From Verrucomicrobiaceae bacterium (GTDB lineage Bacteria > Verrucomicrobiota > Verrucomicrobiia > Chthoniobacterales > Terrimicrobiaceae), in contig QYQL01000166.1 in assembly GCA_007280915.1 (NCBI GenBank), positions 1 through 49,205 on the forward strand: a DNA stretch of 49,205 nucleotides, read 5' to 3'. A program made the position numbers and the translations under genes. Shown here piece after piece: positions 1-49,205 of this stretch. Below the pieces are notes generated by a model, which worked only from the letters and a program-made list of their open reading frames with translations, searched no databases and had not been told where the DNA came from. Positions within the stretch are counted from its first letter, which is position 1, and the number at the start of each line of letters is the position of its first letter.

Positions 1-42
1 CTTTACCAATTATTGATGCGGCCGCATCAATAATTGGTAAAG
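1..42. repeat. Perfect 42-bp palindrome at the window edge
   Basis: Bases 1-42 equal their own reverse complement with no mismatch. The arms are AT-rich (CTTTACCAATTATTGAT) and the centre is GCGGCCGC. As RNA it could form a roughly 19-bp hairpin, and a run of six T follows at 50-55, so an intrinsic terminator of a gene lying to the left is possible. The sequence starts exactly at the first base of the palindrome, which is also what a contig end or fold-back chimera would give. No reading frame is visible between it and the gene at 122. Confidence 0.9.
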
Positions 43-87
43 CATATGGTTTTTTGGCGGGGCATTCTCGTGCGGCGGTCGTGGCGC

Positions 88-115
88 TTGCAGTTCTTTC
101 CGTTGCGGATAGCGT
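88..115 (+). promoter_or_regulatory. Putative leaderless promoter of the LolA-like gene
   Basis: TTGCAG at 88-93, a 16-bp spacer, and TAGCGT at 110-115. The hexamer ends 6 nt before the ATG at 122, so transcription would be expected to start at the ATG itself. No good Shine-Dalgarno sequence is present. The same geometry recurs at other genes in this window. Confidence 0.45.
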
Positions 116-121
116 GGGGAC

Positions 122-799
122 ATGTTCCGCATCCTGCTCGTCCTTGTTTTTTCTTCCATGCTTGCGCAGGTCCATGCTGATGCCGATGCGGAGTCAATCC
201 TGCGTTCGGCGCGGGTGAATCCTCTCGGGCAGCCGATCGTTCTCGACGCCCAACTGCGGGCGGGCGGGGTGAAGGTTCCTTTTCAAATCGCCGTCTGCGA
301 TGGAAAAATCTCCTATCTTTTCAGCGATCCGGCCCAGGAGATCCTGCTGGGATTTGGTGATGAGGCTTCCACGCTTGAGGAACGCAAGGATGGTAAAACC
401 CATGCGGTTTCGCCCGCGCGGTTCGACGATTCCGTCCGTGGCGGCCTGCTGACCTACGAGGATCTGGCGCTGCGGTTTCTCTATTGGAAAAACCCGAAGC
501 TTATCGGCGAGGAAAAGGTCGGTCCGAGCACCGCCTATAAGATTGAGATTCCGGCGCCGCCCACGGCGACGGAATACGGGGTCGTCCGGGTCTGGGTGGA
601 CAAAAAACAGGGGGCGCTGACGAAGATCGAGGGCTACGACAGGCAGGGACGGCTCAGTAAAGTTTTTTCTGTTAATTCGGTCCAGAAGATTGACGGGCAG
701 TGGATGCTCAAGCAGATGCGCGTCGAGCGGATTGATCCCGAGACGCGGAAAGCCACACTGCGAACGTATCTCGAAATCCTCGGAAAGGCCGGGAGTTAG
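122..799 (+). CDS. Secreted LolA-like outer-membrane lipoprotein-sorting protein
   Basis: 225 residues. A signal peptide (residues 1 to about 19, ending AQVHA) is followed by a domain resembling the 'outer membrane lipoprotein-sorting protein' LolA-like family, a half-barrel fold thought to bind lipid or lipoprotein in the periplasm. The C-terminal half has the family's alternating pattern, for example VRVWVDKKQGALTKIEGYD and a later GQWMLKQMRVE segment. Members of this family often sit beside RND/MMPL exporters, but the left neighbour lies outside the window. The ATG at 122 is the only reasonable start in front of the signal peptide and is preceded by a leaderless-type promoter rather than a ribosome-binding site. 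The exact cargo is unknown. Confidence 0.7.
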   Translation: MFRILLVLVFSSMLAQVHADADAESILRSARVNPLGQPIVLDAQLRAGGVKVPFQIAVCDGKISYLFSDPAQEILLGFGDEASTLEERKDGKTHAVSPARFDDSVRGGLLTYEDLALRFLYWKNPKLIGEEKVGPSTAYKIEIPAPPTATEYGVVRVWVDKKQGALTKIEGYDRQGRLSKVFSVNSVQKIDGQWMLKQMRVERIDPETRKATLRTYLEILGKAGS

Positions 800-1686
800 C
801 GACCGGGGAGGGGTGGATACTCACCGGCCATGTCGGCGAGGGCGGCGACGACCGCATCCCGGTCCTCGCGATAGGTGACCCCGAACCAGCGGCTTTCCAC
901 TGGCAGGACCCGGACGGTTGCCACCCCGGCACGGATCAGGCCCGTCACCGCGTCCGGGATATAGAACTCGGATTTTTCCTCCGTTCCCTGCCGCGCAAGG
1001 AAAGAAACAAAAAGCTTCTCCAGCCCGCAGAAGACGGCCGGGGAAAACCCCCAGCAATTCATCGAGACCCGCTCGTCGCCTAAGAATGTTTCACCTGTCA
1101 CATCGTCTACAATCCGATTGTCCCGCTTGTGGAGTTTTGTGAATTCCTTCACGCCCTCCAGCATTCCCTCCGGTGAGACGTGGCAAATGCCGCGCGAAAC
1201 CTCGCCGCTCGGAGAGAGGGTGGATTCCAGTCGGTATCCGGCCATGCAGTAGTCCGTGCTCTCAGCAGCCTGCCCGGCCAAAAACTTCTGCACCCCGGAG
1301 ATCGCTCCCCGTCCGTAAAAATCATCCGCGTTGATGGCGAGAAACGGCGTATCCACTGCCTCGCGCGCGCACCAGATCGCATGCCCGGTTCCCCAGGGTT
1401 TCACGCGCCCGTCGGGCACGGAAAATCCATCCGGCAGGTCGTTGAGTTGCTGGAAAACGTAACCCACATCGATGCGGTCCTCGAACCGGGATCCGACTTT
1501 TTCCCGGAATTCCTCCTCGAAATCCCGGCGGATGACAAAAACCACACGCGAGAACCCGGACAGGACCGCGTCATGAACGGAGTAATCCAGAAGCGTCTCA
1601 CCGGACGGACCCACAGGGTCCATCTGTTTGAGTCCTCCGTAACGACTACCCATTCCGGCAGCCAGAACTAGTAATGTCGTCTCCAT
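796..1686 (-). CDS. NTP_transferase family sugar-phosphate nucleotidyltransferase
   Basis: 296 residues. The N-terminus has the nucleotide-binding signature LAAGMGSRYGGLKQMDPVG, followed by a Rossmann-like nucleotidyltransferase domain. NADDFYGRGA is probably the metal/sugar-phosphate site. The family couples a sugar-1-phosphate to an NTP; the substrate here cannot be told. The frame is open upstream through the tRNA gene (23 extra codons), but that stretch reads the tRNA, so I start at the ATG at 1686. This ATG lies only 11 nt after the tRNA-Pro 3' end with no Shine-Dalgarno sequence, suggesting a tRNA-mRNA cotranscript. The last codons overlap the end of the convergent LolA-like gene by 4 bp. 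Confidence 0.8.
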   Translation of the reverse strand: METTLLVLAAGMGSRYGGLKQMDPVGPSGETLLDYSVHDAVLSGFSRVVFVIRRDFEEEFREKVGSRFEDRIDVGYVFQQLNDLPDGFSVPDGRVKPWGTGHAIWCAREAVDTPFLAINADDFYGRGAISGVQKFLAGQAAESTDYCMAGYRLESTLSPSGEVSRGICHVSPEGMLEGVKEFTKLHKRDNRIVDDVTGETFLGDERVSMNCWGFSPAVFCGLEKLFVSFLARQGTEEKSEFYIPDAVTGLIRAGVATVRVLPVESRWFGVTYREDRDAVVAALADMAGEYPPLPGR

Positions 1687-1697
1687 AAGAGAAAAAA

Positions 1698-1771
1698 TCG
1701 GGCCGGCGAGATTCGAACTCGCGACCTCCTGCACCCGAGGCAGGCGCTCTACCAAGCTGAGCCACGGCCCG
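1698..1771 (-). tRNA. tRNA-Pro (anticodon CGG)
   Basis: A complete cloverleaf: 7-bp acceptor stem CGGGCCG/CGGCCCG, D stem GCTC/GAGC, anticodon stem CCTGC/GCAGG with loop CTCGGGT (anticodon CGG, reading CCG), and T stem GCGAG/CTCGC with loop TTCGAAT. The discriminator base is A. The 3' CCA is not encoded, because the discriminator is followed by six T. The nucleotidyltransferase ATG follows 11 nt after the discriminator. Confidence 0.97.
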
Positions 1772-1844
1772 AAATAAGGCGTTTACCTTTGTCCGGTTCC
1801 ATTCCGAACGCAATCAGAATCTTTTCACGGGAGCGGGTCGCGCA

Positions 1845-3122
1845 TCAGGTCCGGGGCGATCCGGGCGGTTTGATCAGAAAAGTCATGGCGGCACCGCAGA
1901 TCAAAAGGATGGCGGCCGTGATGAAAGAAGATTGGTAGCTGCCGCCACTCTGGGAGGTCAGGGTCTGCTGCAGCCGGGGAAGCACGAGTCCTCCCACTCC
2001 CCACGCCGTAAACAGAACTCCGTAATTCATGCCAAAGTTTTTGAGCCCCCAAAGGTCCTTAGTGAAGGACGGAAACAAGGAGAGGTTGGCGCCGTAGTTG
2101 AAGCCGATGAGACTTGCCACGAGCACGATGAGAGAGGGAGTGGTTCCATGGGATGCTGTCACAGGGATGGCAACAAACATCAGTGCGGCCTGGATGAGCA
2201 GCACGAGGAACAGGGTCCAGCGGCGCCCGATCCTATCCGAGAGCAATCCTGCCACGATGCGGCCGCCGGCATTGCCAATGGCCATGACTGCCACCGCCAC
2301 GAATGCCTGGTCGCCCATGCTTTTTTTGGCCATGCCGCTGACGCTTCCGATCACCATCAATCCCGCGCCCGCGCCGATGAAGTAAATCACCCACAACAAC
2401 CAGAATGTCGGTTGACGCAGGATTTCCCGGGGCCTGGCGTGGATGGCGACTGACTGCATCGCCGCTCCCGTTGCGGATTTTGTTCCGGCAACAAAGCCGG
2501 GGGGAGGGTTCACCAGCATCTGCGCCAGTCCGCAGACGATGATGCCGAACGCGATGCCGAGAACAAGCATCGAGGTCTTCACCTGATAGTGGCCCAGCAG
2601 GAATTGCGAGACCGGAGCCAGATAAACCGGTGCGAGACCGAATCCCGCGACGACGAGGCCGGCGATCAGGCCGGTCCGCGACGGCGGAAACCATTTCAAA
2701 GCCGGAGGCGTGGCCGACGAGTAGCCGAAGCCCAGGCCGAGGCCCACAAGAACACCGAAGCCCGCCATCCACACGGAATAGTTGCTCGATGTTGATGCCA
2801 GCACAAAGCCCGCGCAGACGAGCAGGCCTCCGAGCGATGCCGTGATGCGGGGCCCGAACTTGTCCTGGCAACGTCCGGCAAGAATCATCGTAAATGCGAA
2901 GACGAGGCAGCACAGGGCGTAGGGATCGTTGAGCTGGGCCCCCTGCCAGCCGAATTCTTTTTCGATGGCCCCCTTGAACAGGCTCCATGTGTAGAGGATG
3001 CCGAGCGCAAGGTTGATTCCGAGGCCTGAAAAGGTGACGACCCAGCCGAGGTTGCGGACCCCTCCTGGTGAATCTAGGTTGACGCTGTCGCCGGCGGACT
3101 GCCCGTTTGTTGGAAATTGCAT
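1845..3122 (-). CDS. MFS transporter, oxalate/formate antiporter (OFA) type
   Basis: 425 residues with about 12 hydrophobic segments, the size and layout of a major facilitator carrier. The opening segment GWVVTFSGLGINLALGILYTW and the later YGANLSLFPSFTKDLWG are typical of the OFA/OxlT branch, which exchanges small carboxylates. Loop motifs GRCQDKFGPR and GLLSDRIGRR are the MFS 'G-x-x-x-D-R-x-G-R-R' loops after TM2 and TM8. The substrate cannot be read from sequence, and many OFA members do not carry oxalate. The gene stands alone. The ATG at 3122 follows a leaderless-type promoter. Confidence 0.85.
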   Translation of the reverse strand: MQFPTNGQSAGDSVNLDSPGGVRNLGWVVTFSGLGINLALGILYTWSLFKGAIEKEFGWQGAQLNDPYALCCLVFAFTMILAGRCQDKFGPRITASLGGLLVCAGFVLASTSSNYSVWMAGFGVLVGLGLGFGYSSATPPALKWFPPSRTGLIAGLVVAGFGLAPVYLAPVSQFLLGHYQVKTSMLVLGIAFGIIVCGLAQMLVNPPPGFVAGTKSATGAAMQSVAIHARPREILRQPTFWLLWVIYFIGAGAGLMVIGSVSGMAKKSMGDQAFVAVAVMAIGNAGGRIVAGLLSDRIGRRWTLFLVLLIQAALMFVAIPVTASHGTTPSLIVLVASLIGFNYGANLSLFPSFTKDLWGLKNFGMNYGVLFTAWGVGGLVLPRLQQTLTSQSGGSYQSSFITAAILLICGAAMTFLIKPPGSPRT

Positions 3123-3128
3123 GCCGCA

Positions 3129-3156
3129 GTTTTAGCAAACATGGTTCCGGTGGCAA
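3129..3156 (-). promoter_or_regulatory. Putative leaderless promoter of the MFS gene
   Basis: On the minus strand TTGCCA (3156-3151), a 16-bp spacer and TAAAAC (3134-3129) are followed by exactly 6 nt before the ATG. The -35 box matches the sigma-70 consensus at 5 of 6 positions and the -10 at 4 of 6. No Shine-Dalgarno sequence lies between the -10 and the ATG. Confidence 0.45.
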
Positions 3157-3214
3157 CGAGGGAAATTGGAGCCGGTGTGACCACGGTCCGGCCGCCATTC
3201 GGTTTGCAGAGGCG

Positions 3215-5626
3215 CTACTCGGGCGACTCGTGCCAGAATTTGTTGAACGCTTCGGTCCAGTCGCGGGACTCGACGCGTCCGCGGGCGACGGTTCCCATGG
3301 CGGCACGGAGCGAGGGGTCCTCGACGAGACGGCGGATCGCGCCTGCGAGTTCCGAGGAGTCGAGGGCTTTGGTGATGAATCCGTCCTTTCCATGTTGAAC
3401 CAGATCGCGGGGGCCTCCGACATCCGAAACGACAGCCGGCAGTCCCGAGGCCTGCGCTTCGAGGACGACGTTGCCGAAAGTATCGGTCGTGCTCGGGAAC
3501 ACAAAGAGGTCCGCCGAGGCGTAGGCGGTTGCGAGTTCCTCCCCGCCGAGGTAGCCGGTGAAGATCGCATCGGGGAGCAGGCGTTTCATCTCCGACATAT
3601 ACGGCCCGTCGCCGACGATCAGCGGGCGGGCGGGGGTTTTGGTTTCCGTGAGCTTGCGCGTGGCGGAGACAAGGACATCCAGATTTTTTTCCTTCGAGAC
3701 ACGGCCGACGAAGAGCATGCCCGTCTCGCCGTCGCGAAGCCCGCGGGCTTTCCAGAAGTCCGGATCGCGTCGTGAGGGGTGGAACAGCCGGGTGTCGAGC
3801 CCGCGGGGCAGGATCCGGAGTTTTTCCCGGGAGATCCCGCGGTCGACCCAGCATTTCCGGTAATCCTCGGAATTCACATAGATCACGTCGAGTTGGCTGT
3901 AGAACCAGTGCATGAAATTCCAGGTGAGGGTTTCCATGAACGAGTCGTCGGTGAGGATGCGGACGTATTGCGGGAAGTCGGTGTGGTAGATCCCGATCGC
4001 CCGGAGGCCGAGCGCCTTGGCGGCGGCGAGGGCGCTGAGCCCGGTCGGCCCCGGCGTGCTGATGATGACCTCGGAAAAATTTTCCTGATCGAGGTAATCC
4101 ATGATTTGGAGAACCGGTGGGAAGCTGAGCCGCTGGAGCTCGTATTCCGGGAGCTCGAACTCGCCGATCGGCTTGAAATTTTTGAGTGGGATCCCGTGGT
4201 CGGCGACTTCCGAGCGGCAGGTCATGACGGTGATGTCGTGTCCGGCCGCGACTCCGGAGGCGGTCATTTTCCGGATCGTCGTGGCGACGCCGTTAACGTC
4301 CTCCAGCGTGTCGGTGAACCACGCGCGTTTCCGGTTTTTCAAAATCTCGGGGATGCTGCCGGAGAGGCTGCGGGTGGTTTCACGCAGCCATTCCCGCTTC
4401 GGCTGGCGGAAGGCGTGGATATATGGGCTCAGGAGGGCGAGGACAGGAGCCAGAGGGATGATCGTCTGGATGCTCTCAACGAACTTTCCGGTCGAGAGCT
4501 GCTGGATGAACTGTGTGACCAGCCGGTAGCCGAGCTGGTTGGCGATGAGGTTCGCCATGAGGAACGACCGCCGCTCGGGTTCGGCCACACCGGCTGTTTC
4601 GCGGGCCAGGGCCTGCCGCATCTCGGGCTTCCCGAAATACGCCGCGAGTTCCTTCCACATCGAACTCGTCCCGGCCTTCGCAATCTCGAAAATCTTTCCG
4701 GTGGCGATCCCCTGCGCGAGGAACCCGAGCTTGTCGCCGAGCGAGAATTCGGTCGGGTCCTGACCCTCCATGAACCGGGAGAAGATTTTTTCCATGAGCC
4801 CGGTGGCCGGGTCGCCCGGCTTGAGTGCGAGGCGGGCCTTGGCGTATTGAAACGCCGTGCTGTAGGTGCTGTGCGCGAGGGTGAGGGGAGTGCCCGCTTC
4901 CCCGCCGCCGGAGCATTTCCCCTCCCGGATCTGCTGGAGAAATGCCGCGGCGTCCTCGCAGCGGGGAGTCTCTGTGAAAGCGCGCGCCAGACAGGTGCCG
5001 CCGTGGTCGTCGGATCCCCCGGTGAAGACTTTTTTCCACGGTTCCGGGTGCGTGGGATCCAATCCGGTCCGCGCGTTGAAAATCTCGATGTGCCGGGGGG
5101 TGAGTGAGCCGAGCAATGACGTTGCCACAGAGCTCTCCAGACCGGAGTAGCGGCCGTTGATGCCTTCAAAATGACGGAAGAGCAGGGCGAGCTTCTGGAG
5201 GTGCAGCGCGGTCAGCTTTTCGTTGACGCTGTGGAGCGGGTGCGCCACTGCGTGGGCGATGTTCTGCTCGAAGAGAAGAGCCCTCATGTCATAGATGCTT
5301 TCGCGGGTGTCCTGGATCTGTCGGTGCTGGGCCTCGGTGATCCCCCAGACGAGCAGGTGGACTTTGCATTCATCCTCCGGAAAATAAACCGTCACCTCCT
5401 CGCCGACGATGACTCCCGGCAGATGGGCGATCTCCAGGCACCCGCCGATCGTGTTGTGGTCGGTGAGCGTCACAAAATCCATGCCCGCCGCCTTGAGGAG
5501 GTTGTATGTCTGCAGCGGGTCGGAGTAGCTCGCCGGGAAATCCAGACGCCGCAGCACCCAGTCGGCCGCCCGGTCGCTGTGGCGGGAATGGATATGGAGG
5601 TCGGTGCGCGAGGAGGGGGAGTTCAT
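3215..5626 (-). CDS. PHP-domain / GT4 glycosyltransferase fusion protein
   Basis: 803 residues from the chosen start. Residues 9 to about 240 form a PHP (polymerase and histidinol phosphatase) metal-dependent phosphoesterase domain: DLHIHSRHSD gives the first metal-binding histidines, LTDHNTIGG the next, and GGSDDHGG the last. About 240-430 is a mostly helical linker with no recognised domain. About 434-803 is a GT4 glycosyltransferase with FVGRVSKEKNLDVLV and the E-x7-E donor-site region ending in VVLEAQASGLP. A frame with 9 extra residues exists, but the ATG at 5626 forms an ATGA overlap with the stop of the upstream deacetylase gene, so that start is preferred. The substrate is unknown; a glycolipid is likely because the GT part resembles the SqdX/PimB-type branch. 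Confidence 0.82.
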   Translation of the reverse strand: MNSPSSRTDLHIHSRHSDRAADWVLRRLDFPASYSDPLQTYNLLKAAGMDFVTLTDHNTIGGCLEIAHLPGVIVGEEVTVYFPEDECKVHLLVWGITEAQHRQIQDTRESIYDMRALLFEQNIAHAVAHPLHSVNEKLTALHLQKLALLFRHFEGINGRYSGLESSVATSLLGSLTPRHIEIFNARTGLDPTHPEPWKKVFTGGSDDHGGTCLARAFTETPRCEDAAAFLQQIREGKCSGGGEAGTPLTLAHSTYSTAFQYAKARLALKPGDPATGLMEKIFSRFMEGQDPTEFSLGDKLGFLAQGIATGKIFEIAKAGTSSMWKELAAYFGKPEMRQALARETAGVAEPERRSFLMANLIANQLGYRLVTQFIQQLSTGKFVESIQTIIPLAPVLALLSPYIHAFRQPKREWLRETTRSLSGSIPEILKNRKRAWFTDTLEDVNGVATTIRKMTASGVAAGHDITVMTCRSEVADHGIPLKNFKPIGEFELPEYELQRLSFPPVLQIMDYLDQENFSEVIISTPGPTGLSALAAAKALGLRAIGIYHTDFPQYVRILTDDSFMETLTWNFMHWFYSQLDVIYVNSEDYRKCWVDRGISREKLRILPRGLDTRLFHPSRRDPDFWKARGLRDGETGMLFVGRVSKEKNLDVLVSATRKLTETKTPARPLIVGDGPYMSEMKRLLPDAIFTGYLGGEELATAYASADLFVFPSTTDTFGNVVLEAQASGLPAVVSDVGGPRDLVQHGKDGFITKALDSSELAGAIRRLVEDPSLRAAMGTVARGRVESRDWTEAFNKFWHESPE

Positions 5627-6399
5627 GGATTCGTGCGCATGCGGTGGATCCATCCCTCATAGGTCATCGCCTCGCGCCCGGCAAGCGCCGTGCCCGCGAT
5701 TTTCAAAATCTGCTGCCGGATCGTCGGATGATCCCAGTCGGGCGGGTGGATGCCGATGCGCGTCAGCGGGGAACTCCGGGTTGACCGGTCGAGCGCCGCA
5801 TTCCAGGCAATGCTGCACACGCGTCTCCATCCGGCCCGGACGCTCCAGACCTGGCTGCGCGAACGATGGACTTTTTCCGAAAGAAAATCGCTCACGGTCG
5901 CGATGCGGGTCGTGTATTCGAATCCGGCCGAGCGGACCGCCCGCTCGGCGGCTTCGCCGAGCAGCCACGCGGGCGCGATGAATCCGGTGAACGGGACGCC
6001 GCAACTTTCGAGCGCCGTCCTGCCGCGCTGAAGGAGATCTGCCGCCACCGACTCCTCCAGATCGAAGAACTCGCCCTCTCCGGCCGTGTAGGAGCGCGTG
6101 ACAAGCCGCCTCCACGCGCCGTCATCGCCGCGGTTTTCGCGCAGGTGATAATACCCGTGGAGCACGGCCTCGCGTCCCCGCGCGCATTCGCCACGCAGCC
6201 AGTCGGCGAATTCCAGATTGTCCGAAACAAGCCCGCGTCGGTGGTGGTCGGGGATCACCAGCAGCGACACACTCGTGATTCCCAGCGACTCCAAATCGCC
6301 GAGAATCGCGCCCGTTCGCCGCCATGTCAGCGGGCTCACATCATGGATGGAGACGACAACCGCGCGGGAAGCTTCTTGATGTTCACTCGCTTTTTGCAT
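5623..6399 (-). CDS. DUF2334 polysaccharide-deacetylase-like protein
   Basis: 258 residues. VVVSIHDVSP near the N-terminus and the later EAVLHGYYHL are the metal-site motifs of DUF2334, a branch of the polysaccharide-deacetylase (NodB-like) fold. The expected reaction is removal of an N-acetyl group from a glycan or glycolipid. No signal peptide is seen, which argues for a cytoplasmic glycolipid precursor as substrate. An open frame reaches back to 6462, but it would overlap ftsH. The ATG at 6399 is preferred, with AGAGG about 10 nt upstream. The stop overlaps the start of the PHP-GT4 gene (ATGA), so the two are translationally coupled and probably act on the same product. Confidence 0.75.
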   Translation of the reverse strand: MQKASEHQEASRAVVVSIHDVSPLTWRRTGAILGDLESLGITSVSLLVIPDHHRRGLVSDNLEFADWLRGECARGREAVLHGYYHLRENRGDDGAWRRLVTRSYTAGEGEFFDLEESVAADLLQRGRTALESCGVPFTGFIAPAWLLGEAAERAVRSAGFEYTTRIATVSDFLSEKVHRSRSQVWSVRAGWRRVCSIAWNAALDRSTRSSPLTRIGIHPPDWDHPTIRQQILKIAGTALAGREAMTYEGWIHRMRTNP

Positions 6400-6434
6400 T
6401 TGCCAAGAGCCTCTGATAGGTGAAAGTAACCCGA

Positions 6435-8483
6435 ATGTCAGAAGAAAATCCGAAGCCGCCACAAGACAACCGCAATCGCCCGGGCGGGGGAAACGATCCG
6501 CAGATGAACTGGCGCGGACTGGTCCTCTTTGCCGTCGCCCTCTCGCTGATCGGCGGAGCGTTCCTTTTCCGCGGAAGTAATTTCGTGCAGCCGGAAGCGA
6601 TCCCGTATCCCAAATTCATCGAGCTGGTCAAAGCCGGCAAGGTGATGAACTCGGCGGATGCTCCGCTTGAACTTGTCGTCGAGGAAGGTCGGAACACCCA
6701 GTATTTTGAGGGCAAGGTCAAACAGAAGTCGAAGACGACCGGCGAGGAGACCGCCGTCCCGTTCCGCACGCCGATCTTCACCTCGTTCAATGGATCCGAC
6801 ATCCAGAAGGCGTTGGCCGACGCCCAGATCACTCCGTCGATTGTTCCGAAGTCCGACTACCTGGCCTCAGCCGTCATCAGCTTCCTTCCGATCATCCTTT
6901 TCCTCGTCATTCTCTACTTCTTTTTCCGCTCCCAGATCCGCATGGCCGGGAAGGGCGCGCTCAACTTCGGCAAGTCGAAGGCGCGGATGATGACGAAGGA
7001 AAAGAACCGCATCACCTTCAAGGACGTCGCCGGTGTCGAGGAGGCGAAGGACGAGGTCCAGGAACTTGTCGAGTTCCTCAAGGATCCCAAACGGTTTCAG
7101 AAGCTAGGCGGCCGGATTCCGAAAGGCGTGCTGATGGTCGGTTCGCCCGGAACCGGAAAGACCCTGCTCGCGCGGGCGATCGCCGGCGAGGCGGATGTCC
7201 CGTTCTTTTCGATCAGTGGATCCGACTTTGTGGAAATGTTCGTAGGCGTCGGTGCATCGCGTGTGCGCGACATGTTCGAGCAGGGCAAGAAGAGCGCTCC
7301 CTGCCTGATGTTCATTGATGAGATCGACGCGGTCGGACGGCACCGCGGTCACGGACTCGGAGGCGGGCACGACGAGCGCGAGCAGACGCTCAACCAGCTT
7401 CTGGTCGAGATGGACGGATTCGATACCCAGGATGGGGTCATCATCATCGCCGCCACGAACCGGCCGGATGTTCTGGATCCGGCGCTTCTCCGGCCGGGAC
7501 GTTTCGACCGCCAGGTCACCGTCAGTCTTCCCGACGTCAAAGGCCGGGAAGAGATTCTGAAGGTTCATGCGAAAAAAGTGAAGCTGGGCGAGGCGGTGGA
7601 CCTCGCCGTTCTTGCACGCGGAACTCCGGGTTACTCGGGTGCCGAACTTGCCAATTTGATCAACGAGGCGGCGCTTCTTGCGGCGCGCAAGGGTCTCCGG
7701 GCCATCTCCCAGCGCGAACTGGAGGAGGCGCGTGACAAGGTCCGCTGGGGCAGGGAACGCCGCAGTATGGCGATGAGCGAACGTGAAAAAATCTCGACGG
7801 CATGGCATGAGGCCGGGCACGCCCTGATCAACGTCCTGCTCGAGCACACCCACCCTCTCCACAAGGTGACGATCATCCCGCGCGGTCCCTACCTCGGAGC
7901 CACGATGTATCTTCCCGAGGGCGACAAATATTCAACCCAGCAAAAAGAGGCGCTTGATCTGCTCGCGGTCACGATGGGCGGCCGGATCTCCGAAGAAATG
8001 TTCACCAACGACGTTTCGAACGGCGCTTCCGGCGACATCAAGCAGGCGACCACTCTCGCCCGCCGCATGGTCTGCGAATGGGGGATGAGCTCACTAGGAA
8101 TGATAAGCTTCAGCGAGGGCAACGACTATGTTTTCCTGGGCCGCGACATGGGCCGCCCCCGCGAATACAGCGAGTCCACGGCCCAGCAGATCGATGCCGA
8201 GGTGAAGCGGATCATCGACGAAGCCTACCGGCGCGCCAAGGAGATCCTCGAGGCGAATCGGTCAAATGTTGAAAAGATTGCGAAGGCGCTCCTCGAATAC
8301 GAAACCCTCGACGCATCACACGTCAAAGAGATCATCGAGTTCGGGGAGATCAAAAACCCGCCGAAAATGGAGTCGGCACCGCCGCCGCTTCCGCCGCCGC
8401 CCTCCGATGTCGCTCCCGAGCCACCGGAATCCATCAAGCCGGAACTTCCGCCCGGCGGATTGGCCGCCCCGGCTCCGGCGTAG
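6435..8483 (+). CDS. ftsH: ATP-dependent zinc metalloprotease FtsH
   Basis: 682 residues. A membrane-anchored AAA+ protease that degrades misfolded membrane proteins and regulators such as LpxC. Order: TM1 (about residues 20-42), a periplasmic domain, TM2 (about 145-165), the AAA module with Walker A GSPGTGKT (236-243), Walker [12 protein letters not shown], pore motif [11 protein letters not shown] and sensor region [20 protein letters not shown], then the peptidase with HEAGH (458-462). The Walker A has Ser where Pro is usual. The tail is long and proline-rich ([18 protein letters not shown]). A GTG at 6420 is possible, but the ATG at 6435 has AGGTGA at a good distance. Confidence 0.97.
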
Positions 8484-8700
8484 CAGCGCGGATCGCCTCG
8501 CTCCCGGGTCCTTAATTTCCGGCCGGAAACCTGCCTCTCCACCCGACGGGGGCCTTTTGCCGCCACAAAATATTTTCCGTTCCGGCATGGGTTTTGCTCA
8601 TAAATTTGTTGTGCCCACCCGTATCGGGCAGATAAAAGATGCGGTCCGCCGCGGCGAATCCTGGGAGATTTTTCGCGGACACACGACGACCCAGCAAACG

Positions 8701-8706
8701 TAGAAT
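8701..8706 (+). promoter_or_regulatory. Putative -10 box of a leaderless gltB promoter
   Basis: TAGAAT (5 of 6 to TATAAT) ends 6 nt before the gltB ATG at 8713. A weak -35, CGGACA, lies at 8676-8681 with a long 19-bp spacer. There is no Shine-Dalgarno sequence before gltB. The roughly 195 bp to the left (after ftsH) hold only a short palindrome at 8516-8529 and no convincing gene. Confidence 0.45.
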
Positions 8707-8712
8707 TCCAGC

Positions 8713-11700
8713 ATGCAGACAAAACCAGCCCGCCTGACCGGACCGCCGCCGAAACAAGGACTTTATGATCCGGCATTCGAACACGATGCCTGCGGGGTCG
8801 GTTTTATTGTCAACACGCGGGGCGAGAAGTCGCATGAGATCGTCAGCGACGCCCTGACGATTCTTCGCAACCTGGATCACCGGGGAGCCGTCGGCAGCGA
8901 GCACAATACCGGCGATGGCGCCGGCATCCTCATCCAAATCCCGGACAAATTCCTGCGCAGGGTGTGCGCGGAGTCGGGGATCCGACTACCGGAATTCGGA
9001 TGTTACGGGGTGGGGATCGTCTTCACTTCACCGGATCGCGAGGAGGCGGCAAACGCTCAGGCGATATTTGAAAAGCTCGCCGCGGGCCAGGGCCTTGCCG
9101 TCCTTGGGTGGCGGGAGCTGCCGACCGACAATTCTTCGCTCGGTGCCACCGCGTGTGCCAGCGAGCCCCGGATGCGGCAGGTCTTCGTCGAGCGCAAGCC
9201 CGGCTGCACGGATGTTCTGGATTTCGGGCGCCAGCTCTACATCATCCGCAAGCGGGCGAGTAATGCCATTCGCACCGCCGGTATCGATCCCCTCTGGTTT
9301 GTTGCCAGTCTCTCCAGCAGGACGATCGTTTATAAAGGCATGCTCATGCCCGAGCAGGTGGACGCCTATTTCCGGGACCTCAAGGATCCTGATGTCGAGT
9401 CCGCTCTGGCGCTGGTTCACTCCCGCTTCTCGACGAACACGTTTCCGAGTTGGGACCGCTCTCACCCGTATCGCTACATCGCCCACAACGGCGAGATCAA
9501 CACCCTGCGCGGAAACATCAACTGGATGCACGCACGGCAGTCATTGCTCTCCAGCAGCCTCTTCGGCGACGAGCTTGCCGAGACATTTCCGGTCATCAAC
9601 AGCGGGGGCTCGGACTCCGCGATGTTCGACAACTGCCTCGAGCTCCTTGTCCTTTCCGGACGCTCGCTCCCGCATGCGGTCATGATGATGATCCCGGAGC
9701 CGTGGGAACTCCACGAGACCATGCCGGATGACAAGCGGGCGTTTTACGAATTTCATTCCTGCCTGATGGAGCCTTGGGACGGGCCTGCCTCGATCGCGTT
9801 CACCGATGGCACAATCATTGGGGCGATCCTGGACCGCAATGGTCTCCGTCCTTCGCGGTATTGGGTGACCAAAGACGGTCTTGTCATCATGGCTTCCGAG
9901 GCGGGGGTGCTCCCGATTGCTCCCGAGCGGGTTCTGGAAAAAGGCCGCCTTCAGCCTGGCCGCATGTTCCTTGTGGACACGAGCGAAGGCCGGATCATCG
10001 CGGACGAGGAGATCAAGAATGGAATCGTCCGCCAGCATCCCTATCGCGAGTGGCTGGATGCGAACCACGTTCTCCTCTCCGACCTTCCGCAGCCGCCGCG
10101 CGAGTATCTGCCGGTGCACGAGACGATCCTGCAAAGGCAGCAGGCGTTTGGATACACCTACGAGGACCAGAAGGTGATCCTCGGACCAATGGCCCGGGAT
10201 GGAGTGCAGCCGCTCGGCTCGATGGGCACCGACACTCCGCTGGCCGTTCTCTCGGACAAGCCGGTTCTCCTGTATAACTACTTCAAGCAGCTCTTTGCTC
10301 AGGTCACCAACCCGCCGATCGATCCGATCCGCGAGGAGATCGTGACCGCGACCGTGACGATGCTTGGATCGGAGGGCAACCTCCTGGACCCGAAGCCGGA
10401 AAGTTGCCGGATGATCAAGCTCGACGGCCCGATCATCAGTAATGCCGAACTGGAGCAGATCCGCCACGTCGAGCGCGAAGGATTCCATCCGGTCACGCTC
10501 CCGATTCTTTTTCCGGCGTCAGAAGGCGCGGAGGGACTCGCTCCTGCGATGCAGGCGCTGTGTGCCGCTGCGGACAAGGCCATTGCCGGCGGCAAGAATA
10601 TTCTGGTGCTCAGCGACCGCGGTGTGGATGCGGGCAACGTCGCGATTCCGGCGCTGCTGGCCGTCTCGGGTCTCCACCACCACCTCATCCGGGCGGGCAC
10701 CCGCACCAAAGTCAGCCTCGTTCTTGAGTCCGGCGAACCGCGCGAGGTCCATCACTTTGCCCTGCTCATCGGCTACGGCGCGAGCGCGATCAATCCATAT
10801 CTCGCCTTCGAATCCCTCGACGACATGATCCGGCAGGGGATGCTCCCCGGAATCGACCACAAGACGGCCGTGAAGAATTTCGTCAAGGCCGCGCTCAAGG
10901 GCGTGGTCAAGACGATGGCCAAGATGGGGATCTCCACGATCCAGAGCTACCGCGGCGCCCAGATTTTCGAAGCGATCGGTCTTCACCACTCGGTGATCAA
11001 CCAATACTTCTGCTGGACTCCCTCGCGCGTCGAAGGTGCGGATCTCGATGCGATCGGGGCGGAGCTGCTCCGGCGCCACACGCGCGCGTTCCCGCCGCGC
11101 GGCGAAGTCAATCCCACGCTCGATCCCGGCGGCGATTACCAGTGGAGGAAGGACGGCGAGGAGCACCTCTTCAATCCGGAAACCATCCACTCGCTCCAGA
11201 AGGCGGTCCGCACGGACGACTACAGCACGTTCAAAAAATACGCTTCGCTGGTCAACGATCAGTCGCGGAAGCATTTCACGCTCCGCGGGCTTCTGGAATT
11301 CCGGAACGGCGCACCGGTTCCTATCGAGGAGGTCGAGCCGGTCGAGGCGATCATGCGCCGGTTCAAGACCGGGGCCATGAGCTACGGCTCGATTTCCAAG
11401 GAGGCCCACGAGGCACTCGCCATCGCGATGAACCGGGTTGGCGGAAAATCCAACACCGGGGAGGGAGGCGAGGACGCCGAGCGGTTTACCTGGACGAATG
11501 AGGCCGGGGATTCCAAGAATTCCGCCATCAAGCAGGTGGCATCCGGACGTTTCGGGGTGACGGCCCACTACCTCACGAATGCGCGGGAGATCCAGATCAA
11601 GATGGCTCAGGGCGCGAAGCCGGGAGAGGGCGGGGAACTGCCGGGCAAGAAGGTCTATCCCTGGGTGGCGAAGACGCGCGGCACCACTCCCGGTGTCGGC

Positions 11701-13323
11701 CTCATCTCGCCGCCGCCTCACCACGACATCTACTCGATCGAGGATCTGGCCGAGTTGATCCACGACTTGAAGAACGCCAACCGCCGCGCGCGTGTCTCCG
11801 TGAAGCTCGTTTCGGAAATCGGCGTCGGGACGATCGCAGCAGGCGTCGCGAAGGCGCATGCGGATGTCGTTCTCATCAGCGGATTCGACGGCGGCACAGG
11901 TGCGTCGCCGCTTTCGAGCATCAAGCACGCGGGGATGCCATGGGAACTCGGCCTGGCCGAAACCCATCAGACGCTCGTTCTGAACAACCTCCGCAGCCGG
12001 ATTGCGGTCGAGACCGATGGCCAGCTCAAGACCGGCCGGGATGTGGCGATTGCGGCCCTCCTCGGAGCCGAGGAATTTGGCTTTGCGACCGCGCCGCTCG
12101 TCACCCTCGGCTGTATCATGATGCGCGTCTGCCACCAGAATACCTGCCCGGTCGGCGTCGCCACTCAGAATCCCGAACTCCGGAAAAACTTCACCGGTGA
12201 TCCCGAGCACACCGCCCGCTTCATGCGCTTCATCGCGCAGGAAATGCGCGAGATCATGGCGGAACTCGGATTCCGGAAGGTTGAGGAAATGGTCGGGCGC
12301 ACGGATAAGCTCGAACCCCGCAAGGCGGTGGATCATTGGAAGGCGAAAGGTCTCGACCTCTCGCCGATCCTCTACCAGCCGCCTGTCGGCCCCGAGGTCG
12401 GCCGCTTCTGCCAGATGGAGCAGGATCATGGGCTCGCAAAATCGCTCGATGTCAGTGTTCTTCTTGATCTTTGCACGCCCGCCATCGAGCGCGGCGAAAG
12501 CGTGAAGGCGACGCTTCCCGTGAAAAACGTGAACCGCGTGGTCGGCACGATCGTCGGTAACGAGGTAACCCGCAAATACGGCGCGGAGGGACTCCCCGAC
12601 GGCACGATCCATCTGCATTTTCAGGGAAGCTCGGGCCAGAGTTTCGGGGCCTTCGTTCCAAGCGGAATGACGCTCGAACTCGAAGGTGACACGAACGACT
12701 ACCTCGGCAAGGGCTTGAGCGGCGGTCGCATCATCCTTTACCCGCCAGCCGCCTCGACGTTCAAGGCGGAGGACAACATCATCGCAGGAAACGTCGCCCT
12801 CTACGGAGCAACGAAGGGCGAGGTTTTCATACGGGGAATGGCTGGCGAGCGGTTCGGTGTCCGCAACTCGGGCGTCCATACGGTGGTGGAATCCATCGGC
12901 GACCACGGATGCGAATACATGACCGGCGGACGCGTCGTCGTCATTGGGCCGACCGGCAGGAATTTTGCCGCAGGCATGTCGGGCGGGGTCGCCTACATCC
13001 TCGACGAGGCTGGCGACTTTGCGGACAAGCGCTGTAACAAGGCGATGGTCGGGCTGGAGAAGGTGACCGATCCCTTGGAGGCGGAAGAACTCCGCAAATT
13101 CATCGCCCGCCACGCCGAGCTGACCGGAAGCACCCGCGCCCGCGAGGTTCTCGTCGATTGGGACAACGCGCTGCCGAAGTTTGTGAAGGTGATGCCGAAA
13201 GATTACAAGCGCGTCCTGGAGTCGCTGGCGGAGGCGCAGGCGGCAGGTCTTACCGGCGAGGAGGCGATCAATGCCGCCTTCGAAGCCAATTCGCGCGACA
13301 CCTCGCGTGTGGGAGGAAACTGA
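8713..13323 (+). CDS. gltB: Glutamate synthase, large (alpha) subunit
   Basis: 1536 residues, full length for the bacterial NADPH-type enzyme. It makes two glutamates from glutamine and 2-oxoglutarate. A 26-residue propeptide precedes the catalytic cysteine of the class II glutaminase (HDACGVGF, Cys27), which should become the N-terminus. Then come the central domain, the FMN-binding synthase domain ([31 protein letters not shown]) with the 3Fe-4S cysteines in [15 protein letters not shown], and the C-terminal GXGXG beta-helix (for example [22 protein letters not shown]). gltD starts 2 nt after the stop, so the two subunits are made from one transcript. Confidence 0.98.
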
Positions 13324-13325
13324 TT

Positions 13326-14819
13326 ATGGGAAAACCGACCGGATTCATTGAATACCATCGCGAGGTCCCGGCCGACGTGCCGCCAACCGAACGGATCGCC
13401 AACTGGAACGAGTTCCATATCCACATGCCGGAGGAAGGCCTGCGGACGCAGGGTGCCCGGTGCATGGATTGCGGGATCCCGTTCTGCCACACCGGAAAGC
13501 TGATCAGCGGGATGGCGAGCGGCTGTCCGGTCAACAACCTGATTCCCGAGTGGAACGATCTGGTTTACCGCGGGCTTTGGCGCGAGGCGCTCGACCGACT
13601 TCACAAGACGAACAATTTTCCGGAGTTCACCGGCCGCGTATGCCCGGCTCCCTGCGAGGGATCCTGCACACTCGGGATCATCGAGCCTCCGGTCGCCATC
13701 AAGACGATCGAGTGCGCAATCGTGGATAAGGGCTGGGAGGAAGGCTGGATCAATCCCAATCCTCCGGCGTTCCGCTCTGGAAAAAAGGTTGCCGTCGTGG
13801 GTTCCGGTCCCGCCGGGCTCGCCTGCGCGGATCAACTCAACAAGGCCGGTCATACGGTCACGGTTTTCGAACGTGCCGACCGGATTGGAGGGCTTCTGCT
13901 TTATGGCATTCCGAACATGAAGCTCGACAAGCGTGAGGTGGTCGAGCGCCGCGTTCGCCTCATGGAGGACAACGGAATCGAGTTCAAGACCGGTGTGGAC
14001 ATCGGGAAAAACCTCGATGCAGGTCGCCTGCTTCAGGACTTCGAGGCCACGGTTCTTTGCACCGGCGCGACGAAGCCTCGCGACCTGCCTATCCCGGGAC
14101 GTGAGTTTTCCGGAGTCCATTTTGCGATGGAATTTCTCACCGAAAACACGCGGTTCTTCCTGGATCACGGCGCTCCCGGCGAGTCCCGTCCCCCGATTGA
14201 TGCGAAGGGAAAACATGTCGTGGTCATCGGAGGTGGCGACACCGGCACCGACTGCGTTGGGACTTCGCTCCGGCACGGCTGCGCATCTGTCACACAGCTG
14301 GAAATTCTTCCCAAACCGCCTCTTGATCGCGCCAAGGACAACCCGTGGCCGGAATGGCCGAAGGTTTACAAAATGGACTACGGCCAGGAGGAGGCGGCGG
14401 CCGTTCAGGGACAGGATCCCCGCCAATACGAAGTCACGGCCAAGCGGTTCATTGCCGGGCCGGATGGCAACCTTGAAGGTGTCGAGATTGTGAACATCCG
14501 CTGGGAAAAGGACGATCAGGGGCGTTTTGTGCCTCGCGACATCGAGGGAACGCTGAGAGTGATTCCTGCACAACTCGTTCTTCTTGCCATGGGATTCCTC
14601 GGACCCGAGGACCGGCTTCTTGAGGCGCTAAAGATCGATCGCGACCCGCGCAGCAATGCGAAGGCCGAGCATGAGAAATACACGACGAACATCCCGGGTG
14701 TCTTTGCTGCCGGCGACTGCCGCCGCGGACAGTCACTCGTCGTCTGGGCGATCAACGAGGGCCGCGGTGCTGCCCGCGAGGTCGACCGCTTTTTGATGGG
14801 CTCGACGCAGTTGCCGTAA
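13326..14819 (+). CDS. gltD: Glutamate synthase, small (beta) subunit
   Basis: 497 residues. The NADPH:ferredoxin-type reductase subunit that passes electrons to GltB. The N-terminal cysteine clusters [12 protein letters not shown] and CPAPCEGSC bind the 4Fe-4S centres. [20 protein letters not shown] is the FAD Rossmann motif and [11 protein letters not shown] the NADPH motif. The C-terminal [19 protein letters not shown] closes the FAD site. The frame extends upstream inside gltB, but the ATG at 13326 gives the normal N-terminus (GKPTGFIEY) and has GGAGG inside the last gltB codons as ribosome-binding site. Confidence 0.97.
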
Positions 14820-14834
14820 TCAGGCCGAAGAAAA

Positions 14835-15431
14835 TTACTCCCGACCCCGTAGCGCGGTTGGGACAAAGACGTGTGCCATTCCGGCGGCCTCTGCCGCAGC
14901 GATGCCGGTCGGGCTGTCCTCGAAAACCACGCAGTCTTTCGCGGGAACTCCCAGGAGTTCGGCGGCTTTAAGAAAGGGGTCCGGTGCCGGCTTGCCGTGG
15001 ACGTAATCCTCCGCGCAGACGACAGCATCGAAGAGCGAGGTGATCCCGAGCGCTTTGAGCGTCGCATCTACCAGTTCGTGGTGGCCTCCCGAGGCGATCG
15101 CCATCGGAGCGGTGCCGTGAATGCTTTTCGCAAAATCCAAAACCGCTACGACCGGTCCGACCTCACCGACGGACTGCAGGTAGTAGCCTTCTTTGCGCTG
15201 GACGACTTCCTCGACATCGAGCGACAGGCCGAATTTCGCATTGAGTTGATTGACGATCACGCTCGTTGGCTTGCCACCCCACGAATAGAAAAGGTCCTCG
15301 GGAAATTCTCCGCCGAAGTCCTTCATGGCCCGCGCCCACGCCCGGTAGTGGGAGGGCATTGTGTCGGCGATCGTGCCGTCGCAATCGAAGATGTATCCGG
15401 CGAACCGGCGGGTCGGAAACGCGATTTCCAC
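14835..15431 (-). CDS. HAD-superfamily phosphatase/phosphomutase
   Basis: 198 residues. Motif [19 protein letters not shown] (Asp nucleophile and acid/base), motif II IASGG, and motif III Lys in HGKPAPDPF followed by [18 protein letters not shown] mark a subfamily I HAD enzyme of the beta-phosphoglucomutase/phosphoglycolate phosphatase type. The substrate is not determined. It starts 3 nt after the FKBP stop, so the two are cotranscribed, and it ends tail-to-tail with gltD. Confidence 0.85.
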
Positions 15432-15434
15432 CGG

Positions 15435-15881
15435 TCAGCGGACCTTCAGGAGCTCGACCTCGAAAACGAGAGTCTGGTCGGGCCCGATCACTCCGCCCGC
15501 GCCGCGCGATCCGTAGGCCAGATTCGGCGGGATGTAGAGAAGGATTTTTCCGCCTTCCTTGATCAGTTGGAGGCCCTCGGTCCAACCGGGGATCACGCCG
15601 TTCAACGGAAACTCGATCGGCTCGTTCCGCTTGTAGGAACTGTCAAATTCCGTCCCGTTGAGCAATGTCCCGCGGTAGTTCACCTTCACGGTGTCTGTGG
15701 CCTTCGGAGCCTTCCCGGTGCCGGGTTCGACAATTTTGTATTGGAGCCCGCTGGCGGTCTGTTTGACGCCGGGTTTTGTTGCGTTGTCGGCAAGGAAGGC
15801 CTTGCCCTGTTCAAGTGCGGATTGTGCCATGGTGGTGTTGATGAGTGCTGTGAGAAAAAACAGGGTGACGATTGCTCGCAT
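15435..15881 (-). CDS. Exported FKBP-type peptidyl-prolyl isomerase
   Basis: 148 residues. A signal peptide (residues 1 to about 19, ending TTMAQ) is followed by a short helix and a complete FKBP domain: [34 protein letters not shown] and [12 protein letters not shown] contain the conserved aromatic and Asp residues of the active pocket. It probably helps proteins fold in the periplasm, like FkpA/Mip, but it is shorter and lacks a long dimerisation helix. It is first gene of a unit with the HAD phosphatase. Confidence 0.9.
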
Positions 15882-15887
15882 GCGGGA

Positions 15888-15916
15888 AAACTAGGCGAAG
15901 CAGGCGGAATTGCCAG
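15888..15916 (-). promoter_or_regulatory. Putative leaderless promoter of the FKBP gene
   Basis: On the minus strand CTGGCA (15916-15911), a 17-bp spacer, TAGTTT (15893-15888), then 6 nt to the ATG at 15881. No ribosome-binding site is present between them. The hexamer matches the TANNNT form seen at other starts in this window. Confidence 0.35.
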
Positions 15917-16046
15917 CGCAATCCCGGGACAATCTGTAAAGCCATTGTCTGACACGATCGTTATATCCGACAGCTTGCAGCCTGCGGACTTGAGCGGGCG
16001 AATTTTCGGGTTTCCTTTTTATCCGGCAACGGATTGTCTCTGTGCC

Positions 16047-18050
16047 ATGAATCTCGATATTCCCTCATTGGAGTTGGCGGCGCGCGATGCGCGCGGGTTG
16101 GCGATGGACGCTGTGGCGAAGTGCAAGTCCGGACATCTGGGGCTGCCACTGGGCGCGGCTGATGTGGGAGCTGTGCTTTTTGGGCAGGCGCTGAGCTACA
16201 ACCCGGATGAGCCGCGCTGGCTGAACCGCGACCGGTTTATTCTGTCCGCCGGGCACGGGAGCATGTTCCTCTACAGCTGGCTGCACTTGTCCGGCTACGC
16301 GCTGCCAATGGAAGAGGTGAAGAATTTCCGGCAGCTGCACAGCATCACTCCCGGGCACCCGGAATTTCACGAGACTCCCGGGGTCGAGGCGACGACCGGG
16401 CCGCTGGGGCAGGGGGTTTCCAATGCCGTGGGCTATGCGGTTTCTTCAAAAATGTGCGAGGCGCATTTCAATACCGCCGAGCACGCGATTTTCGACCACC
16501 ATGTCTTTGCTCTTGCGGGTGACGGGTGTCTTCAGGAGGGGATTGCGCAGGAGGCTTCGGCTCTGGCTGCGCACCTCGGTTTGGACAATCTCATCCTGAT
16601 TTACGATTCCAACAACGTGACGCTCGATGCCATGGCTCCTGTTACCCAGAGCGAGGACACGGCGGCGCGCTACAAGGCCTACGGGTGGGACGTGCAGCAG
16701 ATCGACGGACACAACCTTCAGGAGATCGCAGGCGCCATTTCCAAGGCCAAGGCCGCGACGAGCGGGAAGCCACAGTTCATCATCGCCAAGACGATCATCG
16801 GCAAAGGCATTCCGGAAGTTTCCGGAACGAACAAGGCGCACGGCGAGGCCGGAGTGAAATTCATCGCGGAATCCCGCAAGGCGCTCGGCCTTCCTGAGGA
16901 GACATTCTTTGTCGCGCCGGAGACGTGCGGCTTTTTTGCTTGTCACAAGGCGGGGCTCAAGAACGCTCATGCTGAGTGGTTGAAAAAGTTCGACGCATGG
17001 CGCGCAGCGAATGCGGACCTCGCGAAGGAACTCGACGATGCGGTTGCGGGAAATGTGCCGGATTTGTTGAAGGCAATCCCTCCGTTCGACCCGGCGTCCA
17101 ACATCGCGACCCGCAAGGCCGGGAGCGACGTGCTACAGCCGATCGCGAAGACGATGCCACTGCTCATCAGCGGAAGCGCGGACCTGCACGGCTCGACGCT
17201 GAACTACATCAAGGACGGCGGGGATTTCAACCGGGAGAACCGCGGCGGGCGCAACCTGCATTTCGGAATCCGCGAGCACGCAATGTGCGGGATGCTCAAC
17301 GGCCTCGCCTACGACGGGATCTTCCGTCCGAGCGGCGCGACGTTCCTCGTCTTCAGCGATTACGGGCGCCCCTCGATCCGCGTTGCGGCCCTCTCAAAGC
17401 TTCCCGTGGTTTATATCTTCACCCACGATTCGATCGGGGTGGGGGAGGACGGGCCGACGCATGAGCCGGTTGAGACGGTGGCGGCTTTGCGCGCGATTCC
17501 GGGTCTCGATGTGATCCGGCCTGGTGATCCGGAGGAGACTGCGGGGGCATTTGCAGCCGCGTTTAAAAAAACCGACGGCCCCACCATGCTCGTGCTGTCC
17601 CGGCAAAATATTCCGACCTTGAATGAGATTCCTGTCGGGACTCGCCGCGATGGAGTTTTCCTCGGCGGCTACATTGCGAAAAAAGAATCCGCCGCGCTGG
17701 ACTTGATCCTGCTCGCATCGGGTAGCGAGTTGCAGCACGCCATGAAGGCGGCGGGCGAGTTGGGTGCCGGGACGCGTGTCGTTTCGATGCCGTGCTTCGA
17801 GCGCTTTGAGCGCCAGAGCGCGGAGTATAAAGAGTCTGTCCTCCCGTCTTCCTGCCGGAAGCGTGTTTCGATCGAGGCCGGTATATCCGATCCGTGGTTC
17901 CGCTATGTCGGTCTTGACGGGCGGACGGTGGCGGTCGACCGCTTCGGACTGAGCGCACCGGGCAACATCGTCATGGAGCAACTCGGGATCACTGCCGCGC
18001 ATCTGGTGGAAGTTGCCAAGGGGATAAATGAAAACCCATCTGCCTCTTGA
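16047..18050 (+). CDS. tkt: Transketolase
   Basis: 667 residues, normal length. A thiamine-diphosphate enzyme moving two-carbon units between sugar phosphates in the pentose-phosphate pathway. [18 protein letters not shown] and [11 protein letters not shown] form the N-terminal active site. [13 protein letters not shown] with IYDSNN is the TPP/Mg motif. [19 protein letters not shown] and [19 protein letters not shown] are the pyrimidine-domain motifs. The frame is open far upstream, but the ATG at 16047 gives the family's usual beginning. A small GNRA-loop hairpin (ATCCG-GCAA-CGGAT, 16021-16034) sits just before it. The last 23 bp overlap the ORF6N gene. Confidence 0.97.
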
Positions 18051-18588
18051 ATCCCTGATCCGCACGATCCGGGGACAAAAAATTCTGCTCGATGCCGACC
18101 TCGCCGTGATTTACGGCGTTCCAACCAAAGCGCTCAACCAAGCCGTGAAACGCAATGCGGAGCGGTTCCCGGAGGATTTCCTTTTCCAACTCACCGAAGC
18201 AGAGAAGAAAGAGGTGGTCACAAATTGTGACCACCTTTCCCGGCTGAAATTTTCCCGAGTCGTTCCCTGCGCCTTCACCGAGCACGGCGCGCTCATGGCC
18301 GCGAATGTCCTCAACAGCCCGGAGGCCGTGAAGATGAGCGTCCATGTCGTCCGGGCGTTCATCAAGCAGCGCGAACTTCTGGCTGGACAGGCGGAGATTC
18401 TGAAAAAACTTGCGCAGATGGACGCCAAGCTCCTGAAGCACGACGATGCCCTGCGAGTGATCTGGCGGGAACTCCAGCCGCTGATCGCGCCCCCTCCAGT
18501 TCCGACTCGCGAGCAGATCGGGTTCCATGTCCGCGAAGACGCTCCGGCCTACGGCGCAAAATCCAAAAAACGGGCGGCAAAGCGTTGA
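18028..18588 (+). CDS. ORF6N-domain DNA-binding protein
   Basis: 186 residues. The first 90 or so carry the ORF6N domain ([33 protein letters not shown]-like stretch; [15 protein letters not shown]), first known from phage and baculovirus antirepressor-like proteins and common as chromosomal singletons. The C-terminal half is a predicted coiled-coil helix ([20 protein letters not shown]) and a basic tail (KSKKRAAKR). Its start lies inside the 3' end of tkt, with AAGGGG just upstream of the ATG, so translation probably follows tkt. No phage genes are nearby. Its target and role are unknown. Confidence 0.82.
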
Positions 18589-18651
18589 CTGCGAGGGGCA
18601 CAAAAAACTGATCTGTTTCTGAATGATCGCGGCGGAATCTTTTTCAACACC

Positions 18652-19377
18652 ATGAACCCATTTGATCCCGAACTGATCCGACGCAAAGCGGAGGAATTTG
18701 AGTCTGCCGCCCTGCCTGAGATCCTTCGCTGGGCCTGGGATGTGTTTGGCGGGCGGGCCGCGATCGGCACCAGCTTTCAGGGAGCGGGGCTGGTGGCCAT
18801 GCACACGGCTTACCAGAACGGGCTCCGGTTTCCGGTTTTTACGATCGATACCGGGCTGCTGTTTCCCGAGACGCTGGAGTTGAAGGAGGATATCGAAAAC
18901 TTACTGGGAATTCAAATCGAATCCCTTCTGCCCGAGCAGACTGTGGACGAGCAGGCCGCCGAACTGGGGCCGGAACTCTGGAAGTTCAAGCCCGACCTCT
19001 GCTGCTCGCTGCGCAAGGTGATCCCCCTGCAAAAAAAACTGGCCGGGCTGGATGTGTGGATCACCGGGGTGCGCCGTCAGCAAAGCACCACTCGCGAAAC
19101 CACGAGGATTGTGGAGCTTTACCATTTTGATGTTCTCCGCGACCGCTATATCATCAAACTCAACCCGATGGCAAACTGGTCGCGCGAACAGGTGCAGGCG
19201 TATATCAAGGAGCACTCGTTGCCGGTCAATGCGCTTTCCTCACGCGGATACCGGTCGATCGGCTGCCGGCCATGCACGCATCCGGTGGGCGAGGGGGAAG
19301 ATGAGCGCGCTGGTCGATGGACGGGTTTTGACAAGAGCGAGTGCGGGATCCACACGTTCCTCGGAAGCAATATTTAG
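18652..19377 (+). CDS. cysH: Phosphoadenylyl/adenylyl-sulfate reductase, APS-type with 4Fe-4S cysteines
   Basis: 241 residues. It reduces activated sulfate to sulfite in assimilation. The nucleotide-binding loop is GTSFQGAGLVAMH and the substrate Arg region is TGVRRQQS. Cysteine pairs CCSLRK and CRPCTHP are the four 4Fe-4S ligands found in enzymes that use adenylyl sulfate (APS), and KSECGIHTF holds the catalytic Cys. It therefore resembles APS rather than PAPS reductase, though annotation pipelines call both CysH. No other sulfate genes are adjacent. Confidence 0.92.
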   Translation: MNPFDPELIRRKAEEFESAALPEILRWAWDVFGGRAAIGTSFQGAGLVAMHTAYQNGLRFPVFTIDTGLLFPETLELKEDIENLLGIQIESLLPEQTVDEQAAELGPELWKFKPDLCCSLRKVIPLQKKLAGLDVWITGVRRQQSTTRETTRIVELYHFDVLRDRYIIKLNPMANWSREQVQAYIKEHSLPVNALSSRGYRSIGCRPCTHPVGEGEDERAGRWTGFDKSECGIHTFLGSNI

Positions 19378-19408
19378 GACGGGCTGAACTCCCCGGGGAG
19401 ATTTGCAG

Positions 19409-19436
19409 TTGATTATCGGCGAATCGGGTGGATTGT
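19409..19436 (+). promoter_or_regulatory. Putative leaderless promoter of the acyltransferase gene
   Basis: TTGATT (19409-19414), a 16-bp spacer, GATTGT (19431-19436), then 6 nt to the ATG at 19443. This supports that ATG over the in-frame GTG at 19428, which would place the -10 box inside the coding region. Confidence 0.35.
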
Positions 19437-19442
19437 CAGCCA

Positions 19443-20435
19443 ATGGTCTTTTTCAAAAAGGCCGGAAAACATAAGGCAGAAGTGACGTTCCGGCAGCGGC
19501 TTGAGTATTTGGGTATTCTCGTGCTCGGATGGGTGGTTCTCCGCCTGCCTCACCGGAGTCTGGTATGGATTGCAACGCCGCTGGGCTCGCTGGCATATCG
19601 ATTGGACTCCAAGGGCCGCAAAGTTTCGCGACAGAATCTCGATGCGGTCTTTGGAGACACCATGGAGGACTCGAAGAAAGACCTGGTGGCCGAGGCCGGA
19701 TACAGGAGTTTTGCGCGGACGATGCTGGAACTTTTCTGGTCGCCAAACCTCACGGCGGCCGAGGCAAAAAAGATTTTCAAGACGGTCGGGCTCGCCGGCG
19801 AAAGCGTGAGCGGCGCGACGATTTATGTCACCACGCATTTTTCGAATTTTGAATGGCTCGGCCAGAACATGTCGTTTTTCCGGGAGCCGGGGATCATCGT
19901 TGCGCAGCGCCTCAAGAACCCGCTTCTGGGCGGATTTTTCGACCGGCTTCGGGGGAGCACCGGACACACAATCATCCCGCAGGAGCGGGCGATAGCCAGG
20001 ATGCTCAAGCATCTGAAATCGAAAGGCTATTTTTGTGCGGTCATCGACTTGAATCTCGATCCCAACGAGGCGAGCGTCATCATCGACGAGTTCTCTGGTT
20101 TAAAGACCTGCGTCACGCAGCTTCATGCCGCCCTTGCGCTGCATACCGGGGCGAAGGTTGTTCCTGCGGAGTGCGTTCCTCTTCCGGACGGAACCTACAG
20201 GATGCACTACCATCCTCCGCTGGAATACCCTGAAGGCACGCGCGCCGAGGAGATCGCCCAGCAATGCTGGGATGCGCTCGAACCCGGGATCAGGCAGAGG
20301 CCAGAGTGCTGGCTGTGGTCCTACAAGCACTGGAGGTTTAAGCCTTCGGGAGACGGGGCCGGTCGCTATCCGGGCTACGCCAATACGGCCAGAAGGTTCG
20401 ACAAGGCTGTCCTGGGACAAGCGATTTTGAACTAA
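19443..20435 (+). CDS. LpxL/HtrB-type lysophospholipid acyltransferase
   Basis: 330 residues. A membrane-associated acyltransferase of the lipid A late-acylation (lauroyl/myristoyl) family. One N-terminal hydrophobic segment (LEYLGILVLGWVVL) precedes the catalytic HX4E motif in THFSNFEWLG, followed by FDRLRGSTGH and a VIDLNLDP region. It should add a secondary acyl chain to lipid A or to an equivalent envelope lipid. A GTG at 19428 would add five residues. It ends 66 bp before the CobW-type gene, separated by an inverted repeat. Confidence 0.85.
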   Translation: MVFFKKAGKHKAEVTFRQRLEYLGILVLGWVVLRLPHRSLVWIATPLGSLAYRLDSKGRKVSRQNLDAVFGDTMEDSKKDLVAEAGYRSFARTMLELFWSPNLTAAEAKKIFKTVGLAGESVSGATIYVTTHFSNFEWLGQNMSFFREPGIIVAQRLKNPLLGGFFDRLRGSTGHTIIPQERAIARMLKHLKSKGYFCAVIDLNLDPNEASVIIDEFSGLKTCVTQLHAALALHTGAKVVPAECVPLPDGTYRMHYHPPLEYPEGTRAEEIAQQCWDALEPGIRQRPECWLWSYKHWRFKPSGDGAGRYPGYANTARRFDKAVLGQAILN

Positions 20436-20436
20436 T

Positions 20437-20485
20437 CCGCCGCAAACCCGATTTTTTCACAAGATTCTTGCATCGTGTGCGGCGG
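20437..20485. repeat. Nested inverted repeat in front of the G3E GTPase operon
   Basis: CCGCCGCA (20437-20444) pairs with TGCGGCGG (20478-20485), 8 bp without mismatch. Inside lies the 11-bp palindrome CAAGATTCTTG (20460-20470) and a T6 run. The element begins right after the acyltransferase stop and ends 16 bp before the next ATG. TTGCAT at 20468-20473, sitting in it, is a possible -35. It could be a terminator, an operator, or both. Confidence 0.55.
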
Positions 20486-20501
20486 TGGATTCTCTGGTGG
20501 G

Positions 20502-21455
20502 ATGGATAGAACGCCCGTGACGATTCTGACCGGCTTTCTGGGAGCCGGGAAAACGACATTGCTGAACCGCATTCTCACCGAGGAGCACGGTTTGAGGATC
20601 GCCGTGATCGAAAACGAATACGGGGAGGTTGGCATCGACCACGAACTGGTGATCAACGCGGACGAGGAGATCTTCGAGATGAACAACGGATGCATCTGCT
20701 GCACTGTGCGCGGCGACCTGATCCGGATCCTCGGCAACCTCATGAAGCGGCGGGAAAAGTTCGACCTGATCCTGATCGAGACGACCGGTCTCGCGGACCC
20801 CGGTCCGGTCGTGCAGACGTTTTTTGCCGACGACGAGATGAAGGAAAAGCTCTTTGTCAACGCGGTGGTGACGCTCGTCGATGCGAAGCACATCCTGCTG
20901 CACCTCGATGACAGCTCCGAGGCGCGCGAGCAGATCGCCTTCGCGGATGTCATCCTTCTGAACAAATGCGACCTTGTCAGCTCAAGCGATCTCGACGCCA
21001 TCGAGTTGAGGATCCGCTCGATGAACGCGCTCGCAAAAATCCACCGGACCACGAACGCCGGAATCGAAATCCTGAAGATTCTCGATGTGGGCGGATTCAA
21101 CCTCGACCACGCGATGGAGGTGGATCCGCATTTTCTCGAAGGACATCACCACCACCACAATGATGATGTTTCGAGCGTGGGGATCGAGGCGGATGGCGAT
21201 TGTGACGGGAAAAAGCTCAATGACTGGCTCTCAAAGGTGATCCGCGAGCAGGGGGCGGATATCTTCCGCATGAAAGGCGTCTTCGCGATCAGCGGACAGG
21301 CGGATCGGATCATTTTCCAGGGAGTTCACATGATCATGGATGCCGCGAATGGAGGACCGTGGGGGGGGCGTCCCCGGCGGAACCGCCTGGTTTTCATCGG
21401 CCGCAATCTCGACCGCGAGGAGCTCAATTCCGCCTTCCGCAGTTGCCTCTCATGA
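20502..21455 (+). CDS. CobW/G3E-family GTPase, putative metal (zinc) chaperone
   Basis: 317 residues. The P-loop TGFLGAGKTTLLNRI, the metal-binding CxCC in NNGCICCTVRGDL, ETTGLADPGP (switch II) and NKCD (guanine specificity) define the COG0523/G3E group. A histidine-rich loop (HHHHHNDD region, about residues 210-217) and a C-terminal CobW_C domain (GVFAISGQADRIIFQGVH) follow. Family members deliver Zn, Co or Ni to client enzymes using GTP. The ATG at 20502 has GGTGGG upstream; a GTG at 20475 is less likely. Its stop overlaps the next start (ATGA). Confidence 0.9.
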   Translation: MDRTPVTILTGFLGAGKTTLLNRILTEEHGLRIAVIENEYGEVGIDHELVINADEEIFEMNNGCICCTVRGDLIRILGNLMKRREKFDLILIETTGLADPGPVVQTFFADDEMKEKLFVNAVVTLVDAKHILLHLDDSSEAREQIAFADVILLNKCDLVSSSDLDAIELRIRSMNALAKIHRTTNAGIEILKILDVGGFNLDHAMEVDPHFLEGHHHHHNDDVSSVGIEADGDCDGKKLNDWLSKVIREQGADIFRMKGVFAISGQADRIIFQGVHMIMDAANGGPWGGRPRRNRLVFIGRNLDREELNSAFRSCLS

Positions 21456-22417
21456 AGCAGATCGGTTCGGTTCGTGCGGATGACAATATCCTCCACCTTG
21501 CGTGGAATGGTGATCTCCTTGCTGCAACGCCGGTGACCGGCGAGATTTTGGTGCTGGATCTGGTGACGCGGGATGTCCGCGGCCATCCCGGCCACGGTCT
21601 CGGAAACGGCGATTCCGCATGGTTCGACGGCCGCCTGGCGACGTGCGGGTTTGACGGACGGGTGAGATGGTCGGGCCGCGAACTGCATGCCGGACGGGGA
21701 ATGATCGAGCGCGTCAAAGCCAGCGGGGATGGAAAGCTGCTGGCCGCCGGTCAGGGCAAGTCGCTGCTGGTTTTCGACAGGGAGGGCAATCCGGCGCAGG
21801 GGCTCGCTGGACTGCCTGCCGCAATCGCGGATTTTGCGTGGAACGGCTCCTCGCAGGTGGCTGTCGTGGGCGCCGGAGGAGCCCGGATGTGGGAACTTGG
21901 ACAGGATGAACCTTTCGCGCGCTTTGACTGGGGCGGGGCGAGTCTTCGTGTCGAGTGGAGTTCGTGCGGGCGCTGGCTCGCAACCGCCGACCAGACGGCG
22001 AGCGTGCATATCTATGATTTCACGAGGGACTATCCTCTGCACATTCAGGGATTCGACAGCAAGGTCCGGGCGATGACGTTTTCCGCGGATGGCCGCAAAC
22101 TGGCAACCGGCGGGGCTCCGATTGTCACTGTCTGGCCCTGCACCGGAAAAAATGGCCCCGAGGGGGCGACGCCGGTCCAACTCGAAGGCCACGATGGAGA
22201 CGTCTCGGCCGCGGCATTCTCTCCAGTGACCGGAAAGCTCGCAACCGGAGACGGCACCGGATGCATTCTGATACTCACCTTTGATGGCGACCGCGTCCTT
22301 CGCAAGCGGCTGAGGCTGGATTCCGGGATCAGTTCGCTCGCATGGCACGCGAAAAAGGAATGGCTTGGAGTGGGCATGGAGGATGGCATTGTTGCGGTGC
22401 TCTCGTTGGAATCGTGA
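21452..22417 (+). CDS. WD40-repeat beta-propeller protein
   Basis: 321 residues made of about six or seven WD40-like blades, such as RVEWSSCGRWLATADQTASV, AMTFSADGRKLATGG and AAAFSPVTGKLATGDGTG. There is no signal peptide, so it should be cytoplasmic. WD40 propellers act as protein-binding platforms. It is locked between the G3E GTPase (4-nt ATGA overlap) and recQ (4-nt GTGA overlap). CobW-WD40 pairs are known from other bacteria near zinc-homeostasis genes; I infer that it presents a client to the GTPase or senses the complex. An in-frame upstream extension into the GTPase gene is not real. Confidence 0.85.
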   Translation: MKQIGSVRADDNILHLAWNGDLLAATPVTGEILVLDLVTRDVRGHPGHGLGNGDSAWFDGRLATCGFDGRVRWSGRELHAGRGMIERVKASGDGKLLAAGQGKSLLVFDREGNPAQGLAGLPAAIADFAWNGSSQVAVVGAGGARMWELGQDEPFARFDWGGASLRVEWSSCGRWLATADQTASVHIYDFTRDYPLHIQGFDSKVRAMTFSADGRKLATGGAPIVTVWPCTGKNGPEGATPVQLEGHDGDVSAAAFSPVTGKLATGDGTGCILILTFDGDRVLRKRLRLDSGISSLAWHAKKEWLGVGMEDGIVAVLSLES

Positions 22418-24237
22418 AAAACGATCCCCTGCTTCAGGTGCTGAAAAAGACCTTCGGCTACGACGGGTTCCGCCCGCTCCAGCGCGAGATCATCGAGGCG
22501 TCACTGGCCGGTCGAGACACGTTTGCTCTGCTGCCAACCGGAGGAGGAAAGTCATTGTGCTTCCAGCTGCCGGCGCTCGTCCGAGATGGTCTCACGGTGG
22601 TTGTCTCGCCGCTGATCGCGCTGATGAAGGACCAGGTGGACCAGCTTGAGGCCGCAGGCGTCGCCGCCACGTTTTTGAATTCCTCGCTCAAAGCATCCGA
22701 AGCAAAAGCCCGGATGCGCGGATTGCACGAGGGTAAATACCGCCTCCTCTACGCCGCTCCCGAGAGGCTGATGCTCGACAACTGGCAGGAGAATCTCCGG
22801 AGCTGGAATGTCTCGGCGGTCGCAATTGACGAGGCACACTGCATTTCCGAGTGGGGTCACGACTTTCGTCCGGAATACCGCCAGCTCTCCCGCCTGCGCG
22901 ATCTTTTGCCAGGCATCCCTGTGACCGCGCTCACCGCGACTGCCACCGAACGCGTGCGGGAGGATATCGTCCGGCATCTTCACCTTGCCGATCCAGCCGT
23001 CTTCGTGGCGAGCTTCAACCGGCCGAATCTTTCGTATCGTGTTGTTCCAAAAGAAAAGGGTGTTACCCAGATCGCGGAGTTTGTGCGCAGGCGTCCGGCG
23101 GACAGCGGGATCGTGTATTGTGCGACGCGCGCAGCCGCCGACCGGCTTGCCGAAAGCCTTAGCGGCAGGGGCTTTCCCGCGAAGCCCTACCATGCAGGGC
23201 TCACAGCCGGCGAGCGCGTCTCCCATCAGGAACTTTTCCTCCGTGACGAGGTGCGCATCATCTGCGCGACGATCGCCTTCGGCATGGGGATCAACAAGCC
23301 GAACGTCCGCTGGGTCATCCATTATGACCTGCCGAAAAACATCGAAGGGTATTATCAGGAGACCGGGCGCGCGGGGCGGGACGGACTCCCCGGCGACTGC
23401 CTCCTGCTTTTCAATCCCGGCGACGCCGCGAAGCAGACGCATTTCATCGAGGAGATGAGCAGCCCGAAGGAACAGCAGATCGCACGCGAACAGCTCCGGC
23501 AGATGATGCATTATGCCGAATGCCCATCGTGCCGCCGACGCGAACTGCTCGGGTATTTCGGTGAGACCTACCCGGCCCCCACGTGCGAGGCCTGCGATAA
23601 TTGTCTGGAGCCGAGGGAGTCCTACAATGCGACAACCCATGTTCAGAAGCTCCTTTCCTGTGTGTATCGCGTGCGGCAGGCGGGACGTTTTGGCGTCGGC
23701 CTCAACCACCTCATCGAAATTCTCACGGGTGCCGATACTGAGAAGGTCCGGCGCTGGGGGCATGACCGGCTGAGCACCTACGGGGTCGGCCGCGACCTCA
23801 GCAGGCCGGAATGGTCGGCCATCGGCCGCGAGCTTCTGCGCACGGGCCTGCTCGCCCAGGAAAAAGGGGAATTTCCGACGATCGCCTTGACGGAGGAGGG
23901 CCTCGATGCGCTGCGTTCCAGACGGGTGGTCATGCTCACGAAGACCATGGCCCGCAAACCCGCTCCGACCGAGCGCGCGGGCGAGATTACTTGCGACGAG
24001 ACGCTCTTCGACCGCTTGCGCAAGCTTCGCAAGCGGGTCGCAGACGAGCGGGGCGTGCCTGCCTACGTCATCTTCGGGGATACAACCCTCCGCCAGATGG
24101 CGCGGCAATACCCGGAGTCCGTCGACAGCCTCCGTTCCATTACCGGAGTCGGGGAAAAGAAGCTCAGGGAATTTGGCGACATCTTCACGAAGGAAGTTGC
24201 GGGATATCTACTGACCTATCCGAAAGTGAAGTTTTGA
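22414..24237 (+). CDS. recQ: ATP-dependent DNA helicase RecQ
   Basis: 607 residues. A 3'-5' helicase for recombination and stalled forks. Motif 0/I FGYDGFRPLQREII and LLPTGGGKSLCFQLP, motif II IDEAHCISEWGHDFRPEY, and motif VI YYQETGRAGRDGLPGDC are intact. The RecQ zinc site is CPSCRRREL...CEACDNC, followed by a winged helix and a C-terminal HRDC domain (about 530-605; VIFGDTTLRQMARQYP). I start at the GTG at 22414, which overlaps the WD40 stop (GTGA); the frame upstream of it is WD40 sequence in another frame. Confidence 0.95.
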   Translation: MKNDPLLQVLKKTFGYDGFRPLQREIIEASLAGRDTFALLPTGGGKSLCFQLPALVRDGLTVVVSPLIALMKDQVDQLEAAGVAATFLNSSLKASEAKARMRGLHEGKYRLLYAAPERLMLDNWQENLRSWNVSAVAIDEAHCISEWGHDFRPEYRQLSRLRDLLPGIPVTALTATATERVREDIVRHLHLADPAVFVASFNRPNLSYRVVPKEKGVTQIAEFVRRRPADSGIVYCATRAAADRLAESLSGRGFPAKPYHAGLTAGERVSHQELFLRDEVRIICATIAFGMGINKPNVRWVIHYDLPKNIEGYYQETGRAGRDGLPGDCLLLFNPGDAAKQTHFIEEMSSPKEQQIAREQLRQMMHYAECPSCRRRELLGYFGETYPAPTCEACDNCLEPRESYNATTHVQKLLSCVYRVRQAGRFGVGLNHLIEILTGADTEKVRRWGHDRLSTYGVGRDLSRPEWSAIGRELLRTGLLAQEKGEFPTIALTEEGLDALRSRRVVMLTKTMARKPAPTERAGEITCDETLFDRLRKLRKRVADERGVPAYVIFGDTTLRQMARQYPESVDSLRSITGVGEKKLREFGDIFTKEVAGYLLTYPKVKF

Positions 24238-24372
24238 TGTCCGTATCCGGGCGTCGGTCTGGCGGAGGCCGGCATCAACGATGGCATTCATGGAGACGCG
24301 TATCGAATTGATGGCTCCCATCTTTTTGCATATCAAAAGCAGCCGCGAGCGCTCCAACCAATTTGAGTTCGC

Positions 24373-25908
24373 TCATGCGATGAGGCGGAGTTTCCTGATC
24401 AGGTGCGCGTATGTTTGTGACGGGTTGTCGCCGAGGTGGTCGGTGGCGAGGCGCTGGAGCCCGTTCGCATAGTCCACGCGGAAGAGCCCGAACCTCGGCG
24501 TGAACGATCCCCATTCGTAGTTGTCCGTCAGCGACCAGTGCAGGTAGCCGAGGACAGGAAGCCCGTCGTCAAGCATTCGGCGGACTTCCTTCAGGTGTGC
24601 GGTAAGAAAATCGCTGCGGGTGACGCGGTCGCTTCGGACTACGCACATTTTGTTGTCCGTCTTGCACCTCAGGGCCATGCCGTTTTCCGCGATGAGGATT
24701 CCTTTTCCCGGAAACGCATGCGAATAGTAGTCGCAGAAGGCATGGAGCCCGCCGGGAAGGATGTGCCAGTCCCACCACTTGCTCGAGAGCCCGTCCATCA
24801 GGTGCCCGTGCAGGCTGCCGCTGGGAAACTCCAGATCGCCGAATGCGGGGAGCCGGAAGATGTGGCTCAGGAACGGATCGTAGTAGTCCAGACCAAGAAA
24901 ATCCAGGGTGCCCTCCCGCTTCGAGCGTTCAGCTGTTTTCAGGAAATAGGCGAACGCCTCCTCCGTCGCGGCGCGACTGGCAAAATAATTTGCGATCCAG
25001 TGGATCCCGCGTCCGGCAATCGCCAGAATGTCGTTCCTGAGCGGAAGGGCTGATTTTTCAAGGGCTAGCCTCATGCGCTCCGCTCGTTCCGCGAAATACG
25101 CGGTAATCGCATGTTTCGCAATCCCTGTCTCCCGAAAGCAGAGGAGATCGAGAAGGATGTGTTCCGACCAATAGACATCGCTGCAGAACGTATTCATGGT
25201 GACCATGGGGGTCGGCCAGTTTCGTGATTCGTAGAGGTCGTGGATGGCGTTGTAGGCGCGGACATGGGCGGCGAGGAGGCGGTTGTATGCCGCGACGCCG
25301 ACCTGGATTCCGGCTTCCGGGCCGCCCGGAAAGTGGCGGTTGAGGTAGGTATTGAGGACGAGCATGTTCGGCTCGTTGATCGTGACATACCATGAGACGG
25401 GATTCTGGGAGTGCTTGTCACAGAGCCGGTCATTGAGTCTGAGGAGGGTTTCTTTTACAAACCGTTCGAAGAGTTCCGGCGTGGAATCGTTGAGCCATGC
25501 GTCCACTCCCAGCCAGGCCGGGTGGGTGAAGTGCTGGAGGGTGACGACCGGCTCCATGCCGGCCAGACGGCAGGCGGCGATGAGGTCCGCGTAGGCGTCG
25601 ATGGCGCCTGTGTCGAATTCCTGAGCGCTGCCCCCCCCGTGAGGACCTGATGGCTGGACACGTGTCCATTCGATGCTGAGGCGGAAAGCATTGAGTCCGA
25701 TCCCGCGGCAGAGTTGAAAATCCTCCTCATAGCGGTTCCAAAAGTCGACAGCCATTCCCGTGCGGGCGACCCGGCCCTCGCGTTCGTGTGACGCCCAGTT
25801 GTTTTGTGGCTGTCCGGGGCCGTTGTAGCCGCCTTCGGATTGGTATCCGGAAGTGGCCACGCCGACCAGAAATGCAGGCGCACGCCGATTTTTCGATTCA
25901 GAATTCAT
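24373..25908 (-). CDS. Glycoside hydrolase family 1 (beta-glucosidase-like)
   Basis: 511 residues. A TIM-barrel retaining beta-glycosidase: acid/base Glu179 in TINEPN, nucleophile Glu408 in LIAENGM, and the N-terminal GVATSGYQSEGGYNG in place of the usual GxAT-(A/S)-QxEG. The C-terminal WSLTDNYEWGSFTPRFGLF is the aglycone/glycone site typical of GH1. No signal peptide is seen, so it is cytoplasmic and may cleave imported disaccharides or aryl-glycosides; the exact sugar is unknown. Nothing recognisable lies in the 135 bp between it and recQ. Confidence 0.92.
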   Translation of the reverse strand: MNSESKNRRAPAFLVGVATSGYQSEGGYNGPGQPQNNWASHEREGRVARTGMAVDFWNRYEEDFQLCRGIGLNAFRLSIEWTRVQPSGPHGGGSAQEFDTGAIDAYADLIAACRLAGMEPVVTLQHFTHPAWLGVDAWLNDSTPELFERFVKETLLRLNDRLCDKHSQNPVSWYVTINEPNMLVLNTYLNRHFPGGPEAGIQVGVAAYNRLLAAHVRAYNAIHDLYESRNWPTPMVTMNTFCSDVYWSEHILLDLLCFRETGIAKHAITAYFAERAERMRLALEKSALPLRNDILAIAGRGIHWIANYFASRAATEEAFAYFLKTAERSKREGTLDFLGLDYYDPFLSHIFRLPAFGDLEFPSGSLHGHLMDGLSSKWWDWHILPGGLHAFCDYYSHAFPGKGILIAENGMALRCKTDNKMCVVRSDRVTRSDFLTAHLKEVRRMLDDGLPVLGYLHWSLTDNYEWGSFTPRFGLFRVDYANGLQRLATDHLGDNPSQTYAHLIRKLRLIA

Positions 25909-25933
25909 TCCAAGCAGTGTTCCGTTGCAGTGA

Positions 25934-26007
25934 TTCAGTGTTCAGTAAGGCATTGTGGTTCGGGAGTTTTCTTTGCTGAACCACTGAAAACTGAGCACTG
26001 AAAACTG
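25934..26007. repeat. Composite short repeat with nested inverted and direct copies
   Basis: CACTGAAAACTG occurs twice (25982-25993 and 25996-26007). The left arm TTCAGTGTTCAGT (25934-25946) is the reverse complement of ACTGAGCACTGAA (25990-26002) with one mismatch. GTGGTTC (25955-25961) pairs exactly with GAACCAC (25978-25984). The element fills the gap between the GT28 stop and the GH1 start. It looks like a small dispersed repeat of REP/MITE type, but only one copy is in this window. Confidence 0.75.
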
Positions 26008-26009
26008 TT

Positions 26010-27194
26010 TTATCCCGCAGCAGCGATCCGCTTGCGCAGGGCCTTTTCGCGAAGTTTCGAGATGATCGCCGGTTTGCGGTCCGGCGATTCCATGACGATC
26101 CGCGCGATGTCGCGTGCCGCCGACGGACGGCCGAGTGCGCGAGCGTTATCGGACATCCTGCGGATCCGTTCCGGGTTTTCGAGGAGCTTTTGGAGTTTGT
26201 GGGCGACGACCGTGACCTCGGTGCATTTCACCGCCGCGCCCGCCTCGAGAAGGACATCCGAGTTCCTTTCCTCCTGACCCCCGATCGGGTCGAGGATAAC
26301 CATGGGCAGGCCGCGTGCGAGAGCCTCGGCGGTTGTCATGCCGCCGGGTTTGCTGAGGAGGATGGTGGCCGCACCCATGAAGTCCGACATTTCCGTCGTG
26401 TAGCCGATGACCCGGAAGTCGCCGGGTCGGTCGCGAACGAGGTGAGTGACCTCGTTTTTCAGTTCTTCATTCTTTCCGCAGACCACGATCGCCTGAAAAT
26501 CGCTGTTGAGTTGGAGGAGGCGGCGCACGACAGCGGTTGCGGGACTGAGCCCGAGGGTTCCGCCGGCGACCAGCAGAGTTGGTCGTCCCGGGTTGAGACC
26601 ATGGCGGGTGAGGACCGCCGCTGCATCCACGGGCTTTTCAAATTCCGGCTCGACGGGGATGCCGGTGACCTTGATGTGGTCACCCGGAAGCCCGAGCGCC
26701 TCCATGTGGATTTTGTCCTCCTCTTGGGCGACGAAATACCAGTCGAACGCCCGGGTGATCCAGAAGGCGTGGAAGTGGAAATCGGTGACGACGATTCCGA
26801 GCTTCGCATCCAGCTTTCCATTCCCGATGAGCCAGGAGAGGACGCCTGCCGGCATGAAGTGGGTGCAGAGAATGATGTCCGGACGGAATTCTTTAACGAG
26901 ATTGATGAGGGGGAGTGCCTGGGGCAGGTCCAGCGCCAGGCGGCCGCGGTCCGAGACCCAGGGATCGTCGCTGGATTCATACCACCAGCCGAGAAACTCC
27001 GGCAGCATCGTCGAGAGCTTGGCGTAGAGTTTCGAGTAGAGTTGCTTGTGGAGGACGTTCGTGTGGTCGAGAGAGTCGTCAGAGAGAACCTCTTCCACAT
27101 CCTGGCGCTCCCTCATCGCGCGGGCGAGTGCGTCCGCCGCCTTCACATGTCCCGAACCCACCGACGCCGAGAGGATTAGAACCCGTTTGCTCAT
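26010..27194 (-). CDS. MGDG-synthase-like (GT28) processive diacylglycerol glycosyltransferase
   Basis: 394 residues. The N-terminal VLILSASVGSGHVKAADAL is the acceptor-side motif of the MGDG_synth domain. The C-terminal half has the GT28 nucleotide-sugar site (LLVAGGTLGLS; LLSKPGGMTTAEALARGLP). Relatives transfer glucose or galactose to diacylglycerol at the inner membrane (UgtP, MGD1) or GlcNAc in MurG. It probably makes a membrane glycolipid; donor and acceptor are not determined. The frame is open 13 codons further, but the ATG at 27194 directly precedes the conserved strand. The stop abuts the composite repeat. Confidence 0.85.
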   Translation of the reverse strand: MSKRVLILSASVGSGHVKAADALARAMRERQDVEEVLSDDSLDHTNVLHKQLYSKLYAKLSTMLPEFLGWWYESSDDPWVSDRGRLALDLPQALPLINLVKEFRPDIILCTHFMPAGVLSWLIGNGKLDAKLGIVVTDFHFHAFWITRAFDWYFVAQEEDKIHMEALGLPGDHIKVTGIPVEPEFEKPVDAAAVLTRHGLNPGRPTLLVAGGTLGLSPATAVVRRLLQLNSDFQAIVVCGKNEELKNEVTHLVRDRPGDFRVIGYTTEMSDFMGAATILLSKPGGMTTAEALARGLPMVILDPIGGQEERNSDVLLEAGAAVKCTEVTVVAHKLQKLLENPERIRRMSDNARALGRPSAARDIARIVMESPDRKPAIISKLREKALRKRIAAAG

Positions 27195-27309
27195 CGTTCC
27201 AGAAATCCTGACCGATCCTTGTCGTATCCTCAAGCACCATCCCTTTGTTCGTCACGGAAAGATTCTTCGTTTGCACTGCGTCGGACGGCATAGTTAACTT
27301 AATTGCTTC

Positions 27310-28626
27310 ATGCGCCCCCATCTTTCCTTTCTACCCGCCGTTGCATTGTTGTTTTCGTTTCTTTCCCCGCTTGTTGCTCAATCTCCGGGCGACGGGAGCC
27401 AGCGGCCGGGGATTGCCATGGTGAAGCCCCAGGCTTGGTCGAAGGACGACCAGGCGACAGTGCTCGAGTTCCAGGCAGTATCGAATCACACCGGCTACTA
27501 CCAGTTCCGCACGGAAAAGGCGCCCGCCTATCAGGTTCCCTCCGCAAAGGTGGTGACGTTGATTCTTTTCCCTGAAAGCCCCGCGGACATCACCTTGGCT
27601 GCCCAGCGTGCCGCCCTGCAAAAAACCATCGACGACTTCACGGTGGCCGGAAAGCGTTTTCCCTCGGCCGCGCGGGCCGTGGATCAGGCGGTGGCGCCGC
27701 TCAAAGCCGATGCGGAGAAGTTTGACGCGGGCAACGTCAAAGTGAACGGCCAATGGATCTCCAAAGCCGTCTATTTCCAGCAGAAGGCGGCCTCCCTCGC
27801 GGATCTCCTCCGTCCGGAAATCCTCTCGGCACCGAAGATCAAGGATCTCGATCTTTCCGCGGACCAATATTTCATCGGTCTGCAGGAACTCGCCTCCTCC
27901 GAGCCATCTGTCCGCCCGGTGATCGCTGGAATCCAATCCCTCTATGACAGCATGGTTCGCAAGCAGGACCGCGCGGAACTGCTCCGGCAGTTGAAAGCGG
28001 GCGGGCTCACATTTGATCAGGCAGCCGAGCTTGTTAAAAAGCTCAAAACGCTCCAGCCGCAGGAGGATGCCTCGGCGAATCTGTTCGTGCAGAGCTGGGA
28101 TACCGCGACCGGCAAGGCGTCCCAGTTGACCGCGCAGATCACTGCGGTCCAGGCGCAGTTCGAGGCCACTGTGCCCGATGCCTCCTCATCCGCACCCGTC
28201 CTCAATCCGGATCTGGCCGCCGCGATCGGGAAAATGGCGGATGCGGTCCGGCAGTATCGTTCCGGATCCCCTCCCACGGAGATTCAGGTCCCCCTCCAGA
28301 CCGCCGATGCCATGGTGGCGCTCGCGGACAATCTTCCCGTGCTCGACAAGCAGATCAAAGCCCGCGAATTGATCGATGCGAAATCCATCATTGATCCTTT
28401 GCTCCGGCAGGCCGACTTGATCGGCCCGAAGGCTGCGGCCTCCCTTGCGGGAACGCAAAAAAAGGTGAACGGTGATGTAGAAAAATTCCTGATCCTCCGG
28501 AATGAGGCGAAGATGCTGGCCGACGGCGACAAAATCGAACCGGCCCTCAAGAAGTATGAGCAGGCCTATGCGATTGTCGCGGCGAAGGATGTTGCCGCAC
28601 AGATCGAGGCGTTGAAAAAGCAGTAG
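27310..28626 (+). CDS. Secreted protein of unknown function, helix-rich
   Basis: 438 residues. A signal peptide (residues 1 to about 25, ending PLVAQ) is followed by a long alanine- and lysine-rich, largely helical region with no domain I recognise. Short recurrent phrases such as LRQLKAGGLTFDQAAELVKKL, a serine/proline linker (DASSSAPVLNPD) and a terminal TPR-like helix pair (ALKKYEQAYAIVAAKDVAAQ) suggest a periplasmic helical scaffold. The gene is separate from its neighbours. TTGCAC at 27271-27276 with TTAACT 17 bp later is a weak candidate promoter. Confidence 0.65.
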   Translation: MRPHLSFLPAVALLFSFLSPLVAQSPGDGSQRPGIAMVKPQAWSKDDQATVLEFQAVSNHTGYYQFRTEKAPAYQVPSAKVVTLILFPESPADITLAAQRAALQKTIDDFTVAGKRFPSAARAVDQAVAPLKADAEKFDAGNVKVNGQWISKAVYFQQKAASLADLLRPEILSAPKIKDLDLSADQYFIGLQELASSEPSVRPVIAGIQSLYDSMVRKQDRAELLRQLKAGGLTFDQAAELVKKLKTLQPQEDASANLFVQSWDTATGKASQLTAQITAVQAQFEATVPDASSSAPVLNPDLAAAIGKMADAVRQYRSGSPPTEIQVPLQTADAMVALADNLPVLDKQIKARELIDAKSIIDPLLRQADLIGPKAAASLAGTQKKVNGDVEKFLILRNEAKMLADGDKIEPALKKYEQAYAIVAAKDVAAQIEALKKQ

Positions 28627-28673
28627 GGGTTTTCCATGGCCGGGACCCTGAAATGCCGCAAGGATTGAATTCG

Positions 28674-29096
28674 ATGAATGTGCCCGACCAGTGCCGGATC
28701 TCGACCGATGTCCGCGTGATGTATTTCGATACGGACGCTGGCGGGGTGGTCCACAATATCGTCTACCTCCGGTTCATCGAAACCGCCCGGACGCTGCTTG
28801 CGATCCAGATGGGGATGAGTTTTGAGGAAATCGCCCGGACGAATGTGCACCCGGTGGTCACACGGACGGAGATCGATTACAAGCGGCCGGCGCGTCTGGG
28901 GGAGGAGATCCGGGTGGACGGACGCGTTACCGAGTGGAGCGGGATCCGGTTTTGGGTCGAATTCGAGATCGTGCGCCCGTCGGATGGCGCGCTTCTGGTC
29001 AAATGCCGTCAGGCGCTGGCTCTGGTACGGATGCCGGAAGGCCGCCCGATCCGGCTGCCCGCTGGGTTTCCGGGGTCGCTTTCTCTGGGAATCTGA
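28674..29096 (+). CDS. Hotdog-fold acyl-CoA thioesterase (4HBT/YbgC type)
   Basis: 140 residues. VMYFDTDAGGVVHNIVYLRFIE holds the catalytic Asp and the H-N-x-x-Y pattern of the 4-hydroxybenzoyl-CoA/YbgC thioesterase group. The rest (THVHPVV-like, EIDYKRPARLGEEI, WVEFEIVR) completes a hotdog domain. It hydrolyses short or aromatic acyl-CoA or acyl-ACP; the substrate is unknown. An ATG at 28653 is also in frame, but the ATG at 28674 has AAGGA nine bases upstream. trxB follows after 52 bp. Confidence 0.85.
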   Translation: MNVPDQCRISTDVRVMYFDTDAGGVVHNIVYLRFIETARTLLAIQMGMSFEEIARTNVHPVVTRTEIDYKRPARLGEEIRVDGRVTEWSGIRFWVEFEIVRPSDGALLVKCRQALALVRMPEGRPIRLPAGFPGSLSLGI

Positions 29097-29119
29097 CGAG
29101 AATATTTGTTTTCGCGCGG

Positions 29120-29143
29120 CGGGAAGTTCGTGTTTACTTCCCG
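29120..29143 (+). promoter_or_regulatory. 8-bp stem-loop directly upstream of trxB
   Basis: CGGGAAGT (29120-29127) and ACTTCCCG (29136-29143) form a perfect stem with an 8-nt loop. It ends 5 nt before the trxB ATG, where a ribosome-binding site would normally sit; none is recognisable. It may be an operator or a translation-control hairpin. Confidence 0.5.
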
Positions 29144-29148
29144 GTCCT

Positions 29149-30066
29149 ATGGAAAACGTGATCATTGTGGGCACGGGATGCGCCGGCCTGACAGCCGCCA
29201 TCTATACTGCCCGTGCGAATTTGAATCCTCTCGTGCTCGAGGGGCGGATGCCCGGAGGCCAACTCACCACGACGACTGCGGTGGAAAATTTTCCCGGTTT
29301 TCCGGACGGGGTTGATGGTCCGGATCTGATCCAGCGGATGCACCAGCAGGCGGAAAAGTTCGGCTCGCGTTTCCGCTACGGTGTGGTCGAGGAATTCCAG
29401 CCCGGCAGTCCGCACCGGGTGAAGGTGGACGGGGAATGGGTGGAGACCAAAGCGCTCATCGTCGCGAGCGGCGCGTCACCGCGATACACCGGATTGGAAG
29501 GAGAATCCGCGCTGATCGGCCACGGGCTGACCTCGTGCGCGACCTGCGACGGCGCGTTCTACCGCAACGTTCCGGTATGCGTCGTCGGGGGAGGGGATTC
29601 GGCCTGCGAAGAGGCGGGTTTTTTGACCCGCTTTGCCTCGAAGGTTTATCTGATCCACCGGCGGGATGAGTTGAGGGCATCGAAGATCATGGCCGGGCGC
29701 GCGCTCGCGAACCCGAAAATCGAACCGGTGTGGAATTCTGTTGTGAGTGCCTATCTGACCGACGATGCCGGTGAGGTGCGCGGTGTCCGCCTCCGCGACA
29801 CGAAGACAGGTGCCGAAAGCGAACTGGAGGTCAAATGCGTGTTTGTCGCGATCGGGCACGAGCCGAATACGGCTGCGTTTCGCGGGATCCTCGGGACCGA
29901 CGAGAACGGGTATCTTGTTCAGACCGCCGGCACGGCGACAAACATCCCCGGCGTTTTCGCGGCGGGCGATGTGGCCGATCATGTTTACCGGCAGGCGATC
30001 ACGGCGGCCGGCCAGGGGTGTGCGGCTGCGATCGACGCCGAGCGGTGGTTGGCCTCCGCGGAATAA
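29149..30066 (+). CDS. trxB: Thioredoxin-disulfide reductase
   Basis: 305 residues. A FAD/NADPH flavoenzyme keeping thioredoxin reduced. FAD motif VGTGCAGLTAA has Cys where most enzymes have Pro (GxGPAG). The redox-active pair is CATC in SCATCDGAFYRN, the NADPH motif is GGGDSACEEAGFL with IHRRDELRAS, and the C-terminal FAD motif is GVFAAGDVADHVYRQA. Length and order are normal. The upstream 8-bp hairpin may regulate it. The GT4 gene follows 17 nt later and may be cotranscribed. Confidence 0.95.
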   Translation: MENVIIVGTGCAGLTAAIYTARANLNPLVLEGRMPGGQLTTTTAVENFPGFPDGVDGPDLIQRMHQQAEKFGSRFRYGVVEEFQPGSPHRVKVDGEWVETKALIVASGASPRYTGLEGESALIGHGLTSCATCDGAFYRNVPVCVVGGGDSACEEAGFLTRFASKVYLIHRRDELRASKIMAGRALANPKIEPVWNSVVSAYLTDDAGEVRGVRLRDTKTGAESELEVKCVFVAIGHEPNTAAFRGILGTDENGYLVQTAGTATNIPGVFAAGDVADHVYRQAITAAGQGCAAAIDAERWLASAE

Positions 30067-30083
30067 GTCGGTCTCTCACGGCG

Positions 30084-31256
30084 TTGAAAATCTGCGATCT
30101 CACCCAGTTTTACTCGCCGGTTAGCGGCGGGGTGAGGCGGTATATCGAGCAGAAGTCGGCGTATGTGCGGACCAAGCGTCCGGATTGCGAGCATGTGATC
30201 ATCGTGCCCGGCGAGTCCACCGGCAGCTCCGGGGATTCGCGTGTTCGAACCTACACGATCGCGTCTCCGCTTGTTTCCAGAACTTCCCGCTACCGTGCGT
30301 TGACGAGGCTCCACCTTGTCGAAGAGGTTCTCGAAAAGGAGCGGCCGGATCTCATCGAATCCGGAGACCCGTATCAGGTGGCATGGAAGGCGGTCGCCTC
30401 GGGGCGCGGGCTCGACATTCCGGTCGTGGCATTTTACCACTCGCATTTCCCGGAGGCCTACCTGCGCACGGTCGCCAAGTATTTCGGGCGTGTTGCCGTT
30501 TCCATCACCGATGACGTCTGCCGCAGATACGTCCGGGCTCTTTACAACCACTTCGCCTGCACGTTCGTTCCCAGCCCGGCGCTTTGCAAAGTGCTTGCAT
30601 CGTGGGGGGTTGAGCGGATGCACACCGTGGATCTCGGGGTGGATGCCGATGTGTTTGTTCCGGGGATCGCCGACCGGGAGAAAACGCGCTCGGGGCTCGG
30701 GATTCCCGCCGATGCGCGTCTCCTCCTCTATGTTGGCCGGCTCGCGCCGGAAAAAAATGTCCGGACCCTCTTCGACGCGTTTTCTATCCTTCATGCCCGT
30801 GCGCCGGGCCGGTTCCACCTGCTCTGTGCGGGCGATGGCGCCCAGCGTCTGTCTGTGATCCGTCTGCGCGACGAAACTGCTTCGGTTCACTGGATGCCCT
30901 ATTGCAACGACCCTCTTGAACTGGCCGCGATCTACCGCGCTGCCGACCTCTTCGTGCATCCCGGCATCCAGGAAACGTTCGGGCTCGTCGCACTCGAAAG
31001 CCAGGCGAGCGGGACCTGCGTGGTCGGGATCCGCGGCAGCTACATGGACCGGATCATCTTCAGCGATCAGGAATTCTGGGCTGCCGAAAATTCTCCCGGG
31101 GCGCTGGCGGATGCCATTGAGTCGAAGTTCACTCTCGACCTCCGGGAGTCCGGATTGAAAGCGAGTGCCGAAGCGAGGAGCCGGTATTCGTGGCACACCG
31201 TTTTTTCCAGGCTCTTTGATATCTATGGCAGGGTTGTGGCGGATTTCAGCAGGTGA
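30084..31256 (+). CDS. GT4-family glycosyltransferase
   Basis: 390 residues. LKICDLTQFYSPVSGGVRRYIE at the N-terminus is the acceptor-domain glycine loop. LLLYVGRLAPEKNVRTL and PGIQETFGLVALESQASG (E-x7-E) form the nucleotide-sugar site. The fold is GT-B and the enzyme is retaining; the C-terminal half is similar in motif order to the GT4 part of the PHP fusion at 3215-5626. No ATG is available in the early frame; the TTG at 30084 gives the expected N-terminal beta strand and is my choice. The substrate is unknown. Confidence 0.85.
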   Translation: MKICDLTQFYSPVSGGVRRYIEQKSAYVRTKRPDCEHVIIVPGESTGSSGDSRVRTYTIASPLVSRTSRYRALTRLHLVEEVLEKERPDLIESGDPYQVAWKAVASGRGLDIPVVAFYHSHFPEAYLRTVAKYFGRVAVSITDDVCRRYVRALYNHFACTFVPSPALCKVLASWGVERMHTVDLGVDADVFVPGIADREKTRSGLGIPADARLLLYVGRLAPEKNVRTLFDAFSILHARAPGRFHLLCAGDGAQRLSVIRLRDETASVHWMPYCNDPLELAAIYRAADLFVHPGIQETFGLVALESQASGTCVVGIRGSYMDRIIFSDQEFWAAENSPGALADAIESKFTLDLRESGLKASAEARSRYSWHTVFSRLFDIYGRVVADFSR

Positions 31257-31295
31257 TTTGCCACGCCCGATGAAGTGGTATACATTTTTCCCTGT

Positions 31296-31895
31296 ATGAA
31301 AAATCTCCCCATTTTCTGTTTCCTCCTCATGGGGGCGATTGTTCAGGCTGACATCATCAAGGAAGTCCCGAAATCGCAGCGCGATGACCTTGCCGGAGGG
31401 CAGACGGTTGTGAAGAGCAAGGACATTGCCGGTGTGCCCTGGCCTCAGCTCAGTCTTTACCGCGTCGTGAACGCGCCTCCATCAATCGTCATCGACCTCT
31501 TCACGGATTACGGTTCGGCACCGTCCTTTACCCCAGGGCTTCTCTCCGCCCAGGTGATCGCTACCAATCCAGACGGAACCAAGGACGTGCGCTACACGGT
31601 CAAGGTTCCTATCATTCAGAAGACCAGCTACACCGTTCGCAACACCTACCAACAATCCGGACAGACCTACACCGTCTCTTGGAAACTCCTCCAGTCGCCG
31701 CTTGCCAAGCAGAGCGACGGATCGTTGCGGATCGAGCCCTATGACGGCGACCGCACGCTCATGTGCTATACGAACCTCTGCGTCCCGATCACCAACCTCG
31801 TTTCCGGCCTGAAGAATCAGGCGCTCATCGAAGCGAAGAACACAGTCCTGGCCATCGCCACCGAAGCCGAACGCCGGGCGAACAAAGCCAACTGA
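31296..31895 (+). CDS. Secreted START/SRPBCC-like protein
   Basis: 199 residues. A signal peptide (NLPIFCFLLMGAIVQA) is followed by a domain with the polyketide-cyclase/START-type pattern: SLYRVVNAPPSIVIDLFTDYGSAPSFTPGL at the start and a C-terminal amphipathic helix (LVSGLKNQALIEAKNTVLAI). Such domains bind lipid or other hydrophobic ligands. No catalytic residue can be named. An earlier GTG at 31275 is less likely. TTGCCA at 31258-31263 and TACATT at 31281-31286 (17-bp spacer) are a plausible promoter leaving a leader of only a few bases. Confidence 0.65.
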   Translation: MKNLPIFCFLLMGAIVQADIIKEVPKSQRDDLAGGQTVVKSKDIAGVPWPQLSLYRVVNAPPSIVIDLFTDYGSAPSFTPGLLSAQVIATNPDGTKDVRYTVKVPIIQKTSYTVRNTYQQSGQTYTVSWKLLQSPLAKQSDGSLRIEPYDGDRTLMCYTNLCVPITNLVSGLKNQALIEAKNTVLAIATEAERRANKAN

Positions 31896-31944
31896 CGCGG
31901 GTCTTCGCAGGTTGAAAAGCAAGGACCACCACTCCATTTGCTGA

Positions 31945-32970
31945 TCACGGTGCCGGAACCGCCTGCACCGACGTCACCGCTGTCTTGCCTTTTTTGTCCC
32001 AATGGACCGTGGCGTGGTAATGGTAATCCTCGCCTTCAGCGCCGGTGAAGAATCCGTTCAGATCGAGAATCAGCGTGCGGTTATCCGCCCACTGGAGCGG
32101 CTCCTCAAACTGGTCCTGCCACTTGGCCCCGACCTTGTCCATGCGCTTGGCCACTGGATACGTGATCTCGGGCGTCGGCAACTTTTTCCAAATATTGCCC
32201 TGCCGCGTGAAGATCGCCGTGGCCCCGACCCGGGGCGCATCTTTCAGATAGAAGGCGAACGCGTCGCTGGCAGGCCGCCAAAGCACGCCGCAGGTGGACC
32301 CTGGATAGCTGCCATCTTCGGTGCCGTAGATGAGCCGTGGTTTTGAGTCTTCTGCGGCCCCGACGATTTCCACTTTCTGCAATTGCTGCGGTGAATACGA
32401 AGCCCGGACGATGAACTTGTGGTCCGGGGAAGGATAGTCGACGGTGAAATCTTCAAATGATTCGGAGTCACCCGGTTTGGTCTCGTGCGAGCGGATCCAA
32501 TAGAGATCGAAATCCTGCTCCAGCGTCACCAGCGGAGCCCCTTCGGGAGCTTGCAGGGCGATGCGGGTGAGTTCATCCGTGCGGACACACCGGTAGCCAC
32601 CCTCCTCGACCCGATACAGTTTTCGTAAATAAAATTCGGGAGGCCCTCCGCACTGCAATTCGATCTGTGGCCACCCATTGCTCTGCTCCAGAACGCAAGG
32701 GGCTGTCATTCTTCCTTCCGCATCGAACTCCAGGGTTTCGCCGGTCTTCGTATTCCTGATCATCAGGTGTTTCTCGTCGCCTTGGCCGATGTTCGTCTGC
32801 ACGACATCGAATCCGGCAGGATTTGCCTTGGTTGGCCAGGCCGGAGCCGACGGCAGTTCTTTCGCGATGGGAAAGGTCTTCTTGGCCGCATCCCGTTGGA
32901 CGTCTTCGGCATGGAGGCCGGATAGGAAAGCCAGCGAGACAATGACGATTCGAAGCGCAGGCGTGAACAT
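31945..32970 (-). CDS. Secreted protein of unknown function
   Basis: 341 residues from the ATG at 32970 (a GTG two codons earlier is possible). A signal peptide (FTPALRIVIVSLAFLSGLHA) is followed by beta-rich sequence with tyrosine- and tryptophan-rich turns (SPDHKFIVRASYSP; GVLWRPASDAFAFYLKDAP) resembling propeller-type repeats, but no family is recognised. It is convergent with the SRPBCC gene and isolated on its other side. Confidence 0.6.
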   Translation of the reverse strand: MFTPALRIVIVSLAFLSGLHAEDVQRDAAKKTFPIAKELPSAPAWPTKANPAGFDVVQTNIGQGDEKHLMIRNTKTGETLEFDAEGRMTAPCVLEQSNGWPQIELQCGGPPEFYLRKLYRVEEGGYRCVRTDELTRIALQAPEGAPLVTLEQDFDLYWIRSHETKPGDSESFEDFTVDYPSPDHKFIVRASYSPQQLQKVEIVGAAEDSKPRLIYGTEDGSYPGSTCGVLWRPASDAFAFYLKDAPRVGATAIFTRQGNIWKKLPTPEITYPVAKRMDKVGAKWQDQFEEPLQWADNRTLILDLNGFFTGAEGEDYHYHATVHWDKKGKTAVTSVQAVPAP

Positions 32971-33123
32971 TTTCACCGGAAAAGGATGGCATGGCGGGAA
33001 TTGAGAGTCACGCAGTCTTCTCTTCCATGGAGCGCGAAGGCTGGGTCAGTTCACTCTGCATGATCCAGTTCGATACCATCGACGGCCCCGACTATCTTTC
33101 TCGCACTTGGAGCGGAAAATGCT

Positions 33124-33129
33124 TACGTT
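33124..33129 (+). promoter_or_regulatory. Putative -10 box of a leaderless promoter (bifunctional nuclease gene)
   Basis: TACGTT ends exactly 6 nt before the ATG at 33136. No Shine-Dalgarno sequence is present. A clear -35 box is not visible, so this call rests on the hexamer and its position. Confidence 0.3.
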
Positions 33130-33135
33130 TGTGTT

Positions 33136-33603
33136 ATGGACAAGACAGTGATTCCGGTTCAGATCCGGGCCTTGGTTCCGACAAGCGCCGGCTGCGCGGT
33201 CTTTATTGGCAGCGAGGAAAAGGTGTTTGTGATCTACGTGGACCAGAGCGTGGGCGCCGCGATCGGGATGTTTCTCAGCGGCGCTGACAAGGAACGTCCA
33301 TTGACGCACGATCTTCTGGCCCATGTGCTCGCCGCGCTGGGGGCTCGGGTCGAGCGGGTGGTCATCAATGACTTAAAAAGCGGAACGTATTTCGGGCGAC
33401 TCATTCTCACCGCAGAAAACGAACTTCAGCAAAAAAAAATCATCGAATTGGATGCGAGGCCGAGCGATTGCATGGCCATGGCCGCCCAGCAGAAGGCCCC
33501 GATTTATGTCAGCCGCGTTGTCTGGGAGGAGGTCGAGGATATGTCCGAGCTCCTGGAAAGGCTTCAGGAGGAGCAATCCCCTGAGGCTGGAGATGCGGGA
33601 TAG
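33136..33603 (+). CDS. Bifunctional nuclease family protein (DUF151)
   Basis: 155 residues. The whole chain matches the BFN/DUF151 family: FIGSEEKVFVIYVDQSVG, RPLTHDLLAHVLAALGARVERVVINDL, GTYFGRLIL and the conserved LDARPSDCMAMA. Plant and thermophile members show RNase/DNase activity, while many bacterial ones are uncharacterised. The final roughly 25 residues are acidic and variable. The 3' end overlaps the convergent ispD gene by 40 bp. Confidence 0.88.
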   Translation: MDKTVIPVQIRALVPTSAGCAVFIGSEEKVFVIYVDQSVGAAIGMFLSGADKERPLTHDLLAHVLAALGARVERVVINDLKSGTYFGRLILTAENELQQKKIIELDARPSDCMAMAAQQKAPIYVSRVVWEEVEDMSELLERLQEEQSPEAGDAG

Positions 33604-34286
33604 GACGCAAGCGCAGCCTCTGCCAGCGCCAGGTCGCGCGGAAAGGTGACTTTGAAATTCAGCGCACCGTGGAAAACCGTGCGTGGACGAATTCCGTGCC
33701 GGATCAGGGCGGAGATTTCATCGGTGACCGGCTGCCCGGATCTGCGCACGGATTCGAGTGCTTCCCGAAGTGCTGCGAGACCGGCGACCTGAGGGGTCTG
33801 CATGGCCCAGAGCCCCTCACGGGATATGGTTTCGACGAGGTGCCCGGCTCCGGCGGCCCGGTGAAGAGAATCGCTCACCGGTTCCGCAGCAACTGCGGCA
33901 CCCCATTCGGCGGCGGCCGCTACCACGCGCGAAATGAGTTCCGGGGTCACAAGCGGCCGGGCGGCATCGTGAACGGCCACCAGCGCCGGCGCGCCAGCTT
34001 GCAGCGCTTCCAGTCCATTCCTGACCGAGTCCGAGCGCTCGGCTCCGCCGGGAACGACCAGCCGGAATTTTTTGTAGGGGGCGGCAATCGCGGCGAACTC
34101 ATCCAAGCGGGATTCCGAGCAGACCAGAGCGCAGGTCCCGATGTCCTCGCAGGCTTCGAAAGCGGCGAGCGACCACTCGACGAGCGGACGGCCTGCCAGG
34201 ATGGCGGTTGCTTTATCGAAGCCCATGCGCCTGCTCGCTCCGGCTGCAACGACCAGCCCGGACGCCCGGAGTTGATGGATATTCAT
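33564..34286 (-). CDS. ispD: 2-C-methyl-D-erythritol 4-phosphate cytidylyltransferase
   Basis: 240 residues. Third step of the non-mevalonate isoprenoid pathway, joining CTP to MEP. The CTP-binding loop is VVAAGASRRMGFDKA (G-x-G-x-R-M...K). VHDAARPLVTPELI, MQTPQVAGLAALREAL and VTDEISALI are the other conserved IspD segments. NFKVTFPRDLALAEA closes the domain. ispH, the last pathway gene, lies 10 kb away in this window. The ATG at 34286 follows a TAGGAT hexamer with a 6-nt gap. Confidence 0.95.
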   Translation of the reverse strand: MNIHQLRASGLVVAAGASRRMGFDKATAILAGRPLVEWSLAAFEACEDIGTCALVCSESRLDEFAAIAAPYKKFRLVVPGGAERSDSVRNGLEALQAGAPALVAVHDAARPLVTPELISRVVAAAAEWGAAVAAEPVSDSLHRAAGAGHLVETISREGLWAMQTPQVAGLAALREALESVRRSGQPVTDEISALIRHGIRPRTVFHGALNFKVTFPRDLALAEAALASYPASPASGDCSS

Positions 34287-34292
34287 GCGGGC

Positions 34293-34298
34293 ATCCTA
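34293..34298 (-). promoter_or_regulatory. Putative -10 box of a leaderless ispD promoter
   Basis: On the minus strand TAGGAT is followed by 6 nt (GCCCGC) and then the ispD ATG. The -35 is weak (TTCTGT 18 bp upstream). No Shine-Dalgarno sequence. Confidence 0.3.
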
Positions 34299-34374
34299 GC
34301 CCGGGGGGAAAAGAAAACAGAACCTGAATTTTCTCTACTCGCTCCGGCGGGCCGGTCATGATACAAATCCCCTC

Positions 34375-36489
34375 ATGAAGAGAGCTTTCCTTCTCGCGGG
34401 CTTCGTCCTCGCCCTCAATTCGGTTCCGGTGTTATGCGACTCAGGCGGTGGCTGGCCGAAATCCTTCTCGAGCGACGGAGCTTCCCTGACCGTATATCAG
34501 CCGCAGGTGACAGGATGGTCGGGGAACACACTGACCGCGCGCATGGCGGTGTCCGTGCTTCCGCAGGGAGCGGCCGCGCCGCAATTCGGCACGCTGGTTC
34601 TGACAGGAACGGCCGATGTGGACAATGAACTCCAGACCGTTTCCCTGTCGAATATCGCTCCAGTGCAGGTCAGCTTTCCATCCGCTCCCGACAAGGCTTC
34701 CAACTACGCAGGCCTTGTCTGCGGTCAGGCCATCGGATGGGCGCAGAATCTTTCCCTGCCTGCCATCCGGGCGAACCTTGCCGTGACGAAGGCGGAAGGA
34801 GCTCCGACCGTTGCGGTTCAGAATCCCGTGCCGGCGATTTTCTTCAGCGAGTCCTCCGCTGTGCTGGTGCTGGTGAATGGAGAGCCAGCGCTGCGGCCGG
34901 TCGCGGGCACAAGCCTCCTCCGCGCGATCAATACCCAGGCTGTGCTTGTGATGGACCAGAGCAGCGGGGTGTATTATCTCCGGGTCAGCGGCGGATGGTC
35001 GCAGGCCCCGGCGCTGGCCGGTCCCTGGACAGCCGCGCAGAACCCTCCCGCCACGCTCTCGACCGTTCTTCAAAATATTTCTTCCACGGCCGAGCTTTTC
35101 AATCCGCCGGCCGGTTTGAAGCCCGGTCCGACGCCGGCGATCTTCGTGAGCACGGGGCCGGCCGAGTTGATCACCACCCAGGGAACCCCGCAGTTCGCCC
35201 CGATCACGGGAACCGGGTTGTTGAAGGTCACCAATTCCGGCAGTTCGATATTTGTCTATGAGCCGAACCAGAATTATTACGTGGTCATCTCCGGACGGTG
35301 GTTTGCCTCGCCGTCGCTGAGCGGGCCGTGGCAGTTTGTGCCATCCGCGCAGCTCCCGGCGGATTTTGCAAAGATCCCGGAGAGCGATCCTGCCGGAGCG
35401 GTCCTCGCTTCGGTGGCCGGGACCCCGCAGGCCGGTGAAGCCGCGATTTCCTCCACCATTCCGCAGACCGCAACGGTTGCTCGGACGGCGACGACGACGG
35501 TGAGCTATGCCGGAGATCCCGTCTTCCAGCCGGTCGGGGGGACGGCGCTTTCCTACGCCACCAACACCGCGACTCCGGTTATCAAAGTGGCTGAGGATGC
35601 GTTTTATTCGGTTGTGAACGGAGTCTGGTTTTTTGCCAATGCGGCCCTCGGCCCCTGGACGGTTGCTCCATCGGTTCCCGATGCGATTTACACGATTTCG
35701 CCAAGCTGTCCGGTTTACTATGCAACGAACGTTCATGTTTACGGGTCCACGCCGGATGTTGTTTACACTGGCTATACCCCCGGGTATTTCGGTCCGTGTC
35801 TTTCACCGGAAGGAGTGGTCGTTTACGGCACCGGCTTCTGGTATCCGCCTTTCATCGGGCCCGATGCCTGGATCGGACCTCCTCTGACCTACGGGTTCGG
35901 CGCCGGCTTCGCGTGTGGTTTGGCGACGGGCTTCGCATTCGGCCTTGCGGCGGACCACGGCTGGGGCTGTTCGCCGTGGTGGGGCCCATGGCATGGCGGC
36001 TGGGGGAATTCTGTGACCGTCAACAGGAACTGGAACAATGTGAACGTCAACGCCCACAATGTTTACAACCGCTGGCCGGACAATGTGGTGAAGAACCAGG
36101 GAAACACATTCAACCGCACGAACGTGGACAACACGGTGAGAAATGATGCCAATACCTTCCGTGCGAACAACGATGTGAAATCCGACGCCGACAAGGTCCG
36201 CTCGAATCCCGATTATCAGAGTTGGAAAAGCAATGCGGACAACCGCGTCAAGGACGACAGCTCCCGCCTCGGGGACAACAACGTCTTCGCGGGGAAGGAT
36301 GGGAACGCCTACCGGTCCACAAATGACGGGAACTGGGAGAAGCGGGATGGGGACAGATGGTCGAAGCCGGAGGCGTCGTCGTTCGACAGCGGCATGCACT
36401 CCGACCTGGATTCCCAGCATTTTTCGCGTTCCGTGGGCGGGACGCGTTCCTTTGGAGGAGGCGGGATGCGAGGCGGCTTCCGGAGGTGA
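34375..36489 (+). CDS. Large secreted protein with three internal repeats and an Asn/Asp-rich tail
   Basis: 704 residues. A signal peptide (about 1-21, ending PVLC) precedes three related modules at about 153-225, 254-328 and 366-436. Each ends in a (Y/F)-x-V-x-x-G-x-W...GPW pattern (YYLRVSGGW...AGPW, YYVVISGRW...SGPW, YSVVNGVWF...LGPW). A Tyr/Gly/Pro-rich segment with DVVYTGYTPGYFGP and a Trp/Gly-rich stretch follow, then an Asn/Asp-rich tail ending in GGGGMRGGFRR. Similar proteins are widespread and sometimes labelled carbohydrate-binding or autotransporter-like, but the function is unproven. I expect a surface or periplasmic structural role. Confidence 0.7.
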   Translation: MKRAFLLAGFVLALNSVPVLCDSGGGWPKSFSSDGASLTVYQPQVTGWSGNTLTARMAVSVLPQGAAAPQFGTLVLTGTADVDNELQTVSLSNIAPVQVSFPSAPDKASNYAGLVCGQAIGWAQNLSLPAIRANLAVTKAEGAPTVAVQNPVPAIFFSESSAVLVLVNGEPALRPVAGTSLLRAINTQAVLVMDQSSGVYYLRVSGGWSQAPALAGPWTAAQNPPATLSTVLQNISSTAELFNPPAGLKPGPTPAIFVSTGPAELITTQGTPQFAPITGTGLLKVTNSGSSIFVYEPNQNYYVVISGRWFASPSLSGPWQFVPSAQLPADFAKIPESDPAGAVLASVAGTPQAGEAAISSTIPQTATVARTATTTVSYAGDPVFQPVGGTALSYATNTATPVIKVAEDAFYSVVNGVWFFANAALGPWTVAPSVPDAIYTISPSCPVYYATNVHVYGSTPDVVYTGYTPGYFGPCLSPEGVVVYGTGFWYPPFIGPDAWIGPPLTYGFGAGFACGLATGFAFGLAADHGWGCSPWWGPWHGGWGNSVTVNRNWNNVNVNAHNVYNRWPDNVVKNQGNTFNRTNVDNTVRNDANTFRANNDVKSDADKVRSNPDYQSWKSNADNRVKDDSSRLGDNNVFAGKDGNAYRSTNDGNWEKRDGDRWSKPEASSFDSGMHSDLDSQHFSRSVGGTRSFGGGGMRGGFRR

Positions 36490-36555
36490 CCCGGCTTCGC
36501 TGTTTTGCTGGATCTCGGATTGCCATTGGCATGAGAATCGCTTAAGCAAAGCTTT

Positions 36556-37017
36556 ATGAGGGATCTGCGCATCGAGCCGGCAACATTGGACGATCTGTCC
36601 GATTTGACAGAGTTGCTCATGGAACTTTTCGCCCAGGAGGACGATTTCACTCCCGATCGCGACAAGCAGCTCCGCGGGCTCCGCCTGATTCTGGAGCAGC
36701 CGTCGCGCGGGAGGATTTTCGTTCTCAGGAACGAGAACCGCATCATCGGCATGATCAACCTGCTGATTACGATCAGCACGGCGGAGGGGGGATTCGTGCT
36801 GATTTTGGAAGATCTTGTTATCCGCAAGGAGCACCGCAGCCAGGGATACGGGTCGCGGTTGCTGAAGCATGCCGTCGAATTCGCGCGCCAGAAGAATTTC
36901 CTCCGGATCACGCTTCTGACCGACCGGCCAGCCGAGTCGCGCCGGTTTTATCTGAAGCACGGTTTCGTCGAGAGCGGGATGGTTCCCATGCGGTATCTGT
37001 TCTCCCATGGCACCTGA
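36556..37017 (+). CDS. GNAT-family N-acetyltransferase
   Basis: 153 residues. A complete GNAT fold: LEDLVIRKEHRSQGYGSRLLKHA contains the acetyl-CoA pyrophosphate loop (R-x-x-G-x-G), and the C-terminal ESRRFYLKHGFVESGMVPM is the last strand-helix. The acceptor amine is unknown. Its end overlaps larB by 11 bp, so the two are coupled. The start has no clear ribosome-binding site; TGCCATTGGCA (36521-36531) is a small palindrome upstream. Confidence 0.87.
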   Translation: MRDLRIEPATLDDLSDLTELLMELFAQEDDFTPDRDKQLRGLRLILEQPSRGRIFVLRNENRIIGMINLLITISTAEGGFVLILEDLVIRKEHRSQGYGSRLLKHAVEFARQKNFLRITLLTDRPAESRRFYLKHGFVESGMVPMRYLFSHGT

Positions 37018-37672
37018 GTTCGTCCGGGTGGATGTCGGGCGTGCGGATCGCTGCGGACGGCCGGAGACGATTTTTTGCGAGGGCAAGCTGCCCGGGGAGG
37101 TGGCGGAGATGGCTGGCGTTCTCCGGCGCGCCGGGCAACCGGTGCTCGCAACACGCGGAACGGCCGCCCATTTTGACGCGGTGGCGGAGATTTTTCCGGA
37201 AGCGGTCTGGCACGGCCGCGCGCGCTGTATCACGATCGGCGCGGCGGCGCCTTCGAAATCCGGGTTTTCTGTCGGCATCGTCTGCGCGGGGACATCCGAT
37301 CTTCCTGTTGCCGACGAGGCGGCGGTCACGCTGGAAGCGTTCGGCCAAAAGGTCGAGCGGGTGACCGATGTCGGCGTGGCGGGGCTCCACCGGCTGCTTG
37401 GGGAAATCGATCGACTTCGCGCGTGCGGGGTCCTTGTTGTCGTTGCCGGAATGGAGGGCGCGCTTCCGAGCGTGGTGGCGGGACTTGTCGAACGTCCGGT
37501 GATTGCGGTGCCTACCAGCATCGGCTACGGAGCGAACCTTGGTGGTATTGCGGCGCTCCTCGGCATGCTCACGAGCTGCGCCGCCAAAGTGACCGTAGTG
37601 AACATCGACAACGGGTTCGGGGCGGCCTGTGCGGCGGACGCGATTCTCCGGCTCGCGGAGGAAAAGGCTTGA
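37007..37672 (+). CDS. larB: Nickel-pincer-cofactor biosynthesis protein LarB
   Basis: 221 residues, the short form. It carboxylates nicotinic acid adenine dinucleotide in synthesis of the nickel-pincer nucleotide used by lactate racemase. GIVCAGTSDLPVADEAAVT and VVVAGMEGALPSVVAGLV with PTSIGYGANLGGIAALLGML are the AIR-carboxylase-like signature. larC, larE and larA are not in the window. The start overlaps the GNAT gene by 11 bp and the stop overlaps the next start (TTGA), giving a three-gene unit. Confidence 0.9.
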   Translation: MAPEFVRVDVGRADRCGRPETIFCEGKLPGEVAEMAGVLRRAGQPVLATRGTAAHFDAVAEIFPEAVWHGRARCITIGAAAPSKSGFSVGIVCAGTSDLPVADEAAVTLEAFGQKVERVTDVGVAGLHRLLGEIDRLRACGVLVVVAGMEGALPSVVAGLVERPVIAVPTSIGYGANLGGIAALLGMLTSCAAKVTVVNIDNGFGAACAADAILRLAEEKA

Positions 37673-38601
37673 AGGCATTTGTCCTAGGGGCGGGGCTCGG
37701 CACCCGGTTGAGGCCGCTGACGGAAAGACGTCCGAAACCGCTCGTTCCGCTCTATGGAAAGCCACTCATCACGTTTGCATTCGATCACCTGATCGCCGCC
37801 GGGGTCAGCTCGTTTGTTGTCAACACGCACCACTGTCCGGAGGCGTATGCCACGTATTTGGGTGGCGGGAGCTATCGGGGCTGCCCTCTCGTTCTCCGGC
37901 ACGAGCCGGTGCTCCTCGATACAGGGGGAGGCATCAAGAACGTCGAGGATTTGATCGGGCAGGACCCGTTCGTGGTTTACAACGGAGACGTCCTCGCCGA
38001 TTTCCCGTTGTGTCCGGCAATAGAGAGTCACCTTGCCTCGGGAAACATCGCCACCCTGATCCTCCGTTCCTCCGGAGGTCCGCTGCATATCCAGTGCCGC
38101 GATGGACGGGTAACCGACATCCGGAAATCCATCGGGAATTCCGCTGATCCGTCGTTTCTTTTCACCGGCATCAGCATCCTTTCGCCGGACATCTTCCGCC
38201 ACATTCCCTCCGGGGAAATCATTTCAATCATCCCGGTCTACCTGTCCCTGATCCGTGCCGGGATTTCCATCGGCGGGCTGACCGTTGACGAGGGGCTCTG
38301 GTTTGATCTCGGGAGTCGCGATGCCTACCTTGATGCGCATGCGCTGCTCCGGGATGGAGGGTTGTCTTATGTCCGGGATGATTGGCCTCAGGTTGTGCAG
38401 GATTCCGCCGTTATGGATTCATCCGTCCGACTCACTGGGGCCTGTTCGATCGGGGCTGGTGCAAGGGTGGGGGAGGATGTGGTTTTGGAGGACTGCGTGG
38501 TTTGGGAGAAGGCCACCGTCGAAGCGGGCTCGCGCCTTGCGCGATGCGTCGTGCGCGACGGCAAGACTGCCGGAGGCACGGCTGAAGGCGTTGATTTTTG
38601 A
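37669..38601 (+). CDS. Sugar-1-phosphate nucleotidyltransferase (MurU/GMP-type)
   Basis: 310 residues. FVLGAGLGTRLRPLTERRPK is the NTP-binding signature, VVYNGDVLADFP holds the metal-binding Asp, and the C-terminal about 60 residues form a short left-handed beta-helix (AVMDSSVRLTGACSIGAGAR). Closest families are mannose-1-phosphate guanylyltransferases and MurNAc-1-phosphate uridylyltransferase (MurU); the sugar is not determined. The start is a TTG overlapping the larB stop (TTGA); the frame further upstream is larB in another frame. Confidence 0.83.
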   Translation: MKAFVLGAGLGTRLRPLTERRPKPLVPLYGKPLITFAFDHLIAAGVSSFVVNTHHCPEAYATYLGGGSYRGCPLVLRHEPVLLDTGGGIKNVEDLIGQDPFVVYNGDVLADFPLCPAIESHLASGNIATLILRSSGGPLHIQCRDGRVTDIRKSIGNSADPSFLFTGISILSPDIFRHIPSGEIISIIPVYLSLIRAGISIGGLTVDEGLWFDLGSRDAYLDAHALLRDGGLSYVRDDWPQVVQDSAVMDSSVRLTGACSIGAGARVGEDVVLEDCVVWEKATVEAGSRLARCVVRDGKTAGGTAEGVDF

Positions 38602-38641
38602 AAGGCCATGGAACCTCTGATTCCGAATCACGGCGGTTATC

Positions 38642-38659
38642 GGAAGCTCAGAAGCTTCC
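38642..38659. repeat. Perfect 7-bp stem-loop between nucleotidyltransferase and YkuD genes
   Basis: GGAAGCT and AGCTTCC enclose a CAGA loop. It is not followed by a T run, so it is a weak terminator at best. TATGAT at 38677-38682 (5 of 6 to the -10 consensus) lies 17 bp downstream, which places the hairpin at the -35 position of a promoter for the gene at 38715 and makes an operator possible. Confidence 0.5.
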
Positions 38660-38714
38660 AGATCGCGCAGTTCTGCTATGATGATTTGAGCCGGACAGTG
38701 ACCCGACGAGCGAC

Positions 38715-39506
38715 ATGAAGCCCTTCCTGATGTTTTTTCTGCCGCTGCTGGTCATGGCCGAGCCTGCGCCCGAACCCTCTCCTGTTGAAACTTCTGTTCC
38801 GGCGCCTCCCGACCGGACACCGGAGCTTTTTCTGGCGGTGGCCCTGGGCGATGAGACGTCGGTCAGGACCTTGCTGGATGCCGGAGTTGATGTGAATGCG
38901 CCGATTCCCTTTCCGGTTTCCGAAGAGCTTCTCATGCGGTTCCGGGGGACAGGCATCGAGCATTTTCTGACCTCCGAGCGCGGGCTGACGGCGCTCATGC
39001 TGGCGTCCTCGATGGGAAATCCGGGGATGGTCAGACTGCTGCTCGAACGCGGGGCAAAACGTTTTGCCGTGACGCAGCGTCACAAGACGTTTGCGCTCTG
39101 GCTTGCCGGGCGCAACGCGCATGTCGAGGTGATGCAGGCGCTTCTCGGTGTGGAGCCCGGCTCGGAAACCGCCCGCATGAAGATCCGGGTGAACCTTGCG
39201 GACCAGACCGCCTATTTCTGGAAGGATGGAATCATCGTGCGGACGATCCCCATCTCCTCGGGACGTAAAAAATTCCCCACGCCGACGGGCCGTTTCGTGG
39301 TCACCGACAAATACAAGGATTGGAAGTCCACTCTCTACCCGGCAAAAATGCCCTATTTTCTGAGGCTTTCGTGCAGGGATTTCGGGCTGCATGCGGGAGT
39401 ACTTCCGGGCTATCCCGCATCTCACGGCTGCATCCGCCTTCCTGCTGACGAAGCAAAGGTGCTCTTCGCGGAAGTGCCGGTGGGAACTCTCGTGGAGATC
39501 GAGTGA
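38715..39506 (+). CDS. Ankyrin-repeat / L,D-transpeptidase (YkuD) fusion
   Basis: 263 residues. A signal peptide (FLMFFLPLLVMA) and a proline-rich linker lead to about three ankyrin repeats (residues about 35-140: ELFLAVALGDETSVRTLLDAG; LTALMLASSMGNPGMVRLLL). A YkuD L,D-transpeptidase domain follows (about 155-263) with the catalytic signature in FGLHAGVLPGYPASHGCIRL (Cys in SHGCIRL). It should cross-link peptidoglycan stems or anchor proteins in the periplasm, with the ankyrin part binding a partner. It ends 4 bp from the convergent hydrolase gene. Confidence 0.88.
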   Translation: MKPFLMFFLPLLVMAEPAPEPSPVETSVPAPPDRTPELFLAVALGDETSVRTLLDAGVDVNAPIPFPVSEELLMRFRGTGIEHFLTSERGLTALMLASSMGNPGMVRLLLERGAKRFAVTQRHKTFALWLAGRNAHVEVMQALLGVEPGSETARMKIRVNLADQTAYFWKDGIIVRTIPISSGRKKFPTPTGRFVVTDKYKDWKSTLYPAKMPYFLRLSCRDFGLHAGVLPGYPASHGCIRLPADEAKVLFAEVPVGTLVEIE

Positions 39507-39510
39507 AAAA

Positions 39511-40536
39511 TCAGGGGGTGCCCTGGCTGCCGTGGAAACGGTTCAGAAACTCCAGGATCTTCCTGCCGACCTGATCGCTGTCCGGGCCAAGCCAGACGAG
39601 GTGCCCGGTTCCGGGCACATCCAGAAGTTCGGCATTCGGCATGCGCTTTTCGGCGGCCTCCACATCCTGCAGGGGAATCCATTTGTCCTCCGCTCCGTGA
39701 ATGAAAAGTGCCGGTATCGTGAGTTTGTCGTAAGGGACATCGGCAAGAACTCGCAATTGGAGCAGATCGTTTCTCAGTCCGGTCTCGCGGGGGCTGAGCG
39801 GTGCGAATGTTCCGGCAAGGTCCTGGAACCAGGCGAGTTGGGCGGAGTTTCCCAGCACCGACTGGACCCATGATGAACGGGCTTGCAAATCTCCTGACTG
39901 CGCGATGTCGAACGTTCCCCCCAGCGCTCCCGCCAGGTCACGCCGCACAGCCTCAACAAACGCCCAAGCTCCCATGTCGCCGGTCAGATGTTCATTCAGC
40001 GCCTCCGGGAGTGGCGGGTTGAGCGGCTGCGTCGGCATTTTTTTTGTGACCGGTGAGACGAGGACAAGTGCCCAAGCGCGTTCCGGGTGCCTCCTTGCGA
40101 ATTCGATGGCGGCGGGGGCGCCCAGCGAGACTCCCATAACGGCAACGCTGTCGATGCTCAGCGAGTCCAACAGTGCGAGCATGGCATCAGCCTGGTTTTC
40201 CGGCGTAAGCCCGGTGGTGAGCGGGGTTCGCAGATAGCCGGGCCGGGAAGGAGCGATGACTTGAAATCCCGAATCCGAGAGGCTGCTGGCAAACAGCATC
40301 GCCTGGTCGAAGCCGCCGGGCGAACCGTGAAAAACGAGCAGCGAAGGCCCCTCGCCGCTGCGGACATACTCCACTTTTCCCGCTTTCGTGTCCGCGATGG
40401 TTGAGGCGGCATTCAGATGTGACATCTTTTCCGCCCGCCACGAGCTGAACCACGCCATGACTCCCCCGGTGCCCAGCAGGACGGCCACGATGAGAAGAAA
40501 GACCAGACGGAGCAGGAGACGGGAAAAAGACTTCAT
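39511..40536 (-). CDS. Membrane-anchored alpha/beta hydrolase
   Basis: 341 residues. One N-terminal hydrophobic segment (LLRLVFLLIVAVLLGTGGVM) anchors it. The hydrolase domain has the oxyanion HGSPGG, the nucleophile Ser in GVSLGAPAA, an Asp in GAEDKW and the His in GTGHLVWLG, a full triad. The substrate is unknown. It is the last gene of a five-gene minus-strand operon; its ATG shares a base with the stop of the permease gene (TGATG), so translation is coupled. Confidence 0.87.
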   Translation of the reverse strand: MKSFSRLLLRLVFLLIVAVLLGTGGVMAWFSSWRAEKMSHLNAASTIADTKAGKVEYVRSGEGPSLLVFHGSPGGFDQAMLFASSLSDSGFQVIAPSRPGYLRTPLTTGLTPENQADAMLALLDSLSIDSVAVMGVSLGAPAAIEFARRHPERAWALVLVSPVTKKMPTQPLNPPLPEALNEHLTGDMGAWAFVEAVRRDLAGALGGTFDIAQSGDLQARSSWVQSVLGNSAQLAWFQDLAGTFAPLSPRETGLRNDLLQLRVLADVPYDKLTIPALFIHGAEDKWIPLQDVEAAEKRMPNAELLDVPGTGHLVWLGPDSDQVGRKILEFLNRFHGSQGTP

Positions 40537-41645
40537 CAGCGCTTGGAAAGCCGGAAGAAAAGATAGCTGCCCAGCGTGAAGAACAGCACATTCGGAATCC
40601 AGATCAGCACGGCGGGGTGGGCGGCCGGGTTGTTGCGGAAGGTGTCCGCCATGATGATGAAGAAAAAGTAAGTGAAGGCGATGATCAGGCTGAGAGCAAA
40701 TCCGACCGAAGTTTCCTTGCGATGGGCGGTGATCCCGAGCGGCACGGCGATGAGCGCGAATGCGGCGCAGGCGAGGGCCACGGAAAACCGCTTATTGAAC
40801 TCGACGATCGCCTCGGTTTCACGCTCGCCCGCCCCTTTGGCAAGGAAGTCGGAGAGCTCGGAGAGCGTGTAGGAACTCATGCGGCGCGTGCCTTGGTATT
40901 CCTCGAAGAATTTCGACAGGGAGATCGGGAAAACTCCTTCCTTCATGACGATGCCCTGCTGGATTTTATTCACATCCTGAGGGTCGTGGTCGTCGCGCTG
41001 CTCGAAGCGAGCGTTGAACAAGCGCAGAAGGAGGCGGGAATTTTCCGGATCCGGGCTCAATACCCCCTCGTGCGCGAAGATCATTTGCTTCGGCATGAAG
41101 GCGTCGTCCAGTTCAAAGACGATGATGTTGATCAGCTTGTCTCCCTCCTTTTTTCCCACGTAGACCCGGCGGTCGGGGAACTTGTCGATGATTTCGTCCG
41201 CCTGGAAAAGCGACGCCGGGTTGCTCGTGGCGATCTCCATGACGGCCCGGGTCATCGCCTGTTCGGCGCGGGGCGCGACCTCGATGTTGATCCAGAAGCA
41301 TGTGAGAGTCAGGGTTGCGGCCAAGACGAAGACCGGCACGCAGATGCGAGGGATGCTGACGCCGTTCGACTTCAACGCGATCAGCTCGTTGTCGGCGGAC
41401 ATTCTTCCAAACACGAGCAGCAGCGCCGTGAGGAACCCCCAGGGGATCGTGAACGTCAGGGAAAATGGCAGGACGAGGGCGATGAACGCCAGCACCGTCG
41501 AAATCGGGACATCCGGATTGTTGATCAGGATATCGAGGAGTTCCTTGAAAATGTTGCCCAGGACGAGCACGAGCGTGAGCACGAGCACGCCGAAAAACGT
41601 CGTGAGGAGAACCCCGAGGCCGACTGTGCGATCGATGATCTTCAC
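40536..41645 (-). CDS. LptF/LptG-family LPS export permease
   Basis: 369 residues. YjgP/YjgQ family: three N-terminal transmembrane helices, a periplasmic beta-jellyroll domain (about 130-270) and three C-terminal helices ending FTLGSYLFFRLSKR. LptF and LptG form the membrane part of the LptB2FG transporter that lifts lipopolysaccharide off the inner membrane. The sequence does not let me choose between F and G; a partner permease is not here. It starts with GTG directly after the accA stop. Confidence 0.9.
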   Translation of the reverse strand: MKIIDRTVGLGVLLTTFFGVLVLTLVLVLGNIFKELLDILINNPDVPISTVLAFIALVLPFSLTFTIPWGFLTALLLVFGRMSADNELIALKSNGVSIPRICVPVFVLAATLTLTCFWINIEVAPRAEQAMTRAVMEIATSNPASLFQADEIIDKFPDRRVYVGKKEGDKLINIIVFELDDAFMPKQMIFAHEGVLSPDPENSRLLLRLFNARFEQRDDHDPQDVNKIQQGIVMKEGVFPISLSKFFEEYQGTRRMSSYTLSELSDFLAKGAGERETEAIVEFNKRFSVALACAAFALIAVPLGITAHRKETSVGFALSLIIAFTYFFFIIMADTFRNNPAAHPAVLIWIPNVLFFTLGSYLFFRLSKR

Positions 41646-42602
41646 TTATTCCTGGAAGACCCCCATTTTGCGGAATTTGTCGTAGCGCTGGCGCACGAGC
41701 TTGTCGACGGGGGTCTTCATCACTTCGCGGAGGGCACCAAGGACCGCAGATTTTAAATTGGACGCGGCTGCTGCCGGGTCGCGGTGTGCGCCGCCGAGCG
41801 GTTCGGGGATCACCGCATCAACAAGCCCCATCTCCATGAGCGCATCGGCGTTGAGTTTGAGGGCTTCCGCAGCCTCGGGCGCATGCTTGCGGTGCTTCCA
41901 CAGGATCGCGGCGCAGCCCTCCGGGCTGATCACCGAGTAGTAGGAATTTTCCATCATGAGCACCCGGTCCGCCACGCCGATCCCCAGGGCACCTCCGGAT
42001 CCCCCCTCGCCGATGACAACCGAGACCACCGGCGTGCGCAGGACCATCATCTCGCGGAGGTTCACGGCGATGGCCTCGGCGATGTGGCGCTCTTCCGCGC
42101 CGACGCCGGGATAGGCCCCGGGAGTGTCGATCAGGGAGACCACGGGAAATCCGAATTTTTCCCCCATGCGCATCAGGCGGAGCGCCTTCCGGTATCCTTC
42201 CGGGTGGGGGCTGCCAAAATTCCGGAGCAGGTTTTCTTTAACGTCCCGGCCCTTCTGCTGACCGACGACGACACACGGGATCCCGTCGATGCGGGCCATT
42301 CCGCCCGGCATCGAGGCGTCGTCTCCAAAAAGCCGGTCGCCCTTGAGTTCGATAAAATCCGTGAAAATCTGCGAGACATAATCGAGAAAAAACGGGCGGG
42401 CGGTATGCCGGGCGATCTGCACCCGCTGCCAGGCGGTCAGGCGCCCGTAGATCTCGTTGCGGGTGGCATCGATTTTTTCCTGCATCCTCCGGACCTCGGG
42501 ATCCAGATCGATGTTTTTTCCGGCCACATGGCGTTTCAGATCCTCAAGCTTGGCTTCCAGTTCGAGGATCGGTTTTTCAAATTCGAGCGGCTGAATGTCC
42601 AT
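41646..42602 (-). CDS. accA: Acetyl-CoA carboxylase carboxyltransferase subunit alpha
   Basis: 318 residues. With AccD it transfers carboxybiotin CO2 to acetyl-CoA, the first step of fatty-acid synthesis. The N-terminal helix pair (LEAKLEDLKRHVAGKNID) and the crotonase-like core (GRDVKENLLRNFGSPHPEGYRKALRLM-type region, DTPGAYPGVGAEERH, VIGEGGSGGALGIGVADRV, YYSVISPEGCAAILWK) are intact. accD is not in the window. It lies 6 nt after the LysM gene and touches the permease gene, linking fatty-acid supply with envelope export. Confidence 0.97.
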   Translation of the reverse strand: MDIQPLEFEKPILELEAKLEDLKRHVAGKNIDLDPEVRRMQEKIDATRNEIYGRLTAWQRVQIARHTARPFFLDYVSQIFTDFIELKGDRLFGDDASMPGGMARIDGIPCVVVGQQKGRDVKENLLRNFGSPHPEGYRKALRLMRMGEKFGFPVVSLIDTPGAYPGVGAEERHIAEAIAVNLREMMVLRTPVVSVVIGEGGSGGALGIGVADRVLMMENSYYSVISPEGCAAILWKHRKHAPEAAEALKLNADALMEMGLVDAVIPEPLGGAHRDPAAAASNLKSAVLGALREVMKTPVDKLVRQRYDKFRKMGVFQE

Positions 42603-42608
42603 GGTGGA

Positions 42609-43451
42609 TTACTTGATGGTGACCGGCGTTCCCCTGGTCGTCAGAACAAAAATTTCCTCAGCATCCGCCGGGTCGAGAACGATGCCGGGAGGCATCGGTG
42701 GAGTTGTGCCATCGGCAGCCGCAGCCGGGGTGCCGCGGACGACGATGCCGGCCGCACCGAGCATCAGCCACCGGTCGCTGCCATCGTAGTCCTTGGTGCC
42801 GAAGGCTGCGCGGACGCTGCCCTTCATCGCCACCTTGTCGGCCACCTTTGTTTCGATGCTTCCCTTCCCCGCAGCCGGGGGAAGTTTGAGCGATTTGATC
42901 GGATACTCGCGGACGAATGCTCCGGCGTTGAGAAGCGTGACCGAGTTCGCCGCCCGGTCGACCACGAGCGCGGTGTCCAGCTTTGGGATCATCAATTGCT
43001 GCCCGATCTTGAGGTTGATCGTGGCGAGCCGGTTTGCCCGGTAGATCAGCTCGGCTCCGGATTTGAATTTCGCCGCGATTTTCACGAGCGAGTCCCCCGA
43101 GACCACGGTGTAGGGCGCTTTTTCCGGGGAGGGATCCGGCGAGAGCAGGCGCGAGGAGTTGATTCTGCCGATTGCTGCCCGGACAGCCGATGACATCGGG
43201 GATTCCGGATAGGTATCGAGAAAATGCTGGAGGGCGGTCTGGGCCTCGGGGGTGTCCTGGTCAAGCGATGGCTTGAGCGATTCAAAGGCGGCAAGGCTCG
43301 GATCCGGCGGCGGAGGGGGAGCTGTCTCGGCAAGCTTCTGCTCCTGGATATCGAGCTTCTTGGGTTTGACGAACGACTCGTAGGCAAAATACCCGGATCC
43401 GCCGAGGATTGCGGCGACGAGTGCCAGAATAACAAGAGTCCGGATGATCAT
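42609..43451 (-). CDS. LysM protein with a degenerate YkuD-like C-terminal domain
   Basis: 280 residues. One N-terminal signal-anchor helix (TLVILALVAAILGGSGYFAY), a proline-rich linker, then a LysM domain (about 114-157: YTVVSGDSLVKIAAKFKSGA...LKIGQQLMIPK) that binds peptidoglycan. The last about 120 residues follow the layout of an L,D-transpeptidase and end in DAEEIFVLTTRGTPVTI, the usual YkuD ending, but the catalytic HG...SHGC residues are missing. I infer an inactive, scaffolding homologue. Confidence 0.78.
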   Translation of the reverse strand: MIIRTLVILALVAAILGGSGYFAYESFVKPKKLDIQEQKLAETAPPPPPDPSLAAFESLKPSLDQDTPEAQTALQHFLDTYPESPMSSAVRAAIGRINSSRLLSPDPSPEKAPYTVVSGDSLVKIAAKFKSGAELIYRANRLATINLKIGQQLMIPKLDTALVVDRAANSVTLLNAGAFVREYPIKSLKLPPAAGKGSIETKVADKVAMKGSVRAAFGTKDYDGSDRWLMLGAAGIVVRGTPAAAADGTTPPMPPGIVLDPADAEEIFVLTTRGTPVTIK

Positions 43452-43491
43452 GGGCTTGAGGTTATGCGAACCGCGGGGAAAAAGGAAACGC

Positions 43492-44016
43492 TCAAATCAA
43501 CCCGCGGCGCTGCCACTCCTCGACATTTCCGCCCGCCGACTTCTGGATCATCTCCATGGAGAACTTCAGGAGGCAGACTTCCCACGCATCGTCCACGCCG
43601 GCGATGAGCGTGGCAAACGGGTCCTCTCCGGCTCCGATTTTGTCCTTCAGCCTGTCCAAAGCCGAGTCCATCGGCTCCCGGACCACGCGTTCGGATAGAT
43701 CGGTTTTCCGGAACTGGAACCCGTAGCGGAGGATCCGCATGGCGGCTCCGTGCGACTCGACCCAGTCGGCATATTCGCGGGCCTTGTCTCCGAATCCGTC
43801 GAGCAGAAGCTTGCTGAAGTGGTGCGGCGAAACGATCCGCGGGCGCTCGGCCTCGATCCGGCCATCGCGGATGCGGACGGTGTCCACTTCATCGAGGAGT
43901 TCGCTGACGAGGGAAAAATGAAACCGGGTGGTGCCGAAAGTTTCTATCCCGCACTGCGGGCTCACCACCACGCGCGTGTTCTCCATCGCGTAGTGGAAGT
44001 CGTGCTCTTGATACAT
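43492..44016 (-). CDS. Conserved hypothetical protein, first gene of the envelope operon
   Basis: 174 residues, soluble, no signal peptide. No family is recognised. The N-terminus is beta-rich (HYAMENTRVVVSPQCGIETFGTTRFHFSLVSEL), the middle has a helical segment (LLLDGFGDKAREYADWVESHG) and the C-terminus ends in a helix (WEVCLLKFSMEMIQKS). The acid/histidine content does not form a known catalytic motif. It is 40 bp upstream of the LysM gene on the same strand. A leaderless-type promoter precedes it. Confidence 0.7.
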   Translation of the reverse strand: MYQEHDFHYAMENTRVVVSPQCGIETFGTTRFHFSLVSELLDEVDTVRIRDGRIEAERPRIVSPHHFSKLLLDGFGDKAREYADWVESHGAAMRILRYGFQFRKTDLSERVVREPMDSALDRLKDKIGAGEDPFATLIAGVDDAWEVCLLKFSMEMIQKSAGGNVEEWQRRGLI

Positions 44017-44022
44017 CCGGCC

Positions 44023-44050
44023 AGAATACCCGTGTCCCGACCGCCTGCAA
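44023..44050 (-). promoter_or_regulatory. Putative leaderless promoter of the envelope operon
   Basis: On the minus strand TTGCAG (44050-44045), a 16-bp spacer, TATTCT (44028-44023), then 6 nt (GGCCGG) to the ATG at 44016. This repeats the 16-bp/6-nt geometry seen at 88-115 with the same -35 box. A TTGACA at 44074-44079 faces the opposite way, toward the YkuD lipoprotein gene. Confidence 0.5.
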
Positions 44051-44111
44051 CACGCTTATTTTATGATCCGCATTTGACAAACGGCCGGTTTTGGCTTTTT
44101 CACATGGCTGC

Positions 44112-44774
44112 ATGAAGCACACACTTCCGATTCTTCTGGCCGCCGCGGCGATCGCGCTCACCGGTTGCCAAACACTCAACGTCCGCCCGGTTTACGATCC
44201 GGTTGGATACAAGCCGAAAAATCCATCCAACGTCCGCGTGAAGGTCTCACTCCAGAACCGCATGGTGTATGTGCTGGAGGGTGACAAGCCGCTTCTCGTG
44301 ACCGCCACAGCGATCGGGTTGCCTGCGAAGCCGACCCCGAAGGGCAACTTCCGCGTCATCGAAAAAATCGAGAACAAGCGCTCCGGATCCTACGGGTTCT
44401 GGGTGAATGGCAACTCGATTATCGCGGGGACGAGCGGACAGTGCCCCGGCGGCAGCTATCATTACGTCGGATTTCCCATGCAATACTGGGTCGGGTTTTC
44501 TCCGGGATACGGGTTCCATGTGGGATCTGTCTGGCCGACGCCCCGCACCCACGGCTGTCTGAGGATCCATGAGAACGCCGCACGGGAGCTTTACGAGATC
44601 GTCCGCATCGGGACTCCTGTGAACATCGCCCAGACCCAGCCTGAAGACGCGACCCTTGGAAAGAACCCGCCGCGTCCGCAGGACTACAACGATCCGGATC
44701 CTCCGAAATCGCTCACGATCTCGTCGGCTGTCTTCAAAAAGGATCCCAACGACATTCCGCGCGACCAGCCCTGA
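44112..44774 (+). CDS. L,D-transpeptidase (YkuD) lipoprotein
   Basis: 220 residues. A lipoprotein signal with lipobox LTGC (Cys at about residue 19) anchors it in a membrane. The YkuD domain starts at VRVKVSLQNRMVYVLEGDKP and has its catalytic segment in GYGFHVGSVWPTPRTHGCLRI (His and Cys of HGxxx...THGC). The C-terminal about 50 residues are proline- and asparagine-rich. It should form 3-3 peptidoglycan links or attach envelope proteins. TTGACA at 44074-44079 is a good -35, but the -10 is unclear. A start 7 codons earlier is less likely. Confidence 0.88.
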   Translation: MKHTLPILLAAAAIALTGCQTLNVRPVYDPVGYKPKNPSNVRVKVSLQNRMVYVLEGDKPLLVTATAIGLPAKPTPKGNFRVIEKIENKRSGSYGFWVNGNSIIAGTSGQCPGGSYHYVGFPMQYWVGFSPGYGFHVGSVWPTPRTHGCLRIHENAARELYEIVRIGTPVNIAQTQPEDATLGKNPPRPQDYNDPDPPKSLTISSAVFKKDPNDIPRDQP

Positions 44775-44829
44775 CAAACGGAATTCCCGGGTTTCCGGGA
44801 AGGTCGATCAGCCAGAGGACGCCCAGAAA

Positions 44830-46038
44830 ATGGAGTCAAGCCCGTCCGGAGCCGGCCGAGTGAACCTTCGCACGCCGGATGTGATGTCCCATGTGCAGGC
44901 GCAGGTCGAGAGCCACTACCGAAGTGCTTTGGTGGAGAGGATCCGTGCTCAGGGCGGGGTTCTGCAGGTGGGGCGGACCACGATCCGGCTCGCGAAGCAG
45001 TTCGGCTTTTGTTACGGCGTCGAGCGGGCTATCGACCTCGCCTATGCGGCCGGAAAAGTTTTTTCAGACCGGAAGATTTTTCTGCTGGGCGAGATCATCC
45101 ACAACCCGGATGTCAACGCGCAGATGGCCGACCTCGGAATCCTCCATCTTCCGGCGCGGCCCTCTGCGGAGGATTTCGCCGAGCTCGTGGCCGAGGACAT
45201 TGTGATCATCCCGGCATTCGGCGCCGAGACGGCGACAGTGGATGCCATCAAGGCCCGCGGTGCCCGGATCGTGGACACCACGTGTGGGGATGTGATAAGC
45301 GTCTGGAAGAGGGTGCGGCAGAATGCGGTCGAGCAGGTGACCTCGATCATCCACGGAAAATCCGTACACGAGGAGACGCGGGCGACCGCGTCCCGCGCGC
45401 TCGGGCCCGACGGCAGCGGGCATTACCTGATCGTGCTGGATCTCGACCAGGCGGCCCGGGTCTGTGATTTCATCCGACAGGGCGGGAATGCCGCCGCGTT
45501 CATGGAAACATTCCGTGATTCCGCAAGCCCCGGATTCGATCCGGAACTGCATCTAAAGCGGATCGGGGTGGCGAACCAGACGACCATGCTGCGCAGCGAG
45601 ACAGAGGAGATCCAGAACCTCCTGCGCGCGGCCGTCGCGTCACGCGATGGCGGAGACACCGCGAATTTCCGGTATTTCGACACGATCTGCGGGGCCACGC
45701 AGGAGCGTCAGGATGCGCTTTTTCAACTTCTTTCCGAATCCCCGGATCTGCTCCTCGTCATCGGCGGCTACAATAGTTCCAACACAACGCATCTGGTGGA
45801 AATCGGAAAAAAATCGCAACCAACATGGTTTGTCAGGAACGCGTCATGCCTTCGCTCGGCTGACGAAATCCTCCACTACGACCTGGACAAAAAGGAAGAA
45901 GTTCTTTCATCCGGGTGGCTGCGTGCCGGCGGGACGCTTACGGTCGGGATCACGGCCGGCGCTAGTTGTCCGAACAACCTGATCGAGGATACGATCCGCA
46001 GGGTTCTCGAACTTCGGGGCGAGCAACTGCCGGGCTGA
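44830..46038 (+). CDS. ispH: 4-hydroxy-3-methylbut-2-enyl diphosphate reductase, long form
   Basis: 402 residues, far longer than the roughly 315 of E. coli but like plant and cyanobacterial IspH. It makes IPP and DMAPP, the last MEP-pathway step. The three 4Fe-4S cysteines are at FCYGVERA (Cys61), TTCGDV (Cys152) and ASCPNNLIED near the C-terminus. FDTICGATQERQDA and IGGYNSSNTTHL are characteristic of the plant-like branch. The frame is open well before 44830; the ATG there follows AGAGGA and gives the common N-terminus. It ends in a symmetrical element shared with rarA. Confidence 0.93.
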   Translation: MESSPSGAGRVNLRTPDVMSHVQAQVESHYRSALVERIRAQGGVLQVGRTTIRLAKQFGFCYGVERAIDLAYAAGKVFSDRKIFLLGEIIHNPDVNAQMADLGILHLPARPSAEDFAELVAEDIVIIPAFGAETATVDAIKARGARIVDTTCGDVISVWKRVRQNAVEQVTSIIHGKSVHEETRATASRALGPDGSGHYLIVLDLDQAARVCDFIRQGGNAAAFMETFRDSASPGFDPELHLKRIGVANQTTMLRSETEEIQNLLRAAVASRDGGDTANFRYFDTICGATQERQDALFQLLSESPDLLLVIGGYNSSNTTHLVEIGKKSQPTWFVRNASCLRSADEILHYDLDKKEEVLSSGWLRAGGTLTVGITAGASCPNNLIEDTIRRVLELRGEQLPG

Positions 46039-46088
46039 AACAACCTAGGTTTTGCGATGCCGCGATCGCGACACGCCAAAGTTTCAGC
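46034..46088. terminator. Symmetrical element between convergent ispH and rarA
   Basis: GCTGAAAC (46034-46041) pairs exactly with GTTTCAGC (46081-46088). Both arms contain the stop codon of one gene. Between them lie two perfect palindromes, AACCTAGGTT (46042-46051) and CGCGATCGCG (46061-46070). The layout suits a bidirectional terminator, though no long T run follows either arm. Confidence 0.4.
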
Positions 46089-47454
46089 GGGCTTTGGCGG
46101 GTTGCTTTTCGGCTTCCGGCCCGGACCTTCGGTCATGTGCCGCTGCCTCGTAGATCGCTCTCCAGTGGGCAAGGCGTTCCTTGACGCGTTTCTCCATGCC
46201 GTTTTCCGTGGGTTCGTAGAAGACGCGTCCTTCCGGGAGGTAAGCCTGCGGGACATAGGACCCTTCAAAGTCATGGCTGTATTGGTATCCCTTGCCGTGC
46301 CCGAGGCGTTCGGATCCTTTGTAGTGTCCGTCACGGAGATGGGTGGGGACGGCGAGGGTCCGGCCTTCACGGACTTCCTGCGAGGCCTTACCGATGGCGA
46401 CCGTGCAGCGGTTGCTCTTCGGCGCGGTGGCCAGATAGACGGTGGCGTGGGCTAGAAGGAGATTCGCTTCGGGAAGGCCGATGAATTCGACCGCCTGCTG
46501 GGCCGCCATGGCCACGACGAGCGCGTTGGAATCCGCCATCCCGACATCCTCGCTTGCACAGATGACGATCCGCCGGGCGATGAACCGGATGCCCTCCCCC
46601 GCGTGCAGCATCTTGGCGAGCCAGTAAAGGGCGGCATCCGGATCGCTGCCCCGCATGCTTTTGATGAACGCGCTGATCGTGTCGTAGTGGGCGTCCCCGG
46701 TGCCATCATAGACGACCGCCTTCTGCTGGATGCTTTCCTCTGCGGCATGCAGGGTGATGCGGACCTGGCCGTTGCTCTCCGGCGGGGTGGTGAGCGCCGC
46801 AATCTCGAGGGCATTCAGGCAACGCCGTGCATCGCCGTCGCTCAGGCGCGCAAGATGCGCGGCGGCATCGGACTCCAGCAGGATGCCGCGCCCGCCAAGC
46901 CCACGCTCCGGATCCGCAAGGGCGCGGTGCATGAGGTCAACAAGGTCTGCCTCCGGAAGCGGTTCCAACTGGAAAACCTGCGAGCGGGAGAGGAGGGCGC
47001 TGTTCACGCTGAAGAAAGGGTTCTGTGTCGTCGCTCCGATGAGCCGGATCAGGCCGTTTTCGACTTCCGGCAGGAGGACGTCCTGCTGGGCCTTGTTGAA
47101 CCGGTGGATCTCATCCACAAAAAGAATCGTCTTCATCTGGGCCCGGCGGAGAGCGGCAGCTCCGATGACCCGGCGGATGTCGGCGACGTTGCTTTCCACC
47201 CCGCTCAGCCGCTCGAATTTTGCCTTCGTCGCGCCGGCGATCACCTGCGCCAGCGTCGTCTTGCCGGTTCCCGGCGGTCCGAAGAGGATGAGCGAGGAAA
47301 TCCGGTCGGCCTCGATCGCTCGGCGCAGGAGTTTTCCCGGGCCGAGAATATGCTGCTGCCCGGCATATTCCTGCAGCGTGCGCGGCCGCATGCGCGCGGC
47401 CAGCGGCGCATCGGGTGCCACCTCGCAGGAGGGTTCCTGAAACAAATCATCCAC
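46084..47454 (-). CDS. rarA: Replication-associated recombination protein A (RarA/MgsA)
   Basis: 456 residues. AAA+ clamp-loader-like ATPase acting at stalled replication forks. Walker A FGPPGTGKT, Walker B ILFVDEIHRFNKAQQD, sensor GATTQNP, and the C-terminal tetramerisation domain with the family's GYQYSHDFEGSYVPQAYLP are present. The frame is open to 47640, but that would cover the uspA start. I use the GTG at 47454, which gives the usual N-terminus (VDDLFQEP) and has a GATAAT hexamer with a 6-nt gap. Confidence 0.93.
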   Translation of the reverse strand: MDDLFQEPSCEVAPDAPLAARMRPRTLQEYAGQQHILGPGKLLRRAIEADRISSLILFGPPGTGKTTLAQVIAGATKAKFERLSGVESNVADIRRVIGAAALRRAQMKTILFVDEIHRFNKAQQDVLLPEVENGLIRLIGATTQNPFFSVNSALLSRSQVFQLEPLPEADLVDLMHRALADPERGLGGRGILLESDAAAHLARLSDGDARRCLNALEIAALTTPPESNGQVRITLHAAEESIQQKAVVYDGTGDAHYDTISAFIKSMRGSDPDAALYWLAKMLHAGEGIRFIARRIVICASEDVGMADSNALVVAMAAQQAVEFIGLPEANLLLAHATVYLATAPKSNRCTVAIGKASQEVREGRTLAVPTHLRDGHYKGSERLGHGKGYQYSHDFEGSYVPQAYLPEGRVFYEPTENGMEKRVKERLAHWRAIYEAAAHDRRSGPEAEKQPAKAR

Positions 47455-47460
47455 CGTGCC

Positions 47461-47488
47461 ATTATCGCGGGTTTTTCTCGCAAGCCAA
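47461..47488 (-). promoter_or_regulatory. Putative leaderless promoter of rarA
   Basis: On the minus strand TTGGCT (47488-47483), a 16-bp spacer, GATAAT (47466-47461), then 6 nt to the GTG at 47454. The upstream region also serves uspA, and the two -35 regions overlap around 47478-47488. Confidence 0.45.
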
Positions 47489-47500
47489 GACGCGATCCCG

Positions 47501-47506
47501 TAGGGT
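47501..47506 (+). promoter_or_regulatory. Putative -10 box of uspA
   Basis: TAGGGT ends 6 nt before the uspA ATG at 47513; TCGCAA 17 bp upstream is a poor -35. The same bases (AGGGTGG) could act as a Shine-Dalgarno sequence, so leaderless transcription is less certain here. Confidence 0.25.
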
Positions 47507-47512
47507 GGTTTC

Positions 47513-47962
47513 ATGCAAACCCTGCTTGTTCCCCTCGATGCCAGCGCCAGCACGCCCAAAGTTTTGAACCACGCCGAGGGGCTTGCCCGGGCACTTCCGG
47601 CGAGGGTCGTTCTCCTCCATGTCGTCGAGCCGGTGGCCACCTATGTCCCCGTCGGAGCGGCAATGGACGTGATCGCCACCGCCCCGCCTCCGATCGAGGA
47701 GGGAGAAACAGAGGGGGCGAAGCAGCGGATCGAGCAACTGGCGGCACCTCTGCGGTCCAAGGGGATCGATGTCGCCTGCGAAGCTGTGCTCGGACTCGCT
47801 GTGGACGAAATCATCGAGCAGGCAAAAACCCTTGCGGCGGACTACATTGTTCTCGGCTCTCACGGTCATGGTGCCCTCTACCACCTCTTCAGTGGCAGCG
47901 TGGTCACCGGCGTCCTCAAGCACAGCCCCTGTCCTGTCATTGTTGTTCCCGTCGGGAACTGA
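47513..47962 (+). CDS. Universal stress protein (UspA family)
   Basis: 149 residues, single Usp domain. Strand 1 LLVPLDASASTPKVLNHA starts the nucleotide-binding Rossmann-like fold. GSHGHGALYHLFSGSVVTGVL is the G-2x-G-9x-G-(S/T) ATP-binding loop, followed by the final strand PVIVVPV. Such proteins dimerise and bind ATP under stress; the direct role is unknown. It is divergent from rarA with 58 bp between the starts. Confidence 0.92.
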   Translation: MQTLLVPLDASASTPKVLNHAEGLARALPARVVLLHVVEPVATYVPVGAAMDVIATAPPPIEEGETEGAKQRIEQLAAPLRSKGIDVACEAVLGLAVDEIIEQAKTLAADYIVLGSHGHGALYHLFSGSVVTGVLKHSPCPVIVVPVGN

Positions 47963-48003
47963 CCGAATCGCTTTTCAGGGGCGTCCATATCCCGACAGGC
48001 TGT

Positions 48004-48033
48004 TTGACAAACCTTGTTCCGCTGCGCTATTCT
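48004..48033 (+). promoter_or_regulatory. Strong leaderless-type promoter of the 49-residue membrane peptide
   Basis: TTGACA (48004-48009, perfect -35), an 18-bp spacer, TATTCT (48028-48033, 4 of 6), then 6 nt (GGGGAC) to the ATG at 48040. Transcription should start at or within a base of the start codon. The same GGGGAC-ATG junction follows the hexamer at 110-115. Confidence 0.55.
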
Positions 48034-48039
48034 GGGGAC

Positions 48040-48189
48040 ATGCTTGACACCACCGATCCCGAGGACCGCCAGATCCGTGTGATTCTGATCTCCGCCGCCG
48101 CTGTTGCCATTCTTGGGCTGATCGCCATCGCCACCGTTGTGGCGGTGATGGTTTCGGCCAATTTCAATTTTCTCAGCTGGATGGAGTAG
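48040..48189 (+). CDS. Small single-pass membrane protein
   Basis: 49 residues. Charged N-terminus (MLDTTDPEDRQIR), one long hydrophobic helix (about residues 14-40, VILISAAAVAILGLIAIATV and on) and a short tail (NFNFLSWME). Orientation and partner are unknown. It is supported by a strong promoter ending just before its ATG, not by homology. The end overlaps the convergent YihY gene by 17 bp. Confidence 0.65.
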   Translation: MLDTTDPEDRQIRVILISAAAVAILGLIAIATVVAVMVSANFNFLSWME

Positions 48190-49205
48190 CGTTCGGGTCG
48201 CCGTGGATCTTTGCGCCCGCCGAGCACAGGCAGGCGCCAAGGAAGATCACAACTCCCGAGATATACACCCAGAGCATCAGAAGCATCATCACTCCCACCG
48301 TTCCGTAGATCGCATTGTAGTTCACGAAGCGCGGGAGGTAGTTCACGAACGCATTCTGGCAGGTTTGTAGCGCGAGGGTGACGACGAGGGCGGGGATCCA
48401 GACCTGGCGGAAATAGACCCGCCGCCTCGGGGCCAGCATGTAGAGGAGGGTGAACGAGTAGAATAAGACTCCTCCCGCCAGCGCATACCGGCCCCAGTCG
48501 AAGAGCTGCGCGATCAAATCCAAATTCACTCCGGGCAGCTGGGACTCCACAAAATCCTCGAATGCGATGAGAATTTTCCTCGCCGCCTGCAGGAGCGCCG
48601 GTGCGATCAAGCCGATCAGCAGTGCGCTGGCGAGCACGAGGATCATCAGAAGATTTTTCAGCGGCAGCTGCCACCACGGGATTTCGACCGTGTGCCACGC
48701 CCGGTTCACCCCCCGGACGAGAGCCTGGAAAAACCGCAGCGAGCACCACATCAGGATCGCAAAGGAAACCGCCGTCACGCTTCCTCGCGATTTCTCCAGT
48801 GACCCGACGAGCTGCCAGACGAATGCCTGTTCTGGCCCGCCGAGAGGGAAATACCTCTGGACCGTATGGATGACCTCCTGCGGCTCGAAAAACGACGATC
48901 CGACGGTCAGGATAATCGCGAACAGCGGGACGAGGGAAAACAGGAGGCCGGGCACCCAGTATCGCGCATTGCTCACGAAGTAGTTCTTCTCCAGTCCCGT
49001 CGCCAGGCGGGTCTTCAGATCATCACGAGCCTCTTGGAGGAGTTGGTAATTCACCTGATCAAACAGCAGGCGGCCGCTGCCATCGCGGAAGAGCATTCGC
49101 AGCAGGGTTCGTTCTTCCGGCAACAAATCGCCTTCACCAGAGTCTTTGAGCATCAGCATGTACTTTCGCTTCTCGTATTCCGTGATGGAAAGCTTTCCCT
49201 TGACC
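48173..49205 (-). CDS. YihY/BrkB-family membrane protein (5' end outside the window)
   Basis: At least 343 residues visible; the frame remains open to the last base, so the start lies outside. The YihY/BrkB (formerly 'RNase BN') fold has about six transmembrane helices, with family marks such as YWVPGLLFSLVPLFAIIL, the W-rich AWHTVEIPWWQLPLKNLL and the C-terminal NYNAIYGTVGVMMLLMLW. The first visible part (KLSITEYEKRKYMLMLKDSG) is soluble and charged, a cytoplasmic extension. The function of the family is unsettled; RNase activity was withdrawn. Confidence 0.85.
   Translation of the reverse strand, partial: VKGKLSITEYEKRKYMLMLKDSGEGDLLPEERTLLRMLFRDGSGRLLFDQVNYQLLQEARDDLKTRLATGLEKNYFVSNARYWVPGLLFSLVPLFAIILTVGSSFFEPQEVIHTVQRYFPLGGPEQAFVWQLVGSLEKSRGSVTAVSFAILMWCSLRFFQALVRGVNRAWHTVEIPWWQLPLKNLLMILVLASALLIGLIAPALLQAARKILIAFEDFVESQLPGVNLDLIAQLFDWGRYALAGGVLFYSFTLLYMLAPRRRVYFRQVWIPALVVTLALQTCQNAFVNYLPRFVNYNAIYGTVGVMMLLMLWVYISGVVIFLGACLCSAGAKIHGDPNATPSS

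Follow-up and report, generated by a model that had tools for sequence, protein, structure and literature searches.

The window, i.e., the whole stretch of 49,205 nucleotides of DNA that was analysed, contains a genuine gene for a predicted single-pass membrane protein of 49 amino acids (positions 48040 to 48189 of the forward strand, with the ATG at 48040 and the TAG at 48187-48189), which is referred to here as smp, a name given in this analysis. Conservation of the frame extends over seven family-level groups (with f25 and f93 represented by one genome each), and the frame is under purifying selection, which bears out the claim of an earlier note on this DNA that the short frame was a real gene. 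The product may be a constitutively expressed accessory subunit of the inner membrane, made from a leaderless mRNA, whose tail docks on a larger complex encoded elsewhere. We regard this reading as about evenly balanced between right and wrong, and it is the one that best fits the near-invariant tail, the weak conservation of the helix, the single copy, the gene's own promoter and the changing neighbours.

On this reading, smp would be transcribed constitutively from its own sigma-70-type promoter, giving a leaderless mRNA that starts at the A of the ATG or next to it. The N-terminus of the translated protein, with its arginine and lysine, would remain cytoplasmic, and the tail, NFNxLxWxE, would follow the single helix at the periplasmic face, folded as a turn and a short helix. 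The simplest reading of this near-invariant tail is that of a docking epitope, by which the protein, as a minor accessory component, may join or stabilise a larger housekeeping complex of the membrane whose genes lie elsewhere.

Membrane proteins of this size readily escape notice, and smp is hidden in an open frame of 577 codons that is able to mislead annotation. The kind of thing that smp represents is already known, and none of the libraries searched contains an accepted model for its family. Given its conservation across families and its near-invariant tail, smp is tractable, in that the tail shows the sites for mutation and the distribution shows the genomes to compare.

Conservation, selection and distribution

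The open frame of smp runs across the upstream gene usp and antisense to a gene for a MgsA/RarA-type ATPase, and its 577 codons are one of two points from which it could be argued that smp is not a gene at all, being a chance ORF in a long open shadow frame. The other point is the promoter match, which is modest when taken alone. The conservation of the frame, its purifying selection, its fixed end and the promoter geometry, all seen across families with different gene contexts, speak against this argument, which is refuted computationally by conservation and selection and keeps a negligible probability. A shadow ORF of 528 codons (positions 46603-48189, forward strand) shares the frame and the stop of smp, covers usp and opposes the MgsA/RarA-type ATPase gene, and it could hide smp from annotation.

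The pN/pS ratios are about 0.3, with a range of 0.26-0.45 and a median of 0.32 in the genus of the analysed genome (6 pairs), and a median of 0.35 in genus g2 (55 pairs of 11 loci). The differences at codon positions 1, 2 and 3 numbered 68, 48 and 123, respectively, in the own genus, and 791, 514 and 1376 in g2, i.e., there is an excess at the third position, and the other two frames gave ratios of 0.65-2.0 in the own genus, which exceeded 1 in 10 of 12 cases. Given that the tail is also retained in families f12, f4 and f105, where the convergent gene yihY was not seen adjoining smp, its conservation is not explained by the overlap with yihY.

A tBLASTn search (E <= 1) returned matches in 36 of 58 genomes, including the analysed genome itself and all three other members of its genus. 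The 25 matching contigs that were assessed by record title, following a contig scan for the tail motif, were all from Verrucomicrobiota (under the names Verrucomicrobia, Chthoniobacterales, Terrimicrobiaceae, Chthoniobacter and Spartobacteria). A profile search (E <= 0.001) of 213 genomes from the order, which comprises Chthoniobacterales-type Verrucomicrobiota, located smp in 58 of them, and a repeat of this search recovered the same 58 at E < 1e-8, together with 11 others at 0.009-0.05, which were taken as noise. The carriers belong to families f1 (22/26), f12 (10/11), f4 (5/7) and f13 (21/22), with denominators taken from the list of 213 genomes and with counts that are not independent, as the genomes are related. 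The profile search found smp in none of the 147 genomes of the remaining families of the order, and the phylum as a whole thus does not require it. The DNA pattern encoding N-x-N-hydrophobic-hydrophobic-x-W-x-E followed by a stop occurred in 51 of the 213 genomes, once in each and always at smp (the control gave 0), and seven smp carriers deviate from this pattern.

Beyond the order, the class has three further families with smp, f25, f93 and f105, the last of these with smp in 9 of 12 genomes and with a profile that aligned over 37 columns with that of set A1 (probability 97.7%, E 2e-12). Among 177 genomes of the class, 26 matched at E <= 0.01, including 22 at E < 1e-9, and a sample of 387 genomes of the phylum gave 12 matches at E <= 0.01, seven of which were accepted, i.e., six in the order and G371. 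An E-value of about 1e-4 served as the limit beyond which weaker profile matches were regarded as noise, apart from those of G664, G687 and G717, which are short ORFs that reach the end of the profile, or nearly so, and which were confirmed with their own profile, built partly from them.

The predicted helix and the C-terminal tail

The clean single-pass helix described in the earlier note was found here as well. The most hydrophobic 19 residues of the protein (residues 20-38) have a hydropathy of 2.83, and a value of 2.2 was reached by none of the 76 ATG-started ORFs of 40-60 amino acids in the window, among which smp is not counted because its frame stays open far upstream. The AlphaFold2 model, based on a 48-row alignment, has a mean pLDDT of 89.8 and consists of a long helix of residues 7-39 (48058 to 48156, forward strand), which was predicted from the model together with hydropathy, a turn, and a short helix of residues 44-48. 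With its 49 amino acids, one hydrophobic helix and conserved frame, smp has what defines a small single-pass membrane protein, for which the upper size is about 60 amino acids.

The predicted short helix belongs to the C-terminal motif NFNFLSWME (48160 to 48186, forward strand), which has the form NFNxLxWxE at the extreme C-terminus in the family, where the helix is conserved weakly and the tail is near-invariant. Set A1 comprises 23 of the 30 loci found by tBLASTn, following the exclusion of the near-duplicates L010, L011, L014 and L019, of L024 and L026, which have no ATG near the match, and of L027, a split gene, and its members have invariant N43 and W47, with I12, N41, F42 and E49 conserved in at least 90%. 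The 48 rows of set A2 have an invariant W47, with N41, N43 and E49 at 90% or above, and the conservation of the motif in this set is slightly inflated because 7 of the 48 rows were located via the motif, a form of selection from which A1 is free. The members of A2 have 47-68 amino acids, and a few relatives of smp are as long as 62-73, with the end residue of the tail being constant regardless of N-terminal length; the starts of the f4 members were chosen by the analyst. Deviations from the motif include NFNP (G049 and G572), NFS (G016), DFN and QFN (G006 and G012), a last residue of D (G023) or S (G596), SGHN (G489), NCN (G575) and the absence of the W (G687).

The placement of lysine and arginine is related to membrane topology by the positive-inside rule. 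These residues are found ahead of the most hydrophobic stretch in 48 of the 48 members and behind it in only one, and the topology predicted by this rule is that of a single-pass protein with the N-terminus inside and the C-terminus outside.

In the assembly of G015 (L027/L169), smp is split over two frames, the second of which carries the conserved tail, and the split reflects either a sequencing error or a young pseudogene. This locus was left out of sets A1-A4, yet it was counted as a carrier in the profile and promoter counts.

No accepted match for smp, either by curated cut-off or by significant E-value, was obtained in Pfam, NCBIfam, PHROGs or the PDB, and the Foldseek search of the model against the PDB also gave no match. 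A likeness to ATP-synthase subunit c was set aside as weak (E 0.48). The same was done with a weak local match to LMF1 (PF06762) that was seen in 10 of the 23 members (best E 0.0015), which spans residues 22-48 of the 49-residue protein and 27 of the 163 model positions, and which scored 13.4 bits vs. a cut-off of 27 in the sole member with a score given; it is most likely a local look-alike.

The small size of the protein and its one copy per genome would also be expected of a stand-in for a known small subunit, such as SecG or CydX, a reading that is very improbable in view of the distribution of these systems. SecG is present in 56 of the 58 relatives, and the two genomes without it (G025 and G037) are also without smp, so that SecG is retained in all 30 carriers among the 58, which speaks against its replacement by smp. 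A CydX-type role is likewise not supported, given that CydA does not track smp, being found in 10 of 30 carriers vs. 14 of 28 non-carriers, while of the 13 carriers in genus g2 one has CydA. CydX itself, a small accessory subunit of cytochrome bd, reportedly has 37 amino acids. What smp has in common with CydX-like accessory subunits is a single helix, a length of less than 60 amino acids, a single copy and the ease with which gene callers miss it, whereas no library match joins the two, and smp lacks co-occurrence with CydA and has the C-terminal NFNxLxWxE. Within the preferred reading of an accessory subunit, we tentatively propose, at a clearly less than even probability, that smp encodes an undescribed subunit, found in only part of the Verrucomicrobiota, that docks via the periplasmic NFNxLxWxE at its C-terminus on a core membrane complex with a role in respiration, ATP generation or protein insertion. 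A literature search, conducted mostly on titles and the starts of abstracts, returned no paper recognisable as describing the smp family, although absence from print is not claimed, and a search of PMC3160421 gave no mention of Verrucomicrobia.

Promoter placement and the leaderless layout

The two hexamers that the earlier note had placed directly before the ATG are indeed arranged as a promoter, with a -35 element TTGACA (48004 to 48009, forward strand), a spacer of 18 nt and a -10 element TATTCT (48028 to 48033, forward strand) that ends 6 nt ahead of the ATG, giving 10 of 12 matches in the hexamers. A scan of a 2.7-kb stretch found 2 promoter-like sites vs. 0.6 +/- 0.7 in shuffles, and the promoter match is therefore modest evidence by itself; the same scan found no terminator-like site between smp and the next gene. 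In a leaderless gene, the -10 element is expected to end some 6-7 nt ahead of the start codon, and with the 6 nt seen here a sigma-70 start would fall at the A of the ATG or beside it. The GGGG at 48034-48037, downstream of the -10 element and ahead of the ATG, would be excluded from such a transcript. The protein is thus probably made from a leaderless promoter at its start codon, as the note had proposed. In favour of this proposal are the gap of 6 nt, the peak that such gaps form across the genome and the available part of a published transcription start site (TSS) map of Akkermansia (PMC4782308).

When any in-frame ATG that leaves 44-75 amino acids is accepted, 31 of the 58 carriers (17/22 in f1 and 14/21 in f13) have an exact TTGACA at -38 to -35 relative to such an ATG, and 39 have it if one mismatch is permitted. 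The 179 other permuted hexamers were found at the same place in a mean of 0.07 carriers, the best of which, ATTGAC, with 6 carriers, is the TTGACA site shifted by one. The element is kept at a fixed distance in two families, f1 and f13, despite their differing upstream genes. No exact TTGACA was found at this place in f12 (0/10), f4 (0/5) or genus g4 of f1 (G006 and G012), nor, outside the order, in 8 f105 loci or in f25, and the leaderless promoter is therefore not common to the whole smp family; the f93 gene, also outside the order, has TTGACA at -37.

The analysed genome (G000) contains 50 matches to the pattern TTGACN-N16-19-TANNNT-N0-29-ATG, vs. 30 for the reversed pattern, with a few sites counted twice, as two ATGs follow them. 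The gap to the ATG is 5-9 nt in 25 of these 50 matches, vs. 8.3 expected from a flat distribution (binomial P 6e-8), and the promoter-to-ATG gaps peak at 6-8 nt genome-wide. In 333 kb of own sequence, 4 of 14 exact TTGACA sites have an ATG with 40 open codons within 15 nt, and the gap is exactly 6 in all four, smp included. Given this peak, leaderless sigma-70-type promoters seem to be common in this organism, and smp provides further sequence evidence of this, which bears on the annotation of start codons in this genome. Such a layout would fit the TSS figures for Akkermansia muciniphila, where 10% of the TSSs are leaderless or at gene starts vs. 0.4% in Escherichia coli, according to the available part of PMC4782308, as well as the scarcity of Shine-Dalgarno (SD) sequences in some Verrucomicrobia, according to the available part of PMC10783764. 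What smp shares with the leaderless genes recorded by Cappable-seq in A. muciniphila, as described in that part of PMC4782308, is a promoter placed so that transcription would begin at the ATG; the starts are measured in Akkermansia, whereas that of smp is deduced from the sequence.

At a separate site of the same genome (G000:C108:1012-1060), there is a near-palindrome, TTGACAATATAAC...GTTATATAGTCAA, formed by two overlapping promoter-like matches that face each other, with an ATG near each, which is possibly a divergent, operator-controlled pair.

Neighbouring genes and possible partners

The setting given in the earlier note, between a stress protein and a transporter-like gene, stands in its first half, given that a UspA-family gene lies upstream (47513 to 47962, forward strand; PF00582, 5.8e-27). 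The supposed transporter-like gene in fact encodes a YihY/BrkB-family inner-membrane protein (48173 to 49159, reverse strand; PF03631, 3.3e-37), which is convergent and overlaps smp by 17 nt at its 3' (stop) end. The conservation of the peptide downstream of uspA, also raised in that note, holds for the frame but not for its tie to usp, as the upstream position is taken by a LolC/E-like permease in 15 of the 22 carriers of f1, the own family, and by a der-like gene in 9 of the 12 loci read in f13. Other neighbours include efp-like genes in f1 and pdxH-like and tuf-like genes in f13. The names of the neighbours in relatives are from translations read by eye, except for YihY, rplT and LolC/E, for which tblastn was run against proteins so named by eye, with YihY also being identified by its Pfam model.

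YihY/BrkB (PF03631, TIGR00765) is a frequent convergent neighbour of smp, although its protein, of 328 amino acids here, is quite different in sequence. A convergent yihY lies within 600 nt of smp in 32 of the 58 carriers (18/22 in f1 and 14/15 in genus g27 of f13), while the other neighbours vary between f1 and f13, and this pairing raises the question of whether smp works specifically with the YihY/BrkB protein encoded next to it, as its partner or regulator, either as a subunit or through convergent transcription with overlapping 3' ends. We consider this improbable, given that the two genes are not adjacent in f12 (0/10 carriers), f4 (0/5) or genus g23 of f13 (0/6), that 134 of the 183 genomes with a PF03631 match among the 213 have no smp (49 have it), and that smp is kept in nine carriers without a YihY match. 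These nine comprise G008, G016 and G019 as well as the six f13/g23 carriers (G049 and G570-G574), the last six being read as non-matching from their absence among the listed matches, i.e., within ten unlisted non-matching genomes. Both smp and its promoter are kept in G008 and G016, which are 97 and 98% complete, and in G019, which is 82% complete and has a contig that ends 733 nt further on. The small gene thus outlives yihY where the YihY match is absent, and smp is not an obligate YihY partner.

The main rival to the accessory subunit is a small regulator free in the membrane, comparable to YohP or DinQ, which would target the bilayer, or a protease or sensor kinase, rather than serve as a stoichiometric subunit. 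The size of smp, its one-helix layout, its own promoter and the UspA-family neighbour are consistent with this, but none of the relatives examined has usp next to smp, the motif fixed at the C-terminus suggests that a specific surface is used for docking, and the consensus-like promoter and the place of smp before rplT in f12 would point to constitutive expression, so that we hold such a regulator to be rather unlikely. In f12, smp is followed by rplT in the same orientation, at a distance of 379-384 nt in 9 of the 10 genomes and of 3.4 kb in the tenth, with rpmI being read between the two in L046 and L148, and pheS and pheT after rplT in several loci. Together with the overlap at the start of smp described below, this arrangement suggests that smp in f12 is in an operon with ribosomal protein genes, and the downstream rplT would provide a growth-linked context. 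In f4, exbB-like genes lie downstream in 4 of the 5 loci and ubiE-like genes in two, and in the fifth locus (G488) a pheT-like gene follows at 2.2 kb. Finally, in f12 loci such as L046, L055, L107 and L147, the start of smp overlaps the end of an upstream ORF of about 121 amino acids, which is RibD_C-like by reading.
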